Shown piece after piece: positions 1 to 64,000 of a stretch of 64,000 nt of DNA. Source of the stretch: Atopobiaceae bacterium. Lineage in GTDB: Bacteria > Actinomycetota > Coriobacteriia > Coriobacteriales > Atopobiaceae. The DNA lies in NCBI GenBank assembly GCA_022483015.1, contig JAKVOB010000001.1, positions 1,822,902 to 1,886,901 on the forward strand, read 5' to 3'. A program made the position numbers and the translations under genes. The notes below the pieces were generated by a model, which ran no database searches, was not told the origin of the DNA, and saw only the letters and a program-made list of their open reading frames with translations. How positions within the stretch are numbered: the stretch's first letter is position 1; each line of letters starts with the position of its first letter.

Positions 1-767
1 ACGAAGATCATCTTGATGGCATCGGGGATGATCTTACGTGCGACCTTCTCGATCTTGCAGGCAAGATAGCTCGAGAGGATGGCCGGGAAGACCGACTTCG
101 AGTAGTTCATGAGCACAAGCGGGATTCCTAGGAACGAGTAGGTGTCCCCAGAGCTCGCAGCCGTGGTGATGTTCGGGTGAATCAGAACGAATGCGATGAT
201 CATCGAGTAGAAGGGCCTACCACCGAACTTCTTCGCAGTCGCATAGGCGAGGAACACGGGGAAGTAGTAGAAGACGGAGTCAGCGATCGTGGACAGCACC
301 AGATAGGTGCCGCTCGTCGTGCTCATGAGGTTGAACGTCGTCAGAAGGGACAGGAAGCCCTGCAGGGTGCCGCAAGCAGCAAGCAGGCTGATGCTCGGGA
401 GGAAGATCGCCGACGCGAGGTCGGTCACCTTGTCCATGAACTTCATCTTCTGCTTGGGAGTCCCGTCTGCGCTCTCCTCGGCCTCGACGTCGCCGTCGGC
501 GCTGATGTTGAAGATCTTGACGAGCGTGTCGTAATACGTCGTCACGTTGTTGCCGATCACGACCTGAATCTGGCCGCCGGCCTCCATGACGCCCATGACG
601 CCATCTGCCGCGGTCAGCTTGTCCTTGTCGACCACACCCTCATCCTTGAGGATGAACCTGAGCCGCGTGAAGCAATGACCGACGCTCTTGACGTTCTCTG
701 GCCCACCGACCAGGGACACGATATTCCTGACATTGTCTTCCGTGCTCGCCGTGTCCTTATCTGCCAT
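1..767 (-). CDS. PTS EIIBC component, beta-glucoside/sucrose/trehalose family (partial)
   Basis: Phosphotransferase permease that takes up and phosphorylates a sugar. The first 255 residues are visible and the gene runs off the left edge. Residues 1-90 are an EIIB domain with the phospho-cysteine in GHCFTRLRF (about residues 31-39) and a GQIQVVIG segment near residue 66. From about residue 110 the hydrophobic EIIC domain begins (AIFLPSISLLAACGTLQGF). The start ATG at 767 follows GAGAGGAAG about ten bases upstream. The EIIB motif and the B-C order place it in the glucose/beta-glucoside superfamily, but the sugar cannot be told. A TetR gene lies upstream in the same direction, and a perfect 17-bp palindrome sits between them. 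Confidence 0.9.
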   Translation of the reverse strand, partial: MADKDTASTEDNVRNIVSLVGGPENVKSVGHCFTRLRFILKDEGVVDKDKLTAADGVMGVMEAGGQIQVVIGNNVTTYYDTLVKIFNISADGDVEAEESADGTPKQKMKFMDKVTDLASAIFLPSISLLAACGTLQGFLSLLTTFNLMSTTSGTYLVLSTIADSVFYYFPVFLAYATAKKFGGRPFYSMIIAFVLIHPNITTAASSGDTYSFLGIPLVLMNYSKSVFPAILSSYLACKIEKVARKIIPDAIKMIF

Positions 768-948
768 GCTCGATGCACTTCCTCTCTTGTTCGCGCTCTT
801 GAAGTGTCTTCGTCGCCGAGTAGACTCCCGCGCCGACAAGTCCAGCGCCAGCGGAGGCATACGGCACAAGCCGAGGACAGGAAGCGCCACGGACTTGGAC
901 CCCATGTATGAACTCGTGACTTGCTGCAATGGTTCGAAGCTTCGCCAA
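757..948 (-). CDS. Possible small ORF overlapping the EIIBC start
   Basis: A 63-codon frame starting at TTG whose stop overlaps the EIIBC start region, an arrangement that would allow translational coupling. The product has a Gly/Ala-rich hydrophobic stretch (ASAGAGLVGAGVYSA, about residues 31-45) followed by a charged tail (LQEREQERK). No good ribosome binding site precedes the TTG, and codon third positions in the first half are not as GC-rich as in neighbouring genes. It may be chance or a short membrane peptide. I do not recognise a family. Confidence 0.2.
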   Translation of the reverse strand: MAKLRTIAASHEFIHGVQVRGASCPRLVPYASAGAGLVGAGVYSATKTLQEREQERKCIEHGR

Positions 949-1151
949 TAATGCTAGGCGCGTGGCACAATGGCCCCCGTAGACGAACTACCAGCTGCTG
1001 TCTCATGGCATGAGACTCTTACGATGCATCTGTTCCTCGTCGCTGTTAGACGCATCGCCGAGAAGGACGCTCGCGCAGCGAGAAGGAGGAACCTGAACAT
1101 CACCAGGAACCGCTCGCCCGCCAGGACGAGCCGCTCACGGAAAGAGACAGC
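768..1151. other. Gap between TetR gene and EIIBC
   Basis: 384 bp without a convincing gene except the weak 63-codon frame. It holds the EIIBC ribosome binding site and a perfect palindrome at 1000-1016. No terminator with a T-run is visible after the TetR gene. I could not assign a confident -35/-10 pair. Confidence 0.6.
1000..1016. promoter_or_regulatory. 17-bp perfect palindrome, candidate repressor operator
   Basis: GTCTCATGgCATGAGAC is symmetrical over 8+8 bases around one central base. It lies about 135 bp after the stop of the TetR gene and about 230 bp before the EIIBC start, both on the minus strand. TetR-family repressors typically bind palindromes of this length, so it may be the site through which the upstream TetR protein controls the PTS gene. 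That link is inference. Confidence 0.45.
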
Positions 1152-1784
1152 TCAATCACAATGGTCGGGGCGGGCCGAAAGGGCAGCGCCGTCATCGGTC
1201 GTCAGGAAGAAGGGCGCGTAGTAGAGGCGGTTGAGCGTCGCCGCCACCACGCGGGGCTCTATGTCCGGCCTCTCGGCGAGCCAGAACTGGATGAGGCTGT
1301 GGTGGCCGGCGAGCATGAAGGCCAGGTAGAGGTCCCGCTCGTCGCCAGGCCCGAGCACCTCGCCCAGGCGGTCGGAGAAGTAGTCGCGCATGAAGGCCGT
1401 CGCCTTGTGCCGGAACGTGGGGTCCCCATGGGGCCCGTTCAGGGCGATGACCTGCTCCCTGCGGGACATGAGCACGTCCATGCGCGCGACCATGGAGGCC
1501 GTGGGCTCGAGCTCTGACTCCGAGAAGCGCGCCTTCAGGGCGACGTCGTTGATGGCGCGCATGTTGTCGAGGAGGTCGTCCTCGAAGGTCTTCACCACGT
1601 CGTCGACGTTGTCGAAGTGCCGGTAGAACGTGGAGCGCGACACCTTGGCCTGACGAAGCACGTCGGCCACCCTGATCCTCGGGATGTCGTCCGTCCGCAT
1701 GAGCTCGAACACGGCATCGGTGATCCGGGCGTCGACGGGGTCGCCTGGCTCGAAGTCGCCCATCCTCCTACCACCGTCCGCCAT
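1152..1784 (-). CDS. TetR/AcrR-family transcriptional regulator
   Basis: 210-residue DNA-binding repressor of the usual TetR length. The N-terminal helix-turn-helix is clear (RIRVADVLRQAKVSRSTFYRHF, about residues 36-57, with the family hallmark STFYRHF). The rest is an all-helical ligand-binding domain of unknown specificity. GGAGG lies just before the ATG at 1784; a second Met at codon 8 has a Shine-Dalgarno too close to be used. It lies between the EIIBC gene downstream and another TetR gene upstream, all on the minus strand, so it could regulate the PTS gene. The ligand cannot be inferred. Confidence 0.88.
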   Translation of the reverse strand: MADGGRRMGDFEPGDPVDARITDAVFELMRTDDIPRIRVADVLRQAKVSRSTFYRHFDNVDDVVKTFEDDLLDNMRAINDVALKARFSESELEPTASMVARMDVLMSRREQVIALNGPHGDPTFRHKATAFMRDYFSDRLGEVLGPGDERDLYLAFMLAGHHSLIQFWLAERPDIEPRVVAATLNRLYYAPFFLTTDDGAALSARPDHCD

Positions 1785-1863
1785 ACGACCTCCCTCGACC
1801 TAGCCATCTCGTCATCTAGAGGGATGCTACCCGCAAACGGCGCAATCAGAAGAGGGGGATGTC

Positions 1864-2436
1864 CTATTCCTCCCCCGTCAGCGCATACATCCTGGCGATG
1901 GTCCCGAACCCGGTCCGGACCCGTTCATAGAGTTCCTCAGGGCCCTCTACCTTGCCGCCATCGACCCATGTCTGCCAGAAGGAGCACATCGACGCGCTGA
2001 GGATTCCGACCGTGTAGGGGAGCTGGTCATCAGGGACGCCCTCCCCCGCCGGGATGAAGGAGGCCAGCTCATCCTTGTACCTGAGATGCGTGGCCAGCAG
2101 GATGTCGTACCGCCCGTTGCGTATCATGGCCTCGACCAGGTCGTCCTCCTGCATGATGCTCCTGAAGAAGCCGACGATCATGTCGTGTTGGGAGGCGCCC
2201 TCGAGGGAAGCGTTGCGCGACAGCATCCTTGCGAACATCATGTCGCTACGGTATGCGAGAACGTCCGACACGGTATCGAACAACCGATAGAAGGTGGCGC
2301 GGCTCACGCCACAGGCACGGTGGACGTCAGTGATCGTCACGGCATCGAGGGACTTCTCGCCAAGGCACGTGAGGAGGCCGTCGCCTATGAGCCCCGCAGA
2401 CCTCAGGGCCCGCTTGTCCTTTGGTATGTGATACAT
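1864..2436 (-). CDS. TetR-family regulator, divergent from a DAPG-hydrolase-like gene
   Basis: 190-residue TetR-type repressor. The helix-turn-helix is at about residues 34-54 (VTITDVHRACGVSRATFYRLF). The C-terminal part carries no recognisable ligand motif. AAAGGAG stands six bases before the ATG at 2436. The gene is transcribed away from the hydrolase gene at 2556 across a 119-bp shared promoter region with several short inverted repeats, the usual arrangement for a repressor controlling itself and its neighbour. The two TetR proteins in this region are not close duplicates outside the helix-turn-helix. Confidence 0.88.
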   Translation of the reverse strand: MYHIPKDKRALRSAGLIGDGLLTCLGEKSLDAVTITDVHRACGVSRATFYRLFDTVSDVLAYRSDMMFARMLSRNASLEGASQHDMIVGFFRSIMQEDDLVEAMIRNGRYDILLATHLRYKDELASFIPAGEGVPDDQLPYTVGILSASMCSFWQTWVDGGKVEGPEELYERVRTGFGTIARMYALTGEE

Positions 2437-2555
2437 CTAGGCTCCTTTGTGTACAACCTTTTGTGCGACCATTGTATTGTATCGGTCCATTACCATACAT
2501 TGCTCTCATAACTTCCATCGCACATGGTAATTTCCATACCAAAAGAAGGAGACCG
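2437..2555. promoter_or_regulatory. Divergent promoter region with candidate TetR operators
   Basis: This AT-rich gap between the TetR gene (minus) and the hydrolase gene (plus) contains ATTACCAT at 2489-2496 and its inverse ATGGTAAT at 2524-2531. A nested inverted repeat follows, TGGTA (2525-2529) with TACCA (2536-2540). TTGTGTACAA, close to 2450, is near-symmetrical (TTGT/ACAA arms). These are plausible repressor sites covering both promoters. No exact -35/-10 assignment is made. Confidence 0.4.
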
Positions 2556-3386
2556 ATGCATCGCGTCAAGCTCTATGAGGGTGCACAGGAGAAGAGTTAT
2601 TACAAGTACTTCGACGCTCCGCTCGAGCCGATCGGCAAACAGGAGGAGTACGACCTCACCCATCTTGTGGGCGACCCGGACCGAGCCGTCGAGTTCTCCG
2701 ACAGGGCGGTCATACAGACCCCCGGATATGACCCGGAGCCCGACGGTTGCTACTTTCTCGCGTCCGGCGGCCTCCTCATCACAAGCGTCGTAGAGACACC
2801 TGGCATCACCGCCGACAGCGCCAACTGGTGGTTCAGCTGGCATCAGCTGGATCCCCTGCGGTATTCCCTCTGGAACCCAGAGGACCACTATGACATCACC
2901 ATCTCGGACAAGACCCGCAGGCGCATCCTCGATCAGAGCATCCCGCTCGATCGCCGGAGCTGGGGCACCAGCGACCTCGTCCTCGAGTCCATGAACGGTG
3001 AGGAGCCGAGCGAGATCGGGATCAACTTCTGCGCCCCCGGCGAGCTTGGCTTCGACCTGGCAGCCATCGGGACGGACAGCTGTATGGCCATGGTCTGCTC
3101 GAACGACCATCAGCAGATGGGACCCTTCGACGACATGCCCGTCTTCATGGCCGAGGGCCTGCGCAAGGACGGGAAGGGAAGGGTCGTCTGGGTCGCTCAC
3201 TGGTGGATAGGCTGCGGCGTAGACGGTAACGGCGAGGACACGTGCGTGGAGATCCCCGACCCCATCCGTGAGAAGATGGCCCCGACTGCCGCCATGCTGC
3301 TCGTCCATAGCCGCAAGGAGATGCGCCACCTCAGCACGATCATGCCTGACCTCTATGCAGAGAACAAGGACAACTGGCTGGAATAG
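2556..3386 (+). CDS. DAPG hydrolase (PhlG/PhiG-domain)-like protein
   Basis: 276-residue soluble protein resembling the 2,4-diacetylphloroglucinol hydrolase family, zinc enzymes that cleave a C-C bond in acylated phloroglucinols. Family-like features are DRAVIQTPGYDPEPDGCY (about residues 49-66), WWFSWHQLDPLRYSLWNPEDHY with candidate metal-binding His and Glu, VVWVAHWWIGCG, and a C-terminal MRHLSTIMPDLYAEN. The ATG at 2556 was chosen because AGAAGGAG lies five bases upstream; an earlier in-frame start at 2421 would run through the promoter region and into the TetR gene. The adjacent divergent TetR gene suggests substrate-inducible expression. The true substrate in this organism is unknown. 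Confidence 0.68.
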   Translation: MHRVKLYEGAQEKSYYKYFDAPLEPIGKQEEYDLTHLVGDPDRAVEFSDRAVIQTPGYDPEPDGCYFLASGGLLITSVVETPGITADSANWWFSWHQLDPLRYSLWNPEDHYDITISDKTRRRILDQSIPLDRRSWGTSDLVLESMNGEEPSEIGINFCAPGELGFDLAAIGTDSCMAMVCSNDHQQMGPFDDMPVFMAEGLRKDGKGRVVWVAHWWIGCGVDGNGEDTCVEIPDPIREKMAPTAAMLLVHSRKEMRHLSTIMPDLYAENKDNWLE

Positions 3387-3422
3387 TACGGTTGGGTCTC
3401 GATAGGTCGCGCGCGGAGAGAG

Positions 3423-3461
3423 ATGGGGAGGGGTACGGGCTGAGCCCGCACCCCTCCCCAT
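3423..3461. terminator. Hairpin between convergent genes
   Basis: The arms ATGGGGAGGGGT and ACCCCTCCCCAT are perfect complements of 12 bases, with an inner GGGC/GCCC pair. The hairpin lies between the end of the DAPG-hydrolase-like gene (plus) and the end of the channel-like gene (minus), so it can serve both. There is no long T-run. Confidence 0.75.
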
Positions 3462-3495
3462 TGCATGGGACCAGGTCCTACCGTCCCATGCGCGC

Positions 3496-4854
3496 CTAGG
3501 CGAACACCGCGCCCAGAGGCAGCACGATGTTGCCCAGGATGGCCAGCACCATGACCACCACGAACATCACCCTGCCGAAGAAACGCGCGAAGGGTTCGTC
3601 CTTTCGTCCGTGCTCGGAACGGATGTTCTCGATCTGGATGATGGCCAACGCCGCGGCGATGATGGTCATGATGCCCCAGACGTTGACGTACTCGAGGAGC
3701 CCCAGCGACAGGGCGTCAGGCACGAGGGCCGCGCCGACCATGATGTTGGACACCGTGCCGAAGAGGGCGCCGGGGATCATGCCAACGGTGTCCACGCGGT
3801 GGTTGCCGCAGATGTAGATCATGATGAGCACCCAGGCCGAAGTCCCGTACATGGCCAGGAAGCACTTGAAGTAGAGCCCATAGCCATCTCGCGTCACCAT
3901 GAACGACGTCACGAACTCCGAGGTGACCGGTGCCTCGGTCACGGCCGGGTCGCCCTGCGTCGAGTTGTAGACGTGGGCGTTCTGGGCCCATGAGACGTCA
4001 CGGACCGTGAAGCCGCTCACGCTGATGGAGCTGTTCACGGCAGAGTCCTCGAGGTCCGGGTCGAGGATGACGTCCTGCGCCTTGTACTCGCTCTCGAGGT
4101 AGATGTTGCACTGCTGCGACGAGAGCGGGAAGCGTGCCGTGTCGAAGTTCTTGGTGATGACCACCTTGACGCGTGCCAGCTGGTAGGTCTCGTCGCCGTT
4201 GACCTCCTCGCTCAGCACGTCGATGCTGTCGATGGTCCCCTTGAAGATGTTGAAGTGATGAACCATGTCGAGGTCAGGGCTGCCATTCCACTTGAACCAG
4301 ACGAGGAACGTGGTGGTGAACTCAGAGTTCTTGAGGTCGATCGTCGAGACGTTCTCGAGATAGGTCCCCGTGAGGACGTGCGTGGCATTGCCCGAGGCTG
4401 CCAGGTCGTTGGCCGCCGAGATCTCGGACTGGGTCGACGCAGAGTCGGGATCGAAGTAGTGGGCGCGCGAGTTCTCAGCCGACATGTGCATGCTCATGCA
4501 GGCCAGCGCCATGAAGGCGACACCCACCACCGTGAAGACGATCGCCCACTTGATGGTGAGGTAGCGCTTCCACGGCTCGAGCTTGCGGAAGTCACGCACG
4601 CGCACGCGGCGGCGTTCGGCGTTCTTCTTCTTCGCATACTTATGGACGTCGATGAACGCACGGGGACCGGCCTTCGCGGCGGCGTTCGGGTCGAGGGCGA
4701 CCTTCTCGTAGCGAGGGAGCGGCTTCTCCTCCCCCGCTACGGTCCCATCGGAGGTGGCGCCCCCCTTACCCGCAGGGGGTTCCGAGGTGGTGGGCTCACC
4801 CTTCGAAGCGGCGTCCTTGTCCTTCTCGGTATGACCGTCCCTGCTGGCTGCCAT
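3496..4854 (-). CDS. Pentameric ligand-gated ion-channel-like membrane protein with extra N-terminal TM
   Basis: 452 residues. A charged, Pro/Lys-rich cytoplasmic N-terminus (1-100) leads to a membrane segment at about 101-122, then a roughly 200-residue domain, then four membrane segments (about 325-349, 355-378, 387-407, 425-451). The soluble domain ends its conserved core with FDTARFPLSSQQCNIYL (237-253), which matches the F/Y-P-F-D-S-Q-x-x-x-I-Y-L signature of the Cys-loop region in prokaryotic pLGICs such as GLIC. The ECD-then-4-TM order also matches. This is remote homology read by eye. Family proteins form cation or anion channels gated by ligands or protons; the ligand here is unknown. 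The leading TM segment and long cytoplasmic tail are unusual. An alternative is an uncharacterised DUF family. Confidence 0.55.
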   Translation of the reverse strand: MAASRDGHTEKDKDAASKGEPTTSEPPAGKGGATSDGTVAGEEKPLPRYEKVALDPNAAAKAGPRAFIDVHKYAKKKNAERRRVRVRDFRKLEPWKRYLTIKWAIVFTVVGVAFMALACMSMHMSAENSRAHYFDPDSASTQSEISAANDLAASGNATHVLTGTYLENVSTIDLKNSEFTTTFLVWFKWNGSPDLDMVHHFNIFKGTIDSIDVLSEEVNGDETYQLARVKVVITKNFDTARFPLSSQQCNIYLESEYKAQDVILDPDLEDSAVNSSISVSGFTVRDVSWAQNAHVYNSTQGDPAVTEAPVTSEFVTSFMVTRDGYGLYFKCFLAMYGTSAWVLIMIYICGNHRVDTVGMIPGALFGTVSNIMVGAALVPDALSLGLLEYVNVWGIMTIIAAALAIIQIENIRSEHGRKDEPFARFFGRVMFVVVMVLAILGNIVLPLGAVFA

Positions 4855-4976
4855 GGAGCGTTCCCTTCAGCTGATACCTGTCTGTTGACACGATACTAGC
4901 GAAAGTCGACCACGCACATGCACCAGGACGACGAGCGGCAGGAATCCCCGCGATGGGTCGCACGCCTCATGCGTGC

Positions 4977-4982
4977 TACACT
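4977..4982 (+). promoter_or_regulatory. Probable -10 box of rnpB
   Basis: TACACT ends eight bases before the predicted 5' end of the RNase P RNA, the spacing expected for a sigma-70-type start. The -35 region is not close to consensus. Confidence 0.4.
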
Positions 4983-4989
4983 AACCCCT

Positions 4990-5344
4990 GCGAAGTGGGC
5001 CAGACGACCGCTCCACGGGCTTGCCCGTGGTGAGGAAAGTCCGGGCTCCATAGGGCAGGATGCCGGCCAACGGCCGGGCGGGGTGACCCGACGGATAGCG
5101 CCGCAGAAAAGAAGACTCCCACCGACCCTTCGGGGCCAAGGGAAAAGCTGAAACGGTGGTGTAAGAGACCACCAGCGTCACGGCGACGTGGCGGCTTGGC
5201 AAGCCCCATCCGGAGCAAGCGCAAATAGGAGTGCCACGGGCTGGCCCGGCCTGCACTCGGGTTGCGCGCTAGAGGGCAGCGGCAACGCTGTCAGCAGATA
5301 AATGGTCGTCCAACGACAGAACCCGGCTTATCGGCCCACTTCGC
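4990..5344 (+). ncRNA. rnpB: RNase P RNA (bacterial class A)
   Basis: Catalytic RNA of ribonuclease P, which removes tRNA 5' leaders. The two ends pair: GCGAAGTGGGCC at the start with GGCCCACTTCGC at the end. Conserved core pieces are present in order: GAGGAAAGTCCGGGCTCC (near 5032), an acggatagcgccgcagaaa segment (near 5090), a cggtggtgtaagagaccaccagc segment (near 5154), and the 3' core cagataaatggtcg leading to acagaacccggctta. The length of about 355 nt is normal for actinobacteria. It lies alone on the plus strand between two minus-strand genes. Confidence 0.95.
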
Positions 5345-5383
5345 GCCCTTAGGGGCACCCCTCGACGCGACCCGGGGCGTCCC

Positions 5384-7288
5384 TTAGCGAGACCGCCTCA
5401 GGCGTGCCACGCTCGCATCCATCCCCGCACCTGACATGATGCCCTGCTCTCCCGTACGGTTCACGGGGAGGATGATGAGGCACACGAGGAAGGGAATCGC
5501 CAGCAGCAGGCTCAGGCCATAGCGCAGGGCGAACGAGAAGGGCGACGAGACCATGAGGGAAGCCCACAGCAGGATCGAGGGCCAGTAGGGCAGCAGCCCC
5601 CGGGACAGGGTGCCCTCCTTGTTGCAGGCGAGCGTCGCGAGCACGAGCACGATGGCAAAGAGCGTTCCCGTGCAGGGACAAGTCACGAGCGGCTCCCAGA
5701 AGGCCTTGAACGACGCCGTGACCTCTGTCGGAAGCAGCGACCTTGTGCGGATGCCATACTCATCGACCTTCTGCTGGTACCACGCCCCCGTGCCCGCCTC
5801 GAAGTTGTTGACCTGCCTGAAGAAGAACGACTGCCCCGTGCTGCAGGGCGCCGTGAGGCTCCAGTTGCCGTACGACCCCGAGAGCCAGGCCCTGACGTAG
5901 ATGTCGAAGTTGGCCGGGCTCGCCGTCCCGATTTCAATCCAGGTCTGGATGACCTCCGACTGGTGCTCGTTGATCCAGTCGTTGTTCATGTGGCCCTGGT
6001 ACTTGATACCATCCGTGAAGGCGGGCCAATAGTCCGTCGAGAGGTAGTCGAGGCCGATGCAGCCGTTGATGACCTCCCGTTGGGCATCGGTGGTATGGCC
6101 CTCGCTGCTCGAGTAGACGGCACACATCTGCTGGAGGGGTGTGCCAAGGGCCTCCGAGGCGCGATAGTCGGCGCCCATGAGCTTGGTGAGACCCGATGGC
6201 ACGAGCATGAGGACGAGGGCCAGGAGGGACGTCGTCACGATCTGCCTCATGCCGGTATGGCCGATGCTCGCAATCACGACGCCGAGCATGAGCAGCGGTG
6301 CCACGACGAGGCCGTTGTTGCGCGTGATGCCGGTGATCACGCAGAGCACGAGGTAGTAATGGCGCTCTGCCGGGTCGTAGAAGATGGCGCCGCGCCGTCG
6401 CAGGAACTGGTCGAAGAAGGGTATCCAGAGCAGCATCACGAAGTTGAAGAGGGTGTCCTTGATCGAGCAGATCGCATTGTCGGCCACCACGGGCACGAAG
6501 GCGAAGAGCAGGGCCACGATGATGACCATGGGCATCTTGGCGGCACGCCACCTGAGCCAGCAGCACATCGCGGCCACGATGGCGGCGCATGCCAGCATCT
6601 GGATGAGCGTATAGGCGGCAAACCCGATCGCACCGTCACCAAACAGGGCGATCGAACCCTTCACGAAGCCCGACAGGAGGAGGCAGTACAGCAACGGATG
6701 ACCCGTCGAGGAGTAGAGCGGGTCGTTGATGATGCCGATCTGGTCGTTCATCGAGGTGCCAGGGTAGTACATGACCCAGACCGAGAACCAGGCCAGGAAC
6801 ACCAGGCACGTTATGCCCCAGAAGAGCCCGGCATGCCGGTGGTAGTAGTCGATCAGATGGTGCCCAGCGAGGTCGCCCGTGAGCTCGGAGGGATCCACGG
6901 ACATGGCGGGGACCGATGCGTTCCGCTCGACCTCATAGCCATCAGCGAGCGACCGGGAGAAAGAGCTCGACCCGCGCCTCTGGCGGGCCGCCTGCCCCCG
7001 GGAGGCGACCAGGCGACCAAGCAGGAAGAGCACCACGAAGATGACGGCAGCAAGACCCAGCCACGGGAGGAGGTCGGCGGGTTGGAGGGCCGTGAGGAAG
7101 TTGCTCGGATAGGCATCCATATAGTCGCCGGTGTAGTCAAGGTGACCATCCAAGACGACCGACCCCGAGAGATAGGCCGCGACAAGGGCGGTGAAGATGA
7201 CCACAGGCACCGAGGGACGACCCCCCAGGGCCCGGAGTGAGCGTCGTGCTTTGGTGGTGGCGTACGAGACGGTGTCCATGTGCTCCAT
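5384..7288 (-). CDS. Polytopic membrane protein of the DUF6020 type
   Basis: About 634 residues with a dozen or so hydrophobic segments, the first at about residue 25 (VVIFTALVAAYLSGSVVL). Features typical of DUF6020 proteins are the YYPGTSMNDQIGIINDPLYS and STGHPLLYCLLLSGF segments after the third TM, SIKDTLFNFVMLLWIPFF, and ITRNNGLVVAPLLM. A long exported loop follows before the last membrane segments. DUF6020 proteins resemble GT-C-type glycosyltransferases in layout, so a role in envelope glycan or glycolipid transfer is possible but unproven. Starts at 7288 and 7279 are both possible and neither has a strong Shine-Dalgarno. The frame stays open upstream, but that extension lies antisense to the next gene. 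Confidence 0.72.
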   Translation of the reverse strand: MEHMDTVSYATTKARRSLRALGGRPSVPVVIFTALVAAYLSGSVVLDGHLDYTGDYMDAYPSNFLTALQPADLLPWLGLAAVIFVVLFLLGRLVASRGQAARQRRGSSSFSRSLADGYEVERNASVPAMSVDPSELTGDLAGHHLIDYYHRHAGLFWGITCLVFLAWFSVWVMYYPGTSMNDQIGIINDPLYSSTGHPLLYCLLLSGFVKGSIALFGDGAIGFAAYTLIQMLACAAIVAAMCCWLRWRAAKMPMVIIVALLFAFVPVVADNAICSIKDTLFNFVMLLWIPFFDQFLRRRGAIFYDPAERHYYLVLCVITGITRNNGLVVAPLLMLGVVIASIGHTGMRQIVTTSLLALVLMLVPSGLTKLMGADYRASEALGTPLQQMCAVYSSSEGHTTDAQREVINGCIGLDYLSTDYWPAFTDGIKYQGHMNNDWINEHQSEVIQTWIEIGTASPANFDIYVRAWLSGSYGNWSLTAPCSTGQSFFFRQVNNFEAGTGAWYQQKVDEYGIRTRSLLPTEVTASFKAFWEPLVTCPCTGTLFAIVLVLATLACNKEGTLSRGLLPYWPSILLWASLMVSSPFSFALRYGLSLLLAIPFLVCLIILPVNRTGEQGIMSGAGMDASVARLRRSR

Positions 7289-7474
7289 ATGGGTGAGACG
7301 AGGGACCGAGGCCCCTCGTCGAACGTAGCGTGGTTCCAGTGTAACCGCGTGGGAAGGCGTGTCCCCCCACACGACGGCATGACCACATGTCCAAAGACAA
7401 GGACGTCGAGACGAACATCTGTTCCTCTCTCTGCTATGCTGTGGGGGAACACCCGTTCGACCTAAGAGGCATCC

Positions 7475-8806
7475 ATGGACACCCTCTCGAAGCTCGGCAT
7501 CCTGGCAGAGGCAGCCAAGTACGACGCCGCCTGCACCAGCTCCGGCGTCACCCGTGAGGCCAAGCCAGGCTCGCTTGGAATCGCGTCGAATGCGGGCTGC
7601 TGCCACACGTTCACCGCAGACGGCAGATGCGTCACCCTCCTCAAGGTGCTCATGAGCAACGCCTGCAGCTATGACTGTGCCTATTGCGTCAACCGCCGGT
7701 CGAACACGGTCCCCAGGGCCACCTTCTCCCCTCGTGAGCTCGCCGAGCTCACGGTGGACTTCTACAAGCGCAACTACATCGAGGGGCTGTTCCTCTCGTC
7801 GGGCGTGCTGGGAGACGCCGACGCGACCACCGAGCGCATGGTGGCCTGCCTCAGGGTCCTGCGCCAGGAGCTCCACTTCAACGGATACATCCATGCCAAG
7901 GCGATACCGGGCACCTCGCCCGACCTCATAGACCAGCTGGGGCATCTGGCAGACCGCCTCTCCGTCAATGTCGAGCTCCCCAGTGCGACGAGCCTCTCAC
8001 GCCTCTGCCCCGACAAGTCGCCCAAGGCGATCGGCGCCCCCATGGCACAGATTGCGACCAGCATCACGACCACCGCCGGCCTCGCTCGCACACATGGCAG
8101 GGCGCCCTCCCCCACTACCACGGACAGCCTTGCCCCAAGGGGCTCGTCCACACTCGCGCGCCCCCGCCGCACGGGCGGCTTCGCGCCGGCCGGGCAGGCC
8201 ACGCAGCTCATCATCGGTGCCTCGCCCGAGAACGACAACCAGGTGCTCAAGCTCTCGAGCTCGCTCTATGCGCGCTATGGCCTCAAGCGCGTCTTCTATT
8301 CCGCCTACATGCCCGTGATCGACGACCCGGCGCTCCCTGCCCAGGACGTGCCCGTGCCCCTTCGTCGGGAGCACCGTCTCTACCAGGCTGACTGGCTCAT
8401 GCGCTTCTATGACTTCTCGGCAGACGAGCTCGTGGGCCCAGACACCCCCTGGCTCGACCTCGACGTCGACCCGAAGCTTGCCTGGGCGCTCACGCACATG
8501 GACCTCTTCCCCATAGAGGTCAACGATGCCCCGCTCGCGTCGCTCCTTCGCGTGCCGGGCATCGGTCCGAAGGGCGCCCGCAGGATCGTCTCGGCGCGCA
8601 GGGGGTCACCCCTCGGGTTCGAGGACCTCAGGCGCCTCCGCGTCACGCTCAAGCGGGCCAGGCACTTCCTCACGTGCTCGGGCGTACGTGACCCCACGAG
8701 CCCGCTGGACGCCGAGCTCATTCGTCAGAGGGTGATAAGCGATGCGCGGAACAGCAGGTACAACAAGGCCCAACGTCAGGAGGGGCTGCAGCTCTCCCTC
8801 TTCTGA
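7475..8806 (+). CDS. Putative DNA modification/repair radical SAM protein
   Basis: 443 residues. The radical-SAM iron-sulfur motif CxxxCxxC is at C64, C68 and C71 (CSYDCAYC). The C-terminus has a helix-hairpin-helix DNA-binding motif (VPGIGPKGARRI, about residues 360-371) and ends in the PIP-like QLSLF. This matches the family described as putative DNA modification/repair radical SAM protein (TIGR03916), found next to a DUF4130 protein and often a uracil-DNA glycosylase. Here the DUF4130 gene follows 52 bp later; no UDG gene is adjacent. The ATG at 7475 has AAGAGG upstream. The chemistry is unknown. Confidence 0.85.
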   Translation: MDTLSKLGILAEAAKYDAACTSSGVTREAKPGSLGIASNAGCCHTFTADGRCVTLLKVLMSNACSYDCAYCVNRRSNTVPRATFSPRELAELTVDFYKRNYIEGLFLSSGVLGDADATTERMVACLRVLRQELHFNGYIHAKAIPGTSPDLIDQLGHLADRLSVNVELPSATSLSRLCPDKSPKAIGAPMAQIATSITTTAGLARTHGRAPSPTTTDSLAPRGSSTLARPRRTGGFAPAGQATQLIIGASPENDNQVLKLSSSLYARYGLKRVFYSAYMPVIDDPALPAQDVPVPLRREHRLYQADWLMRFYDFSADELVGPDTPWLDLDVDPKLAWALTHMDLFPIEVNDAPLASLLRVPGIGPKGARRIVSARRGSPLGFEDLRRLRVTLKRARHFLTCSGVRDPTSPLDAELIRQRVISDARNSRYNKAQRQEGLQLSLF

Positions 8807-8858
8807 GCTGCTCGGACCATCCACATCGGCCCGAGTGGCACCTCGGGACGTCTCCCCC

Positions 8859-9845
8859 ATGCCTTCGGCTTCCGAACGTCAGCTCCTCGCCCTGATCACC
8901 CGCGGGATGGGAGACGGCGGCGTGCTCCTCGCTTGCGATGCCACCCTCGAGGGGGTCCTCACCGCCACCGGGATGGGATACCTCGCGCATGCCGACCCAT
9001 CCACGCTACGCCTTGCACCGCACGAGGGAGCACAGCCCCGCCTCGGCGAGGCGCTCGTCGACGTCGAGACCGACTACGAGCTCGCCTCGCGGGTCTGGAG
9101 GGGGTTCCAGGCACATGTGTCGCGCGGGTGTCGACGCCCCTCCTCGCAGGCGGCATGTCCCGAAGGGTGTGCCGGTGGGTGTGGCCGTCATGCGGCGCTC
9201 ATGGCGGCGAGTGACGACCCGGCGATGCCGGAGATTCTCCACCGCTACCTCAGGGCCGGCTTCGACCTGGGGGCAGCCCTCCGCCTCCATGCGGCGGACC
9301 CCGATGTGGCGCAGGCACTCGATCTCGCACGGTCCGTCTCGGCGGAATGTGAGCGCATGAGGCAGTTCGCGCGCTTCTCGCACATGGCGGATGGCCTCTT
9401 CCTCGCGACCATCCGTCCCGCGGCAGACGTCCTACCCTTCGTCGCAAGCTACTTCACGGCACGGCTCGGCACCGAGCGGTTCTGCGTGATCGACCCAGGC
9501 CATCGCGTCGCCGCGCTCCACGAGGCAGGCGGCATGACCACGCTCGTGGCGCTGAGGCCGTCAGATGCCGAGGAGCTCGCATCGCGCGATGACCTCGCCT
9601 CGGACGAGCACTACGTGCGCGCCATGTGGAAGCGGCTCTACGACGGCCTCGCACTTCCTGGACGAGACCGGACCCACCGGGGCTATGACCTGCGCCAGCA
9701 GTACCTGCCGCAGCGCCTCTGGACGCTACTGCCAGAGCTCGACCCGAGGAACGACCGCCCAGGTCCCTATGTCCCAGCCCGCTACGCGGGAGGTGCCCGT
9801 CAGGAGGCCTCCCACCCTTCGGAGACCTTGCCCCCTGACACATGA
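8859..9845 (+). CDS. DUF4130 / TIGR03915-type probable DNA-metabolism protein
   Basis: About 328 residues. The second half carries family features: CERMRQFARFSHMADGLFLATIRPAADVLPFVASYFTARL, then FCVIDPGHRVAALHE, and a late W-x-x-L-Y-D...LRQQYLPQRLWTLLPEL. The partner radical-SAM gene stands directly upstream, the usual pairing. An unusual insert near residues 88-112 carries four cysteines (C91, C100, C104, C108). The frame is open further upstream, overlapping the previous gene, but the ATG at 8859 best fits the start of homology (MPSASERQLLALITRG); its Shine-Dalgarno is weak, so the start is uncertain. Confidence 0.75.
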   Translation: MPSASERQLLALITRGMGDGGVLLACDATLEGVLTATGMGYLAHADPSTLRLAPHEGAQPRLGEALVDVETDYELASRVWRGFQAHVSRGCRRPSSQAACPEGCAGGCGRHAALMAASDDPAMPEILHRYLRAGFDLGAALRLHAADPDVAQALDLARSVSAECERMRQFARFSHMADGLFLATIRPAADVLPFVASYFTARLGTERFCVIDPGHRVAALHEAGGMTTLVALRPSDAEELASRDDLASDEHYVRAMWKRLYDGLALPGRDRTHRGYDLRQQYLPQRLWTLLPELDPRNDRPGPYVPARYAGGARQEASHPSETLPPDT

Positions 9846-9874
9846 CGCGCCTTGTCAGAGGAGGCATATGAAAA

Positions 9875-9906
9875 CGTCGGGGCCCCACAAAAGTGAGGCC
9901 CCGACG
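9875..9906. terminator. Hairpin terminator between convergent genes
   Basis: CGTCGGGGCC pairs with GGCCCCGACG around a loop of about 12 bases. It lies just after the DUF4130 gene (plus) and before the end of divIVA (minus), so it can end both transcripts. Confidence 0.8.
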
Positions 9907-9941
9907 ATCATCACAGTTAAATGGCCACCTAAGGACAGACG

Positions 9942-10646
9942 CTAGTCGAGGTCGTCGATGCCAAGCCCGTCCCCGGCAGGAGCCTGGATGGGAGCCTGGC
10001 TCACGGGAGCCGCGTAGGCCTGGGCCATGGTCTGGGACGTACCGGCGATGTCGTGATGCGTGCCCGTCGAGCCCGTGGGCGTGGACGAGAGGATCTGGTT
10101 GGGGAACGCCGCCTCGGCATCGTCCATGAAGTGCTGGAGCAGGCCCTTGTACTCGGTGCGGAAGTCCTCGCGGGACTGCTTGAGACGGTCGATCTCGTCG
10201 AGCTCGTTCTGCTTCTCGGCCAGGGCCTGACGGATGACCTCGCGAGCCTTCTGGTCAGCCTCCTCGCGGATGTGGTCGGAGCTCTCCTTGGCCTCGGCGA
10301 CGATGCGGTCGGCGCTCTGCTGGGCCACGATGAGAGCCTGGGAGATCTGGTGCTCGGACGCGCTGGAGACACCGGACATCGGCTCGGCGACCGGCGCGAT
10401 GGTGGTACCGCTGGTGGATGAGGCGTTGCTGGCAAGCTCCTGCTGGAGCGAGGTGACCTGCGCCTGCGCGGCAGCAAGCTGTGACTCCGAGGTCGTGAGG
10501 CGACCCTTGAGGTCGGCAATCTTCTGAAGCATCCCGTCGACCTCGCCGGCGCACTGCTCGAGGAAGGAATCGACCTCCTCGGTGTCATAGCCATGCTTGG
10601 AGGGAGAGAAGGTGAGCTGTTCGATGTCTGCGGGTGTGATTGCCAT
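9942..10646 (-). CDS. divIVA: DivIVA/Wag31-like cell-pole and septum protein
   Basis: 234-residue coiled-coil scaffold that marks curved membrane and organises growth and division. The N-terminal DivIVA signature is intact: ITPADIEQLTFSPSKHGYDTEEVDSFLEQ (residues 2-30). A first coiled coil runs to about residue 75, a Ser/Thr/Pro-rich linker follows, and a second coiled coil spans about 105-165. The ATG at 10646 was preferred over 10661 because AAAGGG precedes it and homology begins there. It is the last gene of the dcw-linked series after yggT. Confidence 0.92.
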   Translation of the reverse strand: MAITPADIEQLTFSPSKHGYDTEEVDSFLEQCAGEVDGMLQKIADLKGRLTTSESQLAAAQAQVTSLQQELASNASSTSGTTIAPVAEPMSGVSSASEHQISQALIVAQQSADRIVAEAKESSDHIREEADQKAREVIRQALAEKQNELDEIDRLKQSREDFRTEYKGLLQHFMDDAEAAFPNQILSSTPTGSTGTHHDIAGTSQTMAQAYAAPVSQAPIQAPAGDGLGIDDLD

Positions 10647-10707
10647 CTGTATCCCTTTCATCGGTGGGCGTACCGGCGTGCCGGGGACCCTGCCACGTTA
10701 TACGTGC

Positions 10708-10971
10708 TTATAGAAGTATAGACACAAGAAGGCCCCTGGCACAGTCGAGTAAGAATATCGCCACAACCGGAGAGAGGTCGATGCCGCCCAGAGGCGGGAT
10801 GAACCGTTGGAAGATGTGCATGAACGGGCCTACGATCCGGTCGATCACCTGTCGCACGTCCGTGATGAGGCTCCCGGACCCCATGGGGAACCAGGACAGG
10901 ACGCACCACACCACCACGAGTATCTCGTAGAAGCGGATGAGGGCGTTCACGACGGTGGCGATGCTTGCCAT
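10708..10971 (-). CDS. YggT-family membrane protein
   Basis: 87-residue protein with two membrane segments (about residues 15-30 and 65-86). The conserved stretch between them reads FPMGSGSLITDVRQVIDRIVGPFMHIFQRFIPPLGGIDLSPVVAIF, typical of YggT/YlmG. The family is tied to division-site or nucleoid organisation and osmotic tolerance. It lies between proC and divIVA, its standard place in Gram-positive ylm clusters. Confidence 0.9.
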   Translation of the reverse strand: MASIATVVNALIRFYEILVVVWCVLSWFPMGSGSLITDVRQVIDRIVGPFMHIFQRFIPPLGGIDLSPVVAIFLLDCARGLLVSILL

Positions 10972-11044
10972 GTCTCTCCAGATGGTAGGCGTTGACTGAT
11001 AGAGGTCTCACAAGGGCAGGTGAGGGACTTGGACGGCTGTGCAC

Positions 11045-11851
11045 TCAGTCGCCGGCGAGCTCCCTCGTCCTGGCGAGTGCCGCATCGATCGCATCGTAGG
11101 AGGCTTGCATGACGGCAGGCTCGAGCTTGGTGAGGGCAGCCGCGGTGGTGCCACCGGGGCTCGTGACCCCCTCCAGGTAACAGCGAGGATGGTCCCCGGA
11201 GGCGAGCAGGGACTCGGCCGTGCCAGCCATCGTGGCCTCGAGCATCTCGCGAGCAGCCGCCGCAGGGAGCCCGGCCCTGATGCCAGCCCGCGTGAGGGTG
11301 TCCACCAGGAGCGCGAAGTACGCTGGCGCGCAGCCCACCACGGCCCCCTCGGCATCGAGCTGGTCCTCGCGCATCACATGGGCGGAACCTAGGGCCGAGA
11401 AGAGCGTGGTCACAAGCTCGACATCCGCTGACGTGGCACGTGAGCCAGCCGTGATCGCCGAGGCGCCAGAGCGGACGGACACCGGCAGGTTCGGCATGAC
11501 ACGGACCACACGCGAGTCAGGAAGGGCGGTCTCGAGCGTGGCAAGGCTCACGCCTGCCGCGATCGAGACCACGAGACGGTCGTGGCAGCAGCTTGCAAGC
11601 GAGGCTATTGCACCATTGAGCACCTGAGGCTTAACGGCAAGCAGAATGACGTCTGGCGCCGCCGCAACCAATGCCGCCGCATCGGGACATGCGACGACCC
11701 CGTGCTCGTCCGCAAGCGCCTGGAGCGTGTCGTGGTGATGGTCGCACACGAAGACGGAGGGACCCGAGCAGGTGCCTGACGAGACGAGCCCTCGGGCGAT
11801 GGAGGCACCCATCGAACCGGCGCCCATGATACCGACAGTGGCTGAGATCAT
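11045..11851 (-). CDS. proC: Pyrroline-5-carboxylate reductase
   Basis: 268 residues. Catalyses the last step of proline synthesis, reducing pyrroline-5-carboxylate with NAD(P)H. The Rossmann GxGxxG is at GIMGAGSMGASIARGL (about residues 8-23). VVRVMPNLPVSVRSGASA and the C-terminal signature CYLEGVTSPGGTTAAAL are family hallmarks. The ATG at 11851 follows GGGAGGT by six bases; an upstream ATG at 11884 would overlap sepF. It sits inside the sepF-yggT interval. Confidence 0.92.
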   Translation of the reverse strand: MISATVGIMGAGSMGASIARGLVSSGTCSGPSVFVCDHHHDTLQALADEHGVVACPDAAALVAAAPDVILLAVKPQVLNGAIASLASCCHDRLVVSIAAGVSLATLETALPDSRVVRVMPNLPVSVRSGASAITAGSRATSADVELVTTLFSALGSAHVMREDQLDAEGAVVGCAPAYFALLVDTLTRAGIRAGLPAAAAREMLEATMAGTAESLLASGDHPRCYLEGVTSPGGTTAAALTKLEPAVMQASYDAIDAALARTRELAGD

Positions 11852-11855
11852 CCGT

Positions 11856-12497
11856 CTACCTCCCGAGGGTGCCGTCTTGGGCAAGCTTGTCGAGGTCGGC
11901 CTGAGAGAGCGTGATTCCTGCGGGGAGCACCACGAAGACGCGGTCTCCGAGCTCTTGGACCGACCCGTCTATGCCGCACGAGAAGCCGAGGCAGAAGTCG
12001 AGCACCCGCGTGGCGACCTCTATCTGGAGGCCCTTGAACGAGAGCACGACGGGTTGGTTGGTACGGACGCGCCGCACCACGGTCTGCACGTCGTCATAGG
12101 CCGTCGGCGCGAGGACATAGGGCGGGAGCTGGCCCGAGGGAACGCGGACCGGCTGCTGCGGGGCGACCGAGGGGTCGGCATACCCGCGCGCGTCGGGGGC
12201 ATCGTCATAGTCGCGCTCCGACGGGAGCGTCTGCCACGAGGTCGTGGTCGCCGCAGGGGCCGAGTAGGAAGGTGCCCCTGTGACGGGTCGGCCGCTCCTC
12301 GTGTAGACCGAGACGCTGTCGGCCTCGGGGCGTGAGGTGTTGCCGAGCACGCCATCATTGCTGGCCTGGCCATAGGCACCGCCCGAGGGGTCTTGGTCGT
12401 CGTAGTACTGGTCATAGCCGTCCTGGGCATCGTCATAGTAGCCGTCATCGTCTGACCCGGAACGGAGCTTGTCACGAAGGTTGTTGAGGAAACCCAT
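11856..12497 (-). CDS. sepF: Cell division protein SepF
   Basis: 213 residues. SepF anchors FtsZ to the membrane and takes the place of FtsA in actinobacteria. The N-terminal amphipathic helix is MGFLNNLRDKL, followed by an acidic Tyr/Asp-rich linker to about residue 110. The DUF552 core follows: APTAYDDVQTVVRRVRTNQPVVLSF, then RVLDFCLGFSCGIDGSVQELGDRVFVVLP. GAGAGGG precedes the ATG at 12497. The stop is only four bases before the proC start. Confidence 0.93.
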   Translation of the reverse strand: MGFLNNLRDKLRSGSDDDGYYDDAQDGYDQYYDDQDPSGGAYGQASNDGVLGNTSRPEADSVSVYTRSGRPVTGAPSYSAPAATTTSWQTLPSERDYDDAPDARGYADPSVAPQQPVRVPSGQLPPYVLAPTAYDDVQTVVRRVRTNQPVVLSFKGLQIEVATRVLDFCLGFSCGIDGSVQELGDRVFVVLPAGITLSQADLDKLAQDGTLGR

Positions 12498-12538
12498 GTC
12501 ATGCCCTCTCATGGATGCGCCACCTTGCTGTGGACGCC

Positions 12539-13279
12539 TTAGCGATCTGCATCGAACGTATAGTCCTCGGAGAATACTACCCTACCTAGCCTAACGAGGG
12601 TTGAACCCTCCTCGATGGCAATCTGGAAATCATCACTCATTCCGCAGGAGAGCACGGGAAGCGCGAGCCCACTGCGGCCTCTCAGGTCCTCGACGAGGCC
12701 ACGGAGGCCCGAGAAGGTACGACGGGCCTCGTCGGGCTCGTCCCTCGGCGCCATGGTCATGAGTCCCTGAAGGGAGAGGCCCGGAAGCGCAAGGACCTCA
12801 TCGAGTGATGCGACCGCCTGGTCACACGACATCCCAGACTTGGACTCCTCCCCGCTCACATTGATCTCGAGCAGGATGGGCTCGACGAGGCCGTGGGCGA
12901 CCGCACGCTTCGAGACCGCCTGCGCGAGATGGAGCGACGAGACTGAGTGGATGAGGCCCACGTGACCGAGCACCTGGTTGATCTTGTTGGTCTGGAGGTT
13001 GCCGATCATGTCGAACCTCACGGGCTGGGCCTCGGGAACGGAGGCGAGCCCTGCAAGCTTCCGGGTGAGCTCCTGCGGGCGGTTCTCGCCGAAGGTGTCA
13101 TAGCCGACGTGGACCGCATCGACCACGGCAGGTACGTCGACCGTCTTCGAGACGGCCTCCACGAGCACGTCGCCCGTCGCACGTCCCGAACGGCGCGCGG
13201 CTCCTGCGACCCGCTCCATGATCCGCGCGCGCCTCTCCCCTAGGAATGCCTCGTATGCAGACTCACTCTGCTCCGCCAT
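12539..13279 (-). CDS. YggS/PROSC-family PLP homeostasis protein
   Basis: 246 residues. PLP-binding alanine-racemase-fold protein without known catalytic activity, involved in vitamin B6 balance. The PLP lysine lies in VEAVSKTVD (about residues 41-49), followed by VGYDTFGENRPQE. RFDMIGNLQTNKI and a GMSDDFQIAIEEGSTLVRLGRVVF C-terminus are typical. The start at 13279 has GAGGGGG upstream and overlaps the end of phoU by 17 bases. Normally this gene follows pgeF directly; here the pst operon separates them. Confidence 0.93.
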   Translation of the reverse strand: MAEQSESAYEAFLGERRARIMERVAGAARRSGRATGDVLVEAVSKTVDVPAVVDAVHVGYDTFGENRPQELTRKLAGLASVPEAQPVRFDMIGNLQTNKINQVLGHVGLIHSVSSLHLAQAVSKRAVAHGLVEPILLEINVSGEESKSGMSCDQAVASLDEVLALPGLSLQGLMTMAPRDEPDEARRTFSGLRGLVEDLRGRSGLALPVLSCGMSDDFQIAIEEGSTLVRLGRVVFSEDYTFDADR

Positions 13280-14216
13280 CCGACACGGCCCCCTCATCCT
13301 TGCTCTCCACTATGTGCGCAGTCCCTTTCGTAGCCGCCTCGTCCGGAGGCGGTACCGCCGCGGCGGCATCGCCGGCTTCGGCCGGCACGGCCGGCGGCTG
13401 GGGCTCCTCGACCCTGAGGACCCTGCTAGGACGCCCTGGATGAAGGGACGTGATGCTCACCTCGGGAATCTGGCGAGCGAGGTCCGCATCCGTGTCGATG
13501 TCGAAGGAGAGGCCCTCGCCACGCGCCACGTACAGGGCCTTGAGCTGGTCCTCGGAGAGTGCCGCAAGGTCGACCAGCGCCTGCCTGCGACCCGTCAGAA
13601 GGAAGACCAGACGACTCCCGATCTCGAGCGAGTTGTCACAGATGCGCTCGAGGAGGCGCGCGACAACCATGATGCGCATGACGGCGTCCCTGTCGGTGTC
13701 TTGGGGAAGCTGGACGAACGAGCGGAAGAACTGCTTGTAGATGGTCTCGACAGGCGCCGCAAGGGCAGGAAGGGACGCGGCAAGGCCAAGGTCGGACTCG
13801 ACGATGGCCTCGGCGGTGGTCCCGAGGACGCGGTACACCAGGTGCGCCTCGCTGGCCAGCAGGTCGAGCAGCTGGCCTGGGACCTCATGACCATGGCAGC
13901 GCTTGACGGTCTTGGCGATCTCGCGGGCATGCTTCGACATGCGGGCGAGGTTGAAGTCGCTATAGATGATGAACTGCAGCAGCCTCAGGTCGCTCGCGAC
14001 GGGCTGCTGGAGCACGATCAGGTTATAGGCCTGGTCCTCGAGGTCGGCACAGCGCGCGTCGATGCCCTTCGTGGCCTTCTTCGTGCGCTTGGCCAAGGCC
14101 TTGTCGTCCTGGATGAGGGCGTCGACGGAACCGTGGATCTCGAGGTCGACGTCGGCGAGGATGCTCACGAGCTCCTGACGGAGCGCCGAGAGCTGACGGT
14201 TGAACTGCTCACGCAT
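13263..14216 (-). CDS. phoU: PhoU-type phosphate regulator with a long C-terminal tail
   Basis: 317 residues against about 220 for typical PhoU. Residues 1-215 hold the two helical PhoU repeats, including LQQPVASDLRLLQFIIYSDFNLARMSKHAREIAKTV and a second ARLLERICDNSLEIGSRLVFLLTG. PhoU dampens Pst uptake and signals phosphate state. The last roughly 80 residues are Pro/Ala/Glu-rich and probably disordered. AAGGAGG lies before the ATG at 14216. It closes the pst operon and overlaps yggS. Confidence 0.92.
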   Translation of the reverse strand: MREQFNRQLSALRQELVSILADVDLEIHGSVDALIQDDKALAKRTKKATKGIDARCADLEDQAYNLIVLQQPVASDLRLLQFIIYSDFNLARMSKHAREIAKTVKRCHGHEVPGQLLDLLASEAHLVYRVLGTTAEAIVESDLGLAASLPALAAPVETIYKQFFRSFVQLPQDTDRDAVMRIMVVARLLERICDNSLEIGSRLVFLLTGRRQALVDLAALSEDQLKALYVARGEGLSFDIDTDADLARQIPEVSITSLHPGRPSRVLRVEEPQPPAVPAEAGDAAAAVPPPDEAATKGTAHIVESKDEGAVSDGGAE

Positions 14217-14240
14217 GGATGCCTCCTTCTTCCTGTTCGA

Positions 14241-15044
14241 TCAGCCGAAGCGGCCGGTGATGTAGTCCTCCGTGCGCTTGTCACGAGGGGACGAGAAGAT
14301 CTCCTTGGTGGCACCATACTCGATGAGGCTGGCGGGCTCCCCCGCCTGCTCCTGCAGGAAGAATGCCATGTAGTCGGAGACACGGCCGGCCTGCTGCATG
14401 TTGTGCGTCACGATAATGATGGTCATCTCGGGAGCGAGCTCGACCATGAGGTCCTCGACCTTCTGGACGCTCGTGGGGTCGATGGCGCTGCAAGGCTCGT
14501 CCATGAGGAGCACGTCCGGCTGGACGGCCAGGACACGCGCGATGCAGAGGCGCTGCTGCTGTCCGCCCGAGAGCGCGAGGCCGTTCTTGTCGAGCTGGCT
14601 CGAGACCTCACGCCAGAGGTTTGCCCGCTTGAGCGACTCCTCCACGATGCCGTCGAGGTCCGACTTTGAGGTCACCCCCTGGAGGCGCGGCCCGAACGCG
14701 ACGTTCTCGTAGATGGACTTGGGGAACGGGTTGGGTTGCTGGAAGATCATGCCGATGCGCCGCCTGAGGTCGACAGGGTCGACCCCCTCCGCATAGATGT
14801 CGGCACCGTCAAGCTCCATGGTGCCCGTGCAGCGCGTGCCCTCGATGAGGTCGTTCATCCGGTTGAGACACCGCAGGAAGGTGGACTTCCCGCAGCCCGA
14901 GGGGCCTATGAACGAGGTGACCTTACAGGGGGCGATGTCCATCCCGACGCCCGCGAGCGCGTGGAAGTCGCCATACCAGAAGTCGAAGTCGGCGACATGG
15001 ATGCCGCTTCCCTCGACGTGCGGAGCGTGTCGGTACTCGGTCAT
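14241..15044 (-). CDS. pstB: Phosphate ABC transporter ATP-binding protein
   Basis: 267 residues. Walker A is GPSGCGKST (about residues 36-44), the ABC signature is [16 protein letters not shown], and Walker B is [13 protein letters not shown]. PstB-specific wording such as [12 protein letters not shown] and [21 protein letters not shown] is present. The ATG at 15044 has AAGGAAG upstream; the preceding gene's stop lies five bases away. It powers the pstCA permease. Confidence 0.96.
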
Positions 15045-15048
15045 GCGA

Positions 15049-17019
15049 CTACTTCCTTCCAGACTTGGACGCACTCTTGCGCGAGAGGTAGCGGGCGAAG
15101 AGGTTGAATGCCAGGATCATGACCATGAGCAGGAGCGCCGTGCCATAGGCGGCGTTCATGTTGATGCCGTCGTTGGCGAGCAGGTACAGGTGGATGGTCA
15201 TGGGCCGGCCAGAGTCGAGCGGCGAGACGGGCAGGTTGATGGCCTGGCCCATGGTATAGAGCACCACGGCCGTCTCGCCGATGGCGCGCCCGATGCCGAG
15301 GACGATGCCCGTGGCGATGCGTGGGAAGGCCGACGGCAGCACGATCCTGCTCACGACCTGCCACTTGGTGGCACCCAGGCCATAGGCGCCCCAGCGGATG
15401 TAGCGCGGGACCGCCCGGATGGCCTCCTCCGTGGTGCGCATGACGATGGGGAGCATCATGAGGGCCAGCGCCAGCGCAGCCGAGATCATCGAGAGTCCCA
15501 AGCCCATGGCCTCGACGAACATCGCATAGCCGAAGAGCCCCAGCACGATCGAGGGCACCGACGAGAGCGTGTCGGCGGCATACCTGATGAACGTGACGAG
15601 ACGGCCCTGCTTGGCATATTCGGCGAGGTAGACCGCCGCAAGCACGGCGATGGGCGTGCAGATGACCATGGCGAGCGCCGTCACGTAGAGGGTCGAGACG
15701 ATGGTAGGCCAGATGCCGCCCTCGGCGTTGACGCCCTCGGGCCACCCGAAGATGAAGTCGAGCGACATGACCGGCAGGCCGTTCACCGTGACGAAGGCGA
15801 TGATGAGGACCAGGACGGCCGTTGCAAGCCCTGCCGCCACACGGAAGACCCAGAGCATGGTCTTGTTGGTCGCATCCTTGGACACCCTGGGGTTGGCGCC
15901 ATGCGCGAGCAGGCGCTTGATTCGTACCGCTGACGGCTCGGCGTCCTTCTCGATGGGGACGGCTTGCGCCGGAGCCATGGGAACGGCGCCTGCCGGGGTG
16001 GCCGCCGGCGCGGCGACCTGGACCTTGCGGGAACGCTTGGGCCTGCCGTCCTTCGCGGACCGGTCTCGGGATATGAGGCGGACGATGCCCACGAGGCAGG
16101 CCGAGATGACGAAGAGCACGACGCCCATGCCGAACAGGGCGCTTCGATGCAGGCCGCTCGCATAGCCCATGTCGAGCGCGATCTGGCTCGTGAGGGTCGA
16201 GAGTGGGCTCGTGATGGAATCAGGGAGGACGGGGGCGTTGCCCACGACCATGAGCACGGCCATGGTCTCACCGATGGCACGCCCCATGCCGAGCACCACG
16301 GCGTTCACGATGCCGTTCTTCGCCGCGGGCAGGACGACCTTGTAGATGGTCTGCCACTTGGTGGCGCCCATCGAGTAGCTCGCCTCGCGGATGCCCATGG
16401 GAACCGAGCGCAGCGCATCCATGGTGAGCGTCGTGATGGTAGGCACGATCATGATGGCGAGCACGAGCCAGGCCGTGAGCGCACCGAAGCCCAACCCTCC
16501 GGAGAGCTGGGCGATGAGCGGGCGCAGCATGACCATGCCGAAGAAGCCATAGATGACCGACGGGATGCCGGCAAGCAGGTCCACGGCCGTGGACACGATG
16601 CCCGTGACGCGCTTGTTCGCGATCTCGGTCAGGTAGACCGCACAGCCTATGGCCAGGGGCACGCCAAGCGCGAGGGCGCCCACCGTGACGAGGCCCGAGC
16701 CGGCGAGCAGGCTCATGATGCCGTAGCTGCCCTCGGAAGGGGCCCACACGAAGCCGAAGAAGTTCGAGAGCCCGATGTCCGTGAAGACAGGCCAGCTCTT
16801 CCAGGTGGTGAAGACGAAGATCAGGCACACGCCGACCACGGCCACGCAGGCACAGGCGAGGAACAGGTACTGGAGCGAGCGCTCCTTCACGTAGGTCGCG
16901 TGGCTGACGAGCTTGAGCTCATGGGACGTCGCGGAGAGGGCACTACCCTTGTTGGGTTCGATGTCCTCGAGATGGGGTGGCTTCTTGAGGTTATGGACCG
17001 GCTGGTCCTGCTCGCTCAC
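15049..17019 (-). CDS. Fused phosphate ABC permease PstC-PstA
   Basis: 656 residues holding both permease halves in one chain. Residues about 45-315 are PstC-like ([27 protein letters not shown], then [23 protein letters not shown] and [18 protein letters not shown]). A Lys/Ala/Pro-rich linker follows at about 320-390. Residues about 390-650 are PstA-like ([66 protein letters not shown]). Each half keeps its EAA-type loop for contact with PstB. No stop or frameshift separates the halves, so the fusion is real in this sequence. The start overlaps the pstS stop by ATGA. Confidence 0.93.
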
Positions 17020-17909
17020 GAGGCGTCACCTCCCTGGGATGAGGTCTGGTCAAGGTCCGTATAGGCGGGGATGTAGCCGGCATCACGGATCGTCTGGGCC
17101 ATGTCATCGGAGAGGACGTACTGGATGTAGTCGTACGCCTCGCCGGTGGGGTCACCGTTGGTGAAGAAGTAGAGTTCGCGAGAGATGGGGTAGGCGCCGC
17201 TCTCGACGTTGGCCTCGGTGGCGTCCACGCCGTCGATGGGGACGGACCTCACCTGGGTGGTGGCGTTGGCCGACTCGACGAACCCGATGGAGATGTAGCC
17301 GATGGCCCCGGGCGTGCGGCTCACGACGTCACGGACCTGCCCCGTGCCGGGAAGCACCGCTGCGGAGCGGTCGAAGGACGTGTCCCCCATCACGATGGAG
17401 CGGAAGGCCTCGCGCGTCCCCGATGCCTCGTCGCGGTTGACGACCTGGATGGCCAGGTCCTCCCCGCCGACTTCCTTCCAGTTGGTGATCTGCCCCGAGT
17501 AGATGGCACGGAGCTGGTCCATGGTGAGACCCGCAACGCCATTGGACTCGTTCACGATGACGGCGATGCCGTCATGGGCGATGACCGTCGAGACGAGGTC
17601 ATGCGAGCGCTCGTCGTCGGTGAGGTCACGGCTCGAGCTGGCGATGTCGGCCGTGCCGTTGATGACCGCCTCGATGCCGGCGGAGGACCCGAGCCCACTC
17701 ACCAGCACATGGCAGCCGGTCTTGGTCTCGAACGACTCGGCCGCCTGCTCGGCGATGGGAAGGACCGTGGTGGATCCGGCGACGGTGAGTTGACCGGAGG
17801 TATCGCCCGAGCTCGAACCCGACGAGCATCCCGCGAGGGGCAGCAAGGCGAGGACGGCGAGAAGGACGAGCGCTACGGCAGATATGCTATGGCGCCGTGA
17901 CGACCGCAT
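17016..17909 (-). CDS. pstS: Phosphate-binding lipoprotein
   Basis: 297 residues. Lipoprotein signal peptide with lipobox LAGC (Cys28). Phosphate-binding signatures are VAGSTTVLPIAEQAAESF, GSSAGIEAVINGTADIASSSRDL and NRDEASGTREAF, the last holding Ser/Thr/Arg ligands. Captures phosphate outside the membrane and delivers it to the PstCA permease. The first 37 bases overlap the end of pgeF, so translation is coupled to the division operon; GGGAGGG precedes the ATG. No separate promoter is evident at the overlap. Confidence 0.95.
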   Translation of the reverse strand: MRSSRRHSISAVALVLLAVLALLPLAGCSSGSSSGDTSGQLTVAGSTTVLPIAEQAAESFETKTGCHVLVSGLGSSAGIEAVINGTADIASSSRDLTDDERSHDLVSTVIAHDGIAVIVNESNGVAGLTMDQLRAIYSGQITNWKEVGGEDLAIQVVNRDEASGTREAFRSIVMGDTSFDRSAAVLPGTGQVRDVVSRTPGAIGYISIGFVESANATTQVRSVPIDGVDATEANVESGAYPISRELYFFTNGDPTGEAYDYIQYVLSDDMAQTIRDAGYIPAYTDLDQTSSQGGDAS

Positions 17910-18673
17910 GTCCCTCCCTCAGCCCGGTACGAATAGAAGCGGTCCGTGTTGGAGGCCGTCGACAGCTCCGGGTCCACGATCGACCCGGCAGGGACCCCCT
18001 CGTCCTCCAAGGTGCGGCGGATGGCATACGACAGGTCGAGCATCCGCGAGCGCCGGACAACCATGTTACCAAACTCGCTGGAGAACGTGGCCGCAAGCTC
18101 CGGCGAGACCTCATAGTCGCCGACCGTGATGTGAGGCCCAACGTAGGCGGTCACGTCCCGGGCAGCGCACCCCGCAGCGGAGGCGAGCGCGGCGGTCGCC
18201 TTGCCGCAGATGCGTGCGAGCGTGCCCCGCCAGCCCGAATGGACGACGGCGAAAGCGGACGGTGCCACGAGGACCACGGGCACGCAGTCAGCGAACTGCA
18301 GCATGACCGGGACATGCGGGACGGTGCACACGATGGCATCGGCACCGGCCGAGGCGGCGGAACACGCCTGGGCGACCTGCTCTGGTGCCTGGTCGTCCAC
18401 CGTCACGATGACGTCCCCGTGCACCTGGTGCGGCATCACGAGAGCGTCCGCGTCGTCCCGGGCGCCGATCGCACCAAGCACACGCCTGCGGTTCTCGCTG
18501 ACACATGGGAGGTCGTCCCCGCAGGAGGCACCTATGTTGAGACTCGCAAAGGGACCCTGCGAGACGCCACCGGTACGCTCGGTGAAGCCGAACGTGACCC
18601 CGCCAGGACGACCCGTGTCGCCCAGCAGGGTCACGCCTGAAGAGACATACCGGACAAGGGCCGGCCGCGCCAT
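17873..18673 (-). CDS. pgeF: PgeF/YfiH-family purine nucleosidase-like (laccase-domain) protein
   Basis: 266 residues. Multicopper-oxidoreductase-like fold of the YlmD/PgeF type, reported to remove wrong cell-wall amino acid intermediates or act on purine nucleosides. Metal-site motifs are QVHGDVI, FADCVPVVL and VHSGWRGTLARI. It starts at TAATG directly on the ftsZ stop. The next gene would normally be yggS, but pstS follows. Confidence 0.9.
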   Translation of the reverse strand: MARPALVRYVSSGVTLLGDTGRPGGVTFGFTERTGGVSQGPFASLNIGASCGDDLPCVSENRRRVLGAIGARDDADALVMPHQVHGDVIVTVDDQAPEQVAQACSAASAGADAIVCTVPHVPVMLQFADCVPVVLVAPSAFAVVHSGWRGTLARICGKATAALASAAGCAARDVTAYVGPHITVGDYEVSPELAATFSSEFGNMVVRRSRMLDLSYAIRRTLEDEGVPAGSIVDPELSTASNTDRFYSYRAEGGTCGRHGAIAYLP

Positions 18674-19840
18674 TAGATGCGGCTGTTCTTGAGGAAGTCG
18701 GGGATATCGAAGTCCTTGGAGGCCGAACGGGGTGCCGGCGCGGGAGCGGTGGCCTGCGACGGGGCCTGCTGACGGGCGGGAAGCTGCGAGCGCGACGGTG
18801 CCTGCGGGCGCTCGGCAGCCACGTGAGCATGGGGTGCTGACGCTGCAGGGGCGCCGAACGAAGGGAGCGGCGTCTGCACGTTCGCGTCGTCGAAGCCCGT
18901 GGCGATGACCGTCACGCGGACCTGGTCGCCCAGCGACTCGTCGACGACGGTGCCGAAGATGATGTTGGCCTCAGGGTCGACGTTGGATGCCACGAGGTCT
19001 GCGGCATCGTTGATCTCCTGGATGCCGAGGTCCTTGTTGCCGGCGATGGAGAGGAGCACACGCGTGGCACCATCGATGGAGCTCTCGAGCAGACGGCTCG
19101 AGATGGCCTCCTGCGCGGCATCTGCCGCACGGTTGTCCCCAGATGCGACGCCAATGCCCATCATGGCCGTACCTGCGCCCTTCATGATGGTGCACACGTC
19201 CGCGAAGTCGAGGTTGATGAGACCTGGGACGGTGATGAGGTCGGTGATGCCCTGGGTGCCCTGGCACAGCACGTCGTCGGCCATGCGGAAGGCCTCGAGC
19301 ATCGTCGTCTTCTTCTCGGACAGGTCGAGCAGGCGGTCGTTAGGGATGACGATGAGCGTGTCGACGTTGTCGGAGAGGTTCTGGACGCCCTCTGCGGCGC
19401 TCGTGGAGCGCTTGCGGCCCTCGAAGGTGAAAGGGCTTCGTGACGACGGCGACCGTCAGGGCCTTGATGTCGTTCTTGGCGATGTCGGCCACGATGGGGG
19501 CAGCGCCCGTACCGGTGCCACCGCCCTCGCCTGCGGTGATGAAGACCATGTCGGCACCAGCGATGGCAGCCTTGATCTCGTCGCGGCTCTCCTCCGCGGC
19601 CTCGGCACCGACCTCAGGGTTGGCACCCGCGCCGAGCCCCTTGGTGATGTCGGTTCCGATATGAACCTTGATGTCTGCGTCAGAGATGGCAAGAGCCTGC
19701 GCGTCGGTGTTGATGGCCACGAACTCGACACCACGGATGCCCTCCTCGATCATGCGGTTGACGGCATTGGTACCGCCACCGCCCACACCGATGACCTTGA
19801 TGACGGCGAGGTAGTTGCTCGGGATGTCGATGTCCTTCAT
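18673..19840 (-). CDS. ftsZ: Cell division GTPase FtsZ, frame broken by one extra base
   Basis: Tubulin-like GTPase that forms the division ring. The N-terminal part (19840 to about 19432) includes [15 protein letters not shown] and the GTP signature [15 protein letters not shown]. After VAVVTKPF the frame is lost; the same protein resumes one base over (GRKRS..., then [10 protein letters not shown] and [19 protein letters not shown]) to the conserved C-terminal tail [11 protein letters not shown]. Removing one A from the AAA at 19430-19432 (TTT on the coding strand) gives a continuous 388-residue protein. AGGAGGAACC precedes the ATG. The gene is essential in nearly all bacteria, so a sequence error is likeliest. 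Confidence 0.95.
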
Positions 19841-19946
19841 GGTTCCTCCTAGCGTGCGGCTCCACGCGTGGGCGTGGACGTTTAGGGCCCTCGGGGGGCG
19901 TTTGTGATGCACGTGCGTCTGCTGCGATCTTATGTTGCGATACTTG

Positions 19947-19974
19947 AAAACCCTAACCCTCAGGTAAACCCTAA
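19947..19974 (-). repeat. AGGGTT repeats in the ftsZ leader
   Basis: On the minus strand three AGGGTT units occur within 28 bases (TTAGGGTTTACC, then TGAGGGTTAGGGTTTT). They lie 15-40 bases after the predicted transcription start. They may be a protein-binding site or an RNA element; I know of no assigned function. Confidence 0.45.
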
Positions 19975-19994
19975 TGTCTGAGGCAAAGCGCGTA

Positions 19995-20024
19995 ATAATT
20001 GCACAAACACGGACCCTTCGTCAA
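19995..20024 (-). promoter_or_regulatory. Probable ftsZ promoter
   Basis: On the minus strand, TTGACG (20024-20019) and AATTAT (20000-19995) are separated by 18 bases, a good match to a housekeeping sigma-factor promoter. Transcription would begin near 19988, about 150 bases before the ftsZ ATG. Confidence 0.55.
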
Positions 20025-20158
20025 TAGCTATGTAGACTCCGTGGATTCTGCTGGTAATTTGACGTATGACCCACATCACAAAAGGCTCGACCTCAACACG
20101 ATACTAAAGGTTTTCACCCATATGAAATGACCCTCAAGTTCGCTTCCGGAAGCCTCAG

Positions 20159-21274
20159 TCAGTCAGTGCCGTCGGCATCCGTCGTGGTGGCTGCCACGGC
20201 CGCACTCGTGGTGGCCGCCGTCGTGGAGGGGTCCGTAGTTGCGGCCTCACCCGTCGTGGCAGACGACACGACTCCCGAACCCTGCTGGACCGAGTCGCTC
20301 GAGACCTTGCGATAGCTCGGCTGCGAAGGCACGCGGACGTTGATGTAGGTGACCTGCCCGTCATAGTCAGAGAGGATCTTGGAAGCGACGGACTCCTTGG
20401 TCGAGATGTTCGTCGGGGCGCCAAGCGATATCTCGACACCCGAGTCGAGGATGCAAGAAATCGCCTGGGTGCTCGCCGCCGAATAGGAACAGACCTGGCT
20501 CGAGAACGATGAGGAGAAGGTCTTCTGGTACGAGAGGACGGCCTCTATCTCATCGTCGGTGGCCTGCGACCCTGCGGCGGGGGCCACGCTCGCCGGCACA
20601 TCCTTGATGAGCAGGCAGCCCAGCTCCATCGCCTTGGCGAGCGCCACATCGGTACTGGATGACGAGTCGGTCGAGCTGATGCTGAGGGGCTCGATCCAGG
20701 TGCCGTCATCGGAGAGGTACCATGCGACGTCCCCCGAGGCCATGACGACGATGGCCTCGACGTCATGCTCGTTGACCTCGAGCTTTAAGGAATCGGGAAA
20801 CTCCCTGGTCACGCTCACCGACTTGACCCAGGGATTCTTCTTTACGTTGGACTCTATGGCATCGGTGTCCACCCCGAGCAGGGTGGTCCCCTCGCCGACG
20901 TTGGCCAGCTTGGCGATCGCCTCGGCACTCAGGTGCTCCGTGGAGTCCGTGTCGATATGGCTGATCGTGAATGCCGGGGTGAGCGAGAGGACGAACACGA
21001 CGACGAGGGCAACGAGTGCTGCGGCACCGACGGCCCCCAACACGACCAGCGTGCGTCGTGGGGCCGTGCGCGCGCCCGGACGGGAGCTCTCGCCGAGCTG
21101 GGGCACACCGTCACCAGCAGACTTGGGACGCCAGGTCCCGGCCTGATGGCTCGACTGCCTTGTCTGAGACGACCTGCCATCCGTCCGGGTACGTCCCCGC
21201 GAGGATGAGGGCTCCCGAGACGTGGGTCTACGAGAGTCCGAGGGTCTTGACCTCTGGTTGGAGGTCGACATCAT
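20159..21274 (-). CDS. ftsQ: Cell division protein FtsQ/DivIB
   Basis: 371 residues. An Arg/Ser-rich cytoplasmic N-terminus (1-72) precedes one membrane segment (about 74-98) and an extracytoplasmic POTRA domain (FTISHIDTDSTEHLSAEAIAKL..., to about 170). The FtsQ domain continues with NPWVKSVSVTREFPDSLKLEVNEHDVEAIV. The C-terminus is a Thr/Ala-rich tail. It bridges early and late divisome proteins. The start at 21274 lies inside the end of murB, with AAGGGAC upstream. The next gene is ftsZ, after a promoter-bearing gap. Confidence 0.9.
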   Translation of the reverse strand: MMSTSNQRSRPSDSRRPTSREPSSSRGRTRTDGRSSQTRQSSHQAGTWRPKSAGDGVPQLGESSRPGARTAPRRTLVVLGAVGAAALVALVVVFVLSLTPAFTISHIDTDSTEHLSAEAIAKLANVGEGTTLLGVDTDAIESNVKKNPWVKSVSVTREFPDSLKLEVNEHDVEAIVVMASGDVAWYLSDDGTWIEPLSISSTDSSSSTDVALAKAMELGCLLIKDVPASVAPAAGSQATDDEIEAVLSYQKTFSSSFSSQVCSYSAASTQAISCILDSGVEISLGAPTNISTKESVASKILSDYDGQVTYINVRVPSQPSYRKVSSDSVQQGSGVVSSATTGEAATTDPSTTAATTSAAVAATTTDADGTD

Positions 21275-22139
21275 ATGCGTCCCTTACCTTGTCGTGCATG
21301 GCCTTCATGAGCGAACGGACATCGTCTGCGGTCGCTCCACCATTGTTGACGATGAAGTTGGGGTACGCAGGGGAGACCTGTGCCGCCCCCACAGAATACC
21401 CCGCAACACCACATTCCTCGAGCATCTTCGAAGCCGAGCCATCCCCCGGGTCACGGAAGGTCTCGCCCGCACAGGGCCTGCCCATGGGCTGGGTACGGCC
21501 CCTCCTGTGGAGCATGCGGTTGGCCTCGGCGGCTATTCCCTCCTTGTCCCCATGGCGGAGGGACAAGGTGACCTCGAGCAGGACCTCGCTCGAGGGGAGC
21601 GAGGTCTGACGATAGCCCCATTCGATGTCGCTCCCCTTGTATCGGTGCATGCCCTCCCCCGGTCTCAGCACGACCGCATCATGCACCAGCGCTCCGATCC
21701 AATGGTGCCGCGTGCCCGCATCGGTGCTGACGGCCCCGCCAAGCGTGCCGGGTATGCCTGCCAGGATCTCGAGCCCGGAGAGCTCGTGCGACAACGAGAA
21801 GGTCAGGGTCTTCGAGACCATCGCGGCGGTACCGACCGTCAGGAAGACGTCATCCGAGACGCCCATGCGCCTGAACTCCCTGCCAAGCACGATGACGCAC
21901 CCAGGGTAGCCACGATCCGAGGCGAGGATGTCGGTCCCCTTGCCGAGGACGACCCAGTCGACGTCCTCGCTCGCGAGCACGTCCACACAACGGGAGAGCG
22001 CCCCATACGTATGACACACGCAGGTGAGGGCGGCCGGACCACCTATACGCAGCGATGTGCGCCTCGAGAGGGCCTCGTCGAGCGAGAGGTCGGCATCGAT
22101 GGTCCCCGACAGCGCGAGGTATGCGTTATAGACGCTCAA
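21228..22139 (-). CDS. murB: UDP-N-acetylenolpyruvoylglucosamine reductase, unusual active site
   Basis: 303 residues. Makes UDP-MurNAc from the enolpyruvyl precursor using FAD and NADPH. FAD-domain motifs are SLRIGGPA, LGKGTDILASDRGYPGCVIVLG and LAGIPGTLGGAVSTDAG. The C-terminal conserved Glu is present (LQPEVKTLG, E296). At the position where most MurB proteins have the proton-donating Ser/Cys in GSxF, this one reads CAGETFRDP, with Glu226. The FtsQ start overlaps its end. Confidence 0.9.
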   Translation of the reverse strand: MSVYNAYLALSGTIDADLSLDEALSRRTSLRIGGPAALTCVCHTYGALSRCVDVLASEDVDWVVLGKGTDILASDRGYPGCVIVLGREFRRMGVSDDVFLTVGTAAMVSKTLTFSLSHELSGLEILAGIPGTLGGAVSTDAGTRHHWIGALVHDAVVLRPGEGMHRYKGSDIEWGYRQTSLPSSEVLLEVTLSLRHGDKEGIAAEANRMLHRRGRTQPMGRPCAGETFRDPGDGSASKMLEECGVAGYSVGAAQVSPAYPNFIVNNGGATADDVRSLMKAMHDKVRDAYDVDLQPEVKTLGLS

Positions 22140-22145
22140 GGACGC

Positions 22146-23579
22146 CTACTCCGCGCTGTCCGAGCCAGCGGCCTCGTCTGCCTCGTGCCTGGCCTCGATG
22201 AAATCGGGGCCCATGACCGTCACGTCACCAGCGCCCATGGTGACGAGAAGGTCACCGGGACGGAGGTCTGAGACGAGCCTCTGGATGAGCTTATGCCTGT
22301 TGGGGGCATAGCTCACCTGCGGCCCCTGGTCAGAGGTCTCCACCTCGTTCGCGACCGTCTTGCCCGAGATGCCGGGGATGGGCATCTCCCCCGCCGAGAA
22401 CACGTCCATGACATAGAGCACGTCAGCGTCATCGAAGGCATGCGCGAAGAGCGGTGCCAGCGACTGCGTGCGGCTGTAGCGATGCGGCTGGAAGACCACG
22501 ACGATACGATCGAACTCGAGCGAGTGTGCCGCCGCCAAGGTGGCGGCCACCTCGGTGGGATGATGTCCATAGTCATCCACGACCGTGATGCCGTCTATGT
22601 CGCCCACGTGCGTGAAGCGGCGGCGGACACCGGAGAACGACGAGAGGGCCGTGGCTGCCTTGGACGTGTCGAGGCCGAGGACGTCGGCCACGGCAAGCGC
22701 CGCCGTGGCATTGAGCATGTTGTGGATGCCAGGGTTCGCATGGATCGTGACCTGCTCCTCGACGCCGCTCGGCAGGCGCACGGCGAGATGGCTCTCGAGG
22801 GCGTGATGGGTGTCCGCAGGCCTGCAGACGTAGTCGCAGCCCTCGTCGATCCCATATGTCACGACATGACGGCCACAGGAGCGGGCAAGCTCTGCCACGT
22901 GCGGGTTCTGGGCACATACGACGACCGTGCCATCCTCCCCGACCGATGCCATGAACTCGCAGAAGGTCTTCTCGAGGTTCTCGAGCGTACCGTAGTGGTC
23001 TAGATGGTCGGCCTCGATGTTGGTCACGACGACGATGTCGGGGTCGAGGAACAGGAAGGACCCGTCGGACTCGTCGGCCTCGGCCACGAACAGGTCACCC
23101 GAGCCGTTCCTGCCATTGGTGCCATAGCCCTCCACGATGCCACCGATGAGGAACGACGGGTCGAGCCCCAACGAGTCGAGCATCGTGGCGACCATGGACG
23201 AGGTCGTCGTCTTGCCATGCGTGCCGGCGACCGCCACCGTGGTGCGCCCGACCGAGAGCGCCGAGAGCATCTTGGCCCGAGGCCAGACGTCGATGCCCAG
23301 ATCACGAGCGCGGATCAGCTCGGGGTTGGTGTCGGGGATGGCCGTGGACGTCACCACCACGTCAGGCGAGACCTCATCGATCGTGGAAGGCTCCTGGCCC
23401 ACGTGCACCTCGATGCCGGCGTCCTCGAGCTCCCTGACATAGCGGGAGGTCTTGAGGTCGCTCCCGGTCACCGTGCAGCCGCGCTCATGGAGCACGAGCG
23501 CGATCCCGCTCATCCCGGCTCCCCCGATGCCGATGAAGTGGGCACGCGAGAAGGGCAGGTCGTTCGTACGGTCAGGCAT
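22146..23579 (-). CDS. murC: UDP-N-acetylmuramate--L-alanine ligase
   Basis: 477 residues. Adds L-Ala to UDP-MurNAc using ATP. Motifs in order: HFIGIGGAGMSGIALVL near the start, ATP loop VAGTHGKTTTSSMVA, FVAEADESDGSFLFL, and a VVDDYGHHPTEVAATL region. GGAG lies before the ATG at 23579; an upstream ATG at 23618 lacks a Shine-Dalgarno. murB follows seven bases after its stop. Confidence 0.96.
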   Translation of the reverse strand: MPDRTNDLPFSRAHFIGIGGAGMSGIALVLHERGCTVTGSDLKTSRYVRELEDAGIEVHVGQEPSTIDEVSPDVVVTSTAIPDTNPELIRARDLGIDVWPRAKMLSALSVGRTTVAVAGTHGKTTTSSMVATMLDSLGLDPSFLIGGIVEGYGTNGRNGSGDLFVAEADESDGSFLFLDPDIVVVTNIEADHLDHYGTLENLEKTFCEFMASVGEDGTVVVCAQNPHVAELARSCGRHVVTYGIDEGCDYVCRPADTHHALESHLAVRLPSGVEEQVTIHANPGIHNMLNATAALAVADVLGLDTSKAATALSSFSGVRRRFTHVGDIDGITVVDDYGHHPTEVAATLAAAHSLEFDRIVVVFQPHRYSRTQSLAPLFAHAFDDADVLYVMDVFSAGEMPIPGISGKTVANEVETSDQGPQVSYAPNRHKLIQRLVSDLRPGDLLVTMGAGDVTVMGPDFIEARHEADEAAGSDSAE

Positions 23580-23626
23580 AGGAAGGCTCCTCAAGGTATG
23601 CGTGTCATGCACGCTCATGGTCGGTA

Positions 23627-24778
23627 CTACTTTACCTCAGGTCCGTGGCACGCGCGTGCGCGCGCGACCGCCTCCGTCTGGTCTGCAAGGGACGAGGCGG
23701 CCTTGTCCTGGGCGAGGCCATGGGCATCGAGGCGCATGCGGGCGCGACGGTCCGGGTCGTCCAGGAGGGAGAGGAGCTGCTCCGAGAAGGCCTTGGAATC
23801 GAGGTCCTTGTCGGGCACGAGCTCGGCGGCACCGGCGTCGACGAGCAGATGCGCGTTCGTCGTCTGGTGGTCGGCGGTTGCGGCAGGATAGGGTACGAGG
23901 ACGCTCGGCACGGTGGAGGCCGCGATCTCGGCGACCGAGCTCGCACCGGCGCGCGAGAGGACGAGGTCGGCAGCTGCCAGCATGTCCCCCATGTCATCGA
24001 TGTAAGGCATGACATGGTAGCGGGATGTCTCGTCATCATTCAGGTCGAGGTCGGCGACCACGGAGTCGTACTCCCCCTTGCCCGTGGAATGGACCACGAC
24101 GACACCGGGGCGGCTCAGCAGCTCATGGCTCAGGGAGCATACCGCCTGGTTGAGATGGCGGGCACCGAGGCTGCCGCCGAACACCAGCAGCACCGTGGCA
24201 TCGTCAGAGACCCCGAGGGCCTCGCGCCCGCGCCCACGGCTCCCCTCGATGACGCTGCGCCGGACTGGGTTGCCCGTGACGACGACCTCGGCCTCGGGTC
24301 GCTTGACCTGGTCGAACACGGCAGCGGCGGCAGGGAACGCCACGCAGACACGGTCGACCTCTCGGCCGAGCGTCTTGTTGGCGAGACCCGGGACGGAGTT
24401 CTGCTCGTGGATGAGGGTCGGCACCCCCTTGGCATGGCACCACCGGAGCAGGGGAAGCTCGACATAGGCACCGAAGCCGATGGCGACGTCGGGCATGGGA
24501 CCGCCGGAGAACCTCCTGCCCAGCTCGCCCTCGGCAGAGCGCATGCGCACGAGCGCCGAGACGAGCGTCCAGGGGCGCGACCGGTCGAATCCCGAGACGT
24601 CGAGCGCCACGAAGTCGAAGCCGGCCTGGGGCACGAGCGTCGCCTCGAGCCGGTCGGGCTCGCCATAGAAGGTGACATGATGCCCGCGGGCGGAGAGCTC
24701 GTCGGCAAGGGCGAGGGCGGGATTGATGTGACCCGCCGTCCCTCCGGCCGCTATGGCGACGTCAAGTGCCTCTGGCAT
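23627..24778 (-). CDS. murG: Lipid II synthase (UDP-GlcNAc transferase) MurG
   Basis: 383 residues. Transfers GlcNAc to lipid I on the inner membrane face. The N-terminal glycine-rich loop is AAGGTAGHINPALALAD; HEQNSVPGLANK, VTGNPVRR, FGGSLGARHLNQ and the sugar-donor region SRAGASSVAEIAAS are standard. GGAGAG precedes the ATG at 24778, one base after the ftsW stop. The frame is open far upstream but that part overlaps ftsW. Confidence 0.96.
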   Translation of the reverse strand: MPEALDVAIAAGGTAGHINPALALADELSARGHHVTFYGEPDRLEATLVPQAGFDFVALDVSGFDRSRPWTLVSALVRMRSAEGELGRRFSGGPMPDVAIGFGAYVELPLLRWCHAKGVPTLIHEQNSVPGLANKTLGREVDRVCVAFPAAAAVFDQVKRPEAEVVVTGNPVRRSVIEGSRGRGREALGVSDDATVLLVFGGSLGARHLNQAVCSLSHELLSRPGVVVVHSTGKGEYDSVVADLDLNDDETSRYHVMPYIDDMGDMLAAADLVLSRAGASSVAEIAASTVPSVLVPYPAATADHQTTNAHLLVDAGAAELVPDKDLDSKAFSEQLLSLLDDPDRRARMRLDAHGLAQDKAASSLADQTEAVARARACHGPEVK

Positions 24779-24779
24779 G

Positions 24780-26489
24780 TCAGTCTCTCCAATCCTTGCG
24801 CGTGCGACCGTCCTGGCCGCGGTCGCGCTTCCTTGGCGTGGAGGCCGGCCGCAGACGGTCTGCGGCAGAGTCCCCGAGGTTGATCCGCTCCCGGCTTCCC
24901 GAGGGGCCCGAACGCTCCGGTGGGCCCTGGACGCCGGAGGAGGGACGAGGCGAGGCGGGGCGCCTCGTGGCCGGTTCCCGTGAGGCACCGCCCTCCACGA
25001 GCGTGAGACGTGCATGGGACGTCGTGCTCGGCCGCGGCGGCATCGGACGGGCCGCGTGCCCCAGAGGCGAGGGCGCCGATGGCTCAGGGGTCCTCATGGC
25101 CTCGGAGCGGGTCATGACGGGGCCGACGTTGCCTGAGGATGGTTCCTCTCGCCATGGGCGGACATCACGGGAGCCACGGGCACGCTCACCAGTACGCCCG
25201 TCATCGGCCACGCCGAGGGACCCCCGCCTCCTGTCGTGGACGGTCTCGGGCAGGGAGCTGCCCTTCGAGACCGACACCATGAGTCCCACAAGCATGACGC
25301 AGGCCATGAGCGACGAGCCGCCATACGAGAGGAACGGCAGGGTCTTGCCAGAGAGGGGGAACATCCCGAGGACGCCCAGGATGTTGAGGAGCGCCTGGAT
25401 GGCGATGAGCGAGGTGCAGCCGGCAGCGATGAGCCGCCCCGTGAGGTCAGGGGCACGGCGGCAGATGCTGACACCCGCCCAGATGAAGACGATGAACCCC
25501 GCGATGACGCCCAAGGTCCCCACCAGGCCGCACTCCTCGCCGATGATGGCGAAGATGAAGTCATTGTGCGCCTCGGGCAGATAGGAGTACTTCTGCCTGC
25601 TCATGCCGATGCCGACCCCCAAAAGCCCACCGCTCCCGAACGCATAGAAGCCTTGGAGCAGCTGGTACCCATCGCCATATGGGTCCGCCCAGGGGTCGAA
25701 CATGGTGAGGAAGCGGGCGCGGGAGTAGTCGTCCTTGAGCGAGTAGGCAAGGAAGCCGACGGCAGCGATGGCGATGACCGCGAGCAGGATGCGCGGTGGA
25801 AAGCCCGAGAGGTACAGCATCACGAAGATGGTGAGCGCGACCACCATGGTCGTGCCCTTGTCAGGTTGGGCGAGGATGAGCACGAGAGGTGCCCCGACAC
25901 CGACGGCGAGCAGACCCAGGAACCTCTTGAAGCTGATGTCACGCCTCTCGAAGAAGCGAGAGCATATGTTCGCGGCCGTGAGGACCACGGTGAACTTGGC
26001 AAGCTCCGAGGGCTGGATGCTCACGGGGCCGATGTCGATCCAACGCGTGGCACCATGCGAGGCCATGCCCATGGCCGCCGTGGCAAGCAGCATGAGCGTC
26101 GTCGCGACCCAGATGGGCACGAGCCAGCCCCCTGCGAGCTTGTGATAGTCGATGCACGCCACCAGCACGCCCAGGGCCAGCGCCGCCGCAAGGGACACGA
26201 GCTGGCGCTTCACATAGTAGGCAGCGTCCCCGGTCGCGTTGAGCGCCGTCACGGACGAGGCCGAGTAAATCATGAGCAGGCCGAACGCGATCAGCGCGAA
26301 GGTGACCGTGAGGAGGATGAGGCGTGGCGCCATGAACCTCGCAGGAACGCCGAGCAGGCGCCGGTCGAGCCAGCCCTGGCCTGCCTCGTGCGAGGTCCCC
26401 TGCCGTGCACGGCCACCCGGCTCGGAGGCCCGGGTGGCCCGGGTGGCCCGAGGCCCCCTCGGCATGGTCCCCGAGGCGGAATACGTCAT
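24780..26489 (-). CDS. ftsW: Peptidoglycan polymerase FtsW with long C-terminal tail
   Basis: 569 residues; the SEDS membrane core spans about 50-420. It includes MASHGATRWIDIGPVSIQPSELAKF, QPDKGTTMVVALTIFVMLYLSG, the catalytic-region PEAHNDFIFAIIGEECG and LPFLSYGGSSLMACVMLVGLM. A Pro/Arg/Ser-rich cytoplasmic tail of about 145 residues follows, much longer than usual. Works with FtsI to make septal wall. The start overlaps the murD stop by ATGA. Confidence 0.95.
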   Translation of the reverse strand: MTYSASGTMPRGPRATRATRASEPGGRARQGTSHEAGQGWLDRRLLGVPARFMAPRLILLTVTFALIAFGLLMIYSASSVTALNATGDAAYYVKRQLVSLAAALALGVLVACIDYHKLAGGWLVPIWVATTLMLLATAAMGMASHGATRWIDIGPVSIQPSELAKFTVVLTAANICSRFFERRDISFKRFLGLLAVGVGAPLVLILAQPDKGTTMVVALTIFVMLYLSGFPPRILLAVIAIAAVGFLAYSLKDDYSRARFLTMFDPWADPYGDGYQLLQGFYAFGSGGLLGVGIGMSRQKYSYLPEAHNDFIFAIIGEECGLVGTLGVIAGFIVFIWAGVSICRRAPDLTGRLIAAGCTSLIAIQALLNILGVLGMFPLSGKTLPFLSYGGSSLMACVMLVGLMVSVSKGSSLPETVHDRRRGSLGVADDGRTGERARGSRDVRPWREEPSSGNVGPVMTRSEAMRTPEPSAPSPLGHAARPMPPRPSTTSHARLTLVEGGASREPATRRPASPRPSSGVQGPPERSGPSGSRERINLGDSAADRLRPASTPRKRDRGQDGRTRKDWRD

Positions 26490-27916
26490 CGGACGTCGTC
26501 CTTGCGGGAAGCGATCCTCGCGGCGCAAAGCTCCTTGAAGGCGCGGCCGCGCTCCTCGAACCCGGAGAACTCGTCGAACGACGAGCACGCCGGGGACAGC
26601 AGGACCACGTCGCCCGGACGAGCGAGCACGAGGCCTTCGTCGAGCGCCTCGGCCAGATGGGCGGCACGGACGACCTCGCAGGGACTCGCGACCTCGCGAG
26701 CAGCCGCAGCGAGCGCCGCGGCGAAGCGGTCGGCGGCCTCGCCGAAGCACACGACGCACCGTGCCGAGGCCACGACGCTCCTCGAGAAGCCCGCAAGGTC
26801 CGTCCCCTTGTCATGGCCCCCCACGAGAAGGACGACGCGACCCGGTTCGAAGGCCGTGAGGGCCTTCTCGACCGCGTCGGTGTTGGTGGCCTTCGAGTCG
26901 TTCACGAGACGCACTCCGTCGAGCTCGCCGACCGGCTCGATGCGATGCTCGAGCGGTTCGAAGGCGGCAAGTCCCACCGACACGTCGGCATCGCTGACGC
27001 CGACCTCGATGACGCTTGCGGCGGCCGCAAGGGCGTTCTCGAGGTTGTGGGTGCCCTTGACCCTGAGGTCGGCCTGGGGCAGCAGCACGTGCTCGTCCCC
27101 GTCAAGGCGGACGCAGAGGCGTCCGTCACGAAGGTAGGCGGCGCAGGGCTGCGACGGCACGCCCTCGCACGAGAGATGGCAGACGCGAAGGCCCCGGGCC
27201 TCGAGACGGCGCGCAAGGTCACGGCAGTGCGCGTCGTCGTCAGACAGGACCGCGAGGTCACCCGACGTGAGGTTGGCGAAGAGCCGGTCCTTTGCGGCGG
27301 CATAGGCCTCGAGGGTGCCATGCCAGGCAACGTGGTCGGGCGTGACGTTGAGGAGCACCGCCACGCGGGGATGGAGCAGCCGCGTCGTGGCAAGCTGGAA
27401 GCTCGAGAGCTCAGCCGAGAACCACCCGTCCTCCGGGCGTCCAGCCACCTTCGAGATGCAGTTCACGCCTATGTTCCCTACCGCCTCGGCGTAGCGGCCG
27501 CCTGCTCGCAGGAGGTCCCGCACGAGGGTGGTCGTGGTGGTCTTCCCGTTGGTGCCCGTGATGCCGATCCAGTCGTGGGGGCTCTCGCGCCAGGCGAGCT
27601 CCGGCTCGCCGATGACCTCGGTGGCGTGGGCGACCGCCGAGGCGAAGAAGGCCGAGCCCACGGGGATGCCGGGACTCGCGACCGCCAGGTCGTAACGACC
27701 AGCGACCTCGTCGGATCCGAGATGGACATCACAGCCCGCGCTGGCGAGGCCACGGCTGACCTCACCTTCCTTGGAATCCTTCCCACCCCACACCGTGACC
27801 GACGAGACGCGCCCGGCGCTCACCAATGGCAGCAGGTAGCGGGCCACCGCCTCGCCCGTCTTGCCGAGGCCGAGCACGAGGACGTCACCAAGGCGCGTCG
27901 ATGGGTGTTCTGACAT
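26486..27916 (-). CDS. murD: UDP-MurNAc-L-alanine--D-glutamate ligase
   Basis: 476 residues. Adds D-Glu to the stem peptide. Motifs: VLGLGKTGEAVARYL near the N-terminus, ATP loop GITGTNGKTTTTTLV, NVTPDHVAWHGTLEAYAAAK, and KATNTDAVEKALTAF with LVGGHDKGTDL. Ends with the family SPACSSFDEFSGFEERG segment. It follows mraY by 14 bases and overlaps ftsW. Confidence 0.95.
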   Translation of the reverse strand: MSEHPSTRLGDVLVLGLGKTGEAVARYLLPLVSAGRVSSVTVWGGKDSKEGEVSRGLASAGCDVHLGSDEVAGRYDLAVASPGIPVGSAFFASAVAHATEVIGEPELAWRESPHDWIGITGTNGKTTTTTLVRDLLRAGGRYAEAVGNIGVNCISKVAGRPEDGWFSAELSSFQLATTRLLHPRVAVLLNVTPDHVAWHGTLEAYAAAKDRLFANLTSGDLAVLSDDDAHCRDLARRLEARGLRVCHLSCEGVPSQPCAAYLRDGRLCVRLDGDEHVLLPQADLRVKGTHNLENALAAAASVIEVGVSDADVSVGLAAFEPLEHRIEPVGELDGVRLVNDSKATNTDAVEKALTAFEPGRVVLLVGGHDKGTDLAGFSRSVVASARCVVCFGEAADRFAAALAAAAREVASPCEVVRAAHLAEALDEGLVLARPGDVVLLSPACSSFDEFSGFEERGRAFKELCAARIASRKDDVR

Positions 27917-27930
27917 GTGAGACCGGCCCC

Positions 27931-28962
27931 CTAGCCGAGTTGGAAGTAGAGCGCGAAACCGAGCGCTGCGAAGGCAGCGGAGACGATCCAGAAGCGGATG
28001 ACGACCTTCGTCTCGCTCCAGCCCTTCTTCTCGAAGTGGTGGTGGAGCGGTGCCATGAGGAACACCCGCTTGCCGGTGAGCTTGAAGCTCACGACCTGGA
28101 TGATGACCGAGAGCGCCTCCACGATGAAGAGGCCACCCATGATGAGGGAGGTCACCTCGTTGTTCGTGAGTATGCAGAGCCCCGCGAAGGCGGCACCCAA
28201 GGCCAGCGACCCGGTGTCGCCCATGAAGATGGAGGCAGGATAGGTGTTGTACCAGAGGAAGCCGATGCAGGCGCCCGCGATCGCCGCCGCGAAGACCGAG
28301 AGCCCCAGCGAGCCGAAGATGTAGGACGCAAGCGTGAGGAAGAGCATGACCACGAGCACGGTGCCTGCGGCCAGGCCATCAAGCCCGTCGGTGAGGTTGA
28401 CCGCGTTCGACATGCCGGCCAACAGCAGGAAGACGAAGAGGGCATAGAGCCAGGGAATCGAGACGCTCGTGCCGGCGACGTCAATGACCGTGGTGGGCCA
28501 GTCGAGCGAGATCGTGAAGCCGCCGGGGAAGACGAGCGCGGTGTCGGCGCCGCCCCAGTTGACCGCCGCGATGCAGAAGACGAACGAGATGATGCCGAGC
28601 CCGATCATCTTCTGGCTTGCGGTGAGCCCCAGGGAACGGCCATGGCTCACGCTCTCGATGTCGTCGAGCAGGCCGAGCAGGGCACAGGCAAAGGTGACCA
28701 CGATCACGCAGACGAGGTCGGGGCGCCACACGCCGAACAGGATGCACGAGAGGAGCACGCCGGCCAGGAGGATGACGCCGCCCATGGTGGGCGTCCCCTG
28801 CTTGACGAGGTGCGTCTGGGGACCGTCGGCACGGACCTGCTGCCCGATGCCATCCTTACGGAGGAACCGGGTGAAGGGCGGCATGGCCACGATGACGAAC
28901 AGCGCCGCCGTGAGCAGGGCCAGAAGGACGGTGTAGCTCGGGTATACGGGATCGCCTAGCAT
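27931..28962 (-). CDS. mraY: Phospho-MurNAc-pentapeptide transferase
   Basis: 343 residues with about ten membrane segments. Makes lipid I by joining UDP-MurNAc-pentapeptide to undecaprenyl phosphate. Signatures are GTPTMGGVILL, the catalytic LLDDIESVSHGRSLGL, NAVNLTDGLDGLAAGT, FMGDTGSLALGA and MAPLHHHFEKKGWSETKVVIRFW. The ATG at 28962 lies about nine bases after GGGGG and starts the homology. Confidence 0.96.
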   Translation of the reverse strand: MLGDPVYPSYTVLLALLTAALFVIVAMPPFTRFLRKDGIGQQVRADGPQTHLVKQGTPTMGGVILLAGVLLSCILFGVWRPDLVCVIVVTFACALLGLLDDIESVSHGRSLGLTASQKMIGLGIISFVFCIAAVNWGGADTALVFPGGFTISLDWPTTVIDVAGTSVSIPWLYALFVFLLLAGMSNAVNLTDGLDGLAAGTVLVVMLFLTLASYIFGSLGLSVFAAAIAGACIGFLWYNTYPASIFMGDTGSLALGAAFAGLCILTNNEVTSLIMGGLFIVEALSVIIQVVSFKLTGKRVFLMAPLHHHFEKKGWSETKVVIRFWIVSAAFAALGFALYFQLG

Positions 28963-29079
28963 CGCTGCCCGGCCCCCTTCCCCGCAGAGGTACCCATCTG
29001 GGACGGGCGTAGGCCCTTCTCGAGGACGATGCCTGTCATTTCCGTCTCGATCATGCACGTCCTCCTGCGTTGGTTCCCA

Positions 29080-30855
29080 TCATTGCGTGCTCAGGCTCAG
29101 GTCTTGCGAGGCCTCACTCATGATAGCCGAGAAGGTCGGCGCTGCCGACTCGCTTGCAAGGTAGGGGGTGTCATTGAGGCCGACATAGATGAGCACGGAG
29201 GCGTCATCGGCAGGCGCGAAGCCCACGAACGAGGCGAGGAAGCTCCCCGACTTGTAGCCACCGTTCTCGTCGGCCTGCTCGCCCGTACCCGTCTTGCCAG
29301 CGATCTCGAGACCATTGACCTGCGCATTGGTGCCTGTGCCTTCCGAGACGACCGTCTTCATCATGTCGACGACCTGGCTTGCGGTCGAGGCGGAGCAGGC
29401 CTGCGAGCCACTGGGCCACTCGACGCGCTCCTCCCCCTTGGCAAGCAGGAAGTGGGGCGTAGTGAGCACGCCCTTGTTGGCAAGGGCGCCTATGGCACGC
29501 ACGATCTGGTCCATGGGGATCGCGAGGCCCTGGCCGAACGACATGGACCCGAGCGTGGCACCCGTATAGTCGGAGCGCTGCGTGACGATGCCCGAGACCT
29601 CCCCGGGATAGTCGATGCCGGTGGCCTGACCGATGCCGAACGCCGAGATGCCCTGCGAGAAGACGTCGGCCCCGATGGAGGTGCCCACGATGACGGCGCC
29701 CGTGTTGGAGGACCGGCGCATGATCTCGCGACAGCTCATGCTCATGGTGTAGTCACGGCCGTCATCGTCGGTGACGTTGTCGGTGCCGACCTGGACGCTC
29801 GACGGGACGCTGAAGGTCGTGTCGGCGCTTATGAGGCCGTTCTCGATGCCGATGGCCATCGTGAGGCACTTGAACATCGAGCCAGGCTCATACGAGTCGG
29901 ACACAGGCTTGAGCTGGAGCTGCTCGTCCGTGACGCTCGAGGTGTCCGAGGGGTCGAGCAGAGGCGTCGAGCAGCAGGCGAGGACCTCCCCCGTCGAAGG
30001 GTCGGTCGCCATGACGGTCCCCGAGGAGGCCGAGTAGGTCTTGACAGCCTTCTCGATCTCGTCCTCGGCGGTCTGCTGGATGTTCACGTCGATGGAGATG
30101 ACGATGTCCGTGCCGTTCTTGGCTGCGGTGACCTCGGAGTTCCCGCCTGCGATGGGTGTGCCGTCCGCACCGGTCTCGAGCACCATCTCGCCATCCGTCC
30201 CCGAGAGGACATCGTCGTACTCGAGCTCGAGGCCCGTCAGGCCATGACCGTCCGAGCCCACGAGCCCGAGCACCTGACCGGCGCACTTGCCATACGGATA
30301 GATGCGCTTGGTGTCCGCGAGCTCATAGACGCCATTGATGCCGGCATCCGAGAGGTCGCTCGTGAGCTGCGTGGCCACCGAGGTGTCGACCTTCTTCTTG
30401 AGGTAGACGAAGGTGGTGTCCTTCGAGAGGAGCTTCTCGTAGTCGGAGGCGTCGCCCCCGAGGTCGGCCGCGAGCAGCTGGGCCGTGACCGAGACGTCGG
30501 TGACCTCATGCGGGTTGCAGTAGATGGTCTCGCAGTCGACGCTCGTCGCGAGGACGTTGCCGTTGCGGTCGTAGATGGTGCCTCGCTTGGACGAGAGGGT
30601 GATGGTGTTTGTGGAGTTGCTCTTTGCGGCGGCCGCGAGCTCGGGGGCCTGGACCACCTGGAGCCATATGAGGCGCACGACCGCGACCGCGAAGACCGCA
30701 CAGAAGATGATGAGGACCGTACGGGGGCCGTTGCTCGGGGCGGCACCCGACCCATCACGAGATGCACCCCGTCGCGTGGTGCGAGGTGCCTCGTCATAGG
30801 AGGAGCCGCGACCCGTTGTATGCGATCGCCGCGATTGTCTGCCTTGTGTGCTCAC
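29080..30855 (-). CDS. ftsI: Septal transpeptidase FtsI (class B PBP)
   Basis: 591 residues. Cross-links septal peptidoglycan. The cytoplasmic tail (1-44) precedes a membrane anchor at about 45-65, a pedestal beginning RGTIYDRNGNVLA (91-103), and the transpeptidase domain. Active-site motifs are S326-x-x-K329 (GSMFK), S382/S383-N384 (RRSSNTG) and K521-T-G (AGKTGTGE). No PASTA repeats. ftsL lies directly upstream. Confidence 0.95.
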   Translation of the reverse strand: MSTQGRQSRRSHTTGRGSSYDEAPRTTRRGASRDGSGAAPSNGPRTVLIIFCAVFAVAVVRLIWLQVVQAPELAAAAKSNSTNTITLSSKRGTIYDRNGNVLATSVDCETIYCNPHEVTDVSVTAQLLAADLGGDASDYEKLLSKDTTFVYLKKKVDTSVATQLTSDLSDAGINGVYELADTKRIYPYGKCAGQVLGLVGSDGHGLTGLELEYDDVLSGTDGEMVLETGADGTPIAGGNSEVTAAKNGTDIVISIDVNIQQTAEDEIEKAVKTYSASSGTVMATDPSTGEVLACCSTPLLDPSDTSSVTDEQLQLKPVSDSYEPGSMFKCLTMAIGIENGLISADTTFSVPSSVQVGTDNVTDDDGRDYTMSMSCREIMRRSSNTGAVIVGTSIGADVFSQGISAFGIGQATGIDYPGEVSGIVTQRSDYTGATLGSMSFGQGLAIPMDQIVRAIGALANKGVLTTPHFLLAKGEERVEWPSGSQACSASTASQVVDMMKTVVSEGTGTNAQVNGLEIAGKTGTGEQADENGGYKSGSFLASFVGFAPADDASVLIYVGLNDTPYLASESAAPTFSAIMSEASQDLSLSTQ

Positions 30856-30866
30856 GTCTGTACAGT

Positions 30867-31361
30867 CTACGACTCGTCAGACGAGGAATCGGCGACGGCG
30901 GAGGCCTGCGCCACATCCCCATCGCTTGCGCTGGCCGTCGCCTGCGACGTGTCACCGAGGGAGATCTCGTCCGTCGAGGCGGCAAGCGTCATCCCGTAGT
31001 TCTGCGTGGCGATCCGCACGATGCGCGAGCTCGCGGACAGGACCGAACGGTTGATCTTGAGCTCGCTCTCGGTCGCCTGGCTGGTCTCGATCGTCGACTG
31101 GAGGGCACGGTTGTCCTGGAGGACCGAGACGGTCGCCGACGAGAGGGCGACCCGGCATACCCCGAGACATACGACGAGGCTCACGAGGGCGACGGCGAGC
31201 TTGATGCGGCTCATGAAGCGAGGTGAGACCCCCTGGCGCACCCGGGCGTCGAGACCGGCACCTTCGACGACCTCGAAGGAAGGACGACGCTCAGGCTGTG
31301 CCTCAGGCGCCCTCCTCTCGAGCGCGTCAAGGTCCACGGCCGCTGATCCCCAGTACTCCAT
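30867..31361 (-). CDS. FtsL-like divisome protein
   Basis: 164 residues. An N-terminal cytoplasmic part (1-55), one membrane segment (about 57-77, KLAVALVSLVVCLGVCRVAL) and a short coiled coil (LQDNRALQSTIETSQATESELKINR) ending near IATQNYGM, then an acidic Ser/Ala-rich tail. Size, topology and position between rsmH and ftsI fit FtsL. GGGGAG precedes the ATG at 31361. Sequence identity in this family is always low. Confidence 0.78.
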   Translation of the reverse strand: MEYWGSAAVDLDALERRAPEAQPERRPSFEVVEGAGLDARVRQGVSPRFMSRIKLAVALVSLVVCLGVCRVALSSATVSVLQDNRALQSTIETSQATESELKINRSVLSASSRIVRIATQNYGMTLAASTDEISLGDTSQATASASDGDVAQASAVADSSSDES

Positions 31362-31525
31362 AAGGCTCCCCCAAGGTATGTGGTGCGGCCGAAGCCACAC
31401 CGTGCTGCGTGTGTTCTGCGATGGTGCTGCGTTTGATCTGCGTCTCTGGTGCGTGGGTGCATTGGTGCTGCTGCGTTTGAGGTGCTCTATGTACACGCCC
31501 CTCTCGGGACGGAGGTACCAGGTTC

Positions 31526-32503
31526 CTAGGATGCCTGCGTGACGTCAAGCTTGACCGCCACGCGCATCTTCGCGCTCCTCGCCCGTGGGTTCCGGGCGAG
31601 TTCCTCCTCGCCAGCCACGAGCGGCTTGCGAGTCCTGACCTCGACTATCGGCACATGCCCACATACGCACACCGGAAGGTCCGGTGGACAGATGCAACCT
31701 TGGCTCATCTCCGAGAAGATGTGCTTCGTGATGCGGTCCTCGAGCGACTGGTAGCTGATGACGCAGATGCGTCCACCGGTGTTGGTCCACCGGACGGCTG
31801 CCTCGAGTCCCCTCTCGAGGACGTCGAGCTCGTGGTTGACCTCGATGCGCAGGGCCTGGAAGGTCTTGCGTGCGGGGTGTCCCCCATGGCGCCTGGCGGC
31901 GGCCGGGATGCCCGCCTTCACGGCGTCCACGAGCTGGAAGGTCGTCTCGATGGGCGCCTTCTCGCGCCTGCGGCAGATCTCTGCGGCGATGCGCGAGGCG
32001 TACTTCTCGTCGCCGTAGAGACGAAGGATCCGGGTGAGGTCGGCTGCGGTGTAGTTCTGTATGACCTCTGCTGCGGTTAGGGTGTTTGTCCCCGGATCCA
32101 TTCTCATGTCGAGGGGAGCGTCCTCGTGGTACGAGAATCCCCTCATCGGTATGTCAAGCTGTGGTGACGAGACGCCGAGGTCGAACAGGAAGCAGTCCAC
32201 GCCAGGGACCTCCGCCCCGACGAGAAGGTCGTCGAGGTCTCCGAAGTTCCCCTTGAGGAAGCGATGGCGTCCGTCGGGTACCTCGCGCTCGAAGCGCTCG
32301 GTCGCGGCGGCGAGGGCCATGTCGTCCTGGTCGATGCCCAACGAGAGGCCGTCAGGTGCGACCCTCTTCGCGAGCTCGACCGTGTGGCCGGCCCCTCCGA
32401 GCGTGCAGTCGCAGACGACGTCTCCGGGCCTGGGGTCCAGCTCTCGCAGGACCTCATCCAGCATCACGGGTACGTGCCGATATTCGTCTGTCAAACGATT
32501 CAC
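31526..32503 (-). CDS. rsmH: 16S rRNA (cytosine1402-N4)-methyltransferase
   Basis: 325 residues. SAM-dependent methylation of C1402 in 16S rRNA. Motifs: RHVPVMLDEVL at the start, DCTLGGAGHTVELAKRV (SAM loop), FLFDLGVSSPQLDIPMRGFSY, ARKTFQALRIEVNHEL and ISYQSLEDRITK. GTG start at 32503 immediately after the mraZ stop. A Cys-rich stretch (CICPPDLPVCVCG) near the end is common in the family. Confidence 0.95.
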   Translation of the reverse strand: MNRLTDEYRHVPVMLDEVLRELDPRPGDVVCDCTLGGAGHTVELAKRVAPDGLSLGIDQDDMALAAATERFEREVPDGRHRFLKGNFGDLDDLLVGAEVPGVDCFLFDLGVSSPQLDIPMRGFSYHEDAPLDMRMDPGTNTLTAAEVIQNYTAADLTRILRLYGDEKYASRIAAEICRRREKAPIETTFQLVDAVKAGIPAAARRHGGHPARKTFQALRIEVNHELDVLERGLEAAVRWTNTGGRICVISYQSLEDRITKHIFSEMSQGCICPPDLPVCVCGHVPIVEVRTRKPLVAGEEELARNPRARSAKMRVAVKLDVTQAS

Positions 32504-32938
32504 CTACTCGTCCTCGAACATGAGTGAGTCGAGCTCCTCGGAGAAGTCCTTCTCGACGCTCTCCCACCGTGCGGAGTCCCAGACCTCGAAGTGGTCATCG
32601 TTGCCGACGACCATGACGGAGCGCTCGAGCCCGAGGCGCTCGCGCACCTCAGGCCTCACCTTGCCGACACAGACACGGCCGGCCGAGTCGATCTCGACCG
32701 TGACTGTGCTGCTCGTGAGAGCACGACGCAGCTTCACGTCGTCCTTCTTGCGCGGGTTGAAGCCATTGGGAAAGAAGCTGCTCACCCAGGCCTTGTGGGC
32801 ATCTGGGGTGAATCCGTAGAGCGCATCGTTCACGGGGACGAGGCAGACCTGCTCGCCCATCTCACGGCGATAGTCGGCAGGAAGGGTGAGACGGCCCTTG
32901 GCGTCGAGGTTGAATTGCTTCGCGCCGGTGAGGTACAT
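32504..32938 (-). CDS. mraZ: Transcriptional regulator MraZ
   Basis: 144 residues. AbrB-like DNA-binding protein that represses the dcw operon through TGGG-type direct repeats. The two SpoVT/AbrB halves are visible: NLDAKGRLTLPADYR and EIDSAGRVCVGKVRPE. GGGAG lies six bases before the ATG at 32938. It is the first gene of the dcw operon and its target repeats are just upstream. Confidence 0.95.
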   Translation of the reverse strand: MYLTGAKQFNLDAKGRLTLPADYRREMGEQVCLVPVNDALYGFTPDAHKAWVSSFFPNGFNPRKKDDVKLRRALTSSTVTVEIDSAGRVCVGKVRPEVRERLGLERSVMVVGNDDHFEVWDSARWESVEKDFSEELDSLMFEDE

Positions 32939-32991
32939 CTCAGCTCCCTTCGTCATCTGTCGAGGGCCTGCTCCCCTCGATGCGTGAACAT

Positions 32992-33019
32992 ACTATAGGC
33001 CAAAATCGACACCATTCAA
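32992..33019 (-). promoter_or_regulatory. mraZ (dcw operon) promoter
   Basis: On the minus strand TTGAAT (33019-33014) and TATAGT (32997-32992) are 16 bases apart, close to the housekeeping consensus. The leader to the mraZ ATG is about 45 bases. Confidence 0.7.
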
Positions 33020-33041
33020 CACTTCGCCCCACTTTTTCCCA
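33017..33041 (-). promoter_or_regulatory. MraZ box: TGGGN direct repeats
   Basis: On the minus strand TGGGA, TGGGG and a weaker TGTTG follow one another with exact 5-base spacers, the known MraZ binding pattern. The third unit overlaps the -35 box, so bound MraZ should repress mraZ and the downstream dcw genes. Confidence 0.8.
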
Positions 33042-33233
33042 CCTGGAGATAAAAACCCGCCACTCGGCACCCTACCAGGGAAAAGAGCGCCCCCATATCT
33101 AGCGGGAACGGGTGTTCGATACACAACGACGGACGACCCCGCCACTATTGGGAGGGCATGATCCGGACGCCGCCGAGAGGGGCGGCATGGCTCGAGGCGT
33201 CGATCGCCACGCGCGGTCGCCGGTCGCTCTCGA

Positions 33234-33281
33234 CAGGCAACGTCGGAGGCCATCCGTGTTGCCTGCCCAAGGTGACCCCGG
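33234..33281. repeat. Palindromic intergenic repeat, copy 1
   Basis: ACAGGCAAC and GTTGCCTGC form the arms of a hairpin followed by CCAAGGTGACCCCGGG. A second copy with the same arms and the same tail lies at 36139-36190. It sits just beyond the end of xerD. Confidence 0.55.
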
Positions 33282-33313
33282 GACGGGGGCGGCACACGAG
33301 GCCGGCAGCGGGG

Positions 33314-34303
33314 CTACGAGCGATGGGCGCGGGGATGCGCCCCGAGGTAGGCCATGCGCACATGTGTCCGGTCGACGTGGGTATAGAGCTGGGTCGTCGA
33401 GATGTCAGCGTGTCCCAGCAGCTCCTGCACGATGCGCAGGTCGGCGCCGCCCTCGAGCATGTGGGTGGCGAACGAGTGGCGCAGGGTGTGGGGATGGAGT
33501 CCCTCGATGCCAACCATGCGGCCCGCGCGCTCGCAGACCTTGAAGACGGTCTGCCTCGAGAGGCGCCCGCCACGCTGGTTCAGGAACACGGCCCCGGTCG
33601 GCGTGGACGGACGCACGAGCTGGGGACGGGCCTCATCCAGATACCTGGCGAGCACCGAGGCCGCAGACCCCATGATGGGCACGACACGCTCCTTGGAACC
33701 CTTCCCCACCACGCGAAGCAGGCCCTCGCATGAGCGAGGGCGACCCGAGACGTACGTCGGGAACTCGGCGTCCTCGGAATGGACCGTGCCGGCAGGGTCG
33801 ACGGCCGGTTCCTCGTCGGGGACGATGTCACCCACATCGAGGCCGCAGAGCTCGGATACGCGCAGACCGCAGCCGTAGAGGGCCTCGAGCATGCAATGGT
33901 CGCGCAGGCCAGCCGCAGTATCAGGCCAGGATTGGTCGAGGAGCGCCCCCACCTGCTCGATCGAGAGGACGTCAGGCAGGCGCTCGGCCCGCTTGGGGAT
34001 GAGGATGTTCGCCGAGGGGTGAGCGACACAGATCTGCTCGACCACCATGAAGCGATGGAAGCCCTTGATGGCCGAGACGGCCCGGCGCACGGAAGCGGGC
34101 GCCAGGCCGATCTCGACCAATGCGGATATATGGGACTCGATGTCCGAGCGCTCGACGGCCTCGGGGTCCGTGATGCCACGGTGCGCGAGCCATCCCACAT
34201 AGCGCTCGAGGTCGCGTCCATAGGCCTCGACCGTGTTGGGGGAACTCCCCCGTTCCACGGCCAGGTAGGCCAGGTACTCCTCGAGTGCGTGGGAGAGGTC
34301 CAC
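33314..34303 (-). CDS. xerD: Tyrosine recombinase XerD
   Basis: 329 residues. Resolves chromosome dimers at dif with XerC. The N-terminal SAM-like domain (1-90) precedes the catalytic domain with R148 (ALYGCGLRVSEL), K201 (GKGSKER), H272-x-x-R275 (HTLRHSFATH), H298 (LGHADIS) and Y307. An Asp/Glu/Ser-rich insert of about 30 residues (160-193) lies before the beta-hairpin lysine. GTG at 34303 is chosen because homology begins there; the frame is open upstream inside pyrG. Confidence 0.9.
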   Translation of the reverse strand: MDLSHALEEYLAYLAVERGSSPNTVEAYGRDLERYVGWLAHRGITDPEAVERSDIESHISALVEIGLAPASVRRAVSAIKGFHRFMVVEQICVAHPSANILIPKRAERLPDVLSIEQVGALLDQSWPDTAAGLRDHCMLEALYGCGLRVSELCGLDVGDIVPDEEPAVDPAGTVHSEDAEFPTYVSGRPRSCEGLLRVVGKGSKERVVPIMGSAASVLARYLDEARPQLVRPSTPTGAVFLNQRGGRLSRQTVFKVCERAGRMVGIEGLHPHTLRHSFATHMLEGGADLRIVQELLGHADISTTQLYTHVDRTHVRMAYLGAHPRAHRS

Positions 34304-34313
34304 GGGGATGCGC

Positions 34314-35975
34314 CTACTCGGCCGCAGGCGCGCCCTGCTCCACGGCGTGACGGTCGCAACCCTCATGGTTGGCGATCGACGCACGCATGAACTCACGGAA
34401 GAGGGGCTGGGGCTTGGTGGGACGGCTCTTGAACTCGGGGTGGAACTGGCTGGCCACGAACCACGGATGGACGTCCTCGGGCAGCTCGATCATCTCGACG
34501 AGACGCTCGTCGGGGCTGATGCCCGAGAAGATGAGGCCGGCCTCGGCCAGACGGTCGCGATAGGCGTTGTTGACCTCGAAGCGATGACGATGGCGCTCAT
34601 AGACGAGCTCCTCGCCATAGGCCTCGGCGGCAAGCGTGTCAGGCTTGACCTTGCAGGGATAGGCACCCAGTCGCATGGTGCCGCCCTTCTCGGTGACGTC
34701 CTCCTGGTCGGGCATGAGGTCGATCACGGGATAGGCGCACTCGGGGGCGAACTCGGTCGAGTTGGCACCAGGCATGCCGGCGACGTTGCGGGCGAACTCG
34801 CTCGTCGCGACCTGGAGGCCGAGGCAGATGCCGAGGTACGGGACCTTCTCGGTGCGGGCGCGATGCGCCGCGAGGATCTTGCCCTCGACGCCGCGCACGC
34901 CGAATCCTCCAGGGACGAGGATGCCGTCCGCGTTGCCGAGGACCTCCTCGACGTCGTCCTCGGTGAGGTTCTCGCCGTCGATGAGGTTGATCTTGACGTG
35001 GCGGCCGAAGAAGATGGCCGAGTGGTGCAGGGCCTCGATGATCGAGAGGTAGGCGTCGGGGAGCTGCGTGTACTTGCCGACCACGGCGATGGTGACCTCG
35101 TCGGACTTGGCATTGGCCGTGTGCATGGCATCGGTGAAGGCCGTCCAGCTGCTCATGTCGCTGGTGCGGGGGTCGAGCTCGAGGCGCTCGCAGACCTTCT
35201 CGTCGAAGCCCTGCTCGGCCAGGTGCTCGGGGACGTCATAGATGGAGGGGCAGTCGGAGTTCTCGAAGACGCAATCGGGGTCGACATCGCAGAACATGGC
35301 GATCTTGGCACGGATGGACTCGTCGACCTCATGGTCGCTGCGGCAGACGATGAAGGCGGGCTGGATGCCCATGGAACGCAGCTCCTTGACGGAGTGCTGC
35401 GTCGGCTTGGTCTTGACCTCGTGGGCGGCGGCGATGTAGGGGACCAGGGAGACGTGGATCACGCAGGCGTTCTTGGGGCCCTTCTCCTTGCAGAACTGGC
35501 GCATGGCCTCGACGAAGGGCTGGCCCTCGATGTCACCGATGGTGCCGCCGAGCTCGGTGATGACGACGTCGGCCTGGGTCTGCTCCTCGATGCGGCGGAA
35601 GCGGTCCTTGATGGCATTGGTGACGTGCGGGATGACCTGCACGGTACCGCCGAGGAAGTCCCCGGCACGCTCGCGCGCGATGAGCGACTGGTAGATGGAG
35701 CCCGTGGTGAAGTTCGAGTTGCGGGTGAGGTTCTCATCGATGAAGCGCTCGTAGTGACCGAGGTCGAGGTCGGTCTCCTTGCCGTCCTCGGTCACGAAGA
35801 CCTCACCGTGCTGGAACGGGCTCATCGTGCCAGGGTCGACGTTGAGGTACGGGTCTGCCTTCTGCATCATGACCTTGTAGCCACGGGACTTGAGCAGCCG
35901 TCCGAGGCTGGCCGCGGTGATGCCCTTGCCAAGGGATGAGACGACGCCGCCGGTTACGAAGATGTGCTTGGTCAT
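34314..35975 (-). CDS. pyrG: CTP synthase
   Basis: 553 residues. Makes CTP from UTP, ATP and glutamine. The N-terminal synthase domain begins [23 protein letters not shown]; the C-terminal glutamine amidotransferase has the nucleophile in [11 protein letters not shown] and the His/Glu pair in [11 protein letters not shown]. Length is normal. It lies between recN upstream and xerD downstream. A TAGAAT at 36032-36027 (minus strand) is a possible -10 box without a clear -35. Confidence 0.97.
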
Positions 35976-36138
35976 GTGTTGAAACCTTCCCGTGGGATGC
36001 GTGTGGTTGCTTTCCTACGGGTCTACATTCTACCGCACGAAGCGCCGCGCCACGGTTACTTCTCAGAGTCTGTCGAGAAGAACCTCGCGCCTGCACGACG
36101 AGGCGGCAACGTGAGCAGGAGCGGCCTGCGGTCACCAT

Positions 36139-36190
36139 GGGCAGGCAACGTAGGTCTGGCCGCACGTTGCTTGCCCAAAGTGACCCCGGG
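36139..36190. repeat. Palindromic intergenic repeat, copy 2
   Basis: GGGCAGGCAACGT pairs with ACGTTGCTTGCCC, allowing one G-T pair, around a 12-base loop. The tail CAAAGTGACCCCGGG is nearly identical to copy 1. Confidence 0.6.
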
Positions 36191-36221
36191 CGTGACGCGG
36201 CAGGGGCTTCTCGGTCACTCT

Positions 36222-36262
36222 CGCCAAGCAATGCAGGATTGACCGCACGTTGCATGGCGAAA
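36222..36262. repeat. Palindromic intergenic repeat, diverged copy 3
   Basis: CGCCAAGCAATGC pairs imperfectly with GCACGTTGCATGGCG. It shares the GCAA/TTGC core and the loop-end GACCGCACGTTGC with copy 2, 30 bases away, but lacks the GTGACCCCGGG tail. Confidence 0.45.
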
Positions 36263-36319
36263 GCAACTCTAGAAGGACGGCAGACCTGAGAGCTTGCCAC
36301 TCGCAAGCGACAGCACGCC

Positions 36320-37945
36320 TCAGGAGGCCGATGCCTCGAGCATCTCAGCCGCATGCGCGAGCGCCGCCTCGGAGGCATCGCCTGAGAGCATGCGCGCCAC
36401 CTCCGCGACCCGCTCGTCCCCGGTGACCTCCGAGATGGTGGTCTCGGGGACGTCACCGGCAGACTTCGCCACCACGTAATGGCGGTCGGCCCGAACGGCG
36501 ACCTGTGCCAGATGGGTCACCACGATGACCTGGTGGGTCCGGGCAAGGTCTGCCAGGACGTCGGCCAAGGCAACGGCCGTGGCCCCGCCCACACCAGCGT
36601 CGACCTCGTCGAAGACGAGCGTCTCGGCCGCATCGGCCTCGCCCGCCACGACCTTGCATGCCAGCATCACGCGGCTCACCTCGCCTCCCGAGGCGATCTT
36701 CTTGAGTGGGCGCGGCGTGAGACCGGAACCCGGCTGGTAGAGAAGCTCCACATGGGAGGGACCGGCAGGCCCCCACTGCGAGCGCGGCAGCCGTTCGACG
36801 GAGACCTCGAGTGCGGCGGTTCCCATCTCGAGACGGGCCATCTGCACACCGACCGCCTCGGCAAGGCGCGGCGCGGCCTCGTGCCGACAGGCATCGACGG
36901 CCTCCGCCGCATGCGCGAGCTCGGCCTCGCTGCGCTCGACCGCCTTGGCCGCTGCACGCTCGCGCTCACCGGAGTCCCCTGCCGCGTCGATGAGGTCGGC
37001 CGCAGCCGCTCGCCGTGCGAACACATCGTCCATGCTGGGGCCATAGGTCCTCATGAGCCCCTGGAGACGGGCCTGGCGCGTCTGCATGGCCTCGAGCTCG
37101 GCCGGATCCAGCTCGATGGCATCGCGATAGGAACGCAGCCCCTCGGCCACGTCCTGCGCGTCGATGAGGGCGCTCTCGAGGGCATCGGCACGCTCGGCAA
37201 GCGTGTGGTCATAGGGGGCCGCGGCGCGCAGGGCCGAGACGGCCGACGAGAGCCGGTCGGCAGCCCCTTCGTCGCCCGAGACGGCCTCGTGGGCAGTCTC
37301 GGCCGCACGGATGAGGGCCTCGGAGTGCTCGGCCACCGGAAGGGTCTCCTCGAGGTGCTCGAGCTCCCCTTCCTGGGGTGCGACCTCATCGATGCGCGAG
37401 AGGACGAAGCTCGCCTCATCGAGCCGGTCGGCCGAGGCGGCACCCGCCTCACGGACGCGCGCGAGCTCGGCCGCGGCAGCGATGGCGGCAGCGAGGGCCT
37501 CACGGTAGCGGGTCAGGGCCTCCGCGTCCCTCTCGCCCGCGAAGGCATCAAGGAGGGACGCGTGTGTGGATGAGGAGAGGAGCCGCTGGTGCTCGTGCTG
37601 CCCGCAGAGGTCGATACTCGTGCCGACCTGCTCGGCGAGCTCGCGCACGGAGGCCATGTGGCCATCGAGCTCCACACGCCCGCGGCCGCTCGCCTCGACG
37701 CTGCGACGCACCACATGGCCGTCGGGGTCGTCCCTCGTGAAGACGCGGCCCTCGACCACCAGGGCGGAGGCGCCCTCACGGACGGCGCCGGCATCGGCAC
37801 GCTCGCCAGCGAGGAGCTTGCAGGCCTGGAGCAGCGCGGTCTTTCCCGCGCCGGTCTCGCCGGTGAGCACCGTGAGGCCGTCGGCAGGCTCTATGGTCGC
37901 GTCGCGGATGAGGGCGACATCAGTGACATGCAGCTCGTCGATCAT
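36320..37945 (-). CDS. recN: DNA repair ATPase RecN
   Basis: 541 residues. SMC-like protein acting in double-strand break repair. Walker A is GETGAGKTALLQA (about residues 30-42), the central region is coiled coil rich in Ala/Glu, and the C-terminus has the ABC-type signature IASGGEVSRVMLACK and Walker B TLVFDEVDAGVGG. The ATG at 37945 overlaps the nadK stop by ATGA. Confidence 0.95.
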   Translation of the reverse strand: MIDELHVTDVALIRDATIEPADGLTVLTGETGAGKTALLQACKLLAGERADAGAVREGASALVVEGRVFTRDDPDGHVVRRSVEASGRGRVELDGHMASVRELAEQVGTSIDLCGQHEHQRLLSSSTHASLLDAFAGERDAEALTRYREALAAAIAAAAELARVREAGAASADRLDEASFVLSRIDEVAPQEGELEHLEETLPVAEHSEALIRAAETAHEAVSGDEGAADRLSSAVSALRAAAPYDHTLAERADALESALIDAQDVAEGLRSYRDAIELDPAELEAMQTRQARLQGLMRTYGPSMDDVFARRAAAADLIDAAGDSGERERAAAKAVERSEAELAHAAEAVDACRHEAAPRLAEAVGVQMARLEMGTAALEVSVERLPRSQWGPAGPSHVELLYQPGSGLTPRPLKKIASGGEVSRVMLACKVVAGEADAAETLVFDEVDAGVGGATAVALADVLADLARTHQVIVVTHLAQVAVRADRHYVVAKSAGDVPETTISEVTGDERVAEVARMLSGDASEAALAHAAEMLEASAS

Positions 37946-38793
37946 CGACGGACGCTCCCGTAGAAGACGCGCGAGACGGACGAGTAGAAGCTCTGGGGGC
38001 CCGCATCCAGCAGGATCACGTCGCCAGGGCCACGGCGCACCGCACAATGCCGCGCCACACAGTCAGCACCGAAGATCTGACCGTCGACGAAGACCGAGCG
38101 CTCCACCGGCCGCTCGGGCGAGAGGTCGAGCTCGACCACGTCGGACGGGCTCGTGAGGAAGGCACGGGCAAGGATGGTGTGGGGCGCGATCGGCACGCAG
38201 ACCATCCCGTCGAACTCGGGGGTCACGATGGGGCCGCCGCTCGAGAGGGCATAGCCGGTCGACCCCGTTGCCGTGGAGACCACGAAGCCGTCCCCCCTGA
38301 GCTTGTCGATGTGGTTGCCCGAGACGGACACCTCGAACTCCACCATGTCACCGAGGGCGCCACGCGTGAGGGCCAGCTCGTTCAGGGCGAAGCGACGCTC
38401 GTGGAAGGGCGTGCCGTCCATGCGGTCGAAGTCGACGTCGACCTCGAGCGTGGCCCGGCGGGAGGCGTGCATCTCGCCCGCGAGGGCGGAGGCCACCGTG
38501 GCCACGATGTCATCGGAGCCGGCACCCGTGAGGAAGCCGAGGTGCCCGAAGGAGAGGCCGAGGATCGGGATCTCGCGGTAGCCCACGATCTGGGCCGCCC
38601 GCAGGAGCGTGCCGTCGCCGCCGAACGAGATGACGAGCGCGGCGCCGGAGGGGTCGCAGACCCGGTCGGGCTCGCGCTTCTTGTCGTGCGCCCACATGAC
38701 GTCGACGCCCTCGCGGCTCAGCCAGCCCTCGATGGTCGACGCGGCCTCGACCGCGTCAGGGCGGGAGTAGTTGGGGACGAGCAGGACCTCCAT
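37942..38793 (-). CDS. nadK: NAD kinase
   Basis: 283 residues. Phosphorylates NAD to NADP. The GGDGT motif is in VISFGGDGTLLRAA, followed by GHLGFLTG, ALNELALTRG and the GDGFVVSTATGSTGYALSSGGPI region. GGGGGAG precedes the ATG at 38793. It lies between tlyA and recN, a common arrangement in Gram-positives. Confidence 0.95.
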   Translation of the reverse strand: MEVLLVPNYSRPDAVEAASTIEGWLSREGVDVMWAHDKKREPDRVCDPSGAALVISFGGDGTLLRAAQIVGYREIPILGLSFGHLGFLTGAGSDDIVATVASALAGEMHASRRATLEVDVDFDRMDGTPFHERRFALNELALTRGALGDMVEFEVSVSGNHIDKLRGDGFVVSTATGSTGYALSSGGPIVTPEFDGMVCVPIAPHTILARAFLTSPSDVVELDLSPERPVERSVFVDGQIFGADCVARHCAVRRGPGDVILLDAGPQSFYSSVSRVFYGSVRR

Positions 38794-39015
38794 GGATGAC
38801 TCCCCCTCGACTCGAACACCTGTGTCCAAGGAAGAAGTGTAACACCCGACATGGGCCACGCCCGGACCATGTCAGCGGACGGCAACCAGCCTGCACGGCA
38901 GGCCGACGACGACGCGGGCACACGCGCTGCGACGCATGTGGGGGCTATCGGGAAAACCCGACCTCCCACTGCCTTCGGAAGACGCTCCAGGTACCGGCGG
39001 GGGGAGCCTGAGGCA

Positions 39016-39765
39016 CTAACGCCCGGCGGGCATGCGTCGGCCGAGCAACAGGTACTCATGGTTGCCCTTGTGCCCGGTGATGGGGCTCTCGACTGGTTCG
39101 GGACAGGCGAGCCCCGCCGCCTCGAAGGCCTCCACAACCCGCCTGACGCAGGCGAGACGGACCTTCTCGTCACGGACCACACCGCCCTCCCCCACCTCTC
39201 CGCGCGCCGCCTCGAACTGCGGCTTCACGAGGGTGAGGAAGGACCCGTCCGGCCCCAGCAGGGCGAGGACCGCAGGGAGCACGGTCGTGACCGAGGTGAA
39301 GGAGACGTCGCAGACGGCGAGGTCCACCGAGCCGTCACGGCCGGTGCCGGGCAGGTCGCAGATGTTGGTGCGCTCGAGGAGGGTCACCCGCGAGTCGTTC
39401 CTGAGCGACCAGTCGAACTGGGCGTAGCCCACGTCGACGGACACGACGCTCGACGCGCCATGCTTGAGAAGGCAGTCGGTGAAGCCGCCCGTGGAGCAGC
39501 CCACGTCGAGGCAGGCAAGCCCGCGCGGGTCGATCCCGAAGGCCGTGAGGCCGCGTTCGAGCTTGAGGCCGCCACGGCTCACATAGGGGATGGAACCACG
39601 CACATGGAGCTCGATCCCTGGGACCACCTGCTCACCCGGGGCATCAAGCCTGCGATCGCTGGTCGAGACGTCACCAGCCAGGACGGAACGGAGCGCGTCC
39701 GCCGACGTGGAGAAGAACCCCTGCTCCACGAGCTCGGCATCGAGACGCCTGCGGGGATGGGACAT
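39016..39765 (-). CDS. tlyA: TlyA-family rRNA (cytidine-2'-O)-methyltransferase
   Basis: 249 residues. An N-terminal S4 RNA-binding domain (RRRLDAELVEQGFFSTSADALRSVLAGDV) and a FtsJ-like methyltransferase domain with SAM loop LDVGCSTGGFTDCLL. The family methylates 16S and 23S rRNA, conferring capreomycin sensitivity in mycobacteria. The ATG directly abuts the xseB stop. A 222-bp gap before nadK contains no gene. Confidence 0.92.
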   Translation of the reverse strand: MSHPRRRLDAELVEQGFFSTSADALRSVLAGDVSTSDRRLDAPGEQVVPGIELHVRGSIPYVSRGGLKLERGLTAFGIDPRGLACLDVGCSTGGFTDCLLKHGASSVVSVDVGYAQFDWSLRNDSRVTLLERTNICDLPGTGRDGSVDLAVCDVSFTSVTTVLPAVLALLGPDGSFLTLVKPQFEAARGEVGEGGVVRDEKVRLACVRRVVEAFEAAGLACPEPVESPITGHKGNHEYLLLGRRMPAGR

Positions 39766-40122
39766 CTAGCCCTCTGTGGGGGTCTTGCCAGACGCGTCGT
39801 CAGGCGCGGCCTCAGGGGTAGCCTCCGCATCGGGAGCGGCAGGCTCCGAGGCAGTCACCGGACCTTCGGCATCGTCGGCGCCGGCATCCGAATCCGGGGT
39901 CTCCCCCTTCGCATCGCTCATGCGCGCGAGCTCCTCAGGCGAGAAGTCGACCTTGTCGACGAGGTCGACGGCACGCGAGCCGAGCTTGATGGCCTCATCG
40001 AACAGGTCAAGCGAGCGCTCGAGCGAGGTGTCCTTGTCGCGGACGGTCGTCACGATCTGGTCGAGACGACCCGTGACCTCCTCGAAGCTCTGGTAGGCGG
40101 TGACCTTCTGCTCGCCCGACAT
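39766..40122 (-). CDS. xseB: Exodeoxyribonuclease VII small subunit
   Basis: 118 residues. The XseB core is residues 5-60 (SFEEVTGRLDQIVTTVRDKDTSLERSLDLFDEAIKLG), followed by a Pro/Ala/Glu-rich tail. It needs the large subunit XseA, whose gene would normally sit between nusB and xseB but is absent here. GGAGGG lies before the ATG at 40122, almost on the nusB stop. Confidence 0.85.
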   Translation of the reverse strand: MSGEQKVTAYQSFEEVTGRLDQIVTTVRDKDTSLERSLDLFDEAIKLGSRAVDLVDKVDFSPEELARMSDAKGETPDSDAGADDAEGPVTASEPAAPDAEATPEAAPDDASGKTPTEG

Positions 40123-40123
40123 A

Positions 40124-40726
40124 CTACTCACCCTCCGGGGTTGGTGCGGACTCAGGCTCAGGCTCGACCGTCTCGGTGGAATCGGTCCCGGCATCGGGGG
40201 ACTCGACGGGCCTGGAGGGCTCAGGGTCTCCGGCCTCCTGATCGTGCGGCGCATCCACGACAGCGGAGGTCTGCCCCTGTTGCTCGCGGGCGACGGCGAT
40301 GACGTCGATGCCCGCATCCATGTCACGAGAGATGCGACCGAGGATGCCGTTCACGAAGCGCGAGGACTCGTCGGTGCCATAGGCCCGGGCGAGACGCACG
40401 TACTCGTTGCAGGTGACGGCCACGGCGACGTCGTCCATGGCGACGAGCTCGTAGGTGGCAAGCCGCAGGAGGTTCCGGTCGACCGCAGGCATGCGCGAGA
40501 GCGACCAGTTCTTCGAGACCGACTCGATGACGGGGTCAAGGGCATCGAGCATGCCGGAGCACCCGCGCGCGAGCTCCTCGCCGAAGGGGTCGAGCGGCCC
40601 CTCGGAGAGGGCATAGTCACCCGACAGGATGTCATCGACCGTGCGCCCACTCGCCTCAGCCTGGAACAGGAGCTGCAGGGCCTGGCTTCGGGCGAGCGTA
40701 CGCCCGGCGATATGCTCTTTCGACAC
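40124..40726 (-). CDS. nusB: Transcription antitermination factor NusB
   Basis: 200 residues. The helical NusB core (ARSQALQLLFQAEASGR through VDRNLLRLATYELVAMDDVAVAVTCNEYVRLARAYGTDESSRFVNGILGRI) fills residues 12-133; an acidic disordered tail follows. Binds boxA RNA with NusE in rRNA antitermination. GTG start with AAGGAG upstream. Confidence 0.92.
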   Translation of the reverse strand: MSKEHIAGRTLARSQALQLLFQAEASGRTVDDILSGDYALSEGPLDPFGEELARGCSGMLDALDPVIESVSKNWSLSRMPAVDRNLLRLATYELVAMDDVAVAVTCNEYVRLARAYGTDESSRFVNGILGRISRDMDAGIDVIAVAREQQGQTSAVVDAPHDQEAGDPEPSRPVESPDAGTDSTETVEPEPESAPTPEGE

Positions 40727-40731
40727 GGTTG

Positions 40732-41091
40732 CTACTCCTTGGGGAACACGATGGAGTCGATGGTCACGTCGACGGACGAGACCTCGACGCCGATCTGCTC
40801 GTGGACAGCCGCGGCGACGGCCGTGCGCACGTCCTCTGCGAGCTTCATGAACGGGTAACCGAAGAAGACGGCCACGCGCACCGTCACATGGAGCTTGTCA
40901 TCGATGACCTCGGAGTCGACCGAGGCAGGGCTCGTCTGCGGCTTCGTCGTGAAGATCGAGATGAGGCCCGACGCGAGGCTCTGCCCGTCGACCGAGGCCA
41001 CGCCCTCGACCCGCTGCGCGGCCTGGCTCACGATGGCCGCGACGACATCCTTAGAGATGGCAATGCCGGCAATATGAAGCTCGTTGTCCAT
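40732..41091 (-). CDS. Asp23/Gls24-family envelope-stress protein
   Basis: 119 residues of the DUF322 family. Typical segments are ISKDVVAAIVSQAAQRVEGVASVDG, VTVRVAVFFGYPFMKLAEDVRTAVAAAVHEQIGVEVSSVDVTIDSI. Family members are abundant in stationary phase and some bind the membrane. AAAGGA precedes the ATG at 41091. It lies between efp and nusB, as in many Gram-positives. Confidence 0.9.
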   Translation of the reverse strand: MDNELHIAGIAISKDVVAAIVSQAAQRVEGVASVDGQSLASGLISIFTTKPQTSPASVDSEVIDDKLHVTVRVAVFFGYPFMKLAEDVRTAVAAAVHEQIGVEVSSVDVTIDSIVFPKE

Positions 41092-41114
41092 GGGACGGTC
41101 CTTTCGAGGTCCGA

Positions 41115-41134
41115 CCGGCATCCCGGGATGCCGG
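41115..41134. repeat. 20-bp perfect palindrome in the asp23 leader
   Basis: CCGGCATCCCGGGATGCCGG reads the same on both strands. It lies 24 bases before the asp23 ATG, where it could be an operator or an RNA hairpin near the ribosome binding site. No T-run follows in either direction. Confidence 0.5.
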
Positions 41135-41224
41135 CACGGGGAGGAAAAACTTCATTGAGGCCAGTATAGACGTTGGCGCTCACAAACTCCGGATGCACGC
41201 ACCGGCATCCAAGGCCTCACATGG

Positions 41225-41260
41225 ATGGTCGCGCCACACCCGAGGATGCGGCGCGACCAT
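41225..41260 (-). terminator. Hairpin after efp
   Basis: ATGGTCGCGCC and GGCGCGACCAT are perfect 11-base arms with a 14-base loop, 20 bases past the efp stop. There is no T-run, so it may only partly terminate before asp23. Confidence 0.6.
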
Positions 41261-41280
41261 GAGGCATCTGGGAGGCGCGT

Positions 41281-41844
41281 CTAGACGCGGCCCACGAACT
41301 TGCCGTCACGCGTGTCGATCTTGATGACGTCGCCCTCGTTGAGGTACATGGGCACCTGGACGGTGGCACCGGTCTCGATGGTGGCAGGCTTGGTACCGCC
41401 CTGGACGGTGTCGCCCTTGAAGCCCGGGTCGGTCTTGGTGACCTCGACCTCGATGAACATGGGCGGGTTGATGCCGAGGAGCTCGGTATCCGCATAGAGG
41501 AGCGTACAGGTGTCGTTCTCCTTGAGCCACTGCGAGTTGTCGCCGATGAAGTCGACGGGCACGGGGATCTGCTCGTAGGTGTCATTGTCCATGAAGTAGT
41601 AGCTGGCACCGTCGTTGTAGAGGTACTGCATCTCCTTGGTGATGAGCTGGACGCTCTCGAACTTGGAGCCTGCGTTGCAGGTCTGGTCGATGACGCGACC
41701 GCTCTTGAGGTCACGGATCTTGTAGCGCACGAACGCGCCACCCTTGCCGGGCTTCACATGCTGAAACTCGACGATGGTGTAGTACTTGTCCTTGATCTGG
41801 AGACCCATGCCGTTCTTGAAGTCTGCGGTGCTGATGCTTGCCAC
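41281..41844 (-). CDS. efp: Translation elongation factor P
   Basis: 187 residues. Relieves ribosome stalling at polyproline. Three OB-like domains; the tip loop is VKPGKGGAFVRYK with the usual lysine at the modification position (about residue 33). No EpmA/B or EF-P hydroxylase genes are in the window. GTG start with GGAG upstream. pepP, its usual neighbour, is separated by the PTS operon. Confidence 0.97.
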   Translation of the reverse strand: MASISTADFKNGMGLQIKDKYYTIVEFQHVKPGKGGAFVRYKIRDLKSGRVIDQTCNAGSKFESVQLITKEMQYLYNDGASYYFMDNDTYEQIPVPVDFIGDNSQWLKENDTCTLLYADTELLGINPPMFIEVEVTKTDPGFKGDTVQGGTKPATIETGATVQVPMYLNEGDVIKIDTRDGKFVGRV

Positions 41845-41872
41845 GTGAAGCTCCGTCCTGTTACGTAGATAA

Positions 41873-41900
41873 GGGTACGGACGTGGACACGCCCGTACCC
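41873..41900 (-). terminator. Hairpin between DUF956 gene and efp
   Basis: GGGTACGG pairs with CCGTACCC across a 12-base loop. On the minus strand the stem is followed by TTATCT, so it may weakly end the PTS transcript or form the efp leader. Confidence 0.45.
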
Positions 41901-41978
41901 TCGTTGGTCATGCATTGAGTCAGTATAGCCGAGATGGCAGCTCCTGGAAACGACGGGCACGGTCGCGACACAACCACG

Positions 41979-42422
41979 CTAGCGAGCGTGCTTCGGGCCC
42001 CCGTCGTCTGACGAGGCGCCCGCGACCGAGGCCTCGTCCTTCTCGGCAGCCTTGCCCTTCTTGTGGAAGAGCTTGGGGAGGTTGTGGTCGACGCCCTGCA
42101 TCTTGTCCCGACCGATATGGTCACGGATGGAACGGAGCAAGGCGGGGCCGTCGGTCACCGTGAACGAGAGGGGCACCGACGTGTCGGTATGGACCTCGAT
42201 GCCGCGGACGTGCTTGCCATAGACGTCCGCACGGACGAGGTTGATGTTGCTCCATGGCATCTGGATGTAGCCGGCACCGCTCTCGGTACGGAACTCGAGG
42301 CCTTTCTCGCCCGAGATGAGGGTGCCCGGCTTGGCCGTGATGGCGCTCGCGAAGGAGTTGGCCTTGACGACGATGTCGATCGTCTCGTTGAGGAAGTCCG
42401 GGGGTGGTTCGTGGTTGAACAT
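41979..42422 (-). CDS. DUF956-family protein (ManO-like), PTS-associated
   Basis: 147 residues. DUF956 proteins are encoded beside mannose-family PTS genes; in some lactobacilli the homologue is called ManO, and its function is unclear. Family-like stretches are TIDIVVKANSFASAI, GEKGLEFRTESGAGYIQMPWSNINLVRADVYGKHVRGIEVHT and LLRSIRDHIGRDKM, a PH-like beta fold. The last 30 residues are charged and probably disordered. AAGGAG precedes the ATG. It is the last gene of the PTS operon. Confidence 0.85.
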   Translation of the reverse strand: MFNHEPPPDFLNETIDIVVKANSFASAITAKPGTLISGEKGLEFRTESGAGYIQMPWSNINLVRADVYGKHVRGIEVHTDTSVPLSFTVTDGPALLRSIRDHIGRDKMQGVDHNLPKLFHKKGKAAEKDEASVAGASSDDGGPKHAR

Positions 42423-42456
42423 GGATGAGCTCCTTGTCTGTCAGACGCGAAGAACG

Positions 42457-42490
42457 AGACGGGGACGCGAACCAAGTCGCGTCCCCGTCT
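42457..42490 (-). terminator. Strong hairpin between EIID and DUF956 genes
   Basis: AGACGGGGACGCG and CGCGTCCCCGTCT are perfect 13-base arms with an 8-base loop. No T-run follows on the minus strand. It may reduce expression of the DUF956 gene or protect the upstream mRNA from 3' decay. Confidence 0.65.
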
Positions 42491-42529
42491 GTTGTACCCC
42501 AGAATCAGGTGCGGTCCGAGACCGGAATC

Positions 42530-43534
42530 CTAGAACAGACCCGCGAGGGCGCCAAGGATGCCGACGGCGAAGAGGCCGAAGATGATGGTGATGGGGTTGA
42601 CCTTCTTGCGGAGCAGCCAGATGCAGAGAAGGGTGAGCACGAGGGGCATGAGGCCAGGAAGGAGCTGGTCGAACATGCTCTGGAGGGTGACGGTGTTGAA
42701 GAAGTGCGAGACGCCGTCGACCATCTGGATGCTGTAACCCTTGCCAGCGATCGTGGTGTAGGCCGAGAGCCCGGACTGGAGCGTGTCAGCGGAGACGTTG
42801 CCGCCGTTGAGGAGCTCGACGAGCTGGTCAACCGCAGGCCACTTGTCCGAGACGGCACCCATGTCGGCGCTGGAGAAGACGATCTTCGAGAGGTCGATGC
42901 TCGTCCAGCGAGGAATCAGGACGCCCATGATGAACATACCAAGGATGGAAGCACCCGTGGTGATCTTCTGCATGAGGCCACCGGAGAGGTCCTTGGTGAT
43001 GTTGGAGCCCTGCTGATAGCCCAGCTCCTGCGTGTACCACAGGAAGGCCATACGGATGACGTTCCAGATCACGAAGAACAGGATGGGGCCGAGGTAGTTG
43101 CCGGCCAGTGCGAGCGATGCCGCGAAGGCACCGAGCACAGGACGGAGCGTGCCCCAGAAGACGGGGTCGCCGACGCCGGCGAGCGGGCCCATCATGCCGA
43201 TCTTGACGCCCTGGATGGCCGCGTCGTCGATGTCGGCGCCGTTGGCCTTCTCCTCCTCGAGCGCGAGCTCCACGCCGAAGACGGGGGCGGCGACGTACGG
43301 GTGCGTGTTGAAGAACTCGAGGTGACGCTTGAGGAATGCCTTCTGGTCCTCAGGGTCGCTGTAGAGCTTCTTCATGGCCGGGATCATCGCGTAGCACCAG
43401 CCGAGGTTCTGCATACGCTCGTAGTTCCAGTTGCCCTGGAGGAACTGGGTCCTCCACCAGACGTGGATGCGGTCCTGCTTGGTGAGGTGTAGCTTCCCGT
43501 CGTCAGGAATAACTTCAGTGTCAGTCTTTGCCAT
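42530..43534 (-). CDS. manZ: Mannose-family PTS component EIID
   Basis: 334 residues. Membrane subunit of a mannose/fructose/sorbose-type PTS. Typical segments are TQFLQGNWNYERMQNLGWCYAMIPAMKKLY, FNTHPYVAAPVFGVELALEEE, GVKIGMMGPLAGVGDPVFWGTLRPVLGA; the C-terminus ends in two membrane segments. GGGGAG lies before the ATG at 43534. It follows the EIIC gene by 17 bases. Some EIIC/EIID pairs are also bacteriocin or phage receptors. The sugar is not certain. Confidence 0.94.
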   Translation of the reverse strand: MAKTDTEVIPDDGKLHLTKQDRIHVWWRTQFLQGNWNYERMQNLGWCYAMIPAMKKLYSDPEDQKAFLKRHLEFFNTHPYVAAPVFGVELALEEEKANGADIDDAAIQGVKIGMMGPLAGVGDPVFWGTLRPVLGAFAASLALAGNYLGPILFFVIWNVIRMAFLWYTQELGYQQGSNITKDLSGGLMQKITTGASILGMFIMGVLIPRWTSIDLSKIVFSSADMGAVSDKWPAVDQLVELLNGGNVSADTLQSGLSAYTTIAGKGYSIQMVDGVSHFFNTVTLQSMFDQLLPGLMPLVLTLLCIWLLRKKVNPITIIFGLFAVGILGALAGLF

Positions 43535-43551
43535 GTGTATCACTCCCCTGC

Positions 43552-44355
43552 TTACTCGTAGTCGTTAAGGATGTCGTCCAGCGGATCGCCTGCGGAGCCA
43601 GACGATATGGCCCCTGCTCCGCCACCATTGAACTCAGGTGCGAGCTGGAGATAGACGAGGGCGATGCCCACGCCGATCATGCCCATGGCGATGAGGTTCA
43701 GCTCGGAGACGGCAGCCAGTGCGAAGCCGATGACGAAGAACGGCCAGAGCTTCGGGGTCGCCATCATGTTGATGACCATGGCGTAGCCGACGACGACGAT
43801 GAATCCGCCAGCAGCCGACAGGCCACCCGTGAGCCAGCTAGGAATGGCTGCGAGGGCGCCGGAGACGGCCTCGGTGGGGACGGCCAGGACGAGCGCGGCC
43901 GGGATGGCGCAGCGCAGGCCCTGGAGGCAGATGGACGCGACGTGGTACATCTCGACGCCACGGACGTTGCCTGCGGAGGCAGCGGCGTCAGCGCCGTGGA
44001 CGAGGCCCACGGTCAGCGTACGGACGAAGATGGTGAGCGCGAGGCCTGCGACGGCGAGGGCCATGGCCGAAGCCGTGCCGGTGCCGAGGTCGACGCCCTT
44101 GCAGCAGACCAGGATGGCGGATGCGGTGGAGCACAGTGCCGCATCGGGGGCCATTGCTGCGCCGATGTTCATCCAGCCGAGGGCGACGAGCTGGAGCGTG
44201 CCACCCAGGGCGAGACCGAGGGCAGGCTGACCGGCGACGAGGCCGATGAGCGTGCACGCGATGATCGGCTGGTGGAACTGGAACTCATCGAGGACCGACT
44301 CCATGCCGGCCAGGAACGCGATCAGGATAATCAGGACGATCTGTAGAACGTTCAT
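43552..44355 (-). CDS. manY: Mannose-family PTS component EIIC
   Basis: 267 residues, about eight hydrophobic segments. Family hallmarks are the opening QIVLIILIAFLAGMESVLDEFQFHQPIIACTLIGLVAGQP and GGTLQLVALGWMNIGAAMAPDAAL. Forms the sugar channel with EIID. GGAGGAGAG sits before the ATG at 44355. The last 25 residues are Gly/Ser-rich. Confidence 0.94.
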   Translation of the reverse strand: MNVLQIVLIILIAFLAGMESVLDEFQFHQPIIACTLIGLVAGQPALGLALGGTLQLVALGWMNIGAAMAPDAALCSTASAILVCCKGVDLGTGTASAMALAVAGLALTIFVRTLTVGLVHGADAAASAGNVRGVEMYHVASICLQGLRCAIPAALVLAVPTEAVSGALAAIPSWLTGGLSAAGGFIVVVGYAMVINMMATPKLWPFFVIGFALAAVSELNLIAMGMIGVGIALVYLQLAPEFNGGGAGAISSGSAGDPLDDILNDYE

Positions 44356-44371
44356 ATCTCTCCTCCTTCAG

Positions 44372-45337
44372 TTACTTGTCCATACCAGCCTTGGCGATAA
44401 GACCCCACAGATCCTCCGACTTGTCGGAGGGGACCTTCTGGATCGTGAACGTGGTGCCCGTGTCACGAAGCTTCTTGAAGGCGTCGATGTCGGTCTGGTT
44501 GGCAGAGACGGCACCGTTCAACATGGTCTTGCCCTCGGAGTGCGCCATCGAGCCGATGTTGATCTGCGGGAAGGCGACACCGAGCTCCTGTGCACGCACG
44601 ACGTCCTCGGGGTTCTCGAAGAGGAGCATCGCGGAGCAGTTGCCGAAGCGAGGGTCCTTGTAGATGTCCGCAAGCTTGGCGACGGGAATCACGTTGGCCT
44701 TGACTCCTGGAGGGGCGGCCTGGGTGATCAGGGTCTTGCGCAGGTCGTCGTGGGCGACGTTGTCGGAGACGACGATGATGCGGTTGATCTTGAGCTGCTT
44801 CGCCCACGTCGTGGCCACCTGGCCATGGAGCAGACGGGAGTCGATGCGCGTGTGGACGATGTTGATCTTGCCGTCGCCCACGACCGTCCCCTCGGGGATG
44901 GCTGCCGCAGCAGCCGACGCACCGCCCTTCCTCTTGGGGGCAAGGGACTCGGGCTGGACCCGGACTCCCTTGCGACCCTCGACGAAGATGTGGGTGGCGA
45001 TCTCGGCTGCAGTGTTCATCGAGAGACGGGCCGTATAGGCCTCGATGAGCATCGGCAGGTTCATGCCAGTCACGACTGCCCACTTCTCGTGGGAGCTGAG
45101 CTGGGCACTCACCTGGTTGAACGGGGTGCCTCCCCACAGGTCAACGAGGAACAGCACCTCATCCTGGTCATCGAACGTTGCAATTGCATCAAGCAGCTTC
45201 TTCTTGAAGTCATCGGGACCCATGCTGGGCTGCAGGGTGACCGACGCGACGTTCTCCTGATCTCCGAAGACCATCGAACCGCTCATCTTGATGCCGTCTG
45301 CAAAGTCACCATGACTTGCTAGGACAATGCCTACCAT
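44372..45337 (-). CDS. manX: Mannose-family PTS component EIIAB
   Basis: 321 residues. EIIA domain (1-130) with phospho-His10 in IVLASHGDFADG and FLVDLWGGTPFNQ; a Lys/Ala linker at about 131-150; EIIB domain (155-321) with phospho-His in VHTRIDSRLLHGQV. Passes phosphate from HPr to the incoming sugar. AAGGAGG precedes the ATG at 45337. First gene of the IIAB-IIC-IID-DUF956 operon. Confidence 0.95.
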   Translation of the reverse strand: MVGIVLASHGDFADGIKMSGSMVFGDQENVASVTLQPSMGPDDFKKKLLDAIATFDDQDEVLFLVDLWGGTPFNQVSAQLSSHEKWAVVTGMNLPMLIEAYTARLSMNTAAEIATHIFVEGRKGVRVQPESLAPKRKGGASAAAAAIPEGTVVGDGKINIVHTRIDSRLLHGQVATTWAKQLKINRIIVVSDNVAHDDLRKTLITQAAPPGVKANVIPVAKLADIYKDPRFGNCSAMLLFENPEDVVRAQELGVAFPQINIGSMAHSEGKTMLNGAVSANQTDIDAFKKLRDTGTTFTIQKVPSDKSEDLWGLIAKAGMDK

Positions 45338-45725
45338 CACATAACCTCCTTGTTTTTCTCCTCGAAATTCACGGACCGAACACATTCGTCAGTTTAGACA
45401 CTCATTCAAACAAACCACCCAGAAATCTCCCAAATTTCCGCGAGCGTTTTGCGAACGATTCTCGCTTGCAATTCCTGGATGCATAGTGCCTATTCTTAAA
45501 TGTATATTCTTAGCACGAAAGTGCATTAACCGCAGAATGGTTTATCGTTTTAGCGTCATTCTTATCAGACACTTCAATGTTTGGTTGTATCGTCATATCG
45601 ATACCAGTTGCATACTGACTGCCCGTGCCATGGGCCAGCCTGAGGGCTTTCTCTAAACCGTTTACCGATACGTTTTGACCGTTAGTGACGCCCATTGAAG
45701 GCAGACGGCACATACACGGCCGACG
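45338..45725. other. AT-rich region upstream of the mannose PTS operon
   Basis: 388 bp with clearly lower GC than the rest of the window. It should hold the PTS promoter. On the plus strand GCGA (45451-45454) and TCGC (45462-45465), with TTGC and GCAA farther out, form an inverted repeat resembling a LacI-type or catabolite operator. A 67-codon frame (45510-45713) lies in the right half. I found no -24/-12 sigma-54 site and no clear -35/-10 pair. Confidence 0.55.
45510..45713 (-). CDS. Unrecognised 67-codon frame in AT-rich DNA
   Basis: A frame with ATG at 45713 and TAA at 45510 whose product (MCRLPSMGVTNGQNVSVNG..., ending NHSAVNALSC) matches nothing I know. Codons such as AAA, ATA, GTA and TTA are common, unlike every neighbour. 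There is no strong Shine-Dalgarno. It may be a remnant of imported DNA, a small gene, or chance. Confidence 0.2.
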   Translation of the reverse strand: MCRLPSMGVTNGQNVSVNGLEKALRLAHGTGSQYATGIDMTIQPNIEVSDKNDAKTINHSAVNALSC

Positions 45726-46853
45726 TTACTTGGCCACGACCGTCAGGGCATGAGGGGAGGCCGTGAACGGCTCGAAGCCGTCAGACGTCACGACGCCGAA
45801 GTCCTCGAGGCGCACCCCGAAGCGTCCTGGCAGGTAGATACCGGGCTCGACCGTCACCACAGCACCCTCGGGAATCACCTTGTCATAGGTCCGTCCGAGG
45901 TTGGGGCGCTCATGGATCTCGAGTCCCACGCCATGGCCCAGGCCATGCTTGTAGTAGTCGCCATAGCCCGCCTCCGCGATGAGACGGCAGGAGAGCTCCT
46001 GGATCTCGCTCCCTATCACGCCGGCATGGATGGCCGCGGCACAGGTCTCGTGCACCTGCCTGACGACGTCGTAGACGTGGGTCTCCTCCTCCGAGGGCGC
46101 ACCCACGCACACGGTACGCGTCATGTCCGAGTGGTAGTCGTGGTAGCAGGCCCCGTAGTCCATCACGATCATGTCCCCTCGCTCGACCTTGCGGTCGGAC
46201 GGCTGCGCATGGGGGTTCGCGCCGTTGGGTCCGGAGGCGATGATGGATGAGAAGGACAGCGCAGCAGCGCCGTTTGCCAGCATGTAATGCTCAAGCTCGG
46301 CCCTGATCTGCTGCTCGGTGAGACCCGGCTCTATATATGTGCAGATGTGCGTGAAGGCGGCGTCGGTGATGGCTTGGGCACGGCGCATGAGGTCGAGCTC
46401 GTCAGGCTCCTTGACGGCACGGAGGTCCAGGAGCTCGTCGTGGGTCCGAGGCATGAGGCAGGCACAGCCGGCATCCTCGAGGGCTCGCACGACCTCCTCG
46501 TAGAAGGCGAGCGTGAGCGACCCCTCGATCGCAAGCGTGCGGACCCTCTGGGCTGACACGACGCCCGCCAGCCACTGTGCATGGCCGACCTGCTCCATGT
46601 CGACGTTCCAGGCGGTGCCGGTGCCGAGGCGATCGAGGAGCGTGCCGTAGTAGCGCGAGTCGGTATGGAGCCAGAGCCCCTCCCGCGTGATGAGGGCCGT
46701 GTGCGCCGTCTCGGCGTCGAACGTCGCGTCAGCTCCGGTGAGCCAGCGAAGGTCCGGGTTGTTGCGGATGACGAGGGCATCATAGCCTCGCTCTGCCATG
46801 AGCGAGCGGACGTGGGCGATGCGTGCGTCGCACGCCTCGGTGGTCTGAGCCAT
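45726..46853 (-). CDS. Xaa-Pro aminopeptidase-type M24B metallopeptidase
   Basis: 375 residues. Creatinase fold: an N-terminal domain to about 130 and a catalytic pita-bread domain. Metal ligands are visible as Asp in MIVMDYGACY and in YHSDMTRTV, His in GLGHGVGLEIHE, and Glu in VTVEPGIY and RLEDFGVV. Releases N-terminal residues next to proline. GGAGG is nine bases before the ATG at 46853. This pepP-like gene normally precedes efp; here the PTS operon intervenes. Confidence 0.93.
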   Translation of the reverse strand: MAQTTEACDARIAHVRSLMAERGYDALVIRNNPDLRWLTGADATFDAETAHTALITREGLWLHTDSRYYGTLLDRLGTGTAWNVDMEQVGHAQWLAGVVSAQRVRTLAIEGSLTLAFYEEVVRALEDAGCACLMPRTHDELLDLRAVKEPDELDLMRRAQAITDAAFTHICTYIEPGLTEQQIRAELEHYMLANGAAALSFSSIIASGPNGANPHAQPSDRKVERGDMIVMDYGACYHDYHSDMTRTVCVGAPSEEETHVYDVVRQVHETCAAAIHAGVIGSEIQELSCRLIAEAGYGDYYKHGLGHGVGLEIHERPNLGRTYDKVIPEGAVVTVEPGIYLPGRFGVRLEDFGVVTSDGFEPFTASPHALTVVAK

Positions 46854-46889
46854 ATGGATGGATCCTCCAAAGCACGATGTGGACATATC

Positions 46890-46906
46890 TCCGCCCGCGG
46901 GGCGGA
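46890..46906 (-). terminator. Small hairpin between the aroB-like gene and pepP
   Basis: TCCGCCC and GGGCGGA pair around a 3-base loop 15 bases beyond the end of the aroB-like gene. There is no T-run; possibly a weak terminator. Confidence 0.35.
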
Positions 46907-46920
46907 TGGTGACGATGGCC

Positions 46921-48063
46921 CTAGGACGGGTCGGCTTCAGGATGGGGTGCCACCTTACGGGCGCGTGAGGAGCACCAAGCCGAAAGATGGCGGCCGAGCA
47001 GGCCCTCGTCGGGATCCAGGAGCCTCACCCTCCCGGTAGCCTGAGGGCAGGCGAGCAGGAACCGGTTGGACCTCCTCAGGACCGAGGACCTGAGCGTCGA
47101 CAGGAGCAGGTCGGGGTCCACCTGGCAGACGACCTCGGGCACCCCAAGGGATGCGAGCAGGTCGTCCTGATCGGACACGAGCTCCACCGGGGCGATTCCC
47201 TGGCCACAGGAGATGCGGGCCGAGAACCTCATACCCTCCCCGAGAAGCCTCGACCAGGGCACACCCGCAAGCTGTGGGAGGTCGTGCAGGGCGCACGCGA
47301 GCTCCGTCCCATACGAGATCCCCTGCCGGACCGCGACGGAGGTCGAGTTGAGCATGAAGGCACGCGACCGCTCGCAGAGGGTGACCTGCTTGCGCAGGGC
47401 GTTGACGTCGCCCGAGACTATGTCGGTGGCCGCAAGGCCGAGCAGGGAGAACGAGCTCTCGGAGTCGCACATGGCCGCCGCCGCGAAGGTGGCCCGCGCC
47501 AATGCCGGGGCCTCGCCCTCCACGAGCTCCATGCGGTCGAGGTCGCAGATCACGAGGCGCGGATGGCGGGAGGCCCCCACCATCTTGTGGCCACCGCCGA
47601 CGGAGAGGTCCCCCGGCGTGGTCGCGCACAGCGAGGCACATCCGAGGTCAGAGGCGACCTCCACGAGCGTGGTACCCCCGCACCAGACATCGGCCACGAG
47701 GGAGCAGGCCGGGAACAGGTCCATGCCGCCCACGGCGACAAGGGCGTCATCAGCGGTGATGCCGATGCGGTCCAGCTCGGAGCAGAGGTCGGGCAGGCAT
47801 GACACGTCGGACGACACCCTTGAGGGAGGCACCTTGACCGGCTCGACCCTGAACCCCGCATCGGTGAGCGACCTCCGGACGTCCTCGACGAGGGCCGCAT
47901 CGACATCAGGCGAGCTGGCGAGTGCTGCGATGCGTGGACGGCCGACGATGCCACGGAGCTCGCGGCCCACGAGGTCGAGGGCCCCAGGGCCCACCCTGAG
48001 GTTGCAGGACCCGTCGGGCAGGCTCAGCGACTGCCGCATCACGTCGATGGATTGGTTGCTCAT
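46921..48063 (-). CDS. AroB-like (3-dehydroquinate synthase family) protein, probably degenerate
   Basis: 380 residues with the DHQ-synthase/iron-ADH fold: ITADDALVAVGGMDLFPACSLVADVWCGGTTLVEV (101-135) and SVGGGHKMVGASRHPRLVICDLD (154-176) align with the NAD-binding and GKN.IGAF regions of AroB. The metal-binding segments are altered: where AroB has AEVIK, this has FAAAAMC (193-199); GHTFGHA reads YGTELACA (251-258); HGEAVA reads LLGEGMR (273-279). The usual Glu and two His ligands therefore look absent. The ATG overlaps the aroK stop, so it is co-translated with shikimate kinase. It may be a pseudoenzyme or do another reaction. Confidence 0.7.
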   Translation of the reverse strand: MSNQSIDVMRQSLSLPDGSCNLRVGPGALDLVGRELRGIVGRPRIAALASSPDVDAALVEDVRRSLTDAGFRVEPVKVPPSRVSSDVSCLPDLCSELDRIGITADDALVAVGGMDLFPACSLVADVWCGGTTLVEVASDLGCASLCATTPGDLSVGGGHKMVGASRHPRLVICDLDRMELVEGEAPALARATFAAAAMCDSESSFSLLGLAATDIVSGDVNALRKQVTLCERSRAFMLNSTSVAVRQGISYGTELACALHDLPQLAGVPWSRLLGEGMRFSARISCGQGIAPVELVSDQDDLLASLGVPEVVCQVDPDLLLSTLRSSVLRRSNRFLLACPQATGRVRLLDPDEGLLGRHLSAWCSSRARKVAPHPEADPS

Positions 48064-48608
48064 AGCAGGCCCTTCTCCCAGAGCAGGGACGCGGTGGCGT
48101 CGGCGACCTCCGAGAACGTGCGTCCCGTGATGCTGACCGTGAGGTCACAGCACCCGACATAGAGAGGCTGACGCCGCGAGAAGACGAGCGCCGCATGGGA
48201 GCGGTCCCCAAGGTCCGGGCGCTTCTCGGGATGACGGATCTGCCTGAGCGAGTCATCCAGGTCGCCCTTGAGATAGACGATGGTGCCCATCCGGTGCATG
48301 AGCACCGCGTTCTCTGGGCGCTCGACGATGCCGCCGCCGCAGCTCACAAGCAGGGAGGACTCGGACTCGAGGCGCCTCAGGGCCTGCGTCTCGGCGTCGC
48401 GGAAGGCCGGCTCGCCCTGCTCGGCGAAGATGCGGGCGACCGTCGAGTGCAGGTCCCTCTCGACGAGGGTGTCGGTGTCCACGTAGGGACGATGAAAGAG
48501 GCGACCGAGGTTGCGCGCGAGCGTCGACTTCCCGGCGCCCAAGAAGCCGATGAAGAAGACGTGGTCGCATCCCTCGTGACTCACATAGCCCTGTGTGCCG
48601 TCCTGCAC
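48060..48608 (-). CDS. aroK: Shikimate kinase
   Basis: 182 residues. Phosphorylates shikimate in aromatic amino acid synthesis. Walker A is GFLGAGKSTLARNL; substrate-binding motifs are DTDTLVER, FAEQGEPAFRDAE with its Arg, and SCGGGIVERPEN. GTG at 48608 has GGGGAGG upstream; a second GTG at 48584 is possible. Overlaps the aroB-like gene by ATGA. Confidence 0.92.
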   Translation of the reverse strand: MQDGTQGYVSHEGCDHVFFIGFLGAGKSTLARNLGRLFHRPYVDTDTLVERDLHSTVARIFAEQGEPAFRDAETQALRRLESESSLLVSCGGGIVERPENAVLMHRMGTIVYLKGDLDDSLRQIRHPEKRPDLGDRSHAALVFSRRQPLYVGCCDLTVSITGRTFSEVADATASLLWEKGLL

Positions 48609-48668
48609 CTTCCGACCTCCCCTGCCCTGGTGTCTGCCTTCGAAGAGTATAGAGCAGGAGCGCACGCG

Positions 48669-49175
48669 TCACTCCCCCTCGAAGCGCACCCCCGAGAGCG
48701 CGAGACGCTCGCCTACGCGAAAGGCCTGCGTGTACCACAGGTCACAGGTCGACTGGGGCCGTACGAGGATCGTGGCAAGGCCGGCGAGGTTGCCGGCGAG
48801 CACGTCGGTGAACACCTGGTCGCCGATCAGGACGGCCTGCTCGGCAGGGACGCCCACCTTGGCGAGCGCCACCCACACGGCGAAGGGAGCCGGCTTCATC
48901 GCGTGGTCGACGACCTGGCACCCGAGGTCGCACGCGTCCGCGGCGACCGCCTCGCCATGGAAGTTGTTCGAGAGCAGGCAGCAGGCCATGCCCAGCCCTC
49001 GGGCATGCGCGAGCCAGGCACGGACCTCAGGGGGTGCGACGTGCGTGTCGCGCGGGATGCAGGTGTTGTCCCGGTCGAGCAGGAGGGCACGCACGCCCTT
49101 GGCGGCAAGCGCGTCGAGGTCGATGAGGTCGACCGAGGACACGTAGCGCGATGCCTCGACGAGGGAGCGCGTCAC
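48669..49175 (-). CDS. YqeG-family HAD-IIIA phosphatase
   Basis: 168 residues. HAD motif I is LLLDRDNTCIPR (about residues 31-42), motif II is CLLSNNF, and the motif III/IV region is MKPAP...VLIGDQVFTDVLAGNLAG. The substrate is not known; relatives include phosphatidylglycerophosphate phosphatases. GTG start overlaps the mltG stop by GTGA. Confidence 0.87.
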   Translation of the reverse strand: MTRSLVEASRYVSSVDLIDLDALAAKGVRALLLDRDNTCIPRDTHVAPPEVRAWLAHARGLGMACCLLSNNFHGEAVAADACDLGCQVVDHAMKPAPFAVWVALAKVGVPAEQAVLIGDQVFTDVLAGNLAGLATILVRPQSTCDLWYTQAFRVGERLALSGVRFEGE

Positions 49176-50599
49176 GACTGGGCCTGGGCGGTCTGGGCAG
49201 CCGCGATGGCGGCCTGATGCTCCTCGTAGGTCTCGGAGAACGTGTGGTTGGAGTAGGTCCCGTTCTCGATAATGAGGAAGTAGAGGTAGTTGGTGCTCGA
49301 CGGGTTGAGGGCCGCGTTGATGGAGGCCACCGAGGGCGTGCAGATGGGAGTCGGGGGCAAGCCCTTGTTGAGGTAGGTGTTGTAGGGACTCGCCGTCTTG
49401 AGGTCGTCGGCCGTCACGTCGCCGCCGGTCACATAGCCCATGGTGGCGTCGCTCTGGAGGGCCATCCCCTGCTTGAGGCGGTTGTAGAAGACAGACGAGA
49501 CGAGCGGTCGGTCGTCATCGGTCACGGCCTCCTTCTCGATGATCGAGGCGAGCGTCACGACGTCGTAGTCACTCATCGTGACACCATAGGTGCTCTTGAT
49601 GGCGGCCTCGCCACTGGCGAAGTCGATGCCGGAGGTCTCGGTGGAGTACTGGTCGAGCATGGCCCTGATGACCGAGTCGGCGGTGATCTCCTTGCCGGCG
49701 AACTCATAGGTCTTGGGACAGAGGTACCCCTCGAGGGAGTCGTTCTGCGCATCCGCGAGGAAGGGATAGTCGGCCTGGTAGTTGGAGGCCTTCGCCTGCG
49801 CCGTGAAGTCATCGGCCGAGATGCCGAGGGTGCTCTCGACCAGGGCTGCCGTCTTGGTGACGGTGTAGCCCTCGGGGAGGGTGAGCTTGGTCGAGCTCGA
49901 CGCGGGGCCGGCAACGAGCTGCTGGACGACCTCGGAGACGGTGGCGCCGGTCATCAAGGAGTACGTTCCGGGTTGGAGGCTCTGGTCGGCCTTCTGGTTG
50001 GAGACCTCCTTCATGAACTCGTCGGTGGTCGAGATCACGCCGGCGTCCTTGAGGATCTTGGCGACGGAGGATGCCCCCGAGCCGTCAGGGATGGCCACCT
50101 GGACCATCTGGCCCGCGGCCACCGTCGAGGCGGTCTCGGTCGTGGAGGACGAGGTCAGCCGTGGCATGACCACGAGGACGAGCACGAGGATGACGACGGC
50201 CGCCACGGCACCGCCCACGATGAAGGGAAGCTTGCTCGCGTGCGAGTCGGCACCTCGGGCATAGCGCTCACGCTGTGCCCGCGTACGGGGAGTGGCAGCC
50301 TGCGTGGTACGGGCCGTCCGCGCGGAGACGCCCGTCGAACCAAGGGCGTTGTGCTGGGAGGCGCGGCGGGTGGGCTGCGACGGACGCATGCGCGTGGCGG
50401 ATGGGGTTCCCTGTGCGGATGGACGGCCCGCAGGTCGGGCCGCGCCGGCACGCCCCGCCTGGGACCTCGAGGGCCTAGGTACGGCGGAGGCACCCTGGGG
50501 GGCACCATGACGCGAGGCCCCCGAGACACGCTCGTGGGAACCAGTCGAGGTGGTGCCACCGAAGTGGGAACCAGCCTGCCGCTTGCTGTTCTGATCCAT
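49172..50599 (-). CDS. mltG: Endolytic murein transglycosylase MltG
   Basis: 475 residues. Cuts nascent glycan strands and so sets their length. An Arg/Ser/Ala-rich cytoplasmic N-terminus (1-120), one membrane segment (about 124-144) and a YceG domain. Its LysM-like part holds IPDGSGASSVAKILKDAGVI and LPEGYTV; the catalytic region has IIEKEA (catalytic Glu), FYNRLKQGMALQSDATMGY and SPYNTYLNKGLPPTPICTPS. AAGGG precedes the ATG at 50599. Confidence 0.94.
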   Translation of the reverse strand: MDQNSKRQAGSHFGGTTSTGSHERVSGASRHGAPQGASAVPRPSRSQAGRAGAARPAGRPSAQGTPSATRMRPSQPTRRASQHNALGSTGVSARTARTTQAATPRTRAQRERYARGADSHASKLPFIVGGAVAAVVILVLVLVVMPRLTSSSTTETASTVAAGQMVQVAIPDGSGASSVAKILKDAGVISTTDEFMKEVSNQKADQSLQPGTYSLMTGATVSEVVQQLVAGPASSSTKLTLPEGYTVTKTAALVESTLGISADDFTAQAKASNYQADYPFLADAQNDSLEGYLCPKTYEFAGKEITADSVIRAMLDQYSTETSGIDFASGEAAIKSTYGVTMSDYDVVTLASIIEKEAVTDDDRPLVSSVFYNRLKQGMALQSDATMGYVTGGDVTADDLKTASPYNTYLNKGLPPTPICTPSVASINAALNPSSTNYLYFLIIENGTYSNHTFSETYEEHQAAIAAAQTAQAQS

Positions 50600-50612
50600 G
50601 AGAACCCTTCGT

Positions 50613-51023
50613 CTATCGCTGTGCGTCGAGCCAGACCTGGAGGAAGAGCGAGGCCGCGACCATATCCACCTTGCCACGCATCTCGCGCTCGCTCAGACCT
50701 TCCTCACGAAGTATGCGCTTGGCCTCAGCTGAAGATAACCTCTCGTCGACAAACTCCAGGGGAAGAGCGCATGCACGAGCCACGGCCTTGGCCTGGCCCA
50801 TGATGAGCTCGGCCTGGGGCCCCTGGTCGCCTGCCATGGTGAGAGGGCGGCCGGCGACGAGGACGTCAGGCTCATAGTCCTGGATGATCCGTCTGAAGGA
50901 GCTTGCGCATGACAGGACCTCGGCCGCCGGGAGGACCTTCACGGGACTCGCGACCCTTCCGGAGACGTCGCTTGCGGCGATGCCGATCCTCGTCTGTCCG
51001 ATGTCGAGCGCGAGCGCCCTCAC
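50613..51023 (-). CDS. ruvX: RuvX/YqgF-family Holliday-junction resolvase-like nuclease
   Basis: 136 residues, RNase H fold. Motifs: LALDIGQTRIGIAASD at the start with a catalytic Asp, VLVAGRPLTMAGDQGPQA, and LEFVDERLSSAEAKRIL. The family acts in 16S rRNA 5'-end maturation and has been proposed as a Holliday-junction resolvase. GTG start overlaps the alaS stop by GTGA. Confidence 0.93.
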   Translation of the reverse strand: MRALALDIGQTRIGIAASDVSGRVASPVKVLPAAEVLSCASSFRRIIQDYEPDVLVAGRPLTMAGDQGPQAELIMGQAKAVARACALPLEFVDERLSSAEAKRILREEGLSEREMRGKVDMVAASLFLQVWLDAQR

Positions 51024-53698
51024 AGCTCAGTGACGCTGCCCGAGGCGACCGAGGCGCGGGCAGCGGCGAGCACGTCGTCGATGCCCGAGGGGTCCTTGCC
51101 GCCGGCCTGTGCCATGTTGGGCCTTCCGCCACCACGCCCGCCGACCTTCTCGGCCAGCTGACGCACGAGGTCGCCCGCGCCGAAGCCATGCGCGACCGCG
51201 TCGTCGGTACCCGCAGCGAGCAGGGCCACCTTGCCGTCAGGCGTCGTGGTGGCGAGCACGCAGGCGCAGGCCTTCCCACCGTTGCGGTCGCGGATGGTGT
51301 CCCAGACGTCACGAAGCTGCTTGGCCTCCATGCCATCGAGGCGTGCGATGACGCAGCGATAGCCATCGACGTCGATGGCAGCGGCCATGGCATCGGCGAC
51401 CTTGTTGGCACCAGAGCCCGTGAGGGCGTCTCGGAGGCGATGCTCGCCTTCCTTGAGCTGGCCTTGCAGTGACGTGATGCGCGCAGGCACCTCATCGGCA
51501 CGGCACTTGAGCTCTGCGGCGGCCTCGTCGAGGGCAGCGAGACGACGTCCGACGAAGTCGAGGGCACCCTGGGAGGTCACGGCCTCGATGCGTCGGGCGT
51601 TGGAGCCGACGCTCGACTCGGAGACGATCTTGAACAGGCCGAGCTGCGCGGTGTTGGTGGCATGCATGCCACCGCAGAGCTCGCGCGAGAAGGGCAGCTC
51701 CTCCGCGCCGACGGAGACCACGCGCACGACGTCGCCGTACTTCTCGCCGAACAGCGCCACGGCGCCCGAGGCCTTGGCCTCGTCGATCGGCATCTCGCGG
51801 GTGACCACCGGCTTGGCGGCGATGATCTGCTCGTTCACGATGCGCTCGACGGATGCGAGCTCGTCGGCCGTGACCGCCTCGAAGTGCGTGAAGTCGAAGC
51901 GCAGGCCGTGCTCGTCCACATGCGACCCCGCCTGGTTCACGTGGTCGCCCAGCACGCGCTTCAGGGCCGCGTCGAGCAGGTGGGTGGCCGTGTGGTTGCG
52001 ACGGATGAGGGCACGTCGGGCCACGTCGACCGAGCCGGAGGCGATGTCGCCCACCGAGAGGGTACCTCCCGTGACATGGCACACGTGGCTCACGAGGCCA
52101 CCGGCACGGGTCTGCGTGTCATGCACGGCGACGCCGAACCCGATGCCCTCGAGCTCGCCGGAGTCACCGACCTCCCCGCCCATCTCGGCGTAGAAGGGAG
52201 TCCTCGAGAGGACGACCTCGACGTCGTCGCCCTTCACGACCTGTTGGACGCTTGCGCCGTCCTTGACGAGGGCCAGGACCTCGCAGCCCCCGATGCGGTC
52301 GTAGTCGTAGCCGATGTAGGTGGTGGGGGCGATGGTGTCTGAGAGCGAGACCCATACGTCCGAGAAGGTCCCCCAGACCTCGTCGGTCACCTGCGCGCGG
52401 GCACGAGAGCGCTGCTGCTCCATGAGCCGGCCGAAGCCATCCATGTCGACGGCGTGCCCGGCACGCTCGCAGATCTCACGCGTGAGGTCAACGGGGAAGC
52501 CATAGGTGTCGTGGAGGGCGAAGGCGATGTCGCCAGGCAGCACCGCTCCGGCCTCGAGCGATGCCATGGCATCGTCAAGGTAGGTGCGGCCCGTCTCGAG
52601 CGTGGTCGAGAAGCGCTCCTCCTCGGCCGCGATGATGCCGTCGATCAGAGCCTTGTTGGCCGTGATCTCGGGGTAGACCCCGCCCAGGAGGCGCTCGACC
52701 TCATGGGCGTAGGTGGCCAGGAAGGCCTCGTGGACCCCGAGGATGCGTCCATGGTAGATGGCCCTGCGGAGGAGGCGGCGGAGCACGTAGCCACGCCCCT
52801 CGTTCGAGGGCAGGATGCCGTCGGCGATCATGAAGGTCACGGCACGGGAGTGGTCGGCCATGATGCGCAGGCTCGTGTCGGTGGCATCGGAGGTGCCATA
52901 CGTCGTATGGGTGAGGCGCTCCCCCACGCCGATGAGGCTCTGGAGGATGTCGCCGTCATAGTTGGTCGACTTGTGCTGCATGATGGCACTGATGCGCTCG
53001 AGGCCCATGCCCGTGTCGACGTTGCTGTGCGGCAGGTCGCAGAGGGTCCCGTCCTCCTGACGGTCGAACTGCGTGAAGACCAGGTTCCAGAACTCGAGGA
53101 AGCGGTCGCACTCGCAGCCCGGGGCGCAGTCCGGGCTCCCGCAGCCGACGTCGGCGCCCTGGTCGAAGTAGATCTCGGAGCAGGGGCCGCAGGGACCGGT
53201 GGGGCCGGCGGCCCAGAAGTTGTCCTCCTCGCCCAGGCGGGAGATGTGGTCCTCGTCGACGCCGAGCGAGCGCCAGATGTCGTGGCAGTCATCGTCATCG
53301 GTGAAGATGGTGAAGTAGAGGCGGTCCTTGGGAAGGCCGAGGTTCCTCGTGATGAAGTCGTAGGCCCACTCGCAGGCCTGACGCTTGGAGTAGCCTCCGA
53401 ACGAGAAGTTGCCGAGCATCTCGAAGAACGAGAGGTGCCTGCCGTCGAGGCCGATGGCATCGATGTCATTGGTGCGCAGGCACTTCTGGCACGAGCAGGC
53501 ACCGATCTGGTCCATGGTCTTCGTGCCGAGGAAGTACTGCTTGAACTGGTTCATGCCGGCGTTGGCCAGGAGCAGCGACGGGTCGTCAGGCACGAGCGAG
53601 GAGGACGGGAAGAGCTTGCAGCCCTTGTCCTCGAAGAACGAGAGGAAAGAGTCGCGAATCTGGGCAGTGGTCATGGTGGGGTAGTCGGTCTCGCTCAT
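51020..53698 (-). CDS. alaS: Alanyl-tRNA synthetase
   Basis: 892 residues, full length. Charges tRNA-Ala. The class II core begins IRDSFLSFFEDKGCKLFPSSSLVPDDPSLLLANAGM; motif 2 is near FFEMLGNFSFGGYSKRQA; GMGLERI closes the core. The editing domain has the zinc motif HTATHLL and CGGMHATNTAQLG. The C-terminus is the Gly-rich DHHA1 domain (GGRGGGRPNMAQAGG). AAGGAG precedes the ATG. A Cys-rich insert (CGSPDCAPGCECDRF) is normal for many AlaS. Confidence 0.97.
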   Translation of the reverse strand: MSETDYPTMTTAQIRDSFLSFFEDKGCKLFPSSSLVPDDPSLLLANAGMNQFKQYFLGTKTMDQIGACSCQKCLRTNDIDAIGLDGRHLSFFEMLGNFSFGGYSKRQACEWAYDFITRNLGLPKDRLYFTIFTDDDDCHDIWRSLGVDEDHISRLGEEDNFWAAGPTGPCGPCSEIYFDQGADVGCGSPDCAPGCECDRFLEFWNLVFTQFDRQEDGTLCDLPHSNVDTGMGLERISAIMQHKSTNYDGDILQSLIGVGERLTHTTYGTSDATDTSLRIMADHSRAVTFMIADGILPSNEGRGYVLRRLLRRAIYHGRILGVHEAFLATYAHEVERLLGGVYPEITANKALIDGIIAAEEERFSTTLETGRTYLDDAMASLEAGAVLPGDIAFALHDTYGFPVDLTREICERAGHAVDMDGFGRLMEQQRSRARAQVTDEVWGTFSDVWVSLSDTIAPTTYIGYDYDRIGGCEVLALVKDGASVQQVVKGDDVEVVLSRTPFYAEMGGEVGDSGELEGIGFGVAVHDTQTRAGGLVSHVCHVTGGTLSVGDIASGSVDVARRALIRRNHTATHLLDAALKRVLGDHVNQAGSHVDEHGLRFDFTHFEAVTADELASVERIVNEQIIAAKPVVTREMPIDEAKASGAVALFGEKYGDVVRVVSVGAEELPFSRELCGGMHATNTAQLGLFKIVSESSVGSNARRIEAVTSQGALDFVGRRLAALDEAAAELKCRADEVPARITSLQGQLKEGEHRLRDALTGSGANKVADAMAAAIDVDGYRCVIARLDGMEAKQLRDVWDTIRDRNGGKACACVLATTTPDGKVALLAAGTDDAVAHGFGAGDLVRQLAEKVGGRGGGRPNMAQAGGKDPSGIDDVLAAARASVASGSVTEL

Positions 53699-53754
53699 GG
53701 TTCTCCTTGCTGGGTTTGATGGTCATAGCATCGTGCGCATGCGGTCGTTCGCAT

Positions 53755-53792
53755 CAGGCGCGTGGGAAGGGACGTGACCCGGCCCGCGCCTG
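53755..53792. repeat. Inverted repeat upstream of alaS
   Basis: CAGGCGCG and CGCGCCTG are 8-base arms 22 bases apart between the permease gene and alaS. It may be a weak terminator of the permease transcript; no T-run. Confidence 0.3.
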
Positions 53793-53811
53793 GCGAGGCA
53801 GTGTGATGGCG

Positions 53812-55338
53812 TCAGGTCTGGTCGTGCCCCTCGTCGGAGGGGGCGGTCTTGCCATCGGCATCCGTGGCAGGCCCCGTCGCGGGCCCCGGCTTGACGTCCT
53901 TATGGGCATCCGCAGGCTTGGGGATGTCAGATGGAGGCGGGGTCGCCGCGCCCACCGAGGCCGCCATGGTGTCACCACGCCTGGTCCTGGCCGTGCGCTC
54001 CTCGTCAGCCGCATGCTCCTCCACACGGTCGTGCAGGAGCTCGGCAAGCGTGGGCTTCACACCCTTAGGCCGCTCGGTACGCGCGATCGTGGGACGCTCG
54101 GTCTGCTGCGCCAGGCGCGAGGACTCGAAGAAGTGCGGGTCGTCCAAGGCGTCGAGCGTGGGCGACGGCGCACCGTCAGGATGGTGGTAGGGCGTGGACT
54201 TGAAGAGGGCGCCGTCGTAGCTCACGAGCTGACGACCCGTGCTGCGCTCGAAGTAGTACACGAACACGCCCTTGATGGCAGCCGAGAGGGGTACCGCCAC
54301 GGCCATGCCCAGGGCCCCTCCCAGGCTCGCGCCGATGGTGATCGCCACGAGCGTCATGACGGGATGGACCTTCACGGCCGACTGCATGACCAGCGGCGAG
54401 ATGACGTTGTCGGTCACGTTCTGGGCCACGACGGCGACGACGAGCGTCCAGAAGGCGAGCGCCGGGTTGACGAACAGGGCGATGACCACCGCAAGCGCCG
54501 CGGAGACCCACGGACCGATGACGGGGATGAAGTGCATGATCCCCGTGAGGACGCCCATGAGGCCGGCATAGGGATGGCCGATGAGGGCGAACCCGACGAA
54601 GGAAAGCAGCCCGTTGATGAGCGACGTGATGAGGATGGAGCGCATGTAGCCGCCCATGGACCTGCTCATGACCGCGAAGAGCAAGGTGAGGTCGTGCTCC
54701 TTGTCGGGGCCGGCTATGACGGCGAACTCACGGATGATCGTGGGATAGTCCTTGGCGAGCCAGTAGGCCACCACGAGGCCGAGGAAGCCCATGACGAGGG
54801 TGTTCACGGCGTTCATCACGTTGGGGATGAGACCGCTCGTGATCTGCGAGGCGAAGTCCTGCGCCACCTTGGTGGTGGCCGAGGAGAGCGTCGAGACTAC
54901 GTCGGCCACGTTGGACTGGAGCCCCGCGGTAGAGGCGTCACCATAGTTCGCCCAGAGGTCCGACAGGGCCTGCTGGATCTGCGTGAAGTACCCGGGTATG
55001 TGCTCGATGAGGTTGAGGAGCTGCTCGGTGAAGGCGGGCACGAGCACCACGAGCACGCCGACGGCGATGCCCACCACGACGAGAAGGGCTATGAGGGCCC
55101 CACCTGCCCGACCGACGTGATGGTCTTCCAGCCAGTTGGTGATGGGACTGCACATGAAGCCCACGATGATGCCCACCAGCAGGCATTCCACCGCAGCCCC
55201 CACCATCCCCAGCGCCCCGAGGACGAGGACGAACACGAGGACACCACCGATGAAGGACCAGATACGGACCGCCGTCGCCTTCGAGTCGCGATAGCGGCGC
55301 TCCTCCCCCACGCAGGTGTCAGACTCTTTCTGGATCAT
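53812..55338 (-). CDS. AI-2E-family (DUF20) transporter-like permease
   Basis: 508 residues, about eight membrane segments within 25-370. Family stretches are FMCSPITNWLEDHHVGRAGGALIALLVV, SLINGLLSFVGFALIGHPYAGLMGVLTGIMHFIPVIGPW and PALAFWTLVVAVVAQNVTDNVISPLVM. Members export small molecules or exchange ions; the AI-2 role of TqsA is not general. A cytoplasmic tail of about 135 residues follows, rich in Pro/Ala/Asp. TGGAGG precedes the ATG at 55338. Confidence 0.88.
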   Translation of the reverse strand: MIQKESDTCVGEERRYRDSKATAVRIWSFIGGVLVFVLVLGALGMVGAAVECLLVGIIVGFMCSPITNWLEDHHVGRAGGALIALLVVVGIAVGVLVVLVPAFTEQLLNLIEHIPGYFTQIQQALSDLWANYGDASTAGLQSNVADVVSTLSSATTKVAQDFASQITSGLIPNVMNAVNTLVMGFLGLVVAYWLAKDYPTIIREFAVIAGPDKEHDLTLLFAVMSRSMGGYMRSILITSLINGLLSFVGFALIGHPYAGLMGVLTGIMHFIPVIGPWVSAALAVVIALFVNPALAFWTLVVAVVAQNVTDNVISPLVMQSAVKVHPVMTLVAITIGASLGGALGMAVAVPLSAAIKGVFVYYFERSTGRQLVSYDGALFKSTPYHHPDGAPSPTLDALDDPHFFESSRLAQQTERPTIARTERPKGVKPTLAELLHDRVEEHAADEERTARTRRGDTMAASVGAATPPPSDIPKPADAHKDVKPGPATGPATDADGKTAPSDEGHDQT

Positions 55339-55490
55339 CAGACCTCCAGCCGTTGGCCGCCTGGCCCACGGCATCACCGACATGCGATTAGCCCTGTGAT
55401 TGTACCAGCTTGGGCAGGAGAGGCACGCCGGCGGGCCCGATGGCGGCATGTCACCTCGTCGACCGCGGAACGACGGCCCGAGATGCATGC

Positions 55491-56279
55491 CTAGTCGATG
55501 ATCCCCTCGGGGTCGATCTTCTCCTGGACCTTCTTGAGGGTACGCCGCAGCAGGCGGGAGACCTGCACCTGCGAGATCCCCAGACGGCTCGCGATCTCGA
55601 CCTGGGTGAGGCCCTCGGCGAAGCGCATGCGGATGACCTCCTGCTCGCGCGGGGAGAACTCCTTCACGGCCTGCTCGATGATCATGCGGTCGTCGGAGGT
55701 GGCGAGCGCCTCGTCCTCGGTGGCATAGCGGTCGATGACCGAGGAGGCCTCGTCGTCTCCCGAGCCGCCGCCCTCGAGGGGTACCGACGTATAGGCGCTC
55801 GACGACTCCATGGCCTCGAGCACGTCGTCGACCGAGACGTCGAGAGCCTCGGCGATCTCCTCGACGGAGGGGCTGCGCTGCAGCTCCTTGGTGAGCGAGT
55901 CGGTGGTCTGGTTGACCTTGGCCGAGAGCTCCTGGAGGCGCCGCGGCACACGCACCGACCAGCCCTTGTCGCGGAAGTGGCGCTTGATCTCACCGAGGAT
56001 GGTGGGCGTGGCATAGGTGGTGAACTCGAGCCCGCGAGAGGGGTCGAAGCGGTCGATGGCCTTGATGAGGCCGATCGTGCCGACCTGTATGAGGTCGTCG
56101 AGCGACTCCCCGCGGTTCTTGAACTTGCTGGCGAGGAAGCGCACGAGGTTGAGGTGGCTCACGATGAGCTCCTCGCGGGCGTCCTCGTCGCCCTCCTCCT
56201 TGTACCGGCGGAACTGCTCGCGGGTACGCTCCTTGTCCCAGGCCAGCTTTCCCTTCTTCTGGGAGGTACGACTAGGCAT
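55491..56279 (-). CDS. RNA polymerase sigma factor of the SigB/SigF/SigG type
   Basis: 262 residues. Region 2 is VRFLASKFKNRGESLDDLIQVGTIGLIKAIDRFDPSRGLEFTTYATPTILGEIKRHFRDKGWSVRVPRRLQEL, the hallmark of the B/F/G group. Region 4 ends with LTQVEIASRLGISQVQVSRLLRRTLKKV, the helix-turn-helix for the -35 box. Probably a stress sigma factor. Its start overlaps the end of an RsbW-like gene by eight bases, so the two are co-translated. Confidence 0.93.
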   Translation of the reverse strand: MPSRTSQKKGKLAWDKERTREQFRRYKEEGDEDAREELIVSHLNLVRFLASKFKNRGESLDDLIQVGTIGLIKAIDRFDPSRGLEFTTYATPTILGEIKRHFRDKGWSVRVPRRLQELSAKVNQTTDSLTKELQRSPSVEEIAEALDVSVDDVLEAMESSSAYTSVPLEGGGSGDDEASSVIDRYATEDEALATSDDRMIIEQAVKEFSPREQEVIRMRFAEGLTQVEIASRLGISQVQVSRLLRRTLKKVQEKIDPEGIID

Positions 56280-56658
56280 CAGCGGCAACCCCCGCGCTCT
56301 TGACGAGGGCGAGCTGTGAGCCGTCATCGGTGAGATGGAAGTCGTCGCAGACGGCCGAGAGGATGAGCGTCGCGTACTCGAAGGCGTCGACGTCCTCGTC
56401 GGCGGCAGCCTCCGCCGAGCGGGCGCCCAGCGAGAAGTCCATGCCCATCATGCCCTCACCCACCGTGAACTCGACGTCGCAGGAGGGGGGCTCGGTCGCA
56501 CAGGCGTAGACGAAGCCCTCCTCCGCGGCCATGCGCACGTCCTCGACGTCATCGACGGTCATCCCCGCCACGACGGCGAGGTTCGAGGCCATCATGCGGA
56601 CCGAGCGTGCATAGGCGGGCTCGGCGGGGACGCTGAGCCGGACAGTCTGGGATTGCAT
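56272..56658 (-). CDS. RsbW-like anti-sigma factor (GHKL fold), degenerate ATP site
   Basis: 128 residues directly before the sigma gene. The N-terminal half fits RsbW/SpoIIAB: LSVPAEPAYARSVRMMASNLAVVAGMTVDDVEDVRMAAEEGFVYA, including an N-box-like helix. The usual ATP-lid motifs (DxGxGF and a later G-rich GGRGL) are not seen; the region reads VGEGMMGMDFSLGARSAEAAADEDVDAFEYATLIL. It likely binds the sigma factor, but kinase activity is doubtful. No anti-anti-sigma gene is in the window. Confidence 0.75.
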   Translation of the reverse strand: MQSQTVRLSVPAEPAYARSVRMMASNLAVVAGMTVDDVEDVRMAAEEGFVYACATEPPSCDVEFTVGEGMMGMDFSLGARSAEAAADEDVDAFEYATLILSAVCDDFHLTDDGSQLALVKSAGVAADA

Positions 56659-56673
56659 TCGATGTGCTCCTTG

Positions 56674-57273
56674 CTAGTGCTTGTCTTGGGCAGATGCGTC
56701 GTCGGTCGAGGGGTCGGTGGCGGGGACGGCCTGGCCCTGCTCGTCGGAAGCAGGCGCCTTGGGGGCACCTGCCGGATAGGTGAAGTAGCCCTCGTCTCCC
56801 TCGACCTGGCTGGCCGGCAGGGACTCGTCGACGGGCTCCTCGGCACCCTCGAGCTTGGCCTGCTGCTTGGGCTCCTGACCCGAGAGCTTGGAGACCACGC
56901 CGTTCGCGGCGGTGGCCACGTGCCCGGCGACGTTGCTCACGGCATCGGCCACGTTGGCGCCCGTGCCGGTGACCGTCGAGACGTCGGCCAGGATCTCGTC
57001 GACCTGCATGAGGTCGAGCGAGGCGGCATCGATCGTGGTCTGGGCCTTCTTGAGCAGGGGCTCGAGCTCCTTGGACGCGGGGCCGAGCTCGTCCATGACG
57101 CCGTCGAGCTTGGTGATGGAGGGCTGGAGGTTGTCCATGGCCTCGGTGGCCTGCTTGGAGAGGTCGTCGACGGCCTTCCTGGTCTTACGCAGGGTGAGTG
57201 CGATCTCAACGACTGCCCAGACGCCCGCGATGACGAGCACGATGAGTGCGATGTCGAGCGGTCCCAGTTCCAT
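56674..57273 (-). CDS. DUF948-like membrane-anchored protein
   Basis: 199 residues. One N-terminal membrane segment (about 7-26, IALIVLVIAGVWAVVEIAL), a long amphipathic coiled region (28-120) of the DUF948 type (KAVDDLSKQATEAMDNLQPSITKLDGVMDELGPASKELEPLL), then an acidic Pro-rich tail. Function is unknown; related proteins are called general stress proteins. It lies just upstream of the RsbW-like and sigma genes and may share their transcript. Confidence 0.72.
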   Translation of the reverse strand: MELGPLDIALIVLVIAGVWAVVEIALTLRKTRKAVDDLSKQATEAMDNLQPSITKLDGVMDELGPASKELEPLLKKAQTTIDAASLDLMQVDEILADVSTVTGTGANVADAVSNVAGHVATAANGVVSKLSGQEPKQQAKLEGAEEPVDESLPASQVEGDEGYFTYPAGAPKAPASDEQGQAVPATDPSTDDASAQDKH

Positions 57274-57338
57274 GGTGTCTCCTTATGGTGTCCCGCAGCC
57301 CACGCCGAGGCGGGAGCGCATACCTTGTCTGCGTCATT

Positions 57339-58695
57339 CTACCCGTTCGCAGGAGAACCATCCTGCTCGGATGTGGGAGCCGGCGTGCCATCGGCACCCA
57401 TGGCCTCGGCACGGTCACGCGCCGTGGCCTCGACGCGCCAGGCCTCCCAGCCTCGAGGCCCAGGCTGGTAGAACGCACCCCGCTCGAGGCCGTCGGGAAG
57501 GTACTGCTGCGGCACCCAGCCAGACGGGTAGTTGTGCGGGTAGAGGTACGGACCATAGTCGTCGGAGCCGGGACGGTGACGGTCACGCAGGTGGTTGGGT
57601 ACCTCGCGGCGCGGACCGCTCCGCACCTCGGCGAGCGCGGCGTCGATACCGGACTCCGCGGCGTTCGACTTGGGCGCGAGCGCCAGGTAGACCACGGCCT
57701 GGGCCAGGTTGATGCGGCACTCGGGATAGCCGATGACCTCGGTCGCCTTGAAGGCGGCCTCTGCCACGAGGAGGGCCTGGGGGTCGGCGTTGCCGATGTC
57801 CTCCGAGGCACAGATGAAGATGCGCCTCGCGATGAACTTGGGATCCTCGCCGGCGTCGATCATGCGCGCCAACCAATAGAGGGCGGCATCCGGGTCGCTG
57901 CCCCGCATGGACTTGATGAAGGCCGAGATGATGTCGTAGTGCATGTCGCCGGACTTGTCGTACGCCAGCCCGTGGCGGGGGTTCGCCTCGGTGACGAGTG
58001 CGGACGTGATGTGCCTGTCGTCCGCGAGCTGGCTCGCGAGCTCGAGGGTGGTGAGGGCCGCACGGCCGTCGCCACCGGCCAGGGTGACGATCTCTGACAG
58101 GGCGTCGTCGTCCAGGGTGTAGGTGCCAGCCAGCCCGTGCTCGCTCGTGAGCGCGTTGGTCACGAGGGTGGCGAGGTCGTCATCGCCCAGGGCCGTGAGC
58201 TCGACCACGCGGGAGCGCGAGAGCAGGGCGGAGTTGACCTCGAAGTAGGGGTTCTCGGTGGTGGCACCCACCAGGACCACGATACGGTCCTCTACGGCAT
58301 GGAGGCAGCGCGTCCTGCTGGCTGCGGTTGAAGCGGTGGATCTCGTCGACGAACAGGATGGTGCGCCGCCCTCCCACGAGGAGGCGCTGCTCGGCAGCAT
58401 CGACCTCGCGGCGGAGGTCCTTGACGGTGCCGGTGACGGCCGAGACCTCCACGAACTCGGCATGGGTGGTGTTGGCGATGATGCGCGCCAGGGTGGTCTT
58501 GCCGGTGCCGGCCGGCCCGTAGAGGATGACCGACGAGAGCACGTCGTGCTCGATGGCGTTGCGCAGCCACGAGCCCTCGCCCACCGCCGCCTCCTGCCCC
58601 ACGAAGCCCTCGAGGGTCTGGGGACGCATGCGCACCGCGAGCGGGGCGTTGGCGTTGCGCTTGTAGCGCTCGATGTCAGAGAAGAGTGTGTCCAT
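57339..58695 (-). CDS. rarA: Replication-associated recombination protein RarA/MgsA, frame broken by one extra base
   Basis: AAA+ ATPase acting at stalled replication forks. The first part (58695 to about 58306) has RMRPQTLEGFVGQEA, Walker A YGPAGTGKTTLARI and Walker B ILFVDEIHRFNRSQQDAL. The frame is then lost and resumes one base over at HAVEDRIVVLVGATTENPYFEVNSALLSRSRV and continues through MLHYDI-like DMHYDIISAFIKSMRGSDPDAALYWLARMI to the end. Removing one G from GG at 58304-58305 gives an intact 451-residue protein. Either a sequence error or a true recent mutation. Confidence 0.92.
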
Positions 58696-58956
58696 GTGCC
58701 CGATTGTAACGCGAGGCGCGATGCCACGGACGGCGCAGCGGCCGCAGTCGGATCCGTCGTGCGACGCGTGCGCCGCGCCGCGTTGCCAGCGCCTATCGGC
58801 CCGAGGCGGCAGGCACGGGTCTGGGTCCCGGCTGCCCTCCCCTGCCGTCCGACCACGATTCCCTGCTCCCCACCGAGAAGAACGTCCCGCACGGGCCTCT
58901 TGGGGGAATGAGCATGGCAGGCACCCACGCCAGGGCGCCACGACCGAGGAGGTCCC

Positions 58957-60021
58957 ATGGTTACCGACGCGCCACATGGCTCGAAGCAGCATCTCCTGAG
59001 GAAGTCAGGTCCCCTGCTCGACTCGCTGGGCCACCTCCGCGAGGCAGGCTATGCCCTGCGACCGCCCTTCACCTACAGCCACGCCCGCATCACCGCCGCA
59101 CCATGGCGCATCAAGGACTGGGACTACTACCTCGTGAACGACGATGACTATGCCGTCGCCCTGACCTTCTCGGACATGGGCTACGTGGGACTCGTCTCGG
59201 CCTCGGTCATCGACTTCGCCGCCGGCACCTCTCGTACGACGAGCGACATGGTGCCCCTGCCCATGGGGCGCATGGGCGTACCCGCGAGCTCGGACGAGGG
59301 CGACATCGAATGGTCCAGCAGGCGCAGCCGCGTGAGCTGGCGGCACACCCCGGCAGGACGGCGCCTCTCGTTCTTCATGGCGGACTTCGACGATGGCGAG
59401 GACCTCGAGGTAGAGGTGCTTCTCGACCAGGAGCCTCGCGACTCCATGGTGATCTGCACCCCCTGGGATGACGACGCGGCCGCCTTCTATTACAACCGCA
59501 AGGTCATCGGCATGCGGGCGCGCGGCGGCTTCAGGCGCGGGGCCCTCTTCCACGAGTTCGCGGACCCCGGCTCGTTCGGGCTGCTCGACTGGGGCCGTGG
59601 GGTGTGGACCTATGACAACACCTGGTACTGGGCTGCCGCACAGGGTCTGCAGGCCGGTCACGTGGTGGGCCTCAACCTCGGCTACGGGTTCGGTGACACC
59701 TCGGCGGCCAGCGAGAACATGGCCTTCGTCGATGGCATCGCCCACAAGCTGGGCCGGGTCGACCTCGGCATCCCCCGTCAGGCGGACGGGACCTATGACT
59801 ACCTCGCCCCCTGGCACATGACCGACGACGAGGGACGGCTCGACCTGACCTTCTCGCCGGCCATAGACCGGACCGACCTCATCGACGTGGCCAACGCCAT
59901 CGTGAGCGACCAGCACCAGGTCTTTGGCACGCTCGACGGCCAGGTGGTGCTTGACGACGGGAGCACGCTCGACATCGTGGGCCTCCGTGGCTCGGCCGAG
60001 CACATCCACAACAAGTACTAG
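58957..60021 (+). CDS. DUF2804-family protein
   Basis: 354 residues, no signal peptide or membrane segment. DUF2804 features are the opening LLDSLGHLREAGYALRPPFTYSHARITAAPWRIKDWDYYLVND, MGYVGLVSASVIDFAAG, and later FGLLDWGRGVWTYDNTWYWAAAQG and GLNLGYGFGDTSAASENM. The fold resembles tocopherol-cyclase-like beta barrels; function is unknown. GGAGG stands before the ATG at 58957. It is a lone plus-strand gene, divergent from rarA. Confidence 0.87.
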   Translation: MVTDAPHGSKQHLLRKSGPLLDSLGHLREAGYALRPPFTYSHARITAAPWRIKDWDYYLVNDDDYAVALTFSDMGYVGLVSASVIDFAAGTSRTTSDMVPLPMGRMGVPASSDEGDIEWSSRRSRVSWRHTPAGRRLSFFMADFDDGEDLEVEVLLDQEPRDSMVICTPWDDDAAAFYYNRKVIGMRARGGFRRGALFHEFADPGSFGLLDWGRGVWTYDNTWYWAAAQGLQAGHVVGLNLGYGFGDTSAASENMAFVDGIAHKLGRVDLGIPRQADGTYDYLAPWHMTDDEGRLDLTFSPAIDRTDLIDVANAIVSDQHQVFGTLDGQVVLDDGSTLDIVGLRGSAEHIHNKY

Positions 60022-60066
60022 CGGACGCACGCAGCACTCAGCACGCAGCACGGTGGAATCGTAAAG

Positions 60067-60105
60067 AGGGGCCCCGCCGAGAAGCACATCCCGGCGGGGC
60101 CCCTT
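60067..60105. terminator. Strong hairpin between convergent genes
   Basis: AGGGGCCCCGCCG and CGGCGGGGCCCCT are 13-base arms around a 12-base loop, between the DUF2804 gene (plus) and the OPT transporter gene (minus). Confidence 0.85.
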
Positions 60106-60123
60106 GGTCGACCAGACGAAGCC

Positions 60124-61890
60124 CTACCCCGCCAGGAGGCCAGCCAGTGCCACGAAGGCGGAGATCACGCCGACGAGGCTCTCGCCGCCGAGGAGGCCGG
60201 CGGCGATGGCCTGCCCCTTGGACTCGTCCGCGGTGGTCTTCTCGGCATCCTTGCCCTTGTGCATGCGGTCGAAGACGAAGCGCACGAGCGCGCCCACCGC
60301 GGCACCCGCGGAGAGATAGAACGGGAGGTAGACCCCGAGGCCGAGCGTCATGACGGGAAGGCCCACGGCGGCCATCACGCAGCCGGCCACGATGCCGACC
60401 ACGAAGGCCGGCACGTTGGGGATGCCGCCCGCCATGGAGGCGACGACACTTGCCTGGGCGGCGACGAAGGTCTTGTCGGCACCGAAGGCGTCAGGCCCAT
60501 AGACCATGCCCATCGCATAGAGCAGGAGCGCAGCCACGACGGCACCCACGAGGCCGCCCACGACCATGCCCGAGAACTGCTCGGCGGGAGGCGTGGCGAG
60601 CTCGTCGCCGGCCTTGAGGTCGTTCATGACGTCGCCGCAGATGCCGCAGGCCACAGCCACGACGGCACTGGCCAGGAACAGGCTCTCTATCGAGAGGTCA
60701 TGGAAGAGCACCTGGAGCAGGAGAAGCACCAGCACGCCGAAGATCTCCATGGGGTTCACGCCCGTGGTGCCCGTGAGCCAGCCGGAGAGGTACACGCAGA
60801 ACCAGGCACCGACGACCATGACGATGCTGGGAAGGAGCCCCAGGCCGAGCGCGAAGGCGGCAACGCAGGCCACGATGGCGACCACGATGGCCACGACGGA
60901 GCGCGGCGTCACGAGACGGCGGGCACGCTCGGCAGCCGTGAGCTCGCCCTCGCCCACGCCGCCGACGACGGTGGTCGCGGCATCGCCGAGTGCGGCGCCC
61001 GCGGACTCCGCGCGACGGGCGGAGATGGCCCGACGGGCGGCGGGGATGACGTTGCGCAGGATGACGCCACCGCCCACGCCGAGCATGAGGCCGAGGCCGA
61101 GGCTGGTGCGGATGTCGCCGGCACTCGCGACGTCACAGATGCCGAGGGCAGGGAACGCCACGCCCACGCCGAAGTTGCCGATGAGGGCACCCAGGAACCA
61201 CACGCCCGCGGGGACCACGCCCACGATGAAGCCCATGGCCATCATCATCGGCGAGTTGTAGATGCCCAGCGACACACCCGGCAGCGCAGTGCTCGCGAAC
61301 AGGCGCGAGGGAAGCAGGCCCAGGTTGTCGCGCAGGAACGCATAGAGCGCCGAGACGCCCATGCCTCCGAACAGGGCACGACCGTTGGTGCTCTTGGCGT
61401 CGGCCGTCGCCTTCAGGGTCTCGGCCGCGCTGGCGCCGATGGGATAGGCGAGCTTGCGCTGACGGATGAAGTAGGGCTGCAGGCACGCGCAGGCGACGAG
61501 GCCCAGGGCCGTGCCGGAGAGCGTCGCCACCAGCAGCTCGGGAAGGCTGACCTGCGCGCCCGTGCCCAGGATCCAGAGGCCCGGGATGGTGAAGGCCAGG
61601 CCGCCGGCCACCATGGAGCCCGCGCTCATGGCCGCATGGCACACGTTGGCCTCGTGCAGGTCGCTCGAGCCGAAGAGCCTGAGGGCCAGGACGGAGACGA
61701 GCGCAGCGAAGACGATGGGCCAGGGAAGCGCGCCCATCTTGAGTGCGATGTAGAGGGAGCTGGCCGTGAGGACGGCCGAGCCTATGGCCCCGATGATGAG
61801 GGCACGCGGGGTCGCCGCGCGGCGGGGCCTCTCGCCTGCGCCCTCGCCTGGGATGGACTGGGAGGTGGCAGGGCTCTTCTGTGACGGCAT
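60124..61890 (-). CDS. OPT-family (oligopeptide/siderophore-type) transporter
   Basis: 588 residues with about 14 hydrophobic segments. OPT-like features are PRALIIGAIGSAVLTASSLYIALKMGALPWPIVFAALVS, ALGLVACACLQPYFIRQRKLAYPIGASAAETLKA, GIYNSPMMMAMGFIVG and VACGICGDVMNDLKAGDELATPPAEQFSGMVVGG. Bacterial members may move peptides or metal chelates; the substrate is unknown. A Ser/Arg-rich N-terminus of 28 residues comes first. An inverted repeat lies about 90 bp upstream. Confidence 0.85.
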   Translation of the reverse strand: MPSQKSPATSQSIPGEGAGERPRRAATPRALIIGAIGSAVLTASSLYIALKMGALPWPIVFAALVSVLALRLFGSSDLHEANVCHAAMSAGSMVAGGLAFTIPGLWILGTGAQVSLPELLVATLSGTALGLVACACLQPYFIRQRKLAYPIGASAAETLKATADAKSTNGRALFGGMGVSALYAFLRDNLGLLPSRLFASTALPGVSLGIYNSPMMMAMGFIVGVVPAGVWFLGALIGNFGVGVAFPALGICDVASAGDIRTSLGLGLMLGVGGGVILRNVIPAARRAISARRAESAGAALGDAATTVVGGVGEGELTAAERARRLVTPRSVVAIVVAIVACVAAFALGLGLLPSIVMVVGAWFCVYLSGWLTGTTGVNPMEIFGVLVLLLLQVLFHDLSIESLFLASAVVAVACGICGDVMNDLKAGDELATPPAEQFSGMVVGGLVGAVVAALLLYAMGMVYGPDAFGADKTFVAAQASVVASMAGGIPNVPAFVVGIVAGCVMAAVGLPVMTLGLGVYLPFYLSAGAAVGALVRFVFDRMHKGKDAEKTTADESKGQAIAAGLLGGESLVGVISAFVALAGLLAG

Positions 61891-61977
61891 GGGTTCCTCT
61901 CGGAAGGCGAGGCGTCAAGTCTCGCGTAGGCGGCACAAACGCGTGCAGTCTAGCACGAACTGGCAGATATTTCAGGG

Positions 61978-61999
61978 TGGATATACACCTGTCTATCCA
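61978..61999. promoter_or_regulatory. Inverted repeat upstream of the OPT gene, candidate operator
   Basis: TGGATA and TATCCA are 6-base arms separated by ten bases, in an AT-richer patch of the 253-bp gap between the dGTPase-like gene and the OPT gene. It could bind a dimeric regulator of the transporter. Confidence 0.4.
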
Positions 62000-62143
62000 A
62001 TGCAGGCGGCAAGGCGTCACGAGGCGGGCCTGACGCAGGGGGCTCACGGGTCGAATCCGACATGCAACGTCACCCGCATGGCACATCGTCCGACGTCCTC
62101 GACCCGAAGCCGCCGAACGCTCACCCGCTCGCAGGTCGCGTCC

Positions 62144-63388
62144 CTACTGCACGAAGTAGCCGCTCCTCGGGAAGCTGCCAGCCACGTCCGGGAAGGCATC
62201 CTCGGCATAGGCCACGAAGTAGTCGTCCGTCATCGACGAGATGAAGTCGACCGCCGCGAGGTCATGGTCGGACTGCCAGTCGTAGGTCTGCCCGTAATGC
62301 GAGAGGTACGCGTCGAGCCGCGCGATGTGGTGCCGGAAGACCGGCGCCGACTCGTCGCCCGCCTCGAGGTCGGCGAGCACACGCTCGTACATGCGTGCGA
62401 ACAGGTCCCGGAGCTCGCCGGAGCAGGCGTCGTTGACCTCGCTCGCGTTGTAGATCCTCTCGTAGTTCTCGCGCTTGGCACGTCGAAGCTCGCCAAAGCC
62501 CTCCTCGCTCATCTGGATGCGGCCCGTCCCCAGGCTGTGCTCCACGATGTCGCAGACGAAGGCCGAGAGCGCCCAGGCGTTGTAGCCACCGCCGAGGCCG
62601 TCGGCGAAGTCGTCCTCGCCCACCAGCCCGGCATGGATCGCGTCCTGACGGTCCTTGCCCACATAGGCGATGATGTCGGCGAGACGGACGACGCACCCCT
62701 CGAGGGTCATGGGCCGGAGGTGCGAGATGGCCTCGGCGCCGGTGGCCCAGCAACGCTCCACGACCGCGTCGAAGCCGTCGGCGCCGTCGAAGCCCGCAAG
62801 GTCGGAGGTGGAAAGGACCTGCTGCTCGAACTCCCCGTTATGGCAGATGGCGCCATCGAGGGTCTGGAGCGTGAGGTTGCGACCGTACAGCACGTCGAGC
62901 ACACGGACGCTCTGCACGTTATGGAAGAACCAGCGGCCGGTGCGCCCATGGTAGGCGTCGTTCAGGAAGTGCTCGCCGGCGTGGCCGAAGGGCGTGTGGC
63001 CGATGTCATGGGCGAGCGCGATGGAATCGATGAGGTCGAGGTTGAGGCCGAGGGCCCGACCGATGTCCCGCGCCACGCGGCTCACGAGCTGCACGTGCAG
63101 GCCACGGCGGGTGATGTCGTCGTTCACACGGAACGAGAAGACCTGGGTCTTGCCGGAGAGCCGGTTGTACGCAGGGGTGTGCATGATCTTCTCGGCATCA
63201 CGGACGAAGGGTGGGCGCAGAGGCGAGTCCTCGTCACGCCGCGCATCGTCGCGACGGATGGCCGCGGTGTCGGGTGTGGCGGCCGTGCTCAGGAGGTCCC
63301 GCGCACGCGTGCGGGAGACCTGGGATGCGACGGACGGCGAGAGCTCGAGCGCGAGGCCCGGGGCCTTTCTGTTGATGCAGCGTGACAT
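62144..63388 (-). CDS. dGTPase-like HD-domain triphosphohydrolase
   Basis: 414 residues. HD-domain metal motifs are His in MHTPAYNRLSGKTQVF, HD in LAHDIGHTPFGHAGE, and later IAYVGKD for the final Asp. Removes triphosphate from dGTP or other dNTPs. Length is normal for the family. AAAGG lies seven bases before the ATG at 63388. It ends just before the gap upstream of the OPT gene. Confidence 0.9.
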   Translation of the reverse strand: MSRCINRKAPGLALELSPSVASQVSRTRARDLLSTAATPDTAAIRRDDARRDEDSPLRPPFVRDAEKIMHTPAYNRLSGKTQVFSFRVNDDITRRGLHVQLVSRVARDIGRALGLNLDLIDSIALAHDIGHTPFGHAGEHFLNDAYHGRTGRWFFHNVQSVRVLDVLYGRNLTLQTLDGAICHNGEFEQQVLSTSDLAGFDGADGFDAVVERCWATGAEAISHLRPMTLEGCVVRLADIIAYVGKDRQDAIHAGLVGEDDFADGLGGGYNAWALSAFVCDIVEHSLGTGRIQMSEEGFGELRRAKRENYERIYNASEVNDACSGELRDLFARMYERVLADLEAGDESAPVFRHHIARLDAYLSHYGQTYDWQSDHDLAAVDFISSMTDDYFVAYAEDAFPDVAGSFPRSGYFVQ

Positions 63389-63433
63389 GGGGGAATCCTT
63401 TCGACTCCCTCCACTGTAGCCCAAGCGCAGGAC

Positions 63434-63454
63434 CTGTGAGGGGAACCCTCACAG
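63434..63454 (-). terminator. Hairpin after the ATP-grasp-like gene
   Basis: CTGTGAGGG and CCCTCACAG are perfect 9-base arms with a GAA loop, 28 bases past the stop of the minus-strand gene and before the dGTPase-like gene. No T-run. Confidence 0.5.
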
Positions 63455-63481
63455 AAGTGCCGCGCCGCTCCCCGTCGGGCC

Positions 63482-64000
63482 CTACTCGGCGCCGACCACG
63501 AGGCAACCGACGTTGAAGCGGCTCGTGAACTCGCCGATGGTGTTGGTGTAGCCGCAACGTGTGAAGACGCCCGCGAACCTGCCGCCGAACAGGTAGAGGC
63601 CCTCCATGTTGTTGGCGGGGGCGAAGTTGGTGGGGTCGGCCCAGTCGGGCACGCCGCCACCTGCGATCGTGGGCGTGGCGTACTGGTGCGCATAGGCCTG
63701 GACGACGCCACCGTCGGCGGCCGTGGCAGCGAGCACGCGAGACCACTCGTCGGCATCGACATCGAGCCCGGCCACCACGCCGGAGCCGTTGTAGCCACCG
63801 GCAGGCTTTGCGATCCAACGGTCCTTCTCGGCGTAGGGGGCAAGGTCCGCTCCAGGGGCAAGGCTCACCGTGTATGGCACGTGGGCATGGACGAACTCGA
63901 GCTCGTCGCCAGAGAGGATGTCTGCGGCGAGGTCCGACCAGAGCACCGAGAAGACCGTCTTGGTCGCCACGGGCCAGGTGCGGAAGCCGCCGACCACGCA
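63482..64000 (-). CDS. ATP-grasp-like protein, 3' part (partial)
   Basis: The last 173 residues of a gene that enters from the right edge. The segments DRWIAKPAGGYNGSGVVAGLDVDADEWSRVL, GGVVQAYAH and NNMEGLYLFGGRFAGVFTRCG resemble the C-terminal ATP-binding half of circularly permuted ATP-grasp or glutathionylspermidine-synthase-like proteins (KPx-G-GSGV, then V-Q-x-Y, then GLYLxxGxFAGVxxR). A GTG at 63997 is probably not the start because coding continues to the window edge. Substrate unknown. Confidence 0.5.
   Translation of the reverse strand, partial: CVVGGFRTWPVATKTVFSVLWSDLAADILSGDELEFVHAHVPYTVSLAPGADLAPYAEKDRWIAKPAGGYNGSGVVAGLDVDADEWSRVLAATAADGGVVQAYAHQYATPTIAGGGVPDWADPTNFAPANNMEGLYLFGGRFAGVFTRCGYTNTIGEFTSRFNVGCLVVGAE

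Follow-up and report, generated by a model that had tools for sequence, protein, structure and literature searches.

Animals use pentameric ligand-gated ion channels (pLGICs, or Pro-loop receptors) as neurotransmitter receptors, and the role of their bacterial relatives is a long-standing question. The described member most similar to the protein analyzed here, both in predicted structure and in whole-length profile comparison, is GLIC, the proton-gated channel of Gloeobacter violaceus. Both have an extracellular beta-sandwich, a Pro loop devoid of the cysteines, four membrane helices (M1-M4), a short M3-M4 loop, and an extracellular C-terminus. However, the two are only about 15% identical, and GLIC has an M1 proline (P204), the acid of the FPxD motif, and a 17-residue segment after strand beta-2, which are missing here. 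All bacterial members known to Tasneem and colleagues in 2004 had a signal peptide (PMC549065), in contrast to the putative transmembrane anchor, TM0, of the protein described below. ELIC, DeCLIC, and other bacterial pLGICs share the ligand-binding and four-helix core, and N-terminal additions, including PBP-I or Cache domains, occur among them (PMC549065, PMC9897478). Those additions are ligand-binding domains placed between signal peptide and core, whereas the addition in our protein is a transmembrane helix preceded by a cytoplasmic tail.

Relatives encoded on Azospirillum and Streptomyces plasmids show 22-28% identity over a matched 35-53%. They resemble our protein in the short segment after beta-2 (VWFRW in L097), in GALF at positions 6'-9' of M2, and, in L097, in the absence of the M1 proline; they differ in starting with a signal-peptide-like segment. 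The distant relative on plasmid pAB510b of Azospirillum sp. B510 (L099, 1785-4534) is encoded immediately before genes annotated as CheW and as MCP four-helix-bundle proteins, a neighborhood in line with an old chemoreceptor proposal. Among open-licence PMC papers, we found none on a pLGIC whose ligand-binding domain has its own transmembrane-helix anchor and none on a pLGIC family in the anaerobic groups considered here, an absence which is weak evidence.

The gene and its parts

The window, that is, the whole stretch of 64,000 nucleotides analyzed here, contains at 3496-4854 an open reading frame of 452 codons with an ATG start and a terminal stop. The frame had already been recognized in a sequence-only reading, to which we add that it lies on the minus strand. 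Relatives keep the reading frame at 31-55% identity: three loci in two further Atopobiaceae genomes encode proteins of the same length at 53-55% identity, four more Atopobiaceae genomes do so at about 31%, and other relatives range from 31 to 42%. Intact relatives at such distances point to a real gene under selection, not a chance frame. Hydropathy analysis gave five membrane segments (97-127, 326-351, 356-390, 381-413, and 419-452), the strongest N-terminal window being 104-122 with a peak of 2.33 and the other four segments being C-terminal. The features are as follows.

3496-4854, minus strand: gene of the pLGIC-like subunit, 452 residues, ATG start (frame conserved among relatives)
4549-4854, minus strand: predicted N-terminal cytoplasmic tail, residues 1-102, charged, disordered, and variable (pLDDT and lengths in relatives)
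4477-4548, minus strand: putative TM0 anchor, residues 103-126, preceded by a W-x-(K/R)-(K/R)-type motif (hydropathy, model helix, and family conservation)
4390-4440, minus strand: predicted extracellular helix alpha-1, residues 139-155 (AlphaFold2 model)
3889-4386, minus strand: predicted extracellular beta-sandwich, residues 157-322 (Pfam, AlphaFold2, Foldseek, and profile alignment)
4111-4131, minus strand: Pro loop FPLSSQQ, residues 242-248, FPxD with S for D (family alignment; motif as defined in PMC4795631)
3802-3879, minus strand: predicted M1 helix, residues 326-351, with A334 instead of the kink proline (model and alignment)
3718-3789, minus strand: predicted M2 pore helix with the M2-M3 proline, residues 356-379 (model and alignment, inferred register)
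Positions in M2: D355 as -1', F365 as 9', and P379 as 23' (register from the M2-M3 proline and the Azospirillum relative)
3610-3702, minus strand: predicted M3 helix, residues 385-415 (AlphaFold2 model)
3502-3606, minus strand: predicted M4 helix, residues 417-451 (model and profile alignment with GLIC)

Evidence for a divergent Pro-loop receptor

Taken singly, the sequence was a marginal member of the superfamily. In a Pfam scan of the 452-residue protein, Neur_chan_LBD was matched at E = 8e-6, with 25.8 bits against a cut-off of 26, and no further family was matched; the NCBIfam LIC match (E = 1.6e-4) was far under its cut-off, and a search of PDB sequences returned weak matches only, to GABA-A rho1 (E = 0.0017) and to GLIC (0.04 or worse). 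The addition of relatives made the case strong: a profile of 27 family members matched GLIC chains in the PDB at E values of about 1e-6 to 7e-8, over the stretch 65-353 of 360, from the first strand through M4. The resemblance of the C-terminal pattern to GLIC M4, noted earlier by eye, is visible in this alignment.

The predicted structure led to the same result. An earlier AlphaFold2 model, built from nine close relatives, had a pLDDT of 68.6 and fused M3 with M4, whereas the model built on the deeper, 27-member alignment (numbered from residue 80) reached a mean pLDDT of 84.7 and a pTM of 0.74. It comprises a helix at 94-131, a second helix at 139-155, beta-sandwich strands between 158 and 322, and transmembrane helices at 326-351, 356-377, 385-415, and 417-451; together with the hydropathy profile, it bears out the proposed four C-terminal membrane segments. 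Foldseek placed GLIC first (E = 7.2e-15, TM-score to target 0.74, 319 columns), followed by GABA-A rho1, GluCl, and glycine receptors, matched across both domains, and all 50 matches listed were pLGICs. The single-chain model was thus matched to GLIC over both the extracellular domain and M1-M4, the comparison that the sequence-only reading had proposed as a check. The outcome it had named as speaking against a channel homologue did not occur, since the beta-sandwich and the four-helix bundle are both predicted and no non-channel family appears among the matches listed. A coincidental likeness of fold in a protein from a non-channel membrane family could account for the marginal Pfam and single-sequence PDB scores; however, with a profile E value of about 1e-7 over both domains, only pLGICs among the Foldseek matches listed, and no alternative Pfam match, we regard it as extremely improbable.

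The most conserved pLGIC positions were listed by Jaiteh and colleagues (Table 1 in PMC4795631), and we scored them in the 27 aligned members. The Pro-loop proline, found in 100% of superfamily sequences, is P243 here and is present in 27/27 members; it is the one absolutely conserved feature, and its presence upholds superfamily membership. The residue before it (F in 71%, Y in 25% of the superfamily) is F242, again aromatic in 27/27. These two residues open FPLSSQQCNIYL (residues 242-253), which the earlier reading had likened to the pLGIC core. Also present are the pre-M1 arginine (94% in the superfamily; R322, 24/27), the aromatic residue of the beta-9 core (W/F/Y; F282, 27/27), the M2-M3 loop proline (88%; P379, 23/27), and phenylalanine at M2 9' (13%, against 75% Leu; F365 in the inferred register, 27/27). 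Three positions deviate. The acid of FPxD (Asp 93%, Glu 3%) is replaced by S245, the family having D in 8, E in 16, and S, A, or N in 3 of the 27 sequences, so that this protein would lack the canonical salt bridge to the arginine before M1. The M1 kink proline (77%, Gly 5%) is missing family-wide (A334 here; Ala in 26 members, Gly in one), and the basic residue at M2 0' (79%) is T356 here and proline in most members. No pair of the metazoan disulfide cysteines was found around 242-248; the only cysteine there is C249, just after the loop. GLIC, too, is not known to have a basic residue at M2 0'. In terms of sequence, the deviating positions mark a divergent branch of the pLGIC superfamily, and the searches and the predicted structure taken together indicate that the 452-residue protein is a Pro-loop receptor subunit of a divergent family.

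Anchor, extracellular domain, and pore

An extra N-terminal membrane segment had been proposed from the single sequence, and TM0 proved to be conserved across the family. All close members whose N-terminus is intact have it, as 20-25 uncharged residues with a K/R-rich cytoplasmic flank, and a W-x-(K/R)-(K/R)-type motif precedes it (W in 19/23 sequences). In our protein, the uncharged segment has 24 residues, follows a tail of 102 residues, and resembles an uncleaved anchor. The charged tail of about 100 residues described earlier is present here (21 K/R and 15 D/E within residues 1-93); however, it is predicted to be disordered (pLDDT of about 30-40 for residues 1-80 in the earlier model) and varies among relatives from 8 to 165 residues, the longest being in an Eggerthellaceae member, with about 12 residues in most Clostridia, and is therefore unfit to define a subclass.

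TM0 might alternatively be cleaved, either as a signal peptide whose n-region is long or at a lipidated cysteine, leaving an ordinary four-helix pLGIC as the mature protein. A cysteine fitting a PROSITE-like lipobox ends TM0 in most Coriobacteriia members and in Monoglobus (the window protein and about eight others listed), and the distant Azospirillum and Streptomyces relatives begin with signal-peptide-like segments. We nevertheless consider cleavage unlikely: the close relative L051 has lost the lipobox, none of the listed Firmicutes apart from Monoglobus has it, the hydrophobic stretch of 20-25 residues runs on beyond the cysteine, a conserved A-x-A site is absent, the model predicts a continuous helix at 94-131, and it would be extraordinary for an n-region to comprise 46-165 residues.

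In the extracellular domain, the profile alignment finds no counterpart to the 17 residues of GLIC that follow strand beta-2, which makes the domain compact. This piece of GLIC lies close to loop A and strand beta-3, a region that belongs to the classical ligand pocket, and its loss makes an altered binding site probable. As judged from the aligned sequences, the marks of the family are the TM0 anchor, Ala or Gly in place of the M1 proline, a Phe at 9' in all members, and an extracellular domain that is smaller than that of GLIC by about 17 residues. The earlier suggestion of a new subclass is supported as far as an anchored family is concerned, but the Azospirillum and Streptomyces relatives are compact yet signal-peptide-like at their start, so that the anchor marks only a sub-family of a broader compact-domain group.

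M2 is the best-conserved stretch of the family; its conserved residues include F9', N370, and the M2-M3 proline. If P379 is taken as 23', the gap-free alignment of the Azospirillum relative between G6' and P23' (GALF...P, identical spacing) supports the assignment of D355 to -1', F365 to 9', S369 to 13', and M372 to 16', although the HMM alignment pairs N370 with the M2 asparagine of GLIC through a gap, and the numbering could shift by one. Position -1' is D in 22/27 members and Asn in one Atopobiaceae clade; the acidic ring suggests a preference for cations, and the Asn clade may differ.

Given these features, we estimate at roughly 80% the probability that the gene encodes a pLGIC subunit with an added TM0 and cytoplasmic tail which forms a ligand-gated pentameric channel, a reading built on alignments and the predicted fold. 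Five copies would assemble with M2 lining the pore, and a small molecule or ion from outside would bind to the extracellular domain, moving the Pro loop against the M2-M3 loop and opening the ring of Phe 9'; the acid at -1' would favor cations. TM0 would act as an uncleaved signal anchor that holds the beginning of the extracellular domain at the membrane, next to the M1-M4 bundle, with a possible part in assembly or gating.

The same fold could instead serve a receptor that conducts no ions, sensing a ligand outside and passing the signal on through TM0 and the charged cytoplasmic tail. The long charged tails in Atopobiaceae, the lack of a kink proline in M1 throughout the family and of the FPxD acid in this protein, and the chemotaxis genes adjoining some bacterial relatives (Azospirillum B510) are consistent with such a receptor. 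Its tail, however, is unconserved and nearly gone in Clostridia, and M2 is the most conserved part, as expected if selection preserves a pore, which makes a non-conducting receptor very unlikely in our judgment.

Distribution, gene neighborhood, and potential role

Relatives were searched for in 140 genomes of the family, 397 of the order, and about 400 each of the class and the phylum. The pLGIC family is patchy (7/140 family genomes and 13/397 order genomes). A single-sequence scan of genome contigs found no relatives; an alignment-based scan found 25 loci and added Anaerovorax, Neglectibacter, Monoglobus, Ohessyouella, Anaerostipes, further Clostridia, and Listeria ilorinensis. The family was found in Atopobiaceae, Eggerthellaceae, several Clostridia, and one Listeria; the viral contigs searched contained no relatives, and a defence-system search gave no match for the pLGIC-like gene. 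In the tree, the window sequence groups with other Atopobiaceae and one Eggerthellaceae sequence (98/100), apart from a second coriobacterial clade. One Atopobiaceae genome (G019; loci L002 and L034) has two tandem pairs of pLGIC paralogues, which makes heteromers possible. The paralogues are followed there by a radical-SAM/SPASM gene, and in G020 (L011) a single pLGIC copy precedes the same gene; this linkage, which occurs in two close relatives, was rejected for the window, whose radical-SAM homologues map elsewhere.

In the window, the pLGIC gene is followed downstream by a DAPG-hydrolase-like gene and two TetR-type regulators, and a DUF6020 gene and the gene of RNase P RNA lie upstream. 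The latter (RF00010, E = 1e-94; 4992-5346, plus strand) is directly upstream and divergent, and spurious open reading frames at 4976-5256 are its antisense. The upstream repeat in the RPLAGILPYGARTFL frame, considered as a regulator of the pLGIC gene, was rejected since it is single-copy and is also antisense of the RNase P RNA gene. The neighborhood contains no potassium-type channel gene, and a local partner of this type was likewise rejected, the homologue in the same genome being about 0.41 Mb away. Within L086 (5434-10500, at about 2.24 Mb), this Kv-like gene lies near cas1 and an apparent CRISPR array, a run of repeats in which the motif SWRPLNSPVGT recurs. Among the 140 family genomes, 11 have this channel and 7 a pLGIC, the two overlapping only in the window genome. 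In two rabbit-gut Atopobiaceae, a distance of about 2 kb separates the pLGIC gene from a small two-helix gene resembling a potassium channel (Ion_trans_2; L016, 4768-5223; L050, 5303-5767).

At 11 clostridial loci (L038-L044 and L054-L057), the pLGIC gene stands in an apparent operon with a six-helix potassium-type channel, the membrane-protein genes following it by a few to some tens of bases. The channel belongs to Ion_trans: the copies scanned match this Pfam family at E values between 1e-18 and 6e-28, and the six that were aligned have the filter TTVGYGD. The loci also encode one or two small membrane proteins that resemble ECF transporters or GtrA weakly. The order is pLGIC, a small ECF-S-like protein, the TTVGYGD channel, and a second small membrane protein, as in L038 (6920-9017), L039 (7068-9173), L055 (7066-9105), and eight similar clostridial loci. 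Two Anaerostipes loci keep the first small membrane protein only, and none of the partner genes was found beside the pLGIC gene at the Listeria, L052, and L058 loci. In G295, an 806-residue frame (L087, 4102-6522) matches the six-helix channel and the second small membrane protein in its N-terminal part and continues into a ROK-family kinase domain, which may be a fused frame or a real fusion.

From this gene order, we hypothesize that in Clostridia the ligand-gated channel would depolarize the cell and the presumably co-transcribed six-helix potassium-type channel would reset it, in a unit that would also take in the two small ECF/GtrA-like membrane proteins. The wider proposal, that compact five-crossing pLGICs form a subclass spread in Coriobacteriia, Clostridia, and Listeria and that in Clostridia it acts as a ligand-triggered electrical signaling unit, is tentative, and we consider it possible rather than probable. 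The M1 kink proline and the FPxD salt bridge are held to be central to pLGIC gating; a family that has lost the former, and in this protein also the latter, with a near-unchanged pore helix serves as a natural test of the requirements for gating. If the proposal is true, the signaling unit would serve anaerobic, largely gut-associated bacteria. As to the role of bacterial pLGICs, the pairing of the gene with a potassium-type channel in the apparent clostridial operon is the most concrete clue obtained here.
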